DNA of 64,000 bases from contig NC_087073.1 in assembly GCF_026151205.1 (NCBI RefSeq), positions 13,907,837 to 13,971,836 on the forward strand. The letters run 5' to 3'. The notes under the pieces were generated by a model that was not told the DNA's origin, made no database searches, and worked only from the letters and a program-made list of their open reading frames with translations. A program made the translations under genes and the position numbers. This stretch comes from Bolinopsis microptera (Eukaryota > Ctenophora > Tentaculata > Lobata > Bolinopsidae). Below are positions 1 through 64,000 of this stretch, in pieces. Each line of letters begins with the position of its first letter. Positions within the stretch are counted from its first letter, which is position 1.

Positions 1-1107
1 TAGCTCCGGACAGTCTATGCAACGTCTATGCAACGTCCGTGCAACAACAAAAGAACCGTCTATGCAACGTCTATGCAACGTCCCTGCACAATGAACACTC
101 TATGCACACTCCCTGCACGGTCAGTCTATGCAACGTCTATGCAACGTCTATGCAACGTCCCTGCACAGTACCATATGAACACCGGCTACTAGCCGGCTAC
201 TAGCCGGCTAGTAGCCACTTTTGTAATAACAGCTCCTCAACTTCACATTAACAACCGGCTACTAACCGGCACTTGAAAAGTGGTCACTAGCCGGCTACTA
301 ACCGGCTACTAGCCGGCTAGTGACCACCAAGTGGCTACTAACCGGCTACTAACCGGTCACTAGCCGGCTATTAGCCGAGCTCTAAAGCAGACCTATTAGT
401 AGCCGGTTCTAAACCGGCTACTAGCCGGCACTTGAAAAGCGGTCACTAGCCGGCTACTAACCGGCTACTAACCGGCTAGTAACCACCAAGTGGCTACTAA
501 CCGGCTACTAACCGGTCACTAGCCGGCTCTAGTAGGTCCGCTTAAGAGCCGGCTAGTGACCGGTTAGTAGCCGGTTAGTAGCCACTTGGTGGTTACTAGC
601 CGGTTAGTAGCCGGTTAGTAGCCGGCTAGTGACCGCTTTCTAAGTGCCGGCTAGTAGCCGGTTTGGAACCGGCTACTAGTAGGTCTGCTTTAGAGCTCGG
701 CTAATAGCCGGCTAGTGACCGCTTAGTAGCCGGTTAGTAGCCACTTTGTGGTCACTAGCCGGCTAGTAGCCGGTTAGTAGCCGGCTAGTGACCACTTTTC
801 AAGTGCCGGTTAGAAGCCGGTTGGTAATGTGAAGTTGAGGAGCTGTTATTACAAAAGTGGCTAGTAGCCGGCTAGTAGCCGGCTAGTAGCCGGCTAGTAG
901 CCGGTGTTCATATGGTACTGTGCAGGGACGTTGCATAGACGTTGCATAGACGTTGCATAGACGTTGCATAGACGTTGCATAGACTGACCGTGCAGGGAGT
1001 GTGCATAGAGTGTTCATTGTGCAGGGACGTTGCATAGACGTTGCATAGACGGTTCTTTTGTTGTTGCATGGACGTTGCATAGACGTTGCATAGACTGTCC
1101 GGAGCTA
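1..1107. mobile_element. Giant palindrome / foldback-like element
   Basis: The first bases (TAGCTCCGGACAGTCTATGC) return as their reverse complement at the end (ending TGTCCGGAGCTA at 1107), and the two halves mirror each other to a centre near position 537 with almost no spacer. The arms have layered short repeats: an outer zone of GTCTATGCAAC words, then a core of CCGGCTACTAA / TTAGTAGCCGG words. The arms differ slightly in repeat number (about 530 versus 563 bp). This is the architecture of foldback-type DNA transposons with repeat-built inverted termini. There is no coding capacity. The left flank lies outside the window, so a target duplication cannot be tested and position 1 may not be the true terminus. 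It abuts, and may interrupt, a LINE RNase H fragment at 1112. Confidence 0.7.
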
Positions 1108-1111
1108 AACG

Positions 1112-1337
1112 ACCAAGTTGCCTGATAGACTGTCAGACCATATGATGATATGTGTGAGAGATATTTGCAAGCTTCAATGATGGCGGTGAGCTCTGTTTGG
1201 TAAACAGTGCAATAATCAGGGAGCTTGAATGATCTTTCTTCAAGGGTGGTGTTATTGTTGTCAGTTGCGATGATATAGCCAGCCCCGCTCCCCGAGTCTT
1301 TCCACCTGCCATGGGATTTTATGCCTATTGCCTGTGG
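1112..1337 (-). pseudogene. LINE fragment: N-terminal part of an RNase H domain
   Basis: The minus-strand frame carries GSGAGYII, then SFKLPDYCTVYQTELTAI and ACKYLS. These match the start of the RNase H domain of I-type LINEs (consensus DGS..GAG.., LPDY.TVFQAE..AI..A). The first catalytic Asp of the usual TDGS motif is replaced (SHGR here), so the fragment is probably dead. Similarity stops at about 1112, next to the palindrome, which suggests that element landed in or beside it. A later part of such a domain (SDSQAAFIAL, ELADEFA) is found on the minus strand near 44.2-44.45 kb, so the two may belong to one family. Confidence 0.6.
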
Positions 1338-1497
1338 TACAATACCATTGATTGATGCAGGAAACATTGAGAAAAAGGTGACTCAGATCTGGTATGCTGA
1401 TGACTCTGCTGCCGGGGGAAAACTAGAAGAAATGAGGAAATGGTGGGATAACCTCTGCATTAAAGGACCACTCTTTGGCTACAAACCCAAACTAAGA
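1321..1497 (+). pseudogene. Reverse-transcriptase fragment (YADD box)
   Basis: The plus-strand translation holds GTIPLIDA, then VTQIWYADDSAAGGKLEEM and WWDNLCIKGPLFGYKPK. This is the catalytic YADD palm motif followed by the WWD..GP.FGY block of a reverse-transcriptase family common in invertebrate genomes. Only about 58 codons remain; similarity is lost after about 1497, and the following frame looks unrelated. It overlaps the oppositely oriented RNase H fragment by a few bases, so the exact junction is uncertain. No intact element is present. Confidence 0.55.
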
Positions 1498-1641
1498 CAT
1501 GGGTACATACAGATTTACAGATTCCGTGTACTTGTACTGTGTATAGCGTGTTAAAAACCGTTGAACAATTACACGCACACAGTGATGAGCCAGTCTTATA
1601 TATAATATATAAATATTTTTTTTCGTTTGTGATTGATTTTG

Positions 1642-1666
1642 CCCCCCCCCCCCCCCCCCCCCCCCC
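1642..1666 (+). repeat. Poly-C tract (25 C)
   Basis: An uninterrupted run of 25 C lies in an otherwise AT-rich stretch between the LINE debris and the TMEM9-like gene. On the minus strand it is a G-run that could form a quadruplex. The rest of 1500-1889 shows nothing recognisable. Confidence 0.9.
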
Positions 1667-1889
1667 ATGTCTAATTACAGTTTTAAATGGGAAAAGTTGT
1701 TGAGTTAAAATTGAATGAGTTTGTTTAAGATGTTCTGAGAAACTTGATTTAGAGATAGCTGTTGAAAAACAAACAAGGGCCTGTGACCAAATTTTTTTCA
1801 AAAAAATCAGGATGAGCCCCCGTCCCCCCTTAATTGCTATTAAATCATTAAATAAGTTTTACTTAAACTCCAATATTATCCCAGTGAAT

Positions 1890-2291
1890 ATGACATGGTA
1901 TGTTATTCTCCTTTGCATCCTACCTTTCTCAGTAGTGTGGGCAAGTGATGTAAGGTGCAAATGTGTCTGCAAGACGGATATAGCTAGAGAGATAATCATC
2001 AAGACTGGAATAGATTTTGAAGAATGCAACTGTGAAAACGTAGTTGATGGAGCCTGGATGGATACATGCATGGCAAAGCAGTGTGAATGCAGCTATGATA
2101 TAAGAAATACTTATGTAATAAAAGCCTCTGTAATTATAACAATATTGTGCATTACAACTATGCTGCTGTTCGTTGTGATAGACAAATCACTTTGGAAGTT
2201 TATCAGGATGCCTAGAAAGGTTTATGAGTGGAAACAGACTAATCTAGATAAGCGAAACAGAGTTTATGTCAACAGATCAATGTTACATTGA
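1890..2291 (+). CDS. TMEM9-like endolysosomal membrane protein
   Basis: 133 codons starting at MTWYVILLCILPF, a cleavable signal peptide. The mature part begins with DVRCKCVCK and has a Cys-rich lumenal region (CNCENVV, then KQCECSY), a single transmembrane segment (about residues 81-100) and a basic cytosolic tail ending NRVYVNRSMLH. This order and the RCKC..C / C.C / CEC pattern match TMEM9/TMEM9B, small type I proteins of late endosomes and lysosomes. The family's tail normally ends in a similar F-x-R-H-K-M-L-x motif. An upstream in-frame ATG at 1812 would add 26 residues ahead of the signal peptide and is less likely. The gene looks intronless. No polyadenylation signal was assigned. Confidence 0.75.
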   Translation: MTWYVILLCILPFSVVWASDVRCKCVCKTDIAREIIIKTGIDFEECNCENVVDGAWMDTCMAKQCECSYDIRNTYVIKASVIITILCITTMLLFVVIDKSLWKFIRMPRKVYEWKQTNLDKRNRVYVNRSMLH

Positions 2292-3347
2292 CGGTCATTG
2301 GAAGTCTTTTAAAACTGATGTTTTGCTTTAAATTGAGGATCGCCCAAGTATTTAAAGGATTGTACTTACAAAAATACTGCGAATTTTATATGTATCTGCT
2401 AGATTTGGGTGATCAATTATATTTATTTGGTGTTCTAGGGTTTTGAGCTAGGGACCATTTACCAGCTGCTACAATGATAAATTGTAATTATTGTGATCTA
2501 TTTCCAAACTATATAAAAACATACAAATTCCACTTATTCTTGTGAATTATTTTGTATACTGTTTTCCAACTATGATTGCGAAGCATGTTATTTTTATTGA
2601 TAACCAAGGGTTGCTTTTTATTCAATTTTGTCAAATTTATACGAATAACGATTTTTGGTAATCAGCATTGCTTTGTTATCTTTATACCAGTTGTGCTAAA
2701 CTTTTTAGTACTGTTTTTTTACAGAACTTGGCTGTAGATAATTTAATAGTATTTGAGCGAAATCCAAATGTACGGTAAACCGTAACCAATTCTCCAATGA
2801 CTGAGTACCTCAAAGGTTTGCTAAAATACAACCTCTTATAAAATATTCATTCTTTATAATTATGGTGAGTACTGATAACAAATGATGGAGTAGTTCGCTG
2901 TTTATTAGTCTCATGATTGAAATACTGATAGTTGGATAATATCCGGTTGGAGGAGACAAGGACAAACGAAACAGGAAGTTAAGAATGTAGGAAAATTTTC
3001 GGCGTCAACGCCATCTTCAGGCTAAAATTGGTACAAATGTTAGTATACAATTATAAATGGTTCTACACTAGTTAAATGCTAAATTAAAATTACACACACT
3101 GAATACAGATATACATCAATTGTATACTAACATTTGTACCAATTTTAGCCTGAAGATGGCGAGTACTGATAAAGTTGATTACATCAACAGAGTATGTATA
3201 AATATAACCATAGCCAAATTATATATCAAAAACGTCATTTTATGTGCTTAGTAAGTATCCACCTATAATGCATTGCATCATCACTGTCAGGTTATTACCG
3301 TTGACAAGAAAGAAAGTTAAGTTTTGCTAAAATATTTTATTATCATT
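2292..3347. other. Intergenic, AT-rich, with a perfect 43-bp hairpin
   Basis: There is no gene between the TMEM9-like stop and the TSG101 start. 3010-3052 and 3118-3160 are perfect reverse complements (each bounded by GCCATC / GATGGC) separated by 65 bp, a MITE-like hairpin. GAGTACTGATAA follows the right arm, and a near copy (GTGAGTACTGATAACAA) lies at about 2865, before the hairpin. Confidence 0.7.
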
Positions 3348-6300
3348 ATGGATGAACTAACATTACATTGTCACATTAGTATGGCTGACAAGCAGGCAGC
3401 AGTTAGCCAAGCTGTAGCCGAGCTCCCTGTAAGTCGATGTTTTACTCTTTCATTTTACATATTATTACATTAGCCATATTTTGACATTTTAAACCCCCTA
3501 CCCTTTTTAAGCCACTTCACACGTAGTTATTGTCTAAAAAGTCCCCTCCCCCTATGCTCGCTTTAATCAAATATGCGAGTGAGTACACATATTATATTGA
3601 ATTGTCGGTGTTATAATATATGTTTAGGGATCACTTCTGCTTATTTTACTGTCCATCAACCCCAAATTATATCAGGAAGTTTAAGTTTTAGGAGAATTTT
3701 ATCTAAGTTTCCTGAGAGTCTTAAAACATCTACTTTTGTTCTAGCTACGCGAAGATAATTAAAGTTATGCTAACAATATAAATTTGCAGGCACAGCAGCC
3801 GCAGGTTACAGCTCAACATCTGAATAGTTGTGTTTCTCAATTCAGGGAGCTCAATCCTAAAGTTTCTAAGTATGGTAAGCCTTACTTCATTAATCAAAAA
3901 TGGGAAAGGAATTAACTGCTTTTCCACGGCTCTTACCCATTCGCCCACTTAGTTAATTCTGGTTAATGATTATTATATATATCATTGTTCTATGGTTTTA
4001 AAAAGATCTTCTACTTTGATTCCAAAAGTGAAGGTATTCGAATTCTCGTACTTTGATTTGAGCTGGTAATCGGATTTCAATATCGCCCTTATTCTTGTTT
4101 ACCTAATGCTTATCGAATGATGAATTCACGTACTGGCTCCCCGAAAGCAACGTTTTGCCAGTAAAGTGGCAAAGCTATACTGTAAACGTAACGCGCAGCG
4201 ACAATTGAGCATCACAATAAAAGTCGATCATCCTCCTAAAAGACGCGAGGTGCGTGCGCGTAAAAACATGATCTCAGAAGTCAATGTGATAAGAACTTTC
4301 TAAAATAAGAAAACAAAATATCGCATATTTTGTATCGGCATTCCGCTCTTAAATCACGTTTTTCTTTCAGTGTACGACAACGGGCAAGAGTTCAAGATGA
4401 TCTGCCTTTCTGGTACCATCCCCATGCCTTACAAAGGAAACACGTACAACATCCCCGTCAACATTTGGATCCACAATGACTATCCCAATCAGGCACCAAT
4501 AGTTCTAGTGACACCTACTAGAGAAATGCAGATAAAACCTAGTAAAATAGTGGACAGTAATGGGAGGGTGTATCTGCCTTATCTACACGAATGGAAAGCA
4601 AGACAGGTATGTTCGGTATTTTGGGTTTATCGGCTTCCAATTATGATGATGTGTCCCCACTCCCCTGATAAATTATTGCTCACACTGTTAAGAATCGACT
4701 TTCATGTTCCCTAACTCGTTATAACTTGGAGAATATTCTAAAACAGCAGTCCCCCAATACTCCCTGATCCTAACAGAGTGTTCCCTCTCAGGGCTACGAT
4801 CTGATCAGTCTTGTAAACATCCTGTGTATGGAGTTCAGTTCCTCCCCGCCCCTCTTCGCCCGCAGTGCGGCGGCCCCGCCCCGTCCCAAACCCACCTACT
4901 CTCAGCAACCCCCCAGTGCCGGGTACAATCCAAACCAGTATCCGGGCTATAACCAACCCACCAGCACTCCTAATATTGGCTGGAACGTGGCTAACCGTGA
5001 GTACACACCACTTCTCTTTAACGACACCAACTAATAATAAGAGAAAATTTGACACTATTGTGACTATAACTGATAACTCAGGGCTGGGTAGAACCGCTGG
5101 TAAGGTAAAGAGTGCATTAACGGGGGCGGTAACCGTGGTAACCACTGAGTCGGCCGACCGTAAGTTATGAATAGCGTTTCTGTAGACAGTCAATTAAGTG
5201 AACTGTGGCTGGCTGATATTTGTTGTCATGGTAACGTATTGGTTAGTGAATAATTTGCAACATGTTCACGCACTGCCTCTAACACCGGCTAAAGTAACCG
5301 AAAATCGCCGAATTTATATCAGAGTTTTTCACAAATTTCTTTTTGATAACACCTATTTTCAGAGCAACAGCAGCAACAACCTCCTCCTCCTCCTCCTCCG
5401 CCAACTGGGTAAATACTTTATTACAGTTGTTAAATATTTCATCTTATTTAGTAGTAGACGGCTACTTACACAATTCACATGTTAACTGAGAAAAGGAAAC
5501 TGTAAATTGCAATACCTTGAATAATTCTCTGAATAATAATAAATAAAATTTTATCTGTGAGGGACGGAGAATGTTATTTACATCTGCTAATAATCCTACA
5601 TACAGTATTATACATTATACTCTATGGTAGGGATTCTTCCTCAATCTAAAATGTGGATTGTAACCAAAAGCATTAAAGTCGTCCTTATACACAGCTTGTA
5701 GGTCCCACAACATATTCTCATCTAACTGTGAGAAGTAGTGAAAAACGAGTTCGTGAGGGTTGCGTCCCTTGACACTAGGGTTACCATGGGAACCTGCTAT
5801 GTCTGGATACCGCGCTTCCTCTCCTAGAGTCTTCAGCAGGAAATAATGATCCCGCTCCAACGTTTCGAACTTTTCTATAACTTGATACTTCTTAGAACAG
5901 ACATCACATGACTTGGTTACTTGAATCCAGTGAAAGTCTGGCCACACCCCATTCATAAAGTTAGATATGATCAACTGCATAACCTCTTTAAAGGTAGCTC
6001 CCATAGGGTTCATATAAGGGTTATCTTTATCTATCTGTCTCTCATCTAGAGGTTTTAAACACTCACTCCGCGCCTCTTCTATCAGTCTTGCTTTCTCCTC
6101 GGGAGAAAACTTCTGTTCAGTTTTTCTGTGCAGCTGAAATATTTTGACCATGACCCCGTCTGGATTTGAGTACATACGGCTGACACAATCCTTAAACTTG
6201 TTAGTGTACATGCTGACTAATCTCTCGTAAGGGTGGCGTACTGTTAGGAACTTTACTGAATCTGCTAACCCACTCCTCAGATCACTCAGTGCTCCCAACC

Positions 6301-9300
6301 CATCAAACTCTGGTTGAGTTTTACTCTGCTGCTTCAATTTAATTTCTAGGTTTCTAACTGAGTAATCCGTCATTAGTTCTCCCAACGGACAGTAAGGATC
6401 CTGATCAGTCTTAATCCGCCATTCATCGTACACATCTGGAAGGTATATTTTACAAAAGAACTGTTTCCAGTTAGTACTCGCCGCTTTGAACACCGGGCAC
6501 CAACCCATCCTCAGTTCCGGGAAGTAAAAGATGAAATCTTGCTCGTGCTTCACGTATCTTCTGATCCCTGCACAGCTCTTTTCGAGAGTTTCAAGTCTCT
6601 TATCAATAATAGCTTGCGTTCTGTTGTGATAACGCTCAAACTGAGATACCTGATCAATATCGGGGTCAAAATATTCCGGTAATATGTCCTCTGTGACAGA
6701 TGGGTATATTTTAATATTAGGAGCATCATAGAGCCAACTCACAGAATCCTGTTTTATAGTCTCAGGTTTAACGACACTCTGAGTAACACCTTTATTGGAC
6801 TCAGGTTTATATGTAACACCCTGAGTAACACCCTGAGTAACAACACCCTGAGTAACACCCTGATTAGTCTCTGTGTGGTAAGTAACTTCCTGGCCTGATA
6901 ACCCATTTACTCTTGGATCTGTGACCTCCTTATCTGGCCCAAACTCTTGTAAGTCAGCTAACAAGTCTGTAAAATGGACAACATGATTGTCATGTATCAG
7001 GTCATGTGTTTGCTTCTCAGTGTGTAGTTTAGCAGACTGAGTAGTTACACTGTTTCTAGGCTTGGTGGTGGGAGACAGGTTAATAGAACTATTGTACCAG
7101 TGTAGTAAAATCAAGAGAGAGAGTAAGGTTGTTATCATCATAAACTTGGTCCTCGTCCGGCATCGCCACATACATCGCATATCAAATACTGGAGCTAATA
7201 TGTTGGTTACTTAGCAATATCAAATACTGGAGCTAATAAAAATTTGGTAACTTAGCAATATCAAATACTGGAGCTAATAAAATGTTGGTTACTAGCAATA
7301 TCAAATACTGGAGCTAATAAAATGTTGGTTACTTAGCAATATCAAATACTGGAGGTAATAAAATGTTGGTTACTAGCAATATCAAATACTGGAGCTAATA
7401 AAATGTTGGTTACTTAGCAATATCAAATACTGGAGCTAATAAAATGTTGGTTACTTAGCAATATCACATACTGAAGCTAATAAAAAGTTGGTTACTTAGC
7501 AATATCAAATACTGGAGCTAATAAAATGTTGGTTACTTAGCAATATCAAATACTGAAGCTAATAGAAGTTGGTTACTTAGCAATATCAAATACTGAAGCT
7601 AATAAAAAGTTCGTAACTTAAAGTTCGTAACTTAAAGATTTGTTCGATAGTTCGGACAAATCTTACGCTAATTGACTGCTAGTAGAAACCTAAAATAGAA
7701 CATGTAACACTGTCCAGTAATGCAGGGAACTAAAAGGAATCACTTTACTTGATACGGGTGGGGATTACCAGTTGAGTAAATTAAATTCTCCATTTACAAG
7801 CATTAGTATATTATCTAATATTACAGTATTACGCGAAAAGCGGTGGAATATAAGTGAATATGCTGGATTGAGGATCAAGGACAAGACATGAAATACCTCC
7901 AAAATAAATACAATAAACTGGCACTAATGAAACTACCAAATGAAACCAGAAACCCTACAAGACGTATTCCCATAAACAAGAAACAAACTGTGTCGGTCAG
8001 TACAAACAGGCTAAGCGTGTGGGGTGTGGAACACACAACACTACACAAAAGGTTGGAGTGTGTGTGGTAATGTTATTGCAGAGCTGTTATATCAAACTAA
8101 TAACAGTCTGTGATGACGTGTACAGGACACACAACACAACAGGCCTCCCCTGCAACGTGGCCGGTATTCATCAATATATTTAGTGTCTCCAGGACATATC
8201 ACCTTACACCTGTCAATCATGTAGGGTGTTTTAATGTAGTAAGTAGTGTATACTCTGCATAGTGTGTATACCATGTAAAGTGTGTACAGTGTCTAGTGTA
8301 TATATAGTATCTAGTGTATATAGTGTATACTCTGCAGAGTGTGTATAGTACCATGTATATTGTGTACAGTGTGTCTAGTGTATATAGTGTTGTGTTACAT
8401 GAGCCGTGTAGTGTTAGATATCTCTTGAGTACACCCTGTATTATTCAGTGGATACATATTGTTGTGTAACATTATATTATATAGTATATTGTATAATTGT
8501 ATACTACATATTATAGTATATCAACTCTACAATGGAATGTGTGGTCAAGAGGATCTGAAAAAAATGTATATCTTTATATTATTTCGATATTCAAATAAAT
8601 TTAACATAAATGTATCGAACAATTATATTTACACAAGACCAAAATATCTGCAATAAGGCAACAATACTACCAGGCAGCAGCTGGAGTGAGAAAATATGTA
8701 TAAATATTGAATATGTGTTATATTTCAGCGGAGTGGGCAGTGGTTTCAGTCAGAAGATATGTATAAATATTGAATATGTGTTATATTTCAGCGGAGTGGG
8801 CAGTGGTTTCAGTCAGAAGATATGTATAAATATTGAATATGTGTTATATTTCAGCGGAGTGGGCAGTGGTTTCAGTCAGAAGATATGTATAAATATTGAA
8901 TATGTGTTATATTTCAGCGGAGTGGGCAGTGGTTTCAGTCAGAAGATATGTATAAATATTGAATATGTGTTATATTTCAGCGGAGTGGGCAGTGGTTTCA
9001 GTCAGAAGATATGTATAAATATTGAATATGTGTTATATTTCAGCGGAGTTGGCAGTGGTTTCAGTCAGAAGACTCTACAAAGGGAGGACACACAGGAGAT
9101 CATCAAAAATAGCATGGTGTCTAAGATAGAACACGACCTTAAACAGAGATACAAGATATTCTCGGACAGATATGAGGTACTTTGTAACACTACTGTTGTA
9201 GAATATTTAGGTAGAGATTTGCTGTAAAATATGCAATTAACACCACGGTGACCGGATAACACCACGGTTAGCGGGTAACACCACTGTTACCGGGTAACAC

Positions 9301-11893
9301 CACGGTTACCGGGTAACACCACGGTTACCGGGTAACACCACGGTTACCGGGTAACACCACGGTTACCGGGTAACACCACGGTTACCGGGTAACACCACGG
9401 TTACCGGGTAACACCACGGTTACCGGGTAACACCACGGTTACCGGGTAACACCACGGTTACCGGGTAACACCACGGTTACCGGGTAACACCACGGTTAAC
9501 GGGTAACACCACGGTTACCGGGTAACACCACGGTTACCGGGTAACACCACGGTTACCGGGTAACACCACGGTTACCGGGTAATAATAATAATAGGATTAT
9601 GGCCACATAGCCATCTCGACAAAACTTGAAACCCAACTGCACTCTACGCTATTGCAGTTCGCACAATATTTTCAAAAAGAAAAATGTTCCTATCCGGAAC
9701 ATGTAATGATTAATTATTTTAAGGACGTTAACATGTAGTTCTGAATTTAACAATCAAGATACATTGATTCCTCGGTATTTAGCAATCAATGGGTTATTGG
9801 ACATGAAATATGCATATGAATCATGCTCACATGTATTTATTTTTGACATCAAGGTTTCGCTGAGATCCCAGAAGTGACCCTTTGACGATGCTCCACTCGC
9901 TATCAGTTCATTTTTATAACATTGAAGTCGAGCTTTGAATGCGTCTACTGAACTGGCTTCTTTAACCGAACTTGGTACTTTGTTCCAGTAATTGGCAACC
10001 CGGTTACTGAGGACCTGATTTCCTCTTTTATCTTTTAGGATCTTGGTACCGCTACGTGATATCCTGAAAAGATCTTGTCCATAGTCCACTTTACCCGTCG
10101 TTATTTTAAAGGTTTCAATAAGATCACCCCTCATACGGCGCTCCAGTAGTGTTGTTAACTGGAGGATTCTCAGTCTCTCATCGTATGGTAGGATACCAAT
10201 CCCGTCGATTATTCGTGTAAATTCTCTCTGAACATCTTCTATCTTCTTAATAGTCCTCCAGTTTCCGTGCTCTGCTGGTAGATTCCACACTTGCACAGCG
10301 TATTCGATGTGAGGTCGAACTAGAGTTCGGTAGACATTTAGCATAACAAATTTGTTACGGCAGATCAAGCTTCGTTTGATCCAGCCTATAACAGACTTTG
10401 CTTTTTTCACGGACTTATCTATATGGTCACTCCAGTCCAGGTTTCTGGTAGTTAGAACTCCAAGATCCTTTTCTGACTTCACTTGGGGGAGGCATTCCCC
10501 ATTCATGAAGTACTCATGCATTGGATTGTTACGCCCAATATGTAGTACCTTACACTTGCCATCCTTCACATTGAATCTTAGGAGCCATTCCTTCTCCCAC
10601 GCATTGAGTTTCAGTATATCATCTTGTGCAACACTGTGCTTAGCTAACACCACGATTACCGGGTAACACCACGGATACCGGGTAACACCACAGTATATTT
10701 CCTAGGCGGAGATGAACGCTTTACATCAACAAGAGCAGGAACTTGTGGCCGGAAAAGAGCAAATTGGCGACGTTCTGACCAGAATTGATGATGAAAAGGT
10801 AAAGTCTAAATTTTACTGTATTGCCTTTTACACTGGATCATGTTATTATTCGGAAGTATTTTAAGCGGGGGGGGGGACCACATAGCGGAGACGAGTCAGT
10901 TGGGGGGGGGGGTGGGGAGGACCACATGAAGTTCTAACGTTCTATTATAACCAGCTGAAGATAGGGGAGACAATAGAACTATTTAAAACGAAGGACGGAG
11001 AACTGAGAGACTTCTTGTCACAACACGAACGAGATTCTGAGGAAAACCAAGTGGACCAACAGATCGAACCGAAAGAGGCTCTTTTCAAACAGTCAGTATT
11101 TTCATCTTCTAAGAGCTCGTTACCCATGTTTTAATGACCCGTCTAAGAGCTCGTTACCCATGTTTTAATGACCCGTCTAAGAGCTCGTTACTCAAGTTTT
11201 AATGACCCGTCTAAGAGCTCGTTACTCATGTTTTAATGACCCGCCTAAGAGCTCGTTACCCATGTTTTAATGACCCGCCTAAGAGCTTGTTACTCTTTGT
11301 TTTAATGACCCGTCTAAGAGCTCGTTACTCATGTTTTAATGACCCGCCTAAGAGCTTGTTACTCTTTGTTTTAATGACCCGTCTAAGAGCTCTTTACCCA
11401 TGTTTTAATGACCCGTCTAAGAGCTCGTTACTCAGGTTTTAATGACCCGTCTAAGAGCTCGTTACTCAGGTTTTAATGACCCGTCTAAGAGCTCGTTACT
11501 CATGTTTTAATGACCCGTCTAAGAGTTCGTTACTCCGCAGGTATTTGAACTTGTTCGCTGAGGAGAGTGCTCTGGATGACGCTATCTACTACTTAGCTGA
11601 GGCTCTGAGAAATGACGTCATAAACATTCAAGTTTTCTTAAGGGTACGTCAATCTTGATAGAGTAGCTGTTTACTGAGGAAGTGTTTTATCCCTGGTAAC
11701 GATATGAGGCCATCTTGACACTTAATCTATCACTAATTGCAATTACATATTACAAAGGGAACTGTTGTGGGTTTGTTAATATTATCACTTTCATTTCCCT
11801 CAGAACGTTAGGACTTTAGCAAGGAAGAAGTTCATGGTGAGAGCACTGATGAACAAGGTCAGAGAACAAACAAACAAATGTGAGATCAAATGA
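3348..11893 (+). CDS. TSG101: TSG101 homologue, ESCRT-I subunit (10 exons)
   Basis: Predicted exons: 3348-3428, 3790-3874, 4371-4606, 4792-4996, 5363-5408, 9044-9176, 10706-10798, 10955-11091, 11541-11643, 11804-11893; all phases agree, giving about 402 residues (human about 390). TSG101 recognises PT/SAP motifs and ubiquitin as part of ESCRT-I in endosomal sorting and membrane scission. The UEV domain is clear (GTIPMPYKGNTYNIP, then YLPYLHEW), followed by a Pro-rich linker, a 46-bp micro-exon coding Gln then Pro runs, a coiled coil (exons 6-8), and the C-terminal steadiness box (YLNLFAEESALDDAIYYLAE, then RTLARKKFMVRALM). The start is either Met at 3348 or the in-frame Met at 3381; the second gives MADKQ and follows an AG. 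Exon 6 is preceded by six equivalent splice acceptors (see repeat at 8694). Confidence 0.9.
5615..7180 (-). CDS. Carbohydrate sulfotransferase, HNK-1/CHST family, nested in TSG101 intron 5
   Basis: An uninterrupted 521-residue ORF. The N terminus is type II: a basic cytosolic tail and a membrane anchor at about residues 14-30, so Golgi localisation is expected. A stem follows with a GVTQGV repeat (about 107-135). The catalytic domain has the 5'-phosphosulfate loop FKAASTNW (231-238) and the 3'-phosphate motif VRHPYERLVS (314-323), which bind the donor PAPS. This is the Sulfotransfer_2 family (CHST8-14, HNK1ST), which sulfates glycans such as chondroitin/dermatan, GalNAc or glucuronyl termini; the acceptor cannot be told from sequence. 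It lies wholly inside the TSG101 intron between 5408 and 9044, on the opposite strand, and has no introns, suggesting retroposition or a nested gene. A 41-bp minisatellite begins a few bases upstream of its ATG. Confidence 0.9.
   Translation of the reverse strand: MRCMWRCRTRTKFMMITTLLSLLILLHWYNSSINLSPTTKPRNSVTTQSAKLHTEKQTHDLIHDNHVVHFTDLLADLQEFGPDKEVTDPRVNGLSGQEVTYHTETNQGVTQGVVTQGVTQGVTYKPESNKGVTQSVVKPETIKQDSVSWLYDAPNIKIYPSVTEDILPEYFDPDIDQVSQFERYHNRTQAIIDKRLETLEKSCAGIRRYVKHEQDFIFYFPELRMGWCPVFKAASTNWKQFFCKIYLPDVYDEWRIKTDQDPYCPLGELMTDYSVRNLEIKLKQQSKTQPEFDGLGALSDLRSGLADSVKFLTVRHPYERLVSMYTNKFKDCVSRMYSNPDGVMVKIFQLHRKTEQKFSPEEKARLIEEARSECLKPLDERQIDKDNPYMNPMGATFKEVMQLIISNFMNGVWPDFHWIQVTKSCDVCSKKYQVIEKFETLERDHYFLLKTLGEEARYPDIAGSHGNPSVKGRNPHELVFHYFSQLDENMLWDLQAVYKDDFNAFGYNPHFRLRKNPYHRV
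7187..7612. repeat. 41-bp minisatellite (11 copies) upstream of the sulfotransferase
   Basis: Units of about 41 bp built on TATCAAATACTGGAGCTAAT then AAAATGTTGGTTACTTAGCA. The array starts within about 10 bp of the sulfotransferase start codon (which is on the minus strand) and occupies its 5' UTR and promoter. Read on the minus strand each unit has a TTTTATTAG stretch, a plausible 3' splice acceptor, followed by CTCCAGTATTTGAT; in the unit next to the gene this runs straight into the start codon. Confidence 0.9.
7613..8693. other. TSG101 intron 5, right part
   Basis: No gene recognised. 8230-8400 is a degenerate repeat of TAGTGTATA / CTGCAGAGTGTGTATAG words. The rest is AT-rich intron sequence with no clear coding potential. 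Confidence 0.6.
8694..9069 (+). repeat. 63-bp tandem repeat carrying six 3' splice acceptors of TSG101 exon 6
   Basis: Six copies of a 63-bp unit. Each holds a TATATTTCAG acceptor followed by coding sequence for GVGSGFSQ. Acceptor-to-exon junctions fall at 8729, 8792, 8855, 8918, 8981 and 9044. Because 63 is 21 codons and no stop occurs, splicing to any of the six keeps the TSG101 frame and would add zero to five 21-residue blocks between the Pro-rich linker and the coiled coil. Units are near identical; only the last differs visibly (GGAGTTGGC instead of GGAGTGGGC). Confidence 0.95.
9240..9582. repeat. 19-bp minisatellite, left part (about 18 copies)
   Basis: Unit GGTAACACCACGGTTACCG, nearly invariant, inside TSG101 intron 6. 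The same unit resumes at 10646-10693 after a LINE insertion, so this was one array. The unit is itself partly palindromic (GGTAAC..GTTACC). Confidence 0.95.
9583..10645 (-). mobile_element. 5'-truncated CR1/L2-like LINE, C-terminal part
   Basis: A minus-strand ORF (10653-9754, 299 codons; its first codons come from the minisatellite) has the region after the RT palm: WLLRFNVKDGKCKVLHIGRN, EKDLGVL, an R..VRPHIEYAVQVW block and RRMRGDLIETFK. This is the thumb/C-terminal region of CR1/L2/jockey-type LINEs. The catalytic domain is missing (5' truncation). The 3' end on the minus strand has a short ATT-type tail, usual for CR1/L2 elements. It sits within the 19-bp minisatellite in TSG101 intron 6. 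The reading frame is still open, so insertion is fairly recent. Confidence 0.85.
10646..10693. repeat. 19-bp minisatellite, right part
   Basis: Two to three units of the array interrupted by the LINE, ending just before the acceptor of TSG101 exon 7 (exon starts 10706). Confidence 0.9.
11107..11540 (+). repeat. 34-bp tandem repeat filling TSG101 intron 8 (13 copies)
   Basis: Units of 34-36 bp built on CTAAGAGCTCGTTACC followed by CATGTTTTAATGACCCG. The array starts about 15 bp after the exon 8 donor (11092) and its last unit runs into the acceptor of exon 9 (TTACTCCGCAG, exon from 11541), so the intron is essentially all repeat. Confidence 0.92.
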
Positions 11894-12870
11894 GATGGTT
11901 AAAGTCGTCCCTTGTTCTTATGAGAACCAGGATTCAGGGGTAGCTTTGGTAACTAGGGGTGCTGGCGTCAGAAAGTGGTGGAACTTCAGGTCGAGAATTT
12001 CACAAATGTGTGTTCTTCTCCATTTTCTAACATCGGTGCCCCTACCTAGCCTGAGGGTAGTCTATGTTCAAAATGCTGTAGACAATTTTCAGGAAATTCT
12101 TGTGTAGACTTTAAAGAGAACGATTGACATATTGCTATGCTATATTTTGATTAACTAATTAAGAGTAATTAGATATCCGTTCCACATAATATATTTTAAA
12201 AGGATTGTTGATGAATTTTTAAATGATAATAGTAGTACTATACTACACTATGATGGTCATGTTATTGATTGTTTACTATAAGTTTGAGGTGACAGATGAT
12301 TATCCACCACAGTAGAGGTTCTACTTTCCAGCTCATACAACATCTCTAAACTCTTGATCTTGTAGCTTTAACTGCGTTTAAAGCAGGTAACTAATGGAAT
12401 GATGATTGAACTGATATTATAATTCTAAGCCTGTAGAGTAAGGAGTGTGGACTGCTAGGGACTGTTTACTGTTAGGGATTGTTCACAGACTCACAGATAA
12501 AGTCAGCAGCAGCAATAGCAGCAAATCTGGGGAAACTTTGAAATACACCAATTTGAAGCATTTAACCCCCCTTAAAAATCAAAGATTATGAATTTTAGTA
12601 ATCTGATTATTTACATAGGTCCAAAAATGTCATAGCTTCATGATAGTGCAACGAAAAAAATCTCAGAACATTTTGGTGCTGAGTTAGGTGGTTAAGTAGT
12701 CGAAAAATGACTGATTTGTTAGTGGACATTTTTTATACCTCTAACACCCAAACCCTTACTACAGTGAAGATATAAGTACTACAGTTAATATTGATGGTCA
12801 TTATTGAACAAAAATGGTTCATTGACACATAGTTGAAGAAGGAAATTAAAAAAATTAATAAATGTGGTCT
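11894..12870. other. Intergenic, nothing recognised
   Basis: AT-rich sequence downstream of the TSG101 stop. No coding region, RNA gene or clear repeat was seen. Confidence 0.5.
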
Positions 12871-14345
12871 GTGGAGTGGTTTATTTGTTTATGTTATAGT
12901 GTACGCGTGCGCGCGCGCTAGCGCGTACTTAACCATCTGTAGGCCAACATATTTAGTCTAGGCTTAAATTCTTTATATATTATGTCACCACTATGGTGCC
13001 CAATACTTTTAGTGAAGGTTTGATGTAGAACAGTTAACCACCAACTGTGGTATATCAAAAAAACCATGTTTGTACGCGTGCGCGCGCTAGCGCGTACTTA
13101 ACCACTTGGAATGGCACAGCATTGAGTTATCACCATAATTCCAAAAGCAGAAGACACCATCCAGGTGCCCAAAACTTTTGGCTATGGTCCCAATACCACA
13201 AAACCTTACATGTGGCCATAATGTGGTTAAAACATGTTTATTTTGGACTTTCGGTCAACAGAAGCCATCACAAATTAACCATTATTCAGCAACCTCCGAA
13301 CTTTTTGTGCCTTATTTTGTTTTGATATTTGATTATGAGAGATAGCTGGAGGATAATAAGTGATTTTAAAGATAATGCAACAAAATGTGTGGCCGTATGG
13401 TGGTTAAAACGACCAAAAACACTGATTTTGGTCAATTTTAGACCTTTATTAACCATGATGGACGCAACATAGGACTCAGCAATGTTTCTGGTCATATAAA
13501 TGAGCAGGTAGTTATATCTAGATAATGTAGCATGGCCAGCTATAGCTTTACAAAGCTAATATGTGCTCTAAAAATGGTTAATTAGCGCAAATATAGGGTA
13601 TTTTCGAGACATTTTAACCACCTTAGCTGCACATTGATCGGAATGCATGAACTTGGGGTCAATTATGCATTTGCAAACAAATATACACTCATTTGGATAG
13701 CAAACCATTATCTGAAGTTCATATTGTGGTTAATTTTCACTTTAATAGATGCCTTGTTCAACAGCCTAGCAAGTAATATAGCCCTTTTAACCACTTTTAT
13801 GACAACATTTCTTGATAAATTTTATCAAGACCCTTCAAATGTCCTTTGTTGACCATAAAATGTTGACTAAAATCATTAATAATGTTTTGATTGGTGGTTA
13901 ACAATAAATTTTGACATTTTAACCATCTTTTTAGCACTTTTTACGAATATTAACCACCTCAAATCAACCATACTATTAAATTGCACATTTGTGATAAAAA
14001 ATTATCATCCATACACAAATGAACAACCAACACTATACATCTATAATCAGAGCAATATTTATAGCTCACCGTTCATCTTCAATTTAACCACCATTAGGAC
14101 CACAAAATGCCCCCAATGAGGTTTGAAAACTTTTGTGATAGTTGCACCATGATATGATCTCAATATAATGACTACTCAGTTCATAATATCATATCTCAAA
14201 ATGGTGGTTAACCCTAAAACTGGTATTTTAACCACCATAGTGGCCACATAGATGACCCATTAACCACAATTATTCAACATGACCGTACTGCAGTGTTTTG
14301 TGCACCAGAAAAACATCACTCCAACATTGAGATTAACCACAATGA
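12870..14345. repeat. Region saturated with TTAACCAC / GTGGTTAA words
   Basis: About nineteen TTAACCA or TGGTTAA words occur in about 1.4 kb in both orientations, roughly every 75 bp. Two near-identical GC-alternating blocks (TACGCGTGCGCGCG then CTAGCGCGTACTTAACCA) lie near 12901 and 13074. No protein is recognised. It may be an ancient degenerate repeat or an array of protein-binding sites. Confidence 0.6.
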
Positions 14346-14916
14346 GCTGCAACATAATGTTGAAGTCAACATACTCAAATTGTGTGAAAATAGTCAATGT
14401 CCACCAAGTTTCCCCAGATTTGCTGCTATTGCTGGCAGGATTTTTCAGAATAAGACACCCCCATTACCAAGTTTGCAATATAGTGTAGAAATGATATACG
14501 CGTTGTAAGTATTTTCACATTTTCTAACCCCCTCCGCTTGGAGCTAACGCGATATGTGAACGATCCCTTATTCGGCGATACCATGAACCACACTACACTT
14601 GAGCAAGGTCTTGATAGTTATTGTAAATACTCATGATATTAAGGAATAAGAAGCGAATGTTTTGTTTTATATATTTTCTGTTAGAATTTACCATTCAATT
14701 GTTGAGATATTATTCGTTTCATTTCTTTACATTGGGACGGCATAAATTGTCTAACGATATATATTAAATAACTACATGTCTGAATTATATGCTCAGTAAT
14801 TTTCTAATCATATGTTCATTAAGTAAATATAGTGTTACCTATTAATGTTTTTAGGATGTTCAGAGGACGAAATGAGGGTCTTCGCTCTGTTTAAATTGAA
14901 TGGAGATTCTCATTAT
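14346..14916. other. Intergenic, nothing recognised
   Basis: No convincing gene. Around 14848 the sequence TTTTTAGGATG resembles the AG-GATG boundary repeated at 15.8-16.05 kb. Confidence 0.4.
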
Positions 14917-15824
14917 CTCTATTATAATTCAAAGAATTATTTCTGTACGACCGCCCACGTGCAAATCAAACGAGAAATAGGAATTTAGGTAACAACCAAA
15001 AGGTTCCATAGCAACGGTGTTTTAATGCACACGTCATGCACGTGCAAAGATTGCTTTAACGTCATTTTGATCGGTTTTGTGGTAATTACGTTGTGTTTAA
15101 AGTGTTTTATATTTAAATCAGCTGTATCTTCGGTTGAGATGGATATTTTTTGATGCGATTAAAACTTTATTTCAAAGAATACTACTAGCTTCGTCCCTGT
15201 TACCACGGGCTTTCTAGTCTCTACTATAATTCAAAAGATTCTTTTTGTCTGTACGACCGCCCACGTGCAAATTCGGCAAAAAGCAAAAGGTTGCAAAGTA
15301 ACCATGGTAACTTTGTTACACGAGGGTTGTTACACGCACGTGCACGTGCAAAGATTGTTAAAACGGCATTTTTATCGGTTTTGTTGATATTACGTTGTGT
15401 TTAGTGCGAGCAACATTTTAATCGGCTGTATCTTCGGTTGTGTAGGATATTTTGACGCGATTTAAACTTACTAACAAAAAATACTATTTAAGCTTCCTCC
15501 CTGTGACCACGGGTTTTCTAGTCTGTTTATATAATTCAGAGAATTGTTTTTGTTGTCTGTCTGTACGACCGCCCACGTGCAAATCAGACGAGAAATAGGA
15601 AGTTGCGTAGCAACCATGGTAACGAGGATTATTACACGCACGTGCACGTGCAATGATTGTTAAAACTGCATTTTGATCGGTTTTGTTGATATTACGCTGT
15701 GTTTAGTACGAGCAATATTTTAATGGGCTGTATCTTCGGTTGTGTAGGATATTTTTTGACGCGATTTAAACTTACTAACAAAAAATACTATTAGCGTCCT
15801 CCCTGTGACCACGGGTTTTCTGGT
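14917..15824. repeat. Three tandem copies of a ~302-bp unit
   Basis: Copies start near 14917, 15221 and 15521. Each holds TATAATTCA, then CTGTACGACCGCCCACGTGC, a pair of CACGTGCAAAGATTG-type motifs, a TGTATCTTCGGTTG block and a GTGACCACGGGTTTTCT-type end. The copies have diverged by substitutions and small indels, so the array is not young. Repeated CACGTG E-boxes are a feature. It may derive from a short transposon; no ends were proved. Confidence 0.85.
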
Positions 15825-16047
15825 ATGTTTATAAAGTTAACTATTAGTGTTTATAGGATGGCCTTATTTAAATCTGTTTATAAAGTTAACTATTAGTGTT
15901 TATAGGATGTCCTTATTATCTGTTTATAGTGTTAACTATTAGTGTTTATAGGATGTCCTTATTATCTGTTTATAGTGTTAACTATTAGTGTTTATAGGAT
16001 GGCCTTATTATCTGTTTATAGTGTTAACTATTAGTGTTTATAGGATG
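15825..16047 (+). repeat. 46-bp tandem repeat ending at a start codon (5 copies)
   Basis: Unit GTTTATAGTGTTAACTATTA then GTGTTTATAGGATGTCCTTA. Each unit holds an acceptor-like TTTATAG followed directly by GATG. In the last unit this ATG (16045) is the predicted start of the gene downstream; in the other four it opens short frames (GATGGCC or GATGTCC). Confidence 0.92.
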
Positions 16048-17980
16048 GCGTGCCCGGTCCTTCCCAAGATAGACCTTACAGCAAAGAGTATTGTAGAACA
16101 GGAATCATCATTGTTGTCTTTAGCAACCACATCTAGCGGCTACGTCTCTCATGAGAGTCAACCTCAAGATCACCAGGGTGATAATGACTATCACCATGGT
16201 GACAATATTAATGACTATAACGTGGAATTTGAGAAATCTGTTAATCAACATTTCTCAAACTGTTACGGTGAAGAAGAGCTTCTAGTGACTCAACAGAGGA
16301 TAAAGTGTGGGTAACTTAATGTTGTCATGACGACCCATGCCCATTGCCCATGGATGCTATTATTTAGATTTTAGATTCATTTTAGAAGAGATTTCTTACC
16401 CCCGAAACTTATATTCATTCAATCGTGTTATGAAATGTTGATTGTTCATGTTATGAGTTTGTTCATGTTCTAGATCTGAAAGAGAAATTAGATGGAGAAG
16501 GGGAGCTTATCCATGAGCTGATGGACTCTATGAACGAGATAAGGAAAATATCAGAAACTCCAACTAAAGTGGAAATAGTTCGCCCGAGAAAAGGTAGTCA
16601 TAATTTAAATAGCCTGTCAAGTAAACAAATTCCTACCAGACTCAAACTTAACTGATTTTTCCAATTCTTTATTCGAAATATTATGTACTAATATATGTGA
16701 ATTGTAAATTTATTTTATTTTTTATTTATTTTCTCGAATAATGTCCAAACGCGTGATAGTGCCTTCGGGCAGAACTCTTCGATGACTTAACATAAGATGA
16801 TCATAATATTCAGAGTTTGGATGTCACGCAAATATTTAAATTTTCTACACTATCTCTCTCCACAGAGTGCATGCCAGAAAAGGACCTGATGAACTACCTT
16901 CACAAGCTTCACGCATCAAATGTACCTGATCACAGGAGAGGTTTCTAATTCTGTACAAGCTCTTGTTTTAAGTCGCATCACAACCAGATATTATATCCTT
17001 TCTGTTGGAAACTATTGGGCAATCCACTTAATACGAACAACGTTTAAATAATGAGGCCAGCTCAAACTCAAAGCTGAGAGTGAGACATTGCCTATTCAGT
17101 ATTCATGATCCACTTCGCACATTTCCCGAAGTTTCCCACCTCTCCCTTTCTGTGACACATAGTTTATGTTGTTCTGCCCCTATTTCAAATTTGATTCTGA
17201 TCTCTGACACTTCTCCCCAGATTTGTTGGAAGAAATGCACAGTAACCACAACTTATCCTGCAAACAGCTCAGTAAGTGCGGGGTGTGTCTCTTTTCGTGT
17301 TACATTGTTAGTGTCATATTTATCATGTTTATAGTATGGTGGGGTAACTGTGGTTTGACATAAAATTCCAAAAAAATTCGGTCCTAGGGAGTCGCCTGGT
17401 ATTAAACAAGTAGTCCAGTCGGTAGACGGTAATAGTATTAAAGTATAAGAGTGTAGGGTAGAGTAAAAATCAGACTCGTTAGATATTTTTTACTGATTCT
17501 CCTCTCGAATCTTCGATTGGAACCTCGCCAGATACCATGTTACCATGGTTACGAACCTGAAAGCCATACTTCCTATAATATTAGCAAGTATCAAACTATA
17601 ATTTCCGCATATTTATATATGGTTTGGAAAGATATTATTTAAATCGCTAAATTTAGACCAAAATTTTCTTCAACGAGCAGAGCAGAAAATAGGAAAATAG
17701 GTCTCCCTATATGCGAGCTATTAAGATACAACTACAAGTAAAGAAAATACCCGTTAACTATCACCTTCCCGTGAACTGGTATAATACTGTCTCTACTGCA
17801 GGTATAATACTGTCTCAACTGCGGTACCTAGCCGAGAAAGACCAGACAGTTCGCCTCTTCTGTCCTCACATCCTAGATCCGGAGAATTTGCCAGATCTTG
17901 TACAGTCTTTGGAGGATGACTCATTCCAAGACAAAACAATCATCACATCCATCGTCAACTGTATTGCGGATTCTCTGTAA
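16045..17980 (+). CDS. Small acidic, probably coiled-coil protein, unrecognised (5 exons)
   Basis: Predicted exons 16045-16306, 16474-16593, 16866-16940, 17221-17271, 17802-17980; phases agree and give about 228 residues. The first donor (AAGT then GTGGGT) is weaker than the others. Visible features: an N-terminal Ser/Asp/His-rich stretch, a helical charged region (YLKEKLDGEGELIHELMDSM), a further helical segment (DLMNYLHKLHASNV), and a C-terminal globular-looking part with QLRYLAEKDQTVRLFCPHIL and VNCIADSL. I do not recognise the family and assign no function. The downstream 3' exons are well supported by splice signals; exon 5 begins inside a 23-bp duplication. It lies 4.1 kb downstream of TSG101 on the same strand. 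Confidence 0.6.
17779..17824 (+). repeat. 23-bp direct duplication across a splice acceptor
   Basis: GTATAATACTGTCTCTACTG (plus CAG) is followed at once by GTATAATACTGTCTCAACTG. The first copy is the intron end (CTACTGCAG), the second is the start of exon 5 at 17802. The repeat junction reads AG-GT. Confidence 0.9.
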
Positions 17981-18550
17981 TCGTCAGCATATTTATATCA
18001 TCATCACCTGATCATATGATGATTTCCACTTTCATTCCCACTAGGACAGCTATTTGTGATGTACACGTGTTTTAATGATTCAGCTGAGACAGTTTGCTTT
18101 AATTATATATTTTTCAAATTGAATTGAAGAAAGGTCAGTGTATGATTTTTGGTAATTTTTGTGACTACATCATTTTGTTAGCAGTTAATTGAATATAACT
18201 ATAAGTATAACGTTGTTTAACCAAGACAGTGATTCAAAGAAATGCTTATCTTCGACTAATTTGCATTTAGGCTCGTCTGCGAATTTAGTGAAATCATTAT
18301 CATGTTTGAGTTTCTTGTTGAGTTGATATAAGGAATGGCGAATGGAATAAGCATTTGATTATAATTATATTATAATATATTAATATAATATGCAGCGTAC
18401 TTTGCAAGTTTTGTAACGCTTTGTAAATATACGATTACACATATACAGTGTATATAATCGGACATATTAATTTATTCGATATTTATTATCAGTATCACAT
18501 TCACGATTAATTTATGTTTCATTTTGTAAATCAAACAATGAATTTCTTGG
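17981..18550. other. AT-rich dispersed repeat
   Basis: No gene. The segment 18360-18540 (CTTTGTAAATATAC, then GTATATAATCGGACA, then ATTTATTATCA and TTTCATTTTGTAAATC) is related to pieces flanking the tandem retrotransposons: the left piece near 23000-23100 and the right piece near 29690-29765. Confidence 0.6.
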
Positions 18551-19091
18551 CTCTTACTAATTCGCTCGCCCAAAAATTTCACGTGACTTTGGTTTTTATG
18601 ATTTTGCAGCCGTACAAAACGGTTTTCCATGAACCCTAGTCCCAACCCTAACCCTAACCATAACCCCAAAACTATCCATAACCCTTACCACAACTCTAAC
18701 CCGAGCCCTAAACAATCGAATTCATGTTTTACTAGCCTGTCACGTGACCAAAACGGTTTTTTGCCCATAACTGATAACTCTCCAGGGAAGCATTTTTACC
18801 CTACGTCATGGCTCTTACTAATTCACTCGCCCAAAAATTTCACGTGACTTTGGTTTTTATAGTTTTTCAGCCGTCTAAAACGGTTTTACATAAACCCTAA
18901 TCCCAACCGGCCAACCCTAACCCTAGGCCTAACCATAACCCCGAAGCTATCCATAACCCTTACCACAACCCTAACCCTAACCCGAGCCCTAAACAATCGA
19001 ATTCATGTTTTACTAGCCTGTCAGAGTGTCACGTGACCAAAACGGTTTTTTGCCCATAACACATAAGCATTTTTACCCTACGTCATGGGGG
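18551..19091. repeat. Two tandem 261-bp blocks with telomere-like CCCTAA runs
   Basis: Each block runs CTCTTACTAATTC, GCTCGCCCAAAAATTTCACG, a TTTTTATG..TTTTGCAGCCGT segment, an interrupted CCCTAACCCTAACC / CCATAACC stretch, then ACTAGCCTGTCACGTGACC and AGGGAAGCATTTTTACCCTA. Starts at 18551 and 18812. A third, split copy is at 20037-20140 plus 20517-20695. The telomere-like run is internal to a larger repeat and is not a chromosome end. Confidence 0.85.
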
Positions 19092-20034
19092 GTGATTCGG
19101 AATCAGCGTCCAAAAATACACCGATTCGAACCAATTTCACACCCAAAGGGCCTTTTCACAATAAACTTTCTCGGATTTTCAAAATTTGTGTACCATTGTT
19201 ATCTAGAGACTGTAACTGTAAGAATTTTCACAGTACCAAATTTGTCATACCAAAATTAGGTGTAAAAGTTGCGTAATTTGACGAAACTTGAAATTCGTTC
19301 GCGTTGATTTTTGTCGTATTATTCTGTCATATCTTCGGTTCCTTAACAATAACATGAATCTTACTGGGCCGCGCTCAGCCTGTCATTCCGCCGAATCTCT
19401 ATTCGGCGTGTTATGTTTATGAACATAATAGCCTGAGGTCCCCTGCAGGTAACATGAATCATGCTGAAAATTTGTCAGAACCTTCCAATCATACTTATAA
19501 ACTACCGAACCTAAATTAGTTGGGAGGGATTGGACTTGATTATAAGAGGTCTACAAATGACAAAATAGGTATAAATTCGTTGATAACTCAAATTCTGACC
19601 ATCGAAATTGCTCAAACTAATTTAGATTCAGTAAAACATAAGTGTGTACGTGACCTGACCAAATTTCAACAAAATTGTTATATTGTAAATGGGGAGTATT
19701 ATAACTTTTTGATCGTTTCCGAAATAATGTGCTGGCCGAAATATGAGCTAGAAGTAAAACAAAAATTGTCAATAGAGTGATTAATCATTATATTATCCGT
19801 TTTGGAAAACTTTGACGGATGTTACTCGTCTAAATTTCTTCGAAGTAGCGCGCGCCGCTTTCTTCTCGACGGCACGAGCTACGAAGTAGCGCGCGCCGGG
19901 CCAGATCATTAATTACAATGGTCAAGGAAGACTTCGCCGCTTCGACGCGCCGCGCAAACTAGCATTCTTCCTTCGTCGTCTCGATGGATTGACATCGTCA
20001 ATCAATATCCGTTTTAATTTTAATTGATTGGGTG
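19092..20034. other. Non-coding, one arm of a distant inverted repeat
   Basis: No gene. 19372-19455 (CCTGTCATTCCGCCGAATCT and GCCTGAGGTCCC) is the reverse complement, imperfect, of 22620-22705. 19840-19960 holds short GCGCGCCG-rich repeats (GAAGTAGCGCGCGCC twice). Confidence 0.6.
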
Positions 20035-20700
20035 AGCTTTTATTAATTCGCTCGCCCGAAAATTTCACGTGACTTTGGTTTTTATGGTTTTGCAGCCGTA
20101 CAAAACGGTTTTACATAAACCGTAATCCCAACCCAACAATCTTTACTGGCTGCGGCAATATTACTACAGGTGATTGCGTCTTCACAGCTTGTTGAGCTCC
20201 GCGCGCGCTCGTAAGTTCATTGCATTTGCATGCTTCAAACATTCCAAGAATGCAATTGCACCACGTACCACGTGATACAATTCAGCCAATCAGAGAACAG
20301 GAATCCGCAAAGTTAAAGCTGTGCACTTTTATAAGGCCCAAAATCATAATTTTCAGGATAATTCGATGTTCAAAATCTACGTTGTTTTAAATTTCCCCCT
20401 GGGGGGAAACGTTTTTTTACAAAGCGAACATTTCGCAAAAAACCGAAATTGAAAGTCGCTATCTCTATGAAGTTAGGCCCCTACCACTACCAGTAAGGTT
20501 TTCTCATGGGAACCCAGGAACCCTAACCCTAACCATAACCCCGAAGCTAACCATAACCTTTGGCCTTACCACAACCCTAACCCGAGCCCTAAACAATCGA
20601 ATTCATGTTTTACTAGCCTGTCACGTGACCAAAACGGTTTGTCGCCCATAACTCTCCAGGGAAGCATTTTTAGTTTTACCTTACGTCAAGTCGACCACAA
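20035..20700. repeat. Third telomere-like block, split by ~375 bp
   Basis: The left half of the 18551 repeat is at 20037-20140 (to AATCCCAACCC); the right half resumes at about 20517 (AACCCTAACCCTAACC). The intervening ~375 bp is unrelated to the other two copies, as expected for an insertion, but I could not define termini or a target duplication. Confidence 0.65.
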
Positions 20701-22101
20701 AGAATTACTTAACTCAGGCATGAAGCAATTCGTAACTCAAACTGAGCAATATGCCCGCACGTGCCACGTTTGTATACTGACCAGTCCACCACAAATGAAC
20801 ACATAAAAGGTGATCTGAAATTGAAACTAGTTTGATTTGCAATCTCTCGGTTCAACAGAAATGGCGGTCTCGTGATATAAGTTGTTCCGTGCAAAGCACA
20901 ATTGAACTGCTTCCCGAATCCAACTATAATGAAGTATTTAAACTTGGTCCGTAGTCTTCGTGGAATTTGGATAGATCTTTATAATTCAATTCGTGGTGGT
21001 CCCGTGACCTGTCAAAATGGGTTAGACGGGTTCCTGCTAGTAGACTTGAACCTGTCGACAATATTTCAGGAATGATTCCCGCAAGAAATTATATTCCTTC
21101 GTTTTGCTCTGATCCCTACTCTGGAACTAACTGCTGATGGAATTTCATACGATTCGTTGATTTTTTGTAAAAATTGAACTTACATTTTATAAAATTCCGA
21201 TATTCTTCAAAGGTTGAGAAATTCCGAATCTTATGTTTAAGTAAGAATTTTCATTGTGTCTTATCGAAAGTGAATGAGAGAAACACTTGTGACAATTTTA
21301 TTTACTGGTCTCTTATTTGTAAAGCTATCCTCAATACATTCAATGACAAAGTGTGATAACCGTTAAAACAGGGGTCGAATTCACAAAAATAACGTAAACC
21401 GTTGATTTAAAGCAATCGCCGCTCCTGTCTCTTGATTGCTGATGATGATCAGGAACGCATGACGTATAAATATCATCACGACGATTATTGGTCACTCGAA
21501 ATCGACCCGTTAAGAATGCAATGTAAGTGCGATGGTTTTTTTGTGCATTTGTTACCTGTTACTAATTAATCCACAGGATCAAAATGTTTATTGTATCGAT
21601 AAAAATGGATTTTAAGGCATAAGGAAGCATTGTTGAGTTCTGAAACCAAGTTTAATCGATTTCTCGTGCAATTTTTGGTCAGGAGTGGTCATCAAAATAA
21701 ATTTTGAACTAAGTCGATATTTTGGTAAATTTCTAGCTTTCTGTCAGAAAATAAATCTTCATTCTATTAGGGGTAATTGGATGTAACTACAGTACAGCTG
21801 TACTTACACCCACTTTCACAAGCATGCAAGCTCACCTGGTCCAAAGAGCGGGAAACGGAGAACGAGCTCTGGTGACGTCATAGTCACGTGACCTCAGGTT
21901 CATAATCACGTGACCTCAGACCCAATCAATTGGGTTCTGGCCTGTTCAGCCCCCTGTCACCCGATCTTGAGGTGACGTACGACAACTCGTTAACCCAATC
22001 GATGTCTGGAGGGCTGCAAATTTTCACATGCCAAACTCACAACGTTTTTTCGGAGTTGTGCGAGATGACGACACATAGAGGCCGCAGAATTATGAGGACT
22101 A
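20701..22101. other. Non-coding, nothing recognised
   Basis: No convincing gene in either strand; short frames are not protein-like. AT-rich with a CACGTGAC cluster near 21880-21915. Confidence 0.4.
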
Positions 22102-22109
22102 CCAGATCC

Positions 22110-22258
22110 CAGGGACAAAAGGAAATCGCGGCATGTACGGAATCGCGATTTTTCCCATTATTTGCGACAAATTTTATGTATAGTTCATTGTATAGTCTGT
22201 TAAAAATCGCGGTATCGCGAATTTTGGCCAAAATAATCGCGAAATCCTTTTGTCCCTG
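22110..22258. mobile_element. 149-bp hAT-like MITE with 8-bp target duplication
   Basis: Inverted termini CAGGGACAAAAGG at the left and CCTTTTGTCCCTG at the right, flanked by the direct repeat CCAGATCC at 22102-22109 and 22259-22266. An 8-bp target duplication with a CAGGG start is the pattern of hAT-superfamily miniature elements. The termini continue with ATCGCG words, and TCGCGATTTTT occurs inside. No transposase is encoded. Confidence 0.9.
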
Positions 22259-22266
22259 CCAGATCC

Positions 22267-23104
22267 TGGTGGAACCTACTTTACTTTGGGCGATCCTCAA
22301 TCGAAATCCCATTCACTGTCTGCCTCCACACGTCTCGATCGCACATAACAGTTCGAAGGTCGTCTAACTGGAGCCCAGTGTCACGAGCTACTACGTCCAG
22401 GAAGGTGAGTGGTCTCCTAATTATTAGTGTTGACTCTCATTGACCATCAATGAAAGAATTCTTTAAGAGTATCAGTAAGTTCAACAAAAACGAGTTTTCG
22501 TGATCTTGCTGCTGCTGCACCTAATTGATGTTGCTGCACTGCGACAATTTTTGCTACACGTTGTATACCTAGTTTACACTTTAGTGTTTAGCTCTCGTGC
22601 ACGCGAAGCGTGAACTCCGGCTGGCCGGCCAGTTGTTACCTGGGGACCTCAGGCTATCATGTTCTTAAACATAGAATAGAGATTCGGCGGAATGACAGGC
22701 TTTGTAGGTTTATAACCTACCAGGACGGCAGGACGCGCGCCGAGTTGTACTCAAATATTTTACGAGTATCAGTATCACCCCACACCCGTTAAGGCCAAAA
22801 TCAATCAAATTTGGTGCGTATGCCCAAATATGTGCATATTTATGGTTTTTGGCTCATAACTTAGCCATTTTTTTCCCAATCTTTTTTGTCCAATAAAAAT
22901 TCATACACAATACAGAGGCCCTAGTTTGTTGGTTAATGGTCAATTGCTATCTCGAAATCAAATTTCACAAAACAATCAGGGTGAACCCTGACAACGGGAA
23001 TTAGCATTTGGTTATAATATGCAGTTTTGTAATGTTTTTTTTGTAATGCTTTGTAATGCGTTTTGTAATGCTTTCAGCTTTGTAAATATACACTGTTTCT
23101 TAAG
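22267..23104. other. Non-coding flank of the tandem retrotransposons
   Basis: 22620-22705 is the second arm of the inverted repeat with 19372-19455. 22997-23100 (GCATTTGGTTATAATATGCA, repeated TTTGTAATGC words, TTTGTAAATATACACTG) is related to 18350-18430 and marks the left target of the retrotransposon cluster. Confidence 0.6.
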
Positions 23105-25577
23105 GAAGCAGTCCTTATCCCAAAGACTGAGGATCTGTCAGACCCAAGCAAGTTCAGGAATATTACAAAGACGAACACCAGCGGCAAGTTGAACATGGGA
23201 ATTCTAGCAGACAAGATGCTGGATTATATGGTGTCTAATAAGTACATAGACAAGTCAGTTCAGAAGGGCTTTCTGAAGAAGACTCCTGGTTGTCTTGAAC
23301 ACACCCAAGTGCTTATGGAAGAACTAAAAGACGCCAAATCTACTAGACGTCAGATATTCGTTGTCTGGGTGGATTTAATGAATGCATATGGCAGAGTCCC
23401 ACACAACTTGATCCTCTATGCCCTCCGGCATTACAAATTCCCTGAATGGCTCATAGATTACATGTTTAAGTACTATGATGAACTGATTGTAAGGGTGGTA
23501 ACCAAAGACTGGAAGTCAAATTGGTTCTACTACATGTTAGGCCTCTTTCAAGGAGACCCTCTTTCAGTAGTGTTGTTCCTGATTGTATTCAACTTACTGT
23601 TAGATCTTCTACAAGATCAAAAAGAACTGGGTTATAAGCCCTCCTTTAGCTCGCAACCTACATCGTATCGGGCTTTTGCAGATGACCTAACACTTATGTC
23701 CTCCAGACTAGAGAAGGTAAAGAAGCAGATAGAGTTGATGGAGCAGTTTTTGGATTGGAGTAGGAAAATGAAGGCCAAGCCTAGCAAGTGTGTCTCCCTG
23801 GGAATGAAGGTGATAGATGGTACGTACCAGGCTTATGACCCAGAGATATTGATTGACGGCCAGATAATCAGCTATGTAGGAAACAACCCGATTAAGTTCC
23901 TGGGCCACTGGATCTATGTCGATCTAGGGTTAAATGACACTAAACAACGGATTGAAGACAAACTAAAAACTCTGTTTCAGACAGTGGATGAGTGTGGTCT
24001 CAACGGTGTCATGAAGTGTTGGATCTACAATAACATGCTGACTAGCAAGATGTCCTGGGATCTGATGATTTACAACCTTCCTGTAAGTTTTGTGTACGAA
24101 CTGGATGCTATCTGCACCAGATTCTTGAAGAAGTGGTTGGGTGTTACTAGATCAATTACTGTGACAGTCCTGTACAGGAGCAAGGATTACTTCGGGCTAA
24201 ACTTGAAGAAGCTGAGTGACTTATACAAGTCTCTTCAGGTATCAAAGGGACACGCCCTGAAGAACAGTGATGACACCAAAGTTGTAGAAGCCTATAATAA
24301 CAAGAGAGAGAAACAGGAGAACAGCCCGAGATGGTCTTATACAACGGAGCTGACGGCAAGAGAGCGAGATCTTTACTTCCAGGAGTTGGTTGGAGTAGTG
24401 ACTAAAGATCGAGTAGGACTCGGATGCAAACCAAAGTTGACTGAGAGGCAGAAGCTAAGGCAACTGGTAGAATCGGTGTCAGAGAACGACATGCTAGTCA
24501 CCCTGGTAAACAAGGGAGTACAGGGCAAGTTCTTGACATGGGAGAACACGATGCAGTTAGACTTAGGATGGAACAGCCTTATCTACAACTACAAGATGAG
24601 CCCGGCTCTCCTTAAATTCCACCTAAACTCGACACACGACGTGGCTAATACCCCTGCAAACATGAAATTGTGGAACTACTCGAGTACAGGAAATTGTGCA
24701 CTTTGTGGATGGAAGACGTGCAACATCAAGCATATCCTAGCCGTCTGCAGTGTAGCAAGAAACTCCAAAAGGTACAACTGGAGACATGACAACGTCCTAC
24801 GTGTTATAGCCGGAGCCTTGCTTGACCAACTCAAGATGTACAATTCCTCAGGTTCCACGACCTCCGACAAAGAATGGATACGGTTCAAGTCGAAGGATGG
24901 GAAGTATGAACACCCAAAGCCAAGGTTGAGGAAGGAGAGGCCCTTTGAGAGAGCGAAAGACTGGAAGCTGATATGGGACGAGGATACACTACCTGCCCAG
25001 TTCCCACAGCACATCTACAACACAGCGGAGAGACCCGACATTGTAGTATGGTCGGATAGTTTGAGAGAAGTAGTTCTGATTGAACTGACTTGTGGTGACG
25101 AGAGTAACTTCAGTGACCAAGTAGCACGTAAAGAAGCACGCTACAACAGAGAGCTGATTCCTGGCATCGACGGGTGCGGTTGGAAAGCTCTGCTCTTTAC
25201 GGTAGAGATTGGGTGTAGGGGCTTCTGGCACCATACTGTACCAGCTCTATTTAACTACTTTGGATTGGCGAAGAGGACGAAGAATAAAGCCCTGAATGAG
25301 GCTGCTTTGGTCGCTCTTCGATGTTCCTATACAATCTGGTTAGCCCGCGACAACAAGAAATGGTCTACCTGCTACGACATCGCAAGGAGGCCAGAAGTCA
25401 TAAACTGTGAAAGCTGAGTGTTGGGCCCATAAAACATGTTGAAAGCTGCAACCAGGATCACAAGTACTGGTGGAATACAGAATGACTTGCTAATCAGATT
25501 GATAGATGGAGTTGCTATCGAAAGATATAGAACTCAGGTAAACATCTAACCTGTAATAGTTTATTGTTGATTTTTCT
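23105..25577 (+). mobile_element. R2-like LINE, 5'-truncated copy (tandem copy 1)
   Basis: It begins abruptly at GAAGCAGTCC, which corresponds to 26892 in the full copy, and runs without indels (constant offset 3787) to the shared 3' end TTTATTGTTGATTTTTCTC. The remaining frame (Met at 23189 to 25417, 742 codons) has the RT palm with AFADDLTL, the CCHC motif and the endonuclease. The only protein change I saw against copy 2 is Arg (AGG at 24923) versus Lys (AAG). 5' truncation at the break point is typical of incomplete target-primed reverse transcription. Confidence 0.92.
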
Positions 25578-28500
25578 CACACACGGAAATGGATTGTGCG
25601 CCTGCAGACGGGCGTGTTAGTCTGCTGACAGCTGGAAAGACTGCTGACGTCAGGGAAAGTGCTGATGACGATTGGGGAAAGACTCGATGACTTCAGGGAA
25701 AGAACTGATGACTCCTGTGAAAGAGCAGAGTACGTAACTGCCTCAGTAAGGCTCCTCGTACAGACAAATCACACTACGTCAACTAAAAGAGAATGCCCCA
25801 AGACCTCCGATCAGGTGGGGAGGATCAAAGGTCAACCCGGATTTAACGATGAAGGATCTTTGAGAGAATTTGACAATAGTACTTGTCAGTGGTGTAAGCG
25901 AATGTTCAAACAGATCAACAAACATCTCTGGAGATGCAAAATGAGACCGGCGGAGCTCGAACCCGAACCTTTGGTGAGGATAGATGATATCCGTAATACT
26001 ATGTCGGAGCAGGAACCTAGCCAGGAACACAACCACAGAGCTACAAAGGAACCTGCCTGCTCAGACTTGCGTTTTCAGTTCATAGATCATGAACCGCCCA
26101 ACATCGAGATTGAGGTTACAAAGAAGCTTAAATTACCACAAGCAGCAGAGAGAGGAATATGGAAAGGAATAGATGAAGATTTGGTTATGCTGTGTCACGA
26201 GATCGTAGAGAAGGATGAGGCGATCAGGCTTCAAAAGACTGAAGGGAGAATCTACAGCTACCTGGAATATAGATTTGGGGAAGAGAAGAAGATATTCGAA
26301 CAGAAACAGCAGAGAGAGGACAGGGAGACTAAGGCGATTAGGGTTTCTAAGAGAATAGCAAAGAAAGATATGAGGTCGGCAAAGAGGAGTAAGGACACTA
26401 ACGCAACAGCCACAGCGAAAAGAGAGTACCTCCGGCTGGTGCGGCTCCACAACAAAAGTCGACGCAATGAGCTCAAGAAGAAGAGGGGCAAGCAGGAGAA
26501 GAAAGAGCAGGATAAGTTTAAGAAGAACCCGTATGACTACAGCAAGAAGCTACTTAACGGTAAGCAGAACAACGCTCCGCCAAGCTTCTCTAAGGAAGAA
26601 GCAGACAGGTTCTTCAAGAAGGAGTATAAGGACACGGACAGAGGTGCAATCTACACTAAGTTGGAAGGCCTTCCTGAGGCCAAGCCCCCAGTAGTTAAGT
26701 TCGAGCTGACAAAGCTGGACAAGGAAGATTTCGATGCAAAGCTGAAGAGCAGGCGTAATAAGTCATCCCCTGGTCCAAACGGTGTACCATATGTGGTGTA
26801 TAAGAGATGCCCGAGAACCGCACACATGATCTTCCAAACCCTATCTACCCTGTGGGACAAGAAGATAGTGCCACTACAATGGCGATTTGGTGAAGCAGTC
26901 CTTATCCCAAAGACTGAGGATCTGTCAGACCCAAGCAAGTTCAGGAATATTACAAAGACGAACACCAGCGGCAAGTTGAACATGGGAATTCTAGCAGACA
27001 AGATGCTGGATTATATGGTGTCTAATAAGTACATAGACAAGTCAGTTCAGAAGGGCTTTCTGAAGAAGACTCCTGGTTGTCTTGAACACACCCAAGTGCT
27101 TATGGAAGAACTAAAAGACGCCAAATCTACTAGACGTCAGATATTCGTTGTCTGGGTGGATTTAATGAATGCATATGGCAGAGTCCCACACAACTTGATC
27201 CTCTATGCCCTCCGGCATTACAAATTCCCTGAATGGCTCATAGATTACATGTTTAAGTACTATGATGAACTGATTGTAAGGGTGGTAACCAAAGACTGGA
27301 AGTCAAATTGGTTCTACTACATGTTAGGCCTCTTTCAAGGAGACCCTCTTTCAGTAGTGTTGTTCCTGATTGTATTCAACTTACTGTTAGATCTTCTACA
27401 AGATCAAAAAGAACTGGGTTATAAGCCCTCCTTTAGCTCGCAACCTACATCGTATCGGGCTTTTGCAGATGACCTAACACTTATGTCCTCCAGACTAGAG
27501 AAGGTAAAGAAGCAGATAGAGTTGATGGAGCAGTTTTTGGATTGGAGTAGGAAAATGAAGGCCAAGCCTAGCAAGTGTGTCTCCCTGGGAATGAAGGTGA
27601 TAGATGGTACGTACCAGGCTTATGACCCAGAGATATTGATTGACGGCCAGATAATCAGCTATGTAGGAAACAACCCGATTAAGTTCCTGGGCCACTGGAT
27701 CTATGTCGATCTAGGGTTAAATGACACTAAACAACGGATTGAAGACAAACTAAAAACTCTGTTTCAGACAGTGGATGAGTGTGGTCTCAACGGTGTCATG
27801 AAGTGTTGGATCTACAATAACATGCTGACTAGCAAGATGTCCTGGGATCTGATGATTTACAACCTTCCTGTAAGTTTTGTGTACGAACTGGATGCTATCT
27901 GCACCAGATTCTTGAAGAAGTGGTTGGGTGTTACTAGATCAATTACTGTGACAGTCCTGTACAGGAGCAAGGATTACTTCGGGCTAAACTTGAAGAAGCT
28001 GAGTGACTTATACAAGTCTCTTCAGGTATCAAAGGGACACGCCCTGAAGAACAGTGATGACACCAAAGTTGTAGAAGCCTATAATAACAAGAGAGAGAAA
28101 CAGGAGAACAGCCCGAGATGGTCTTATACAACGGAGCTGACGGCAAGAGAGCGAGATCTTTACTTCCAGGAGTTGGTTGGAGTAGTGACTAAAGATCGAG
28201 TAGGACTCGGATGCAAACCAAAGTTGACTGAGAGGCAGAAGCTAAGGCAACTGGTAGAATCGGTGTCAGAGAACGACATGCTAGTCACCCTGGTAAACAA
28301 GGGAGTACAGGGCAAGTTCTTGACATGGGAGAACACGATGCAGTTAGACTTAGGATGGAACAGCCTTATCTACAACTACAAGATGAGCCCGGCTCTCCTT
28401 AAATTCCACCTAAACTCGACACACGACGTGGCTAATACCCCTGCAAACATGAAATTGTGGAACTACTCGAGTACAGGAAATTGTGCACTTTGTGGATGGA

Positions 28501-29363
28501 AGACGTGCAACATCAAGCATATCCTAGCCGTCTGCAGTGTAGCAAGAAACTCCAAAAGGTACAACTGGAGACATGACAACGTCCTACGTGTTATAGCCGG
28601 AGCCTTGCTTGACCAACTCAAGATGTACAATTCCTCAGGTTCCACGACCTCCGACAAAGAATGGATACGGTTCAAGTCGAAGGATGGGAAGTATGAACAC
28701 CCAAAGCCAAAGTTGAGGAAGGAGAGGCCCTTTGAGAGAGCGAAAGACTGGAAGCTGATATGGGACGAGGATACACTACCTGCCCAGTTCCCACAGCACA
28801 TCTACAACACAGCGGAGAGACCCGACATTGTAGTATGGTCGGATAGTTTGAGAGAAGTAGTTCTGATTGAACTGACTTGTGGTGACGAGAGTAACTTCAG
28901 TGACCAAGTAGCACGTAAAGAAGCACGCTACAACAGAGAGCTGATTCCTGGCATCGACGGGTGCGGTTGGAAAGCTCTGCTCTTTACGGTAGAGATTGGG
29001 TGTAGGGGCTTCTGGCACCATACTGTACCAGCTCTATTTAACTACTTTGGATTGGCGAAGAGGACGAAGAATAAAGCCCTGAATGAGGCTGCTTTGGTCG
29101 CTCTTCGATGTTCCTATACAATCTGGTTAGCCCGCGACAACAAGAAATGGTCTACCTGCTACGACATCGCAAGGAGGCCAGAAGTCATAAACTGTGAAAG
29201 CTGAGTGTTGGGCCCATAAAACATGTTGAAAGCTGCAACCAGGATCACAAGTACTGGTGGAATACAGAATGACTTGCTAATCAGATTGATAGATGGAGTT
29301 GCTATCGAAAGATATAGAACTCAGGTAAACATCTAACCTGTAATAGTTTATTGTTGATTTTTC
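25578..29363 (+). mobile_element. R2-like LINE, full or near full-length copy (tandem copy 2)
   Basis: It follows copy 1 directly: copy 1 ends in TTTTTCTC at 25577 and new sequence starts at once (ACACACGGAAATGG), then about 80 bp of leader and the 1181-codon ORF. Its 3' UTR (29205-29363) equals that of copy 1. There is no poly-A tail, in keeping with R2-type elements. The intact ORF and near identity of the two copies imply recent activity. Sequence after 29363 (TATATAAAGCGAGACG) is unrelated to the start of copy 2. Confidence 0.9.
25659..29204 (+). CDS. R2-like retrotransposon polyprotein (zinc finger, RT, REL-endonuclease)
   Basis: 1181 residues. A single N-terminal C2HC finger (C76, C79, H89, C93). 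A long basic Lys/Arg/Glu-rich helical region follows (about 200-310), then the fingers-palm RT domain with SPGPNGVPYVVYK, WVDLMNAYGRVPH, LGLFQGDPLS and the catalytic AFADDLTL (FADD 602-605; two Asp present). Downstream is the CCHC motif C942-C945-H954-C959 and a PD-(D/E)xK type endonuclease, RPDIVVWSD (D1056) with IELTC (E1071) and a KEARY motif. This order (finger, RT, CCHC, restriction-like nuclease, one ORF) defines the R2/R4/NeSL/CRE/HERO supergroup; the exact clade and target are not settled. All key residues are present, so the protein could be active. The Met at 25659 is the first in the long frame. Confidence 0.93.
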   Translation: MLMTIGERLDDFRERTDDSCERAEYVTASVRLLVQTNHTTSTKRECPKTSDQVGRIKGQPGFNDEGSLREFDNSTCQWCKRMFKQINKHLWRCKMRPAELEPEPLVRIDDIRNTMSEQEPSQEHNHRATKEPACSDLRFQFIDHEPPNIEIEVTKKLKLPQAAERGIWKGIDEDLVMLCHEIVEKDEAIRLQKTEGRIYSYLEYRFGEEKKIFEQKQQREDRETKAIRVSKRIAKKDMRSAKRSKDTNATATAKREYLRLVRLHNKSRRNELKKKRGKQEKKEQDKFKKNPYDYSKKLLNGKQNNAPPSFSKEEADRFFKKEYKDTDRGAIYTKLEGLPEAKPPVVKFELTKLDKEDFDAKLKSRRNKSSPGPNGVPYVVYKRCPRTAHMIFQTLSTLWDKKIVPLQWRFGEAVLIPKTEDLSDPSKFRNITKTNTSGKLNMGILADKMLDYMVSNKYIDKSVQKGFLKKTPGCLEHTQVLMEELKDAKSTRRQIFVVWVDLMNAYGRVPHNLILYALRHYKFPEWLIDYMFKYYDELIVRVVTKDWKSNWFYYMLGLFQGDPLSVVLFLIVFNLLLDLLQDQKELGYKPSFSSQPTSYRAFADDLTLMSSRLEKVKKQIELMEQFLDWSRKMKAKPSKCVSLGMKVIDGTYQAYDPEILIDGQIISYVGNNPIKFLGHWIYVDLGLNDTKQRIEDKLKTLFQTVDECGLNGVMKCWIYNNMLTSKMSWDLMIYNLPVSFVYELDAICTRFLKKWLGVTRSITVTVLYRSKDYFGLNLKKLSDLYKSLQVSKGHALKNSDDTKVVEAYNNKREKQENSPRWSYTTELTARERDLYFQELVGVVTKDRVGLGCKPKLTERQKLRQLVESVSENDMLVTLVNKGVQGKFLTWENTMQLDLGWNSLIYNYKMSPALLKFHLNSTHDVANTPANMKLWNYSSTGNCALCGWKTCNIKHILAVCSVARNSKRYNWRHDNVLRVIAGALLDQLKMYNSSGSTTSDKEWIRFKSKDGKYEHPKPKLRKERPFERAKDWKLIWDEDTLPAQFPQHIYNTAERPDIVVWSDSLREVVLIELTCGDESNFSDQVARKEARYNRELIPGIDGCGWKALLFTVEIGCRGFWHHTVPALFNYFGLAKRTKNKALNEAALVALRCSYTIWLARDNKKWSTCYDIARRPEVINCES

Positions 29364-30713
29364 TCTATATAAAGCGAGACGATATATGTATATATGGATC
29401 CGTACCATTTTACTGACACCACGGCATCAACTTTAACGCGACTTTCCGCAAAAACCATAAAAGATATACAACTGAAACTTCTTTGACTGGGTCAAATGCT
29501 TTATTGGCCTTCAAATCAGCATGAAAAAATAACAAATTGGCCAAGGAAGAGGAGTTTTAGAGCCCAAAATTTGGACCCCCGAGTGGTGTCAAAAACGCGC
29601 ATTAAATAGGTTATAATTATTGTAGTCTCTTGAGTCTTGACACCATTTTAGGGTTATATACGGGTTCCTGCTAGTAACTATAACTAGTATAATGTATATA
29701 ATCAGACAGAGTAAATTATTCTATATTTATTATCACAATTAAAATGTTTCATCTTGTAAATCGCTCGCTTAAGTTTATAAATTTTATTCCCGTAACAAAG
29801 CCAGGCTTTGAAAAATAACATTATCCCAGATAAGAATTTTAATTAGCTAAACTTTTTACAAATATTTATTTAATACACCTAAATTTGTTCATTATTCTTA
29901 AGAAAATATAAATCTATGACCCTGATTTAAAGATGAGTTATATAACTTGCTTTATTATGAGTATATTATACTATATAATATATGCTATTATGAGTACAAA
30001 TTGGAACGACCGGTCGAGTCAGACAATTGTTTCAATCATGCAAAACCATGATATCATCAGTGACAACTATTATTATGAGTATATTGACAGGGACAGTGGG
30101 ACACCTCTATCTAGATCTTGACAAAAATCTGAATAAATCACAGTCGACATTGGATTCACTTATATTAGACAGACTTCCGCAATATTTACGTCACATTTTA
30201 ATGATATGGGCAGGTCATGTGTTACCATGGTTGCGATCGAGCCAGAAGATAGATGCTAGATTATTTAGCTGTCTTTATCGTTCCCACTTCCAGACAAGGT
30301 CGTTGTCTCTGGTTTAAATTTTCATTACTATTTGTGTAGTAGTAATTGTGTTTAACAGATTAGGTTAGTGATTCCAGATTAAGTTAGCTATTAGTATTAC
30401 CAGATTAAGTTAGTGATTAGAGTTACCAGATTAATATAATGATTAGTGTTACCAGATTAAGTTATTGATTAGTGTTACCAAATTATGTTAGTGAATAACC
30501 ACTACGTTAACTGACGTATAAAATTGGCAAGTTTAGAACAAATTTAATTCAACTATTAATTCTATGCTACGATTGATTTCAGATTTGAATATTTTTCGTC
30601 CGTACTCGACACTTGTGACGTGTTACTGTTAGAACACACGTGACATAACCGTGACTAGACCGAATTTAATTTGATGCGGGGAACTAAACCGAGTAATGGT
30701 CTTTCCTTGAAAT
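29364..30713. other. Non-coding, dispersed repeats
   Basis: 29415-29505 (TGACACCACGGCATCAACTT, CTGGGTCAAATG) is a diverged copy of 57058-57155. 29690-29765 matches 18440-18530, the right flank of the retrotransposon target. 30355-30490 has four or five copies of a CCAGATTAAGTTAGTGATTA unit. No gene recognised. Confidence 0.6.
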
Positions 30714-30849
30714 TTGTACGTCATGTTCCTCAGTAAACATTACCGAACTGCATTATTAGTTGTAAACCTACAGACCTGCACATTACCGAGCTATAGACCA
30801 AGCTGCTTGAAATATTTACAGGTAATATCCGTAAAGAACTGCACCAAGA

Positions 30850-31261
30850 TTATAAAGTGGGTAGCAGCCAAGGTTATAAAGTGGGTAGCAGACAAGGTTA
30901 TAAAGTGGGCAGCAGACAAGGTTATAAAGTGGGCAGCAGACAAGGTTATAAAGTGGGTAGCAGCCAAGGTTATAAAGTGGGTAGCAGACAAGGTTATAAA
31001 GTGGGCAGCAGATAAGGTTATAAAGTGGGTAGCAGATAAGGTTATAAAGTGGGTAGCAGACAATGTTATAAAGTGGGTAGCAGCCAAGGTTATAAAGTGG
31101 GTAGCAGACAAGGTTATAAAGTGGGCAGCAGACAAGGTTATAAAGTGGGTAGCAGCCAAGGTTATAAAGTGGGTAGCAGATAAAGTTATAAAGTGGGTAG
31201 CAGATAAGGTTATAAAGTGGGTAGCAGCCAATGTTATAAAGTGGGTAGCAGCCAAGGTTAT
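30850..31261 (+). repeat. 24-bp minisatellite (about 17 copies)
   Basis: Unit AAGGTTATAAAGTGGGTAGC plus AGAC or AGCC (24 bp). It is open in several frames only because 24 is a multiple of three. Units also occur at 31627-31654 and 33872-33985, on either side of the duplicated blocks, so all belonged to one array. Confidence 0.95.
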
Positions 31262-31587
31262 GTAGTAGTAAACCCGCGATGGGGTGGCATGTGCCTCAAT
31301 AAAAATATTACAATCATTTATTATTATATATCAATGTATCATTAAATATTTCAAAAATATCAATAACGTATGGTTGATCCTTCACACTTGGTAAAATATA
31401 TAAAAATAAAGTTAAAAAGTTAAAAAGTTAAAAAAGTTAAAAGTTAATAAAGTTAAAAGTTAATACACTAAAGAATAAATAATCTATATTATATAAATCA
31501 ACAATATTAACTCCCCATCTTCATGTAGTCATTTATCAAAGCGGTAGAAATCCAAGTAATTTTAGTACGCGGTGCGCAAGGAATTTC

Positions 31588-31626
<39 letters not shown>
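31262..31626. repeat. Block A: ~365-bp insert in the minisatellite, empty site
   Basis: Starts TGTAGTAGTAAACCCGCGAT, includes a run of GTTAAAAA / GTTAAAAGT words and ends in a long poly-T followed by AAATTTTATAAAG, where the 24-bp unit resumes. The sequence CAATAACGTATGGTTGATCC at 31361-31380 is intact here and is split by a LINE in the second copy. Confidence 0.85.
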
Positions 31627-31627
<1 letters not shown>

Positions 31628-31654
31628 ATAAAGTGGGTAGCAGACAAGGTTATG

Positions 31655-33871
31655 TAGTAGTAAACCCGCGATGGGGTGGCATGTGCCTCAATAAAAATAT
31701 TACAATCATTTATTATTATATATCAATGTATCATTAAATATTTCAAAAATATCAATAACGTACACGTTGTACCCATATATAAAAAAGGTGATAAACACGA
31801 GGTTTCAAATTATAGGCCAATATCCCTTACATGCTTAATCACCAAAGTTCTTGAACGTATAATTAAAGATGAGTTACTTGCACTTACTAACGGCATGATC
31901 AACGATAAACAACACGGTTTTCGAGCTGAAAGATCATGTGCAACTAATCTTGTAGGTCTATGTGACAGCCTAGCTCTCTCACTGAATGAAAATATGAGAA
32001 CAGATGTAGTCTACTTTGATTTTGCCAAAGCTTTCGACTCAGTTAACCATGATCTTATATTATTTAAGCTAAAGAGCAAATTTGGTATTGATGGGAGGCT
32101 GCTGAAATTCATCACTGATTATCTAAGAGACAGGCAACAACAGGTCTTGATAAGTGGTAAGTTTTCTTCCATGAGAAACGCCCAATCTGGTGTACCACAA
32201 GGGTCAATTTTGGGACCTTTGTTGTTCATTATGTTCATTGATGATATATCAGTGGGGATTTCACCTGGCACACAACTGTCACTGTATGCCGATGATACTA
32301 AAATTTGGCGTGAGATTGTTTCGGAGTCTGATATCCTGCGACTGCAGAAGGACATTGATTATCTCCATGACTGGTCACTTTCTAATAAAATGAGATTTCA
32401 TCCCGACAAATGTAAGGTCCTCACCGTCGCAGGAAGGATATCCGAAACAGTTTCCCTCCTTAGTGTCCTACCACTCTTTAACTTTGTATACTCCATGGGA
32501 AGAATCGCACTTGACTATGTCGATCATGAAAAGGATTTGTGTGTTTTTGTGACCAAGAATCTCGACTGGCAAGACCAGTGCTCTAAAGTCCTCTCAAAGG
32601 CCAACCAAAAATTAGGCATGGCAAGGAGAAATTGCTATTTTGTTCAAGATGTAAATCGTCGTAGAGTACTGTATCTCACTTTAATGAGAAGTCAATTTGA
32701 GCATTGCTCAGTTATATGGAGACCGGTCACAAAATCCCAGATAAGCAAGCTGGAGGGCCTCCAAAAGCGTGCTATTAAGTGGATTCTTCGCGAGGAGTAT
32801 ATGAGTTATCCACCATCCACATACATTCAGAAATGCAGACAGCTTAAGATTATGCCCATAGAAGACCGCTTCGACTTTCTTGACCTTATTTTCTTCTTTA
32901 AAATTGTGAAGCAACATATTCCTGTCACTTTACCCTCATATTTGCAACCATATCAAGGCCACTCAAGGTTAAGAAATAGCCACATGGACCCCTTATGTTT
33001 TGTAAGCTCGATCTTACCACGAGCAAGCTCTAACGCTTTTGCTAAGAACTTTTACTTTAGGACCCAGTCCAAATGGAATCATATTCCTCTAGATATACGC
33101 GAGATAGGGACTATTTCTGAGTTCAAAAGCAAATTGACCTCCTACATGTGGGATAAAATTATGCCGGAGGACTTTGATTATGATCTAGATTTTTCCCTCG
33201 AGACAGAGATGTGAAGCAGTTTACCTAAAGCTAACAATATGTTCATAAGGAGCTTAAATCCCTGTTGTCTGTATTTCTCATTTCTCATTTTAGTGCATGT
33301 CATCACATCATGGATTTCACTTTATTATATGATTTGATTGCTTTTGATATTTTTGTGTGTTTCTATTTGAAATTCTATTTAAAATTTAAGATTTTCGTGG
33401 GCCCATACTTGTGCAGGAGGTGCATTTTGCTCTCAACATCTGTGTTTTGGTGACCCTCAGGTCCTTTGATTACATACATTTTGTCCTAGAAAATCTGATT
33501 TTATCGGAGTCTTATACTTTTGAGAAAATTTAATGTTGTTCATTCATTGTGTAAATTTGTATGAAATTGATCGATTTGAAAGATTTCAATAAAAAAAAAT
33601 GGTTGATCCTTCACACTTGGTAAAATATATAAAAATAAAGTTAAAAAGTTAAAAAGTTAAAAAAGTTAAAAGTTAATAAAGTTAAAAGTTAATACACTAA
33701 AGAATAAATAATCTATATTATATAAATCAACAATATTAACTCCCCATCTTCATGTAGTCATTTATCAAAGCGGTAGAAATCCAAGTAATTTTAGTACGCG
33801 GTGCGCAAGGAATTTCGTTTTTTTTTTTTTATTGTTTTTTTTTTTTTTTAATTTTTTTTTTTTTTTTAAAT
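31655..33871. repeat. Block B: second copy of the block, with LINE inserted
   Basis: 31655-31762 and 33600-33871 together repeat block A nearly base for base; only the poly-T is longer and interrupted. The LINE occupies 31763-33599. Confidence 0.88.
31763..33599 (+). mobile_element. 5'-truncated CR1/L2-like LINE (1837 bp) with defined empty site
   Basis: The insertion lies exactly between ..CAATAACGTA and TGGTTGATCC of block A. It starts mid-ORF and ends with TTTCAAT followed by nine A. No clear target duplication is visible. The frame is open from 31763 to 33214 (the apparent upstream Met at 31676 is flank). It encodes the RT domain: YKKGDKHEVSNYRPISLTCL, FDFAKAFDSVNHDLI, SGVPQGSILGPLLFIMFIDD and LYADDTKIW, then the thumb and C-terminal region (YLTLMRSQFEHCSVIW). 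There is no endonuclease because of the truncation. Confidence 0.92.
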
Positions 33872-33985
33872 TTTATAAAGTGGGTAGCAGACAAGGTTAT
33901 AAAGTGGGCAGCAGACAAGGTTATAAAGTGGGTAGCAGCTAAGGTTATAAAGTGGGTAGCAGACAACGTTATAAAGTGGGTTAGG
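33872..33985 (+). repeat. 24-bp minisatellite, right end
   Basis: About four to five units of the 30850 array after block B; the array then stops at GTGGGTTAGGTCATG. Confidence 0.9.
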
Positions 33986-34908
33986 TCATGAACGTCAGTG
34001 CCCACTTGTCACCACTGTTCGTTCCAATTAAACAGGCAAGCAGCCTGCTTATATAAAATGTTTCTATTATAAAATGTTTCTATATATATATATAGGCCTT
34101 TTAAACATTTTGATTCGATTTTAAAATTGACAGCCCTCTGAAAATCGTCAAAAAATCAGGTCCAAGATTTTCAAACTTTGTGGAAAGATTCCATAAATCA
34201 ACCAAATTATGAGTTAGGATCAAATGATAAGTCAGAATAAAATTCATAACGTTTGTGAATTGATAGCAACTCATCTTTCAAAATTTACTCCTTCATAAAA
34301 ATATTTATTATTTTATAATCCACACATTATTTTCAACTCACCCTGTAAGAAGCGGTCATTGTTGCAAAATGTGAACACTGTAACATCTTTGCCTTGAGCA
34401 GATTGAGATATGAGTGGTCAATCACTAGTATGACCATTTGAGCCTAAAATTTGGATCCCAGGTATTTAGATTTAATTAGTATTGTTAGACAATTGCCTGA
34501 AATATTCGTATAGCAGCGTGTTGTGACGTGGACACCAAATACATTGCTTTACTTGTAAAGCGCAGATAATTCAAAGTCATTTAGATTGAAGTTGTCTCGG
34601 GCATCGTTATTTTAAACGAAAAGTGGGCTGTAGCTAATTGTAGCATTTAGTGGGCGGGGTGACTGAACGTTTATTATTTATAGGCTTTACTTACTACATT
34701 GCGAGTTTTATTAACAACAGTTCCTGCATCAACTTGTTTTTAATAAAAGAGCGAGATTGGCTGTCAAGCTCCAATGAGGATTTCATAATAAGTGTCTAGT
34801 GAAGCTTCATATTCTAGGAAACCAGTTTAACTCTAGAACGCGCGTAACTCCGCATATGGGCAAATCAGATAAACGTAAATCAAGGTTTTAAAATAGTCGT
34901 AGTTAAAT
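33986..34908. other. Non-coding, nothing recognised
   Basis: AT-rich sequence without a recognisable gene or repeat beyond a short TATATATA run near 34083. Confidence 0.4.
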
Positions 34909-34929
34909 ATGGTGCCCCAGACCTTTGTT

Positions 34930-35352
34930 TCCAGTGCCTCTTGCCCCTGGCCCCAGACCTTCAGTCCCGGTGATCTCGTGCCCCAGATATTGAGTCCCAG
35001 TGACCTCTTGCCCCAGACATTCAGTCTCGGTGACCTCGTGTCCCAGATATTGAGTCCCAGTGACCTCTTGCCCCAGACATTCAGTCTCGGTGACCTCGTG
35101 TCCCAGATATTGAGTCCCAGTGACCTCTTGCCCCAGACATTCAGTCTCGGTGACCTCGTGTTTCAGATATTGAGTCCCAGTGACCTCTTGCCCCAGACAT
35201 TCAGTCTCGGTGACCTCGTGTCCCAGATATTGAGTCCCAGTGACCTCTTGCCCCAGACATTCAGTCTCGGTGACCTCGTGTCCCAGATATTGAGTCCCAG
35301 TGACCTCTTGCCCCAGACCTTCAGTCTAGGTGACCTCGTGCCCAAGACATAA
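34930..35352 (+). repeat. 60-bp minisatellite (about 7 copies)
   Basis: Unit AGATATTGAGTCCCAGTGAC, CTCTTGCCCCAGACATTCAG, TCTCGGTGACCTCGTGTCCC. Each unit is made of two similar 30-bp halves (CCCAGA..CAGT..GGTGACCTCGTG). It is open in frame as a 20-residue repeat, which I regard as a by-product of the period. Confidence 0.93.
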
Positions 35353-35767
35353 AGTCCCTGTACTAACCTCGCGCCCCAGAGCAACTGGTTAAGTAGTAAA
35401 TCTATGTCATTCACCTATAGGGAAAATCCCCTCCTTCATAGCCTGACAACATCAGTGCGACAGAGAGACCGGATCAGTTGAATTAATTAGCCAAATCTGA
35501 ACTGGGTTAGCTCCTAGAAGTTGCGTAAATGTGTATTTACTCGTAAGAGCAAAGAATCAATATAATTGTTCGCTGCTGCACCTAAGTAATATAATCCCTA
35601 TTAACTACCTCCCCATATTCAGTGGTAACATCTTCATGATGGTCCTTTCTACGATGCACTGAGATTGAACATGGCAGTGATAGGAACGCGGCTGTCAAAT
35701 GTTCAATATTCCCAGTCCTCTCCCCGCTGAGATACTGATGAGGTCCATATTTGGTAGCTCAAAGATC
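35353..35767. other. Non-coding, nothing recognised
   Basis: No gene or repeat seen between the 60-bp minisatellite and the CT tract. Confidence 0.4.
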
Positions 35768-36011
<244 letters not shown>

Positions 36012-36377
36012 GTTCCGAGGCTCTCTACGCAAGTCAGTTAGATAATAATTTGCGATGGCACTTTTTATTGTGCACCTCAGAGCAGCTCTGTTACATTCGG
36101 GGACACGTTTAGCCAAGAGTTGAGCAGATAATTGACAGCTGCTTTGCGACAGTGCTTCCTTTTAGGAATAATACGTTATGTTAGGTTGTAGGTTAGAATG
36201 GATTTTTACAGTATGAGTGTAGCTTTTTTACTTCCCGTTTTTTCGAGAACATTCATTTTGTTTTTGACAGCTTCGCTAGTTTTAATATTGTTGAGTAAAT
36301 GAGATACCCCCGGCTTTACTAGCACTAATATTGTTGAGATACACCCCGGCTTTGCTAGTAGTCTAATTTTACCAAAA

Positions 36378-36826
36378 CCCATAACTGGGTGTCTCCCTTT
36401 CCCAAACAAAAGGAAATGATATCAATTTGAATAACCGTTCTCAAATGCAAAATGATACCGAGAATGAAATCAGTCCCAGTACGCTTTTCCCATTTATTCA
36501 CGGCTTACGAATTTTAATCAGTTTAGGTTTATTATGCATCAATGACACTTTTTAGAAATCTCTTAGGGTTGCTTTCGGACCGATTCCGGCCAGTACTTCG
36601 GGATAAGGGCGGTAGTTATGGTTTATCGAATCTTTATTGCTGAGTACTGCCTGAGCCTCCGGGTAGTGCCGCTCAATTTATCACAGTTGTAAATGAATGG
36701 GAAAAGCGAGCGACCGATTTCATTCTCGGTATCATTTTGAGAACGGTTATTCAAATTGATATCATATCCTGTTGTTTGGGAAAGGGAGACACTGGCAACG
36801 GTCCACTCTACCCAGTTACGGGCTTT
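36378..36826. mobile_element. MITE-like inverted repeat
   Basis: 36378-36505 and 36685-36826 are imperfect reverse complements: AACTGGGT, GTGTCTCCCTTTCCCAAACA, GATATCAATTTGAATAACCG, GATACCGAGAATGAAATC, and GCTTTTCCCATTTA all return inverted. The right arm has about 21 extra bases between the GAGACAC and CCCAGTTA blocks. The spacer is about 180 bp. There is no coding capacity, and I could not identify a target duplication. Confidence 0.7.
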
Positions 36827-37984
36827 AATAAAAAATGTTATCTCTTTTTGGTTAATGAAATCAGGGTCCTTGACAAAGTCGTAATGTAAAACTGATAATT
36901 TCATTAATAAGGAGGTAATTTCAACGATTTCGAAATTTTACCTTTAAAAATATTTCCTTGTGTTTAAGTAAGCAAATATGTCAATCACTGACTGTGCCAC
37001 TTTATACTCATTTAAGTTGGTATTAAATTCAAATATAATGCCATTTAACTGTCGTGGGAAAGCAGAATCTAATCTAAATCACGAATGAGCAAAATTCTCA
37101 CCTTTTGCACGTGCAAACTTTGAGCGGACGTTGCGTGCGCATCCAATATTGAAACACTGTAAAATTTTGCGTATTCGTAATTTATATATATTTTGATAAA
37201 CATACAAAGTTTTAAAAGATTTCAAAAAGAGTTTTAATCACAACGGCATTCCAAAGTTGATAGAAAACAGTGAAAATAGCAATTTTCAGTGATTTAAGCA
37301 ATTTTTCATCGATTTGGGCGTGTCCCCACGTATGCAACTTTTCGATGTTCATCTTTAAAACTAGTCTAATGCACAGTAAATACCTATATGAAGCAGGACC
37401 GAGCTCCACAACTCAAGGGATGGTCAACACCAGAGAATACTAAATCACAAAATGGGCGTTTTTATAAAATTATTCTTCAACAGCAAACATCTTTATGAAG
37501 GAGCAAGCTAGGAAAACTTTCCGGAAGATTTTCAGAATGCTTGAACAATTATAAAACTTCAATGATACCTCAAATTTGAATGAAACAACTTTTTAATGGT
37601 ATAAAATCGATGTGAAAAGTTGTTACTTTGTCAAAAATCAAGTTTTTAAAACGCTTAACTTAAACAGGAATTAGAGAGGAATTAAACATGAATTAAACAT
37701 GAATTAAACATGAAATGACCAAGGAGAACACTAACGAACTCGTCTTGGTAATACATCAATTTATAAAGACGATCAGAACTCTAAAAATCGAGAGAAAGCT
37801 ATAAAAATTAAATCTTAAAAATTAACTGCGTTACAATTTTACGGAAGAGAAACAAAATCGAATATAATAATTAAATACGAGTAAAAAAATGGAGGCTGTG
37901 CAAACTGCAAAGTGTTCTAGGAAAGCCAAGAAAAAGGAAACAAGACCATGGAGATGAGTTGATGAAGATGAGTAGGAGACGGGA
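36827..37984. other. Non-coding, nothing recognised
   Basis: AT-rich; a short GAATTAAACAT repeat near 37680-37710. No gene. Confidence 0.4.
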
Positions 37985-39395
37985 AGTGATGACTAGGACC
38001 TCTTTTTAGGAGGATTTCGAAGGTGTGAGGATTCTGTGAGGTACTTTCCTAATTCTGTTGCATGGAATGAGTTCTTGATGGCCCCATATTCTTTGAGTAT
38101 GATGAGGCTTTTAAGGTTGTCTGAGAGGTTGGACCGGAGGGAGTGGTAGCTGGGACATTCATTCAGGACGTGGTCCTCGGTTTCAAGGATTGGTGTTTCA
38201 AAGAATGTTAATTCTTCGAAGAACCGTATGACGTAAGTGTCTGATGAGCAGCAAAAGCGACATGTTTTTAGTGCTGTGTTGTACTTGTAGCGATCTCCAG
38301 TGTAGCGACCTTTCTCTATCCTCAGATCGTGACTGCTAGATCGAAGTTGAGCAATGTTAGCTCTTTTAACCCTGCTTGGGAGCCGTAAGCACGGTTCTTC
38401 ACCAAACTCAGCTTTGACCGCAGTGTAGAATGACATGTTAGGCTGGTTGTGAAGAGCCTTCTTCCAGTGGTTAACAAAAGTTTCGTGTATGTGTTCACGA
38501 GCCGCAAGAGTGTGGGGTAGGTGTGGCTTAGCATCGGTGCTCGTCTTGATGATAGTGGACCATGGTCCATGCATTAAACCAGGTACAGTTCAATTGTTTC
38601 TGCTCCTGAAATGTATGGTGCAAGAGGGTGTTCACGTTACCAACTACCGCTTGAGATGCTCTACAGAAATAGGCAATACATTGAGGGAGGACGGTCACTG
38701 TCCAGGGGGTTCTTCCTGTATCGCCGTAGCAGAAGTTGTTATTTGCCTTTTTTCAGATTTTTCAAGTGAGTAGTTTCAAGAGCATCTTTTGCTGCTGCTT
38801 TGGGAAGACTCCCTGCTTGGTTTTTCGAGAGGATGGCTTTCACGATGTTGGTTGATGGCACTTGGCAGCCAGATAGGGCATCCATATGTGTCCACTGGCT
38901 TGACTAAGCTATCAATGAGTTTTAGCATCGTGCTATTGGTAAGGGCTCTCGTGTCAATAATTCGTTTCATAGATAAGAATGAGCGAAGAGCTTTCTTCCT
39001 AAGCTCATCGATTGCTTGTTTGAAGGAACCGTTCAGTGAGGATTTGATTCCAAGGTATTAGTATTTTCTGACTGGTGCGATGTCCAAGTTGCCTAGCTTG
39101 AAGCTGTAAGCACATTTTGACATTTCAGTTTTCGTGAGCTTGTGTTAAAGACCATCACGCTGGTTTTGTTGATATTCACAGACAGCTCCCACTTTTCAGC
39201 ATAGTCATTCAAGCAGTTGAGCAGTTTCTGTAAGCTGTCCACATCCAGCGCTAAGAGGATCAGGTCATCTACCCATAGGAGGTGACTTACTTTGACACCG
39301 TTTAATAGAAGTTCATCCATAATGACGTCATCAAGGGGTGTTGATGACGTCAAATAATTTTTTTCATATAATTTAAACTCAAGTCGAAACAATTA
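37985..39395 (-). pseudogene. Decayed non-LTR retrotransposon, 3' portion
   Basis: The minus strand, read from 39392 down, shows an RT palm piece (VSHLLWVDDLILLALDVDSL, then WELSVNINKTSVMVFN). Then comes a stretch near 38970-38780 with LVKPVDTYGCPIWLPS, and a C-terminal part at 38574-37993 with CRFCCSS..HVLNECPSYHSL, a CCHC-type motif. Frames change between segments and the catalytic box is VDD rather than YADD, so the copy is broken. The order RT, connector, zinc knuckle is that of I/jockey-type LINEs. The 5' part is missing. Confidence 0.75.
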
Positions 39396-40500
39396 CTTTA
39401 AGACCTGTGGTCAAAAATGGCTTTATCGTTTACACTTTTGAATTCACGGACACTTGAATATAGACTACAATTCACTGCCAAAGCGTCTATTATATATTCT
39501 GAATATCCCTATTATGGCTATGGCTCTATAGATATCTGATATATATCACGACAATCTATCTTGAAACAGGGGTTCCAGAAAACCCTTTTCCCGTCGTCCC
39601 CGATACTCCTGAAACTTGAAACGTTTTTGCAGTCGATTTGGTCTACGTTTAGACGCCCTGCAAAATATGAGATCTCTAACTCAATTTTAACATGGATTTT
39701 AAGGCACCTGAATATGGCGATTTTGGGGTTTTCACCACATTTTGTATAACAGTGCTGTCGCGTATTTTATGCAAATTTCTTCAAAATCTCCAAATACTAT
39801 TCCTGTCATCTTTTATATTGAATTAGAAGATGTATAGGGGGTTCCATTTAATAATTCAACGACAATGCTCCCACTGTCCTAATGGCAATACTGATGGTAT
39901 AGTTCAGCTCTAGTAACAGTTCAGATCTTGTCTCAAATTGGAAATGTCACGTATACAAAGTAGCTAGTAACAGTTCAGATCATGTCTCTAATTGGAAATG
40001 TGTCGTATTGAAATTAGATCACAATTTCGGACAGATGTCGTTTTTTTCTGGTAACATGAGTCGGACAAGAGTGCCTGTCGGATAGATGTCGCTGTCGGAC
40101 AGATGTCTTGTTACCCGTTGAATGTCCTGATATTCGTGAGATGCACTCTTGGTTTGCTAACCATTTGAGAGAAACTCCAATTGATTTGCGTGTTGTGTTA
40201 ATGCAGGATTGTGCAATACCATAAAAGCATCGATTTTGATTGGGGCGTCTGAACAGTTTATGATGGCTATAAAGTTATAATGATCAAAGATTATCGTATT
40301 TATTCTATCATACATAAATTATAAGATATATGCTATGTCCTTTGCATAAACGTTTCGTTTAACCCTGCTAAAAATTACGAGTTGTTAAATTGTTTTATGC
40401 CATTGCCGGGGAGATTATGTCAAGTTTAAAATATAGATATGTGATAACTGATAAGCTCTATTATATATAAGTTGTTGGAAGGTAGTTAAACTGAAGCGGT
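39396..40500. other. Non-coding with small duplications
   Basis: A 58-bp duplication (TAGTAACAGTTCAGATCTTG / TAGTAACAGTTCAGATCATG) at about 39911-40012, and CGGACAGATGTCG words three times near 40030-40110. No gene recognised. Confidence 0.55.
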
Positions 40501-40502
40501 GA

Positions 40503-40841
40503 ATGATGTTCATTGGGTGTACGCATCCTACACGATCAGCTTATGACTACTCTTGGAAGGAAATGAGCTTTTCCAACGGTTTTAGAAAAATTGATGCGGA
40601 ACTATCATTTTCTGACTCAATGAAAAACTCCGATTCAAAATCGGTGAAATCCGATGGAAATCACGCTCTTGTCGATTTCCTGACTCCACAGAGTTCATGG
40701 TAACAAATGTATTACTCCCCAGGTAACAAATGTATAAATCGTTCCAACAATTGCGACGGTCTGCTAGTGCCCGATTGAAGAAAGATAAAAAGCATGGTCA
40801 GGAAAAACACGCTGATCTGCCAGCTTCCACACAGTACCAGG
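40503..40841 (+). CDS. Possible two-exon gene fragment, very uncertain
   Basis: A frame from 40503 (Ser/Asp/Lys-rich, ending VDFLTPQSS) meets a GT at 40700, and an acceptor CTGCTAG at about 40766 would continue it with ARLKKDKKHGQEKHADLPAS to a GTACAG donor at 40842. The boundary carries the direct duplication GTAACAAATGTAT (40700 and 40723). Composition looks protein-like, but no family is recognised and no later exon was found before the satellite. It may be spurious. Confidence 0.2.
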
Positions 40842-41410
40842 TACAGCTACCTACTAGGCAGTGTCTAGTATCGACCTTTCTATTTTCAAAACATTTCCTT
40901 GCCATCCAAAACTTTTTAACTATTCGAAATATTTCCTTGCGGTTGAAAACTTTTTCATTATTCAAAATATTTCCTTACGTTTTTTAATCTTTTTACCATT
41001 CAAAAAATGTCATATCGTTTTAAATAATTTTCATTATTCAACGCATTTTAACTACCTTCGGACATAATTGTCGCACGGACAAGTTTTTCACGGACCAAAT
41101 TTTTCACGGGCATAATTATTAATTATTAATAATAATATAACGCTCATTTTTTAATAAGTGTTTTACTCTTTTTCTGAACTCTAGAATATGACTGAGGAGT
41201 GATTATATTTGTCCTAGTATACTAATAAGCTATTACTTTCACGCTGAAGACCTTAGCGTGAATAATTAAGTCTGTGAAAATAATGTCTGTGGCATTAAGG
41301 TCCGTGAATAATAAAGTCCGGTAATTATTTCCATTAATTTTACTTTTAATGTAGGTATGTGTCCCTACATAGGCGTAAATATGTGTGTAGCCGATTACTA
41401 TATTAGCTTA
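40842..41410. other. AT-rich spacer before the satellite
   Basis: Two or three degenerate ACTTTTT..CATTATTCAAAATATTTCC repeats at 40880-41050 and short TTTTTCACGGAC words near 41080-41110. No gene. Confidence 0.5.
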
Positions 41411-43478
41411 TTAATATACTATCTGTTGATAATTAGGTAGTACTAGTAGATGAAGATAAGGTATCTGTTGATAATTAGGTAGTACTAGTAGATGGAGATA
41501 AGGTATCTGTTGATAATTAGGTAGTACTAGTAGATGAAGATAAGGTATCTGTTGATAATTAGGTAGTACTAGTAGATGAAGATAAGGTATCTGTTGATAA
41601 TTAGGTAGTACTAGTAGATGAAGATAAGGTATCTGTTGATAATTAGGTAGTACTAGTAGATGAAGATAAGGTATCTGTTGATAATTAGGTAGTACTAGTA
41701 GATGAAGATAAGGTATATGTTGATAATTAGGTAGTACTAGTAGATGAAGATAAGGTATCTGTTGATAATTAGGTAGTACTAGTAGATGAAGATAAGGTAT
41801 CTGTTGATAATTAGGTAGAACTAGTAGATGAAGATAAGGTATCTGTTGATAATTAGGTAGAACTAGTAGATGAAGATAAGGTATCTGTTGATAATTAGGT
41901 AGTACTAGTAGATGAAGATAAGGTATCTGTTGATAATTAGGTAGAACTAGTAGATGAAGATAAGGTATCTGTTGATAATTAGGTAGTACTAGTAGATGAA
42001 GATAAGGTATATGTTGATAATTAGGTAGTACTAGTAGATGAAGATAAGGTATCTGTTGATAATTAGGTAGTACTAGTAGATGAAGATAAGGTATCTGTTG
42101 ATAATTAGGTAGTACTAGTAGATGAAGATAAGGTATATGTTGATAATTAGGTAGTACTAGTAGATGAAGATAAGGTATATGTTGATAATTAGGTAGTACT
42201 AGTAGATGAAGATAAGGTATCTGTTGATAATTAGGTAGTACTAGTAGATGAAGATAAGGTATCTGTTGATAATTAGGTAGTACTAGTAGATGAAGATAAG
42301 GTATCTGTTGATAATTAGGTAGTACTAGTAGATGAAGATAAGGTATCTGTTGATAATTAGGTAGTACTAGTAGATGAAGATAAGGTATCTGTTGATAATT
42401 AGGTAGTACTAGTAGATGAAGATAAGGTATCTGTTGATAATTAGGTAGTACTAGTAGATGAAGATAAGGTATCTGTTGATAATTAGGTAGTACTAGTAGA
42501 TGAAGATAAGGTATCTGTTGATAATTAGGTAGTACTAGTAGATGAAGATAAGGTATCTGTTGATAATTAGGTAGTACTAGTAGATGAAGATAAGGTATCT
42601 GTTGATAATTAGGTAGTACTAGTAGATGAAGATAAGGTATCTGTTGATAATTAGGTAGTACTAGTAGATGAAGATAAGGTATATGTTGATAATTAGGTAG
42701 TACTAGTAGATGAAGATAAGGTATCTGTTGATAATTAGGTAGTACTAGTAGATGAAGATAAGGTATATGTTGATAATTAGGTAGTACTAGTAGATGAAGA
42801 TAAGGTATCTGTTGATAATTAGGTAGTACTAGTAGGTGAAGATAAGGTATCTGTTGATAATTAGGTAGAACTAGTAGGTGAAGATAAGGTATCTGTTGAT
42901 AATTAGGTAGTACTAGTAGATGAAGATAAGGTATCTGTTGATAATTAGGTAGTACTAGTAGATGAAGATAAGGTATCTGTTGATAATTAGGTAGTACTAG
43001 TAGATGAAGATAAGGTATCTGTTGATAATTAGGTAGTACTAGTAGATGAAGATAAGGTATCTGTTGATAATTAGGTAGTACTAGTAGATGAAGATAAGGT
43101 ATCTGTTGATAATTAGGTAGTACTAGTAGATGAAGATAAGGTATCTGTTGATAATTAGGTAGAACTAGTAGATGAAGATAAGGTATCTGTTGATAATTAG
43201 GTAGTACTAGTAGATGAAGATAAGGTATCTGTTGATAATTAGGTAGTACTAGTAGATGAAGATAAGGTATCTGTTGATAATTAGGTAGTACTAGTAGATG
43301 AAGATAAAGTATCTGTTGATAATTAGGTAGTACTAGTAGATGAAGATAAGGTATCTGTTGATAATTAGGTAGTACTAGTAGATGAAGATAAGGTATATGT
43401 TGATAATTAGGTAGTACTAGTAGATGAAGATAAGGTATCTGTTGATAATTAGGTAGTACTAGTAGATGAAGATAAGGT
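41411..43478. repeat. 42-bp satellite, left segment (about 49 copies)
   Basis: Unit AGGTATCTGTTGATAATTAG, GTAGTACTAGTAGATGAAGA, TA. Copies are nearly identical, with a few recurrent variants (ATATGTTG for ATCTGTTG, TAGAACTAG for TAGTACTAG, AGGTGAAG). The long open frames on the minus strand (14 residues per unit) follow from the period and are not treated as a gene. Confidence 0.97.
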
Positions 43479-45421
43479 CTCTCTCTCTCTGTTCTGGTCA
43501 ACGGTTTCTGGCCTCTTACTAAAAGATGGAGGCCTTCTCACCGTGCCCACAGAATGCAACTCCTGCTAGCTGCACGCCAGGACTCCCAAAGTATATACGA
43601 AATCATAAAATAATAAATATCAATGCAACAGACCCCTGGAGTCTTGAAGCTGTCACTACCTGTCTCAGAGCAAACCCACTTCCGTTGTAGTACTTCTGCG
43701 GGCAGACAAGGGACTTCCGAGCAAGGTCAAAGCCTGGGAGATATGTCTCTATGCGGAGATGGGCCTAGGTTGAGTTCCTAGTATGGGATTTAGCGAAAGT
43801 TCCTGGTGAAGAATCCTAGGAGGTTACCCAAAAGGGTTTTCCCTATCCAGTCTTGTCGACTGTTCCACAAATTTGAAGATATGATTGAAGTTTACTGTTT
43901 TTAAGGTAGAGTTTACCAATTATCCTCATTCTGAACGTCATGATCTGGATGCACTTGCAGAGGAGGTGCTGGGATGTTTCTGCTTCTCCTGAAAAGTGTT
44001 CACAATCTTGCGTCTCGAAGTTGACGTTGTTTGCCACGTTCTGAAAATAAACTAGTGGGCGGCTGTGACCTATCCTGAAAGCGACCATGTAAGCCATCTG
44101 ATGTGAGTTCCAGAAAAATTAAAGTTCCTGTATTTATATTTGTGGAGGAACATCTCAAGTGGAATGTTTCTTTGTCACTGAGTGTGGCCTAATTGGGAGG
44201 AACGGTTCTGGTCCGATGGGGATGTTGTTGGATTGATCGTCCCTTGCGAATTCGTCCGCTAGTTCTTTACCGTATACTCCTTCATGTCCTGGAACGAAGT
44301 TCTACTCGATGAGAATACCTAGTGAGTTGAGTTGGTCTGAGATGTTCAGAACGAACCTGGAGTTAAAACTGGTGCTGTTAAGCGCTATAAATGCAGCCTG
44401 GGAATCTGAGATCCTAAGTTATCATTAGTCCAGATACTTGCCATTGTATAACGCAAATAGCGGGTACGATTTCCTCAATGAACCTGAAGAAGGAATATCT
44501 GTCCTGAAATGATACCATGTATCGTCGAGCTAAAAAATGAATCAAAAGTTAGAGTAAATCGTTAAACGCATTGATGTTTATTCCTGGTCCGGTTAGCTTT
44601 GCGTCTCAGAACTAAAGAGGTCCACTATGCTTTAGTGAGCTATACTGTCCACCAGGGTACTGTAGATCTAAGGGTTCCCCGTGTAATGGGGCAGGCTGTG
44701 AAAAAGCATCTCTGCAGGATGTCCGAGATGAACTGTTTTCGAGTGTTGAGAACTTCCGCTGTAGAACTGAATAGAACCAGTTGCAGTAGGGGTGTCAGTC
44801 AAACACTGCTGGCTACTAGATGATTGTAGAGCGTCCAGTCACATTTCAATGAAGAGTGTGGCAAAGCTAACCCGGTCCCCTGAAAAGTGGTTACTGGAGG
44901 AAGAAGTGCCAGGAATTCTCGCTATCAGTGTGTCCTCGTAGTCAGAGTTGACATCCCTAACACTGTCTTATCACGAGCCTGTGTCTAGCGTGTGTCAGCC
45001 CTAACGCATTAGCTGTCTTAACTGAAAAGACCTGAAAAGTGGTTACTGGAGGGAGAAGTGCCAAGACTACTCATTATCAGTGTGTCCTTGTAGTCAGGAT
45101 GAGCAAATTGGAATCCCTAGCTCTGTGGTGGGTGACTTCGATGGGACCTGAAAGCTGAAAGAGAATTTCCTGGTGATTTAATAGCTCTTAGAGCTATGTA
45201 TCTGTGTCTAACGTATCGTCGTTTGTGTGTGTACTATCTTGTAACCTGATATCTGAAAGAGAAATTTCCTGGTGCTTGGTAGCTGTTAGTGTTGACTTCC
45301 TGGTTCCTATGGGAACTTTGAGTTGGCAAGTCCCAACCTTTGTACTCAACAAGAGAGCACACCACCCGTTAGTGCCAACCAGGCCACACCACGTGGAGGT
45401 TCGGAGAGGATTTCGTGACCC
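43479..45421 (-). mobile_element. LINE fragment with RNase H, inserted in the satellite, 13-bp target duplication
   Basis: The satellite breaks after ATGAAGATAAGGT (43466-43478) and resumes with the same ATGAAGATAAGGT (45422-45434), a 13-bp target duplication. On the minus strand a decayed RNase H domain is readable near 44450-44200 (LRISDSQAAFIAL, FVPGHEGVYGKELADEFARD). A C-terminal zinc-knuckle region follows at 44097-43843 (MVAFRIGHSRP, CEHFSGEAETSQHLLCKC). The minus-strand 3' end is a GA-rich tail. Stops and frame changes show it is dead. The family may be the same as the fragment at 1112-1337. Confidence 0.85.
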
Positions 45422-45939
45422 ATGAAGATAAGGTATCTGTTGATAATTAGGTAGTACTAGTAGATGAAGATAAGGTATATGTTGATAATTAGGTAGTACT
45501 AGTAGATGAAGATAAGGTATATGTTGATAATTAGGTAGTACTAGTAGATGAAGATAAGGTATCTGTTGATAATTAGGTAGTACTAGTAGATGAAGATAAG
45601 GTATCTGTTGATAATTAGGTAGTACTAGTAGATGTAGATAAGGTATCTGTTGATAATTAGGTAGTACTAGTAGATGAAGATAAGGTATCTGTTGATAATT
45701 AGGTAGTACTAGTAGATGAAGATAAGGTATCTGTTGATAATTAGGTAGAACTAGTAGATGAAGATAAGGTATCTGTTGATAATTAGGTAGTACTAGTAGA
45801 TGAAGATAAGGTATCTGTTGATAATTAGGTAGTACTAGTAGATGAAGATAAGGTATCTGTTGATAATTAGGTAGTACTAGTAGATGAAGATAAGGTATCT
45901 GTTGATAATTAGGTAGTACTAGTAGATGAAGATAAGGTA
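45422..45939. repeat. 42-bp satellite, middle segment (about 12 copies)
   Basis: Same unit and orientation as 41411-43478. Bounded on the left by the LINE and on the right by the giant-TIR element; ends in AAGGTA (45934-45939), the left target duplication of that element. Confidence 0.97.
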
Positions 45940-46591
45940 AGTAGAAGGGAATGTATGAAGGCCAGTCATCAAGTGACCCCCAGCCACTCACAGCACGCCC
46001 CCAGGTCACGTGACAGCACGTCACGTGACAGATCACATGTCATGTAACCACGTGACAAGCTCGTCAATCAAATGTCAAGGTCACGTGACATTTGATTGAC
46101 CAATGAGGAGCCAGAACGTCATGACGAATCAATCAATAATCCCGACTAAAGGATCTAAAGTCTGATTAAACGGTTGCCAAGCAGGTTCCTGTCACTTGAT
46201 TACCGGTCACTTGATTACCGGTCACGTGTTTAGCTTAAGCATCATGTGACATGAATGGTATTTGAACCTCGAGATCACGTGACAGGAGTCACTTGATTAC
46301 CCGTCAGAACGTCATGATGAATAATTCAATAATCCTGTCTAAAGGATCTAAAGTCAGATTAAACGGTTGCCAAGCAGGTTCCTGTTATTTGATTACTGGT
46401 CAAATGATTCTTCACGATTTACCCCGGTCCAGTCACCACTCCAAATAAGCAGAGGGTGACATAACGAAATGTGGTGTAGGGTTACCATCGCTCGACCTCC
46501 TGGAAATTACAAGTCTTATCATCAATTTTCTGACATTTAAGCAATAGCTACAGTATCTGAACCACATTTTCACCCTTTAAGATATAACAAC

Positions 46592-46665
46592 TGTTAGGTA
46601 GCCTAGTGGTTAGAACATCCGTCTTCTGCGCAAAAGGTTCAGGGTTCAAAGTCGAGTCTAGGGAG
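46592..46665 (+). repeat. tRNA-derived SINE remnant (left arm)
   Basis: Has a good pol III A box (TAGCCTAGTGG) and a B box (GGTTCAAAGTC, one base off consensus) at tRNA-like spacing. The 5' and 3' ends do not form a full acceptor stem, so it is tRNA-derived, not a working tRNA gene. The mirror copy is at 52025-52098 on the minus strand. Confidence 0.6.
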
Positions 46666-46888
46666 TAGCTAAGGCTCCATACCATTCACTATTATTAACT
46701 ATTAAATTTGCTTGTTATAAATTTGATAAATTTCGAGAGACAAATAAAACTACCGTTTAATTGATAATTTGTTGTTGTCAACATTATAATCATAAATTGA
46801 AATCATCAAGAGTAAGATTGGGTACATAAATCATTGTATAACAGTTGCACGTTAATGGTGTTCTAGTACAGGTAGTTAGTTCCACCAA

Positions 46889-47578
46889 CTACTTATTCAG
46901 ATAAAGTTTGAGAATCTTATCGACAATAGTTGTGTTTTCGTTCATCAGTTTGTTTACATCAGATAGACTTGTAGTGGTGATAACTGCATCCAATAGAGAT
47001 CGTTCTTCCAAACTTAAAATATCTGTTAGGTCTTCTCCGCTGTCAATTAAACGCTGCTTCAAGACAACAAACAATTCGGTTTTCATCATGTATGAGAATA
47101 AAATGTCAAAACATTTATTTTGCTCTTTACACAATTTACTTTGTAACAGGACGTCTAGAGATTTAAGTAAACTCGATATCTTTTTACTGTTTGGTTGTTT
47201 GATTGGTACTCCTTTCCGCTTGCCTACGTGTTGCCAGTCAGTATCAGATTCTAACTCTTTAGCACTATATTCTTTGTTGGACTCATCATCGCTACTTGTT
47301 ACACCACTAAATTCATCATCACTACTACCTGGTACATCAGAGTTAGAACCACCTTGCTGAGATTCTTCAGAAACTATTGTATCAGCATCTGAACATACAG
47401 AATCAGGACCCTCCATTTTAACATCAGTCACATCTGAGTTAGCTTTTGACAGCGGCAGTAGAATTGCAGAACTTTCATCTGACTCTCGGTTCTCTCGATG
47501 ATACCTACTAATGTGTGAGGACAGACTATATTTATTGGCAAAAGACTTGTCACAGAATGAGCAGGTTACAGAATTCAT
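46889..47578 (-). CDS. C2H2 zinc-finger protein of the giant-TIR element (left copy)
   Basis: 229 residues, one exon. One C2H2 finger at the N terminus (C6, C9, H22, H27; VTCSFCDKSFANKYSLSSHI). A Ser/Asp/Glu-rich acidic stretch follows (about 35-115), then a basic patch (HVGKRKGVPIKQPNSKK) and a helical C terminus (LLKSLDVLLQSKLCKEQ to VDKILKLYLNK). It does not resemble a known transposase; a DNA-binding accessory protein is a guess from the finger. It is read inward-to-outward, from the inner arm toward the left terminus. It differs from the right copy by one residue that I could see (SSDDE here, SNDDE there). Confidence 0.7.
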   Translation of the reverse strand: MNSVTCSFCDKSFANKYSLSSHISRYHRENRESDESSAILLPLSKANSDVTDVKMEGPDSVCSDADTIVSEESQQGGSNSDVPGSSDDEFSGVTSSDDESNKEYSAKELESDTDWQHVGKRKGVPIKQPNSKKISSLLKSLDVLLQSKLCKEQNKCFDILFSYMMKTELFVVLKQRLIDSGEDLTDILSLEERSLLDAVITTTSLSDVNKLMNENTTIVDKILKLYLNK

Positions 47579-47604
47579 AACTGCAGTACAAACGTTTTAT
47601 AATG

Positions 47605-47930
47605 CTATGCAACAACCATTATATAGCAATAATCGCATAAAATCGCAAATAATCGCAAAATAATCGCATATAATCGCATATAATAGCATATAATAGCATA
47701 TAATGGCATAAAATTGCAAATAATCGCATATAATTGCAAAATAATTCCATAAAATAGCATATAATAGCATATAATAGCATATAATCGCATATAATAGCAT
47801 ATAATAGCATATAATCACATTTAATCACATATATAATCACGTATATTCTCTCTTAAAATCACATTTTATTATTTATACTCGCAAATAATTGCATATAATT
47901 GCAAATAATCGCATATAGTAGCAGGGTGAA
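47605..47930. repeat. ATAATAGCAT / ATAATCGCAT array (left arm)
   Basis: About 30 units of a 10-bp word ATATAATAGC / ATATAATCGC with variants, immediately upstream of the left zinc-finger ORF. A second cluster is at 48480-48605; mirror copies are at 50760-51085 and 50090-50220. Related words also fill 49240-49600 in the spacer. Confidence 0.85.
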
Positions 47931-48819
47931 TATGATCCAACTTACGCATTCAACCTATTAAAGATCTTTTCAAAGATTTATTTTCATGCTGATTGCCAAG
48001 CATCATCCTGGAGATGGAACTGTAACTCTTGAGTCTACCAAAGACTGCACCCAACATGTAGGAATACTTCCTAGTGGGGACTTTAAAGGACCACACCAGA
48101 CAGGACAAGGAGATCATGGTAAATTCTACGTCAACTAGTCAGACGGAGATCATCTTCGAGATCTATCACTTTCTGGATTATCATTCATAACCAGTAGTCG
48201 GCGCACCATTGATTTCTGCTTTCAAATGATAACTGCTAATACTCTTGTCGATTTTATTGCACAGAAACCAGCATTTGACCGGGACCGGGACCGGGAATAG
48301 CTCAAAATTGTCAATCCCGGTACCAGGATTCCCGGTACCGGGAATCCCGGTCGATTACTGGTGCAATTCAACTGGCCAGGTTTAGGTATCAGGTGATTTT
48401 TCCTGCAATTTGGTAGTTGTGAAACATCACCTTGGATTTCTGTTGTCACAAAACGTACCTTTTTAGACCTTTTCTCAAAGCATATAATAGCATATAATAG
48501 CATATAATCACATATAATAGCATATAATAGCATATAATCACATATAATAGCATATAATAGCATATAATAGCATATAATCGCATATAATCGCATGTAATAG
48601 CATTCGATCACATATATAATCAATTGGGTGAGCGAAAATTGTCCCTCGACAATTGACCCCCCGATAATTGACCCCCCGACAATGTAACTCAATACAACAT
48701 CACCTCATACCATACTCCTCACGGTTCTCTTGATCTAGGAAGAATGCACCTTTGTTGTGGTGTGCCACACTCCACATGAATAGATTCTTGGAAAATTCAG
48801 ATGCTCTCCCCATAGCTAG

Positions 48820-48896
48820 TGGCACAGACGGGAATCGAACCCGGGACCCTGTGAATGCGAGACATTTCACAAGCAGGCAGACTAACGAACTGTGCC
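48820..48896 (-). tRNA. tRNA-like sequence or pseudogene in the element spacer
   Basis: Minus strand: the acceptor strands GGCACAG and CTGTGCC pair perfectly over 7 bp, followed by A. The T arm CCGGG-TTCGATT-CCCGT has four of five pairs, and the B box GGTTCGATTCC is perfect. The middle region is about four bases longer than normal, the A box is poor, and the anticodon arm folds only with a bulge, so I cannot name an anticodon. Probably a tRNA pseudogene or SINE head. Confidence 0.45.
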
Positions 48897-49068
48897 ACAT
48901 AGCCATTTATAACTATAATGTATTATTTTAAACTGACAAGCTCGTAAATGAAATGTCAAGGTTACGTGACAAGTTAATTGACCAATAAGAAGCAAGTACG
49001 TTATAATAGCATCCGTCACGTGATATTCGTAACGATCTTGTTAAACATGTTCATATTTTCATTTTAAC

Positions 49069-49172
49069 AGCGGTCCATCTGGAGCCTCAGGTTAGTGAGT
49101 TAACGGCAACTTTCCTATGCAGGACAATGCGGGTTCAAATCCCGCCTAGCCTACTTCTCCAGATGGATCGCT
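49069..49172 (+). other. 16-bp-stem hairpin enclosing a tRNA-like T arm
   Basis: AGCGGTCCATCTGGAG (49069-49084) pairs with CTCCAGATGGATCGCT (49157-49172) with a single G-T wobble. Inside, AGGTTAG and CTAGCCT can form a 7-bp acceptor-like stem, followed by a T arm GCGGG-TTCAAAT-CCCGC with five pairs. The interior is shorter than a normal tRNA (33 bases where about 41 are expected). It lies in the unique centre of the giant-TIR element. Confidence 0.5.
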
Positions 49173-49605
49173 CTTTTAAAACATTTAATTTTATCTATTT
49201 AAACGTAACGACCATTGGTATTCATTTAAATGCGATTATAAAATATTATATGCTATTATATGCAATTATATGAATATATGTTGGAGATGGAACTATAACT
49301 CTTGAGTCTACCGAATGCGATTATATATGCTATTATATGCTATTATAAGCTATCATATGCGATTATATGATATTATATAATGCTATTATATGCGATTATA
49401 TGATATTATATGCTATTATATGCAATTATATGCTGGCGATTGAACTGTAATTCTTGAGTCTACCGAATGCGATTGTATGTTATTATTATATGCTATTATA
49501 TGCAATTATATGCTATTATATACTATTATATGCTATTATATGCTATTATATGCTATTATATGATATTATATGATATTATATGCTATTATTTGCGATTATT
49601 TTCAG

Positions 49606-49832
49606 TATTCATTCAGTATTCATTCAGTATTCATTCAGTATTCATTCGGTATTCATTCAGTATTCATTCAGTATTCATTCAGTATTCATTCAGTATTCAT
49701 TCAGTATTCATTCAGTATTCATTCAGTATTCATTCAGTATTCATTCAGTATTCATTCAGTATCCATTCAGTATTCATTTAGTATTCATTCAGTATTCATT
49801 CAGTATTCGGCATTTATTCAGTATTTAGCGGA
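49606..49832 (+). repeat. 11-bp repeat TATTCATTCAG (about 20 copies)
   Basis: Nearly pure tandem array in the spacer of the giant-TIR element, followed at 49840-49950 by two copies of a ~62-bp block (GTGGAGTGTGGCACA / GTGGAGTGCGGCACA), the second of which is the inner end of the right arm. Confidence 0.92.
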
Positions 49833-51111
49833 TTTGTTCATGTGGAGTGTGGCACATCACAACAAAAGTACCTCCTTCCTAGATCAAGAGTATCGTGAGA
49901 TTTGTCCATGTGGAGTGCGGCACACCACAACAAAGGTGCATTCTTCCTAGATCAAGAGAACCGTGAGGAGTATGGTATGAGGTGATGTTGTATTGAGTTA
50001 CATTGTCGGGGGGGTCAATTGTCGAGGGGTCAATTATCGGGGGGTCAATTGTCGGGGGACAATTTTCGCCCACCCAATGGATTATATATGTGATCGAATG
50101 ATATTACATGCGATTATATGCGATTATATGCTATTATATGCTATTATATGCTATTATATGCTATTATATGCTATTATATGCTATTATATGTGATTATATG
50201 CTATTATATGCTATTATATGCTTTGAGAAAAGGTCTAAAAAGGTACGTTTTGTGACAACAGAAATCCAAGGTGATGTTTCACAACTACCAAATTGCAGGA
50301 AAAATCACCTGATACCTAAACCTGGCCAGATAATTGCACCAGTAATCGACCGGGATTCCCGGTACCGGGAATCCCGGTACCGGGATTGACAATTTTGAGC
50401 TATTCCCGGTCCCGGTCCCGGTCAAATGCTGGTTTCTGTGCAATAAAATCGACAAGAGTATTAGCAGTTATCATTTGAAAGCAGAAATCAATGGTGCGCC
50501 GACTACTGGTTATGAATGATAATCCAGAAAGTGATAGATCTCGAAGATGATATCCGTCTGACTAGTTGACGTAGAATTTACCATGATCTCCTTGTCCTGT
50601 CTGGTGTGGTCCTTTAAAGTCCCCACTAGGAAGTATTCCTACATGTTGGGTGCAGTCTTTGGTAGACTCAAGAGTTACAGTTCCATCTCCAGGATGATGC
50701 TTGGCAATCAGCATGAAAATAAATCTTTGAAAAGATCTTTAATAGGTTGAATGCGTAAGTTGGATCATATTCACCCTGCTACTATATGCGATTATTTGCA
50801 ATTATATGCAATTATTTGCGAGTATAAATAATAAAATGTGATTTTAAGAGAGAATATACGTGATTATATATGTGATTAAATGTGATTATATGCTATTATA
50901 TGCTATTATATGCGATTATATGCTATTATATGCTATTATATGCTATTTTGTGGAATTATTTTGCAATTATATGCGATTATTTGCAATTTTATGCCATTAT
51001 ATGCTATTATATGCGATTATATGCGATTATTTTGCGATTATTTGCGATTTTGTGCGATTATTGCTATATAATGGTTGTTGCATAGCATTATAAAACGTTT
51101 GTACTGCAGTT

Positions 51112-51801
51112 ATGAATTCTGTAACCTGCTCATTCTGTGACAAGTCTTTTGCCAATAAATATAGTCTGTCCTCACACATTAGTAGGTATCATCGAGAGAA
51201 CCGAGAGTCAGATGAAAGTTCTGCAATTCTACTGCCGCTGTCAAAAGCTAACTCAGATGTGACTGATGTTAAAATGGAGGGTCCTGATTCTGTATGTTCA
51301 GATGCTGATACAATAGTTTCTGAAGAATCTCAGCAAGGTGGTTCTAACTCTGATGTACCAGGTAGTAATGATGATGAATTTAGTGGTGTAACAAGTAGCG
51401 ATGATGAGTCCAACAAAGAATATAGTGCTAAAGAGTTAGAATCTGATACTGACTGGCAACACGTAGGCAAGCGGAAAGGAGTACCAATCAAACAACCAAA
51501 CAGTAAAAAGATATCGAGTTTACTTAAATCTCTAGACGTCCTGTTACAAAGTAAATTGTGTAAAGAGCAAAATAAATGTTTTGACATTTTATTCTCATAC
51601 ATGATGAAAACCGAATTGTTTGTTGTCTTGAAGCAGCGTTTAATTGACAGCGGAGAAGACCTAACAGATATTTTAAGTTTGGAAGAACGATCTCTATTGG
51701 ATGCAGTTATCACCACTACAAGTCTATCTGATGTAAACAAACTGATGAACGAAAACACAACTATTGTCGATAAGATTCTCAAACTTTATCTGAATAAGTA
51801 G
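51112..51801 (+). CDS. C2H2 zinc-finger protein of the giant-TIR element (right copy)
   Basis: Mirror copy of the gene at 46889-47578 (coordinates sum to 98690 throughout), same length and start. The single seen amino-acid change is Asn for Ser in the acidic region. An intact ORF in both arms argues either for selection on the protein or for recent formation or gene conversion of the arms. The region upstream of the ATG in both copies is the ATTATATGCT-type array plus a TATATAATGG stretch that could act as a TATA-like promoter. Confidence 0.7.
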   Translation: MNSVTCSFCDKSFANKYSLSSHISRYHRENRESDESSAILLPLSKANSDVTDVKMEGPDSVCSDADTIVSEESQQGGSNSDVPGSNDDEFSGVTSSDDESNKEYSAKELESDTDWQHVGKRKGVPIKQPNSKKISSLLKSLDVLLQSKLCKEQNKCFDILFSYMMKTELFVVLKQRLIDSGEDLTDILSLEERSLLDAVITTTSLSDVNKLMNENTTIVDKILKLYLNK

Positions 51802-52024
51802 TTGGTGGAACTAACTACCTGTACTAGAACACCATTAACGTGCAACTGTTATACAATGATTTATGTACCCAATCTTACTCTTGATGATTTCAATTTATGA
51901 TTATAATGTTGACAACAACAAATTATCAATTAAACGGTAGTTTTATTTGTCTCTCGAAATTTATCAAATTTATAACAAGCAAATTTAATAGTTAATAATA
52001 GTGAATGGTATGGAGCCTTAGCTA

Positions 52025-52098
52025 CTCCCTAGACTCGACTTTGAACCCTGAACCTTTTGCGCAGAAGACGGATGTTCTAACCACTAGGCTACCTAACA
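52025..52098 (-). repeat. tRNA-derived SINE remnant (right arm)
   Basis: Mirror of 46592-46665 within the right terminal inverted repeat; same A and B boxes. Confidence 0.6.
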
Positions 52099-52735
52099 GT
52101 TGTTATATCTTAAAGGGTGAAAATGTGGTTCAGATACTGTAGCTATTGCTTAAATGTCAGAAAATTGATGATAAGACTTGTAATTTCCAGGAGGTCGAGC
52201 GATGGTAACCCTACACCACATTTCGTTATGTCACCCTCTGCTTATTTGGAGTGGTGACTGGACCGGGGTAAATCGTGAAGAATCATTTGACCAGTAATCA
52301 AATAACAGGAACCTGCTTGGCAACCGTTTAATCTGACTTTAGATCCTTTAGACAGGATTATTGAATTATTCATCATGACGTTCTGACGGGTAATCAAGTG
52401 ACTCCTGTCACGTGATCTCGAGGTTCAAATACCATTCATGTCACATGATGCTTAAGCTAAACACGTGACCGGTAATCAAGTGACAGGAACCTGCTTGGCA
52501 ACCGTTTAATCAGACTTTAGATCCTTTAGTCGGGATTATTGATTGATTCGTCATGACGTTCTGGCTCCTCATTGGTCAATCAAATGTCACGTGACCTTGA
52601 CATTTGATTGACGAGCTTGTCACGTGGTTACATGACATGTGATCTGTCACGTGACGTGCTGTCACGTGACCTGGGGGCGTGCTGTGAGTGGCTGGGGGTC
52701 ACTTGATGACTGGCCTTCATACATTCCCTTCTACT

Positions 52736-55700
52736 AAGGTATCTGTTGATAATTAGGTAGAACTAGTAGATGAAGATAAGGTATCTGTTGATAATTAGGT
52801 AGTACTAGTAGATGAAGATAAGGTATCTGTTGATAATTAGGTAGTACTAGTAGATGAAGATAAGGTATCTGTTGATAATTAGGTAGTACTAGTAGATGAA
52901 GATAAGGTATCTGTTGATAATTAGGTAGTACTAGTAGATGAAGATAAGGTATCTGTTGATAATTAGGTAGTACTAGTAGATGAAGATAAGGTATCTGTTG
53001 ATAATTAGGTAGTACTAGTAGATGAAGATAAGGTATATGTTGATAATTAGGTAGTACTAGTAGATGAAGATAAGGTATATGTTGATAATTAGGTAGTACT
53101 AGTAGATGAAGATAAGGTATATGTTGATAATTAGGTAGTACTAGTAGATGAAGATAAGGTATCTGTTGATAATTAGGTAGTACTAGTAGATGAAGATAAG
53201 GTATCTGTTGATAATTAGGTAGTACTAGTAGATGAAGATAAGGTATCTGTTGATAATTAGGTAGTACTAGTAGACGAAGATAAGGTATCTGTTGATAATT
53301 AGGTAGTACTAGTAGACGAAGATAAGGTATCTGTTGATAATTAGGTAGTACTAGTAGAGGAAGATAAGGTATCTGTTGATAATTAGGTAGTACTAGTAGA
53401 TGAAGATAAGGTATCTGTTGATAATTAGGTAGTACTAGTAGATGAAGATAAGGTATCTGTTGATAATTAGGTAGTACTAGTAGATGAAGATAAGGTATCT
53501 GTTGATAATTAGGTAGTACTAGTAGATGAAGATAAGGTATCTGTTGATAATTAGGTAGTACTAGTAGATGAAGATAAGGTATCTGTTGATAATTAGGTAG
53601 AACTAGTAGACGAAGATAAGGTATCTGTTGATAATTAGGTAGTACTAGTAGACGAAGATAAGGTATCTGTTGATAATTAGGTAGTACTAGTAGACGAAGA
53701 TAAGGTATCTGTTGATAATTAGGTAGTACTAGTAGACGAAGATAAGGTATATGTTGATAATTAGGTAGTACTAGTAGACGAAGATAAGGTATCTGTTGAT
53801 AATTAGGTAGTACTAGTAGACGAAGATAAGGTATCTGTTGATAATTAGGTAGTACTAGTAGACGAAGATAAGGTATCTGTTGATAATTAGGTAGTACTAG
53901 TAGATGAAGATAAGGTATCTGTTGATAATTAGGTAGTACTAGTAGATGAAGATAAGGTATATGTTGATAATTAGGTAGAACTAGTAGACGAAGATAAGGT
54001 ATCTGTTGATAATTAGGTAGTACTAGTAGACGAAGATAAGGTATCTGTTGATAATTAGGTAGTACTAGTAGACGAAGATAAGGTATCTGTTGATAATTAG
54101 GTAGTACTAGTAGACGAAGATAAGGTATATGTTGATAATTAGGTAGTACTAGTAGACGAAGATAAGGTATCTGTTGATAATTAGGTAGTACTAGTAGACG
54201 AAGATAAGGTATCTGTTGATAATTAGGTAGTACTAGTAGACGAAGATAAGGTATCTGTTGATAATTAGGTAGTACTAGTAGACGAAGATAAGGTATCTGT
54301 TGATAATTAGGTAGTACTAGTAGAGGAAGATAAGGTATCTGTTGATAATTAGGTAGAACTAGTAGACGAAGATAAGGTATCTGTTGATAATTAGGTAGTA
54401 CTAGTAGACGAAGATAAGGTATCTGTTGATAATTAGGTAGTACTAGTAGAGGAAGATAAGGTATCTGTTGATAATTAGGTAGAACTAGTAGACGAAGATA
54501 AGGTATCTGTTGATAATTAGGTAGTACTAGTAGACGAAGATAAGGTATCTGTTGATAATTAGGTAGTACTAGTAGAGGAAGATAAGGTATCTGTTGATAA
54601 TTAGGTAGTACTAGTAGATGAAGATAAGGTATCTGTTGATAATTAGGTAGTACTAGTAGATGAAGATAAGGTATCTGTTGATAATTAGGTAGTACTAGTA
54701 GATGAAGATAAGGTATCTGTTGATAATTAGGTAGTACTAGTAGATGAAGATAAGGTATCTGTTGATAATTAGGTAGTACTAGTAGATGAAGATAAGGTAT
54801 CTGTTGATAATTAGGTAGAACTAGTAGACGAAGATAAGGTATCTGTTGATAATTAGGTAGTACTAGTAGACGAAGATAAGGTATCTGTTGATAATTAGGT
54901 AGTACTAGTAGACGAAGATAAGGTATCTGTTGATAATTAGGTAGTACTAGTAGACGAAGATAAGGTATATGTTGATAATTAGGTAGTACTAGTAGACGAA
55001 GATAAGGTATCTGTTGATAATTAGGTAGTACTAGTAGACGAAGATAAGGTATCTGTTGATAATTAGGTAGTACTAGTAGACGAAGATAAGGTATCTGTTG
55101 ATAATTAGGTAGTACTAGTAGATGAAGATAAGGTATCTGTTGATAATTAGGTAGTACTAGTAGATGAAGATAAGGTATATGTTGATAATTAGGTAGAACT
55201 AGTAGACGAAGATAAGGTATCTGTTGATAATTAGGTAGTACTAGTAGACGAAGATAAGGTATCTGTTGATAATTAGGTAGTACTAGTAGACGAAGATAAG
55301 GTATCTGTTGATAATTAGGTAGTACTAGTAGACGAAGATAAGGTATATGTTGATAATTAGGTAGTACTAGTAGACGAAGATAAGGTATCTGTTGATAATT
55401 AGGTAGTACTAGTAGACGAAGATAAGGTATCTGTTGATAATTAGGTAGTACTAGTAGACGAAGATAAGGTATCTGTTGATAATTAGGTAGTACTAGTAGA
55501 CGAAGATAAGGTATCTGTTGATAATTAGGTAGTACTAGTAGAGGAAGATAAGGTATCTGTTGATAATTAGGTAGAACTAGTAGACGAAGATAAGGTATCT
55601 GTTGATAATTAGGTAGTACTAGTAGACGAAGATAAGGTATCTGTTGATAATTAGGTAGTACTAGTAGACGAAGATAAGGTATCTGTTGATAATTAGGTAG

Positions 55701-56085
55701 TACTAGTAGACGAAGATAAGGTATATGTTGATAATTAGGTAGTACTAGTAGACGAAGATAAGGTATCTGTTGATAATTAGGTAGTACTAGTAGACGAAGA
55801 TAAGGTATCTGTTGATAATTAGGTAGTACTAGTAGACGAAGATAAGGTATCTGTTGATAATTAGGTAGTACTAGTAGATGAAGATAAGGTATCTGTTGAT
55901 AATTAGGTAGTACTAGTAGATGAAGATAAGGTATATGTTGATAATTAGGTAGTACTAGTAGATGAAGATAAGGTATCTGTTGATAATTAGGTAGTACTAG
56001 TAGATGAAGATAAGGTATCTGTTGATGATTAGGTAGTACTAGTAGATGAAGATAAGGTATCTGTTGATAATAACTAATAAGGTAG
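52736..56085. repeat. 42-bp satellite, right segment (about 79 copies) with 378-bp higher-order pattern
   Basis: Same unit and orientation as the left segments. Here many units carry the GACGAAG or GAGGAAG variant in place of GATGAAG. The TAGAACTAG variant recurs at 53601, 53979, 54357, 54483, 54819, 55197 and 55575: steps of 378, 378, 126, 336, 378 and 378 bp, i.e. 9, 9, 3, 8, 9 and 9 units. The last units degenerate at 56060-56100. Confidence 0.95.
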
Positions 56086-57150
56086 TACTGGTAGATGAAG
56101 ATTTCCGTCCCATGATATTTAACAGCGTTAAGTATTACTACAGCATATTCCTCTTGCTTGGTTATCTAGCTTGCTACATTCTACAACCACATTTCCTACA
56201 GAAGGTTCAAATCTCCTTTCATCTTTACCGCCGTTGTAAAAGCTTTGAAAAGCTGCACTCAATTAAGAGGCCACAGATTTTACATATTATTTGGGGGCAT
56301 GGAGGATACCCAACATCCCTCACAGTCCAACTCCTCGACTCGTTAATATATTGTATCACGTCGTGACCCCCATTGTCGTTTCACTAGTAGGTATCGTGGC
56401 CACGATACAGCCGCGCACTCGTGTGCCGCAGGTATACTACGTATTACAATTAATATATTGGTGTGATTTATAATGCCTCTTTATTCTTTAACTATAAGTA
56501 CACCTGGATCTTTTAAATTCCAACTCTCAAATGCTTGCAGCAGTGCAGCCATTTAAAGAATTAAATTGTCAATGTTGAGGTGGTACATTAGACACGCTGC
56601 GTAACACATGCACGGAGCACCATTAAAGCTAAAGACGATTTACACAAGTATTTTGAAAGCTCCTGCTAATAAAAATCTTTCGTATCACTTATATGTTTTA
56701 AATATCCCCCTCCAGACCATTAAAGTCATCGGTCCTTCATAACCATTTTTATTAAATTTTACATTTTAAGATTTAAGTTTGATACAAGTTGCGGAACAAC
56801 TTAGTTAGTTAGGAACGTAGAACGCTTCATTTGACCACCAAATTGCAGTTCAAAATCTATTTATTCGTCGGTCTCTCAATAAGGCATAATTACCACCCTG
56901 TTCACAGCTGCTGCTCCAAGACTAGGACCTAGATGTTTCAACAACTTATGTCATGCCAGCGGTATCAAATATTTCAATATGGTGCCAAAGCTTGAAGTTT
57001 ACTGAACATCTTACTTTAAAGCAAGACGATATTACCTATATCTGTTGCCATTTTAGGTGACACCACGACATCAACTTCAACGCGAATTTCCTCGAAAACT
57101 GTGTAGTGGGAGATATATAATAACCGTTGAAAATTTTTTAGCTGGGTCAA
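56086..57150. other. Non-coding after the satellite
   Basis: No gene recognised. A perfect 18-bp palindrome GTATCGTGGCCACGATAC lies at about 56390-56407. 57058-57155 is a diverged copy of the dispersed repeat at 29415-29505. Confidence 0.6.
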
Positions 57151-57361
57151 ATGTGTAATCCTGTGTAATCCTGTGTAATCCTGTGTAATCCTGTGTAATC
57201 CTGTGTAATCCTGTGTAATCCTGTGTAATCCTGTGTAATCCTGTGTAATCCTGTGTAATCCTGTGTAATCCTGTGTAATCCTGTGTAATCCTGTGTAATC
57301 CTGTGTAATCCTGTGTAATCCTGTGTAATCATTTGTAATCCTGTGTAATCCTGTGTAATCC
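57151..57361. repeat. 10-bp repeat TGTGTAATCC (about 21 copies)
   Basis: Almost perfect tandem array (one unit reads CATTTGTAATC). It directly follows the dispersed repeat at 57058-57155, whose end CAAATG joins it. Confidence 0.96.
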
Positions 57362-58067
57362 AGCAGGGCGTGGAAGGTTCTGGGTTTGTTCCCACAGAAA
57401 TGACCATGACACAATCTTATGTCACAACCAATCAGATATCACTTGATTTGTGAGTATTTGTATAGTTTTATGTTATAGCGAGCTAAGCTTGCTTACCGTA
57501 ATTTGGTTTATACAAATTCAGCCATATGAATTTTAAGAAATTATTGAATAAACTTCTCATTATATTAACTAAAGGAAGTAGGGTATGCGAAAGAGATAGG
57601 GGTATTTGTTCCAAGTTATTTAATCTTGTGTAATGTTGCCACGTGTCATGTTTTCACGTGTAATGTTGCCACGTTTCATGTTGTCACGTGAAATGTTGCC
57701 ACGTGTCATGTTGCCATGTTGTAAATTTGAAGTCTTACAGAGAGATGGTGACTCCTGTATGCTGCTATCAAGCCCCAATTCCTGTAAACGCGTCTCCTGT
57801 ACCCTCCTATACTCCAACTCGTCTTGATCTGAGTCCCGGTCACCCTGGTAACCCGAGTAATCCTGGTAACCTCGCCAATACTCAATTCATTGCTACTTCT
57901 CAAGTAAGTTGCAAAATAATTAAACAGCTCCTAAACTGATATAATTGGAAACATTTTAACTTGCGCGCTTAAATAACTAGGTACATAACTGGAATGTAAC
58001 ATAAGTTTGCAACTACATCTCGTTAAACAATCTCTCAAATTGAGGATCAGGGGAGCAGGTTGTACAG
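57362..58067 (+). other. GLI gene upstream region with a 15-bp repeat and a possible 5' exon
   Basis: 57632-57722 holds six copies of a TCATGTTGCCACGTG-like 15-mer with CACGTG E-boxes. 57746-57903 is an open Pro/Ser-rich stretch (MVTPVCCYQAPIPVNASPVP to NTQFIATSQ) ending at a good GTAAGT donor, so it looks like an exon. Its phase does not fit the next predicted exon at 58068, so either an exon between them is missed or it is not used. Confidence 0.5.
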
Positions 58068-58083
58068 AAAAGAAGTTCCACAG

Positions 58084-63058
<4,975 letters not shown>

Positions 63059-64000
63059 GATCAGAATGTGACGCTCATTTGCAGCTTGCTTTGTAACCTT
63101 TACCTCGTCAGTGTTTCTCCTCCGCTGCTTAAAGGACCAGTTAACTGAAAAAAAAGTTATCCTCATATTTTGACAGATTGTGACAAATAGCAAACTAAGC
63201 AACGAGTCGAAATTCCTAAATCTCTAACTGCTCTCTAACGCGTGTAAATAGCGTTTGTATTATTTTGGCGATGACGTCATAAAGTCCCTTGCGCGCGCAG
63301 AAGAGCTCGTGAGACTGTATTTTACAGGTAGAAAATGGACATAATACAATGTTTTTCCCCGAATAACTCGAAAAGTAAGTAATTTAGGGTACATGTTGCT
63401 TCATAATTTGTATATAAACATGGCCATTCTGCACAATTTGAACACATTCAAAAACCTTTAGGGCCTTCATAGCCCAATTTACCAGATACCCATAGTTTTG
63501 CATGATTTCTGGAACCGAAAATCAGTTTTTCGCCAATAACTGAAAAAGTAAGCACTTTAAGGCATATGTTTGTTCGTAAGTCATATATTAATATGCTAAT
63601 TGCGGTTCTTTTGCACCCTGTCTAAAGACTCTATCACGATCCTATCGAAAATGGGCTGAGCACCACGCCCAAAATGGTTTTTGGCGAATTTCTCGAAAAG
63701 TAAGGATTTTAGGCCATGTGTTGCTCAATAACTCCTATATAAACATGCATATGCGGCTTCGTTGAAGCCTATTTTGAAGTCTCTACGACCTTCAGAAGCA
63801 AGGGGTCGGTTACGTTATTGGGTCAATATGGGCGTGGCCCTCCTGGGTTTTCTCCAGGTCAAAAAAATGTCTCCAAACGAAAATCGTTTATTCATACCTT
63901 CGGGAAGGTCTGTGCAAAGTTTCGTGAGTATCTGAACATTTGCGGGTTCATTTCCATAAATGTCCATAAATGACTGGACTACACAACTTTAGAGTTAACT
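63059..64000. repeat. Downstream of GLI: diverged tandem repeat
   Basis: No gene. 63355-63800 holds three diverged copies of a ~150-175-bp unit, starting near 63357, 63531 and 63682, each with a CGAAAAGTAAG-type word, a TTTAGG or TTAAGGC word, a TGTTGCT-like stretch and TATATAAACATG or its variant. Confidence 0.65.

Follow-up and report, generated by a model that had tools for sequence, protein, structure and literature searches.

Polintons (Mavericks) are regarded as disguised viruses. Symmetric defective adenovirus genomes undergo protein-primed linear replication, carry one end duplicated in inverted orientation, and depend on a helper. Excerpts of published reports describe vertebrate Mavericks with the end motif (AGT)2//(ACT)2 and 6-bp duplications (PMC8097293); Tlr elements of Tetrahymena, once suggested to be non-autonomous Polinton derivatives and also argued to have split from Polintons long ago, with a capsid gene of their own (PMC4028283); Galileo, a Foldback-type element with very long, internally repetitive inverted repeats, whose transposase places it with the P element (PMC3573991); and Ginger2, which has 6-bp targets, a DDE transposase that includes a zinc finger, and TGTNR ends (PMC2836005). 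In the open-licence literature on non-autonomous Polintons and Polinton satellites, represented mostly by titles and the beginnings of abstracts, none of the matches listed was a satellite carrying its own gene.

The element described here lies in a 64,000-nucleotide stretch of the genome of the ctenophore Bolinopsis microptera (NC_087073.1, positions 13,907,837 to 13,971,836; the window). It occupies 6,796 bp, window positions 45940–52735, with limits exact to the base and termini AGTAGAAGGG (left, at 45940) and CCCTTCTACT (right, at 52735). The host site is a 42-bp satellite array, inside which AAGGTA is duplicated (45934–45939 and 52736–52741), and the phase of the satellite is kept across the insertion, the copy spacing of 6,844 being 42 + 6,796 + 6. 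Arm-to-arm alignment delimits a left arm (45940–48778, forward strand) and an inverted right arm (49907–52735, reverse strand) that are 98.07% identical over 2,855 columns, with 13 mismatches and 42 gap columns. The initial annotation had described near-identical arms of about 2.83 kb and a 6-bp duplication within a satellite, and both descriptions hold. Each arm contains one 229-amino-acid C2H2 zinc-finger open reading frame that reads toward its own terminus (46889–47578 on the reverse strand and 51112–51801 on the forward strand), the two copies differing by one residue. The loop separating the arms (48779–49906) contains a tRNA-like sequence on the forward strand (49089–49153; Rfam RF00005, 37.2 bits, above the gathering score), whereas ARAGORN found no tRNA gene, and a weak Rfam tmRNA match fell below its gathering score. 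Besides the two copies of the gene, open reading frames of at least 60 amino acids in the element are limited to antisense frames opposite these copies, frames within tandem repeats, and a single frame of 68 amino acids.

With Polintons, the element shares AGT-type ends, 6-bp duplications, inverted terminal repeats, and an outer arm common to Polintons of the same genome, but it differs in having no integrase, PolB, ATPase, or capsid-candidate match, in being made up of arms for 84% of its length, and in carrying a zinc-finger gene in both of them. Unlike Tlr elements, it has no capsid-candidate match, and a Polinton in the same genome has the same ends. The very long, internally repetitive inverted repeats recall Galileo and other Foldback-type elements, although the ends and duplications are of the Polinton type; 6-bp targets and a zinc finger recall Ginger2, although the ends are AGTAG rather than TGTNR and no transposase frame was seen in the element.

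In a genome-wide search with the terminal 100 bases as query, 40 of 48 candidates were scored. These comprise 19 pairs of inverted ends, a partial end on C7 that has no partner, and, on C13, an additional right end. The AGTAG terminus was present in all 19 pairs; the end of the window element itself reads AGTAGA, so that its second AGT is inexact. By script recount, 18 of the 19 paired elements had an exact 6-bp duplication, and the remaining one (L019) had a single mismatch. Two of the pairs, on C1 and C7, are Polintons, and the other 17 are giant-arm elements with the zinc-finger gene, none of which contains a Polinton gene match. The initial annotation had proposed looking for further copies and for a partner sharing the termini, and the genome contains both.

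The two Polintons with these ends (group A) contain pieces matching an rve integrase (E 3.5e-5), a DNA_pol_B_2 PolB (E 3.2e-4), and an AAA ATPase (E 1.3e-3), each match being below its Pfam curated cut-off. Their terminal repeats correspond to the outer part of the window arms (45940–46396 on the forward strand, mirrored at 52279–52735 on the reverse strand), with 88.2% identity between repeats L028 and L029 and arm positions 1–457, and 85.1% between repeats L024 and L025 and arm positions 1–367. This 85–88% falls short of identity, which counts against reading the element as a satellite. Elsewhere, too, this integrase and ATPase are found together with the capsid candidate (labelled as such from its size and its neighbours; the protein gave no match in PDB sequences), e.g., at C13:2753615–2757803, C9:6181343–6185531, and C11:6947705–6952430. 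Of 32 integrase matches in the genome, the C1 and C7 Polintons contain one each and the 17 giant-arm elements contain none; the window element also has none of the 47 PolB, 30 ATPase, or 64 capsid-candidate matches. Conversely, no zinc-finger gene match was found in the group A Polintons. PolB is broken into pieces in the C1 Polinton and partly missing in the C7 Polinton, so that these two may not be working helpers, a further point against the satellite reading.

We conclude that the window element is probably a satellite, i.e., a non-autonomous parasite, of Polintons. The initial annotation had noted Polinton-like ends without any Polinton gene, as we also find, and had offered two alternatives, a new class or a non-autonomous element parasitising one that resembles Polintons. 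Because Polintons in the same genome share its ends and repeats, the latter is correct as far as sequence can tell, and there is no need to invoke a class that has a transposase of its own. The element also looks recently mobile. As a satellite, it would be acted on in trans by Polinton proteins: PolB would copy it from both ends, and the Polinton integrase would insert the resulting linear molecule at a 6-bp stagger. If the displaced strand folded back, one end would be copied onto the other to give the giant arms, the product being symmetric, with a good end on either side and a single type of gene, and each such round would make the arms identical again.

The divergence of the arms is consistent with this scheme. 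Over the first 1,650 bases, median divergence was 0.06% within an element versus 4.1% between elements (3.1% without the rearranged copies L014 and L027), and in 14 of 17 elements the two arms were mutual nearest neighbours; the remaining three (L014, L016, and L027) do not fit the pattern of clean arms. In addition, the right end of the C7 Polinton (L025:1051–2255) repeats the left end of the same element in inverted orientation at 99.75% identity, and the junction is sharp, lying where the C1 Polinton instead continues through PolB. Because the original end of a Polinton has thus given way to an inverted duplicate of the opposite end, fold-back replication probably makes the giant arms. Ordinary chromosomal gene conversion between inverted repeats, which is known to occur in long inverted repeats elsewhere, would likewise yield arms that are close within and distant between elements. 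However, it cannot create the sharply bounded inverted end of the C7 Polinton from pre-existing arms, and the arm genes point outward in groups A, B, and C but inward in group D (elements with related genes, described below), which suggests repeated new formation. We therefore regard gene conversion as an unlikely source of the similarity between arms.

The zinc-finger gene is not confined to group A, as relatives are associated with no fewer than three types of ends (A, B/C, and D). When the group A arm was compared with those of groups B, C, D, and E, the gene alone aligned, except for one 65-bp piece in group E. The group D arm shares 518 bp at 92% identity with a second Polinton, on C11, that carries integrase, ATPase, and capsid-candidate pieces; group D also has a 191-amino-acid gene that is 38.5% identical to a Polinton end gene and for which a PDB search found no relative of weight. 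In another group, of 8–9 kb, a distant homolog of the zinc-finger gene adjoins PolB in five of five elements. Six-bp duplications were also found in the single element examined from each of group C, group D, and this PolB-containing group. For the B/C ends we found no Polinton that could act as helper, which counts against the satellite reading: none of 18 exact 14-mer matches lay near an integrase, ATPase, or capsid-candidate match. Because a few zinc-finger matches lie 4–13 kb from Polinton gene matches (C6:14257530 and C13:2740968), the gene may also be present in some Polintons.

These findings bear on whether the gene is merely a passenger. DNA transposons commonly give rise to deletion derivatives, and the window element could be a Polinton that lost its genes and whose ends came to enclose a zinc-finger gene originating from the host or from some other element. 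Within group A (29 of 30 full-length copies, the right copy of L026 having been left out), we counted 51 non-synonymous and 16 synonymous changes, with 17.1 synonymous changes expected without selection; constraint was therefore not detectable, as would be expected of a passenger. We considered positive selection in the same copies, as dN/dS across the split between A1 and A2 was 0.8–3.5, but do not claim it because the pooled count is in line with neutrality. Against a passenger, dN/dS between groups was 0.31–0.52 (group A being represented by the same 29 copies), the full 229-amino-acid frame is kept in 30 of 34 arms of the 17 elements, the gene recurs behind its several kinds of ends while the remainder of the group A arm fails to align, and its distant homolog consistently accompanies PolB. 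A plain deletion derivative thus appears improbable. The conservation of the gene where nearly nothing else is conserved, together with the homolog beside PolB, suggests a role for the protein, which, as the least certain part of our scheme, might bind element ends or promoters and so aid replication or expression of the satellite.

The sensitive profile search of the protein proposed in the initial annotation recovered the single C2H2 finger (residues 5–27, PF00096, E 1.1e-4), but its 22.9 bits are below the curated cut-off of 25.2, and the six other Pfam families listed are weaker finger models. No other domain was recognised in Pfam, PHROGs (no match of weight), or PDB sequences (generic C2H2 fingers only), in agreement with the earlier description of one finger and no resemblance to a transposase. 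Outside this genome, a search of a phage collection found no relatives, and an IMG/VR scan with a 7-protein alignment as query gave 192 pattern matches, of which none was confirmed as a relative. An AlphaFold prediction from the single sequence, without relatives, had a mean pLDDT of 46 and is uninformative on function. Because this gene is the only non-repetitive long gene of group A and its C-terminal part has no assigned function, the protein might itself be the recombinase of a separate autonomous class; with a finger as its only recognised domain, and with ends and duplications that match those of this genome's own Polintons, we consider this highly improbable.

Large palindromes are prone to misassembly, but an assembly artefact or segmental inversion, which the initial annotation had named as a possible refutation, can be dismissed almost entirely given 19 inverted pairs genome-wide, including 17 dispersed giant-arm elements with individual arm variants and individual duplications (exact in 18 of the 19 pairs once the two Polintons are counted).

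Returning to the satellite interpretation, we tentatively suggest, as a possibility that we rate below even, that these elements form a distinct subviral lineage with its own zinc-finger gene, that this lineage parasitises several Polinton families by switching ends (helper switching), and that fold-back restores its near-palindromic genomes in each round. Such a lineage may descend from a compact element with PolB, a zinc-finger gene, and Polinton-type ends, of a kind extant in the same genome. The proposed satellite would resemble symmetric defective adenovirus genomes in its protein-primed linear replication, inverted end duplicate, and helper dependence, but its copies are inserted at scattered positions in the chromosomes, and their zinc-finger gene has no match in the group A Polintons. 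It would also resemble the virophages and transpovirons of giant viruses, which partial sources portray as subviral DNA dependent on another DNA element or virus; in contrast to these, it has no capsid-candidate match, its proposed helper is an integrated animal Polinton, and it is known here from sequence alone. A satellite that outnumbers its helper type (17 versus 2) provides a system for studying the origin of parasites of integrated viruses. Traces of fold-back replication may be preserved in the arms and in the end of the C7 Polinton, and through them the way in which Polintons replicate may become testable.

The window element at 45940-52735 carries AGTAGAAGGG at one end and CCCTTCTACT at the other and is flanked by AAGGTA on either side, so the giant-TIR element reported in the initial annotation is confirmed, with boundaries exact to the base. 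The phase of a 42-bp satellite array is preserved across the insertion, in agreement with the proposed insertion into a satellite with a 6-bp duplication; the array, which is the insertion target, is homogeneous on both sides of the element. The arms (2.84 kb and 2.83 kb) share 98.07% identity, as close as had been described, and each holds a 229-aa frame oriented toward its own terminus, the two copies differing at one residue, so that the gene is indeed present twice. The single C2H2 finger that had been read in the protein was recovered by Pfam at residues 5-27 (E 1.1e-4, slightly below the curated score).

A genome search with the terminal 100 bases of the element yielded at least 40 matches, and this copy count is a lower bound because 40 of 48 candidates were scored. 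The scored ends form 19 inverted pairs; two ends were excluded from the counts, an unpaired partial one on contig C7 and an additional right one on C13. Other copies with the same termini and 6-bp duplications, which were sought genome-wide, do exist: the duplication is exact in 18 of the 19 pairs, with a single mismatch in the other. Seventeen pairs delimit elements that carry the zinc-finger gene and span 5.6-9.6 kb (group A). Of their 34 arms, 30 retain a complete, open 229-aa frame, the exceptions being one arm each in the elements of stretches L009, L011 and L014 and in the C13 copy. Three further A-like places, on C3, C4 and C13, were found by protein search of the genome alone.

The remaining two pairs are Polintons, one of 18.4 kb on C1 (L028 and L029) and one of 12.0 kb on C7 (L024 and L025), and they supply the partner with Polinton genes and common termini that was looked for: the window element's arm is, in its outer part, 88.2% identical to the C1 terminal repeat over 457 bp and 85.1% identical to the C7 repeat over 367 bp. 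Of 10 pieces of the C1 Polinton scanned, 6 had no Pfam match. Matches under the curated cut-offs were obtained to the integrase core (rve; E 3.5e-5), to viral DNA polymerase B (DNA_pol_B_2; E 3.2e-4) and to an AAA ATPase (E 1.3e-3). The PolB of this Polinton is broken into pieces, and the C7 Polinton is without part of PolB. A 435-aa capsid candidate, so labeled from size and position only, adjoins the integrase and ATPase; it had no match in a PDB search, and the same cluster occurs elsewhere in the genome (e.g., C13:2753615-2757803 and C9:6181343-6185531). For vertebrate Mavericks, PMC8097293 reports 6-bp duplications and several kinds of ends, including (AGT)2//(ACT)2; duplications of this length are also seen in the A-end elements. 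Because the window element has Polinton ends and no match to the Polinton genes searched, we consider it quite probably a non-autonomous satellite of Polintons; of the two options first entertained, a non-autonomous parasite or a new class, the former is favored by the sequence, and a new class with a transposase of its own is not needed. The A-type Polintons had no match to the zinc-finger protein in the protein search of the genome. Our confidence in the satellite reading is slightly lowered because zinc-finger matches lie near Polinton genes, those at C6:14257530 and C13:2740968 being 4-13 kb from Polinton gene matches. A capsid candidate is 3.6 kb from the C6 match, an integrase ∼12 kb from the C13 match, and a PolB ∼5 kb from a further zinc-finger match at C11:19577463-19579318.

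A genome search with the zinc-finger protein gave 128 matches. Groups B (L040), C (L041), D (L042) and E (L043) are ∼60-68% identical to the group A protein, and group G (L044) is distant (∼30%). A 41-bp end is identical between B and C copies and unlike the A end, and the target duplication was CTGACC in the one C element examined and CATCTC in the one D element examined. When the A arm was compared with each of B to E, the alignment was confined to the zinc-finger gene, plus one 65-bp piece in E. In group D, four elements of 9.0-9.5 kb with paired genes were recognized by their ends; in a fifth (L047, from C1:22023559 onward) the gene is split by an insertion, and some frames there resemble reverse transcriptase by eye. 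A Polinton on C11 with integrase, ATPase and capsid-candidate pieces has a right end to which the outermost 518 bp of D align at 92%. D-type ends also surround PolB pieces, ∼7.1 kb apart, at C5:19430338-19437448 and C5:19509505-19516626. Degenerate tRNA-like stretches, perhaps SINE remnants, were noted by eye near ends or in arms of several groups (window 46590-46665, L041:1615-1680, L044:4000-4063, and window 48817-48896, the last with a weak sub-threshold tmRNA match).

All five G homologs adjoin a PolB match inside paired Polinton-type ends 8.2-9.4 kb apart (C9:2276549-2285164, in L044 and L048; the others on C1, C3 (two) and C7). Their PolB frames are open over 1253 aa in three elements, 1156 aa in one and 758 aa in one, and genome-wide match lists placed no integrase, ATPase or capsid candidate in any of the five. 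In the L044/L048 element, the one G element examined in this respect, the terminal repeat measures 162 bp and the target duplication is GTAGAC. In L044 a stretch with GT..AG borders, seen by eye, splits the finger from the C-terminal part, and the gene is therefore probably spliced; it is oriented toward the right terminus, as in A. The A-type arms may well have descended from the end of a G-like PolB plus zinc-finger element. At C13:13624194-13632401, C9:6594451-6608817 and C7:6690411-6705670, PolB lies in inverted orientation near each related end, the arms carrying PolB rather than the zinc finger.

Over the first 1,650 bases of the group A arms in the 17 elements, median divergence is 0.06% between the two arms of an element, as compared with 4.1% between elements (544 comparisons), or 3.1% (420 comparisons; minimum 0.73%) without the rearranged L014 and L027, and the two arms are mutual nearest neighbors in 14 of 17. 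Conversion between arms would keep them alike in this way, and we regard it as a rather unlikely account. The arms of L016 (C4:2664209-2670744) come from two A lineages that differ by 5.0%, as though through recombination between two elements, and L015 is a 98% palindrome end to end. The C7 Polinton matches the C1 Polinton up to L025:1050, within PolB; from L025:1051 it instead repeats its own left end in inverted orientation (99.75% over 1,205 bp), so a copy of the left end has taken the place of the right one. The junction is sharp, inside PolB, and without clear microhomology. In groups A, B and C the arm genes face outward, and in D they face inward; this, together with the inverted pairs of related PolB genes inside paired ends, suggests that arms formed repeatedly. 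Fold-back, in which a strand displaced during end-primed replication would fold upon itself to yield the arms, is the simplest single mechanism.

Between groups, dN/dS of the gene is 0.31-0.52 (Nei-Gojobori method), and within group A no constraint was detected (51 non-synonymous and 16 synonymous changes; the chance expectation is 17.1 synonymous). Taken together, these values fit a gene that would be kept by selection over the long term and be free to decay once inserted. Gene pairs spanning A1 to A2 show 20-29 non-synonymous and 2-7 synonymous changes, which hints at a phase of rapid protein change at that split, although the pooled count was not significant.

Among the matches listed, the open-licence literature on non-autonomous Polintons, Polinton satellites and ctenophore Polintons contained no account of such an element. 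Judged by its ends, the window element is a Polinton derivative, and what is unusual in it is a gene of its own, the presence of that gene behind different ends elsewhere, and its near-palindromic build.
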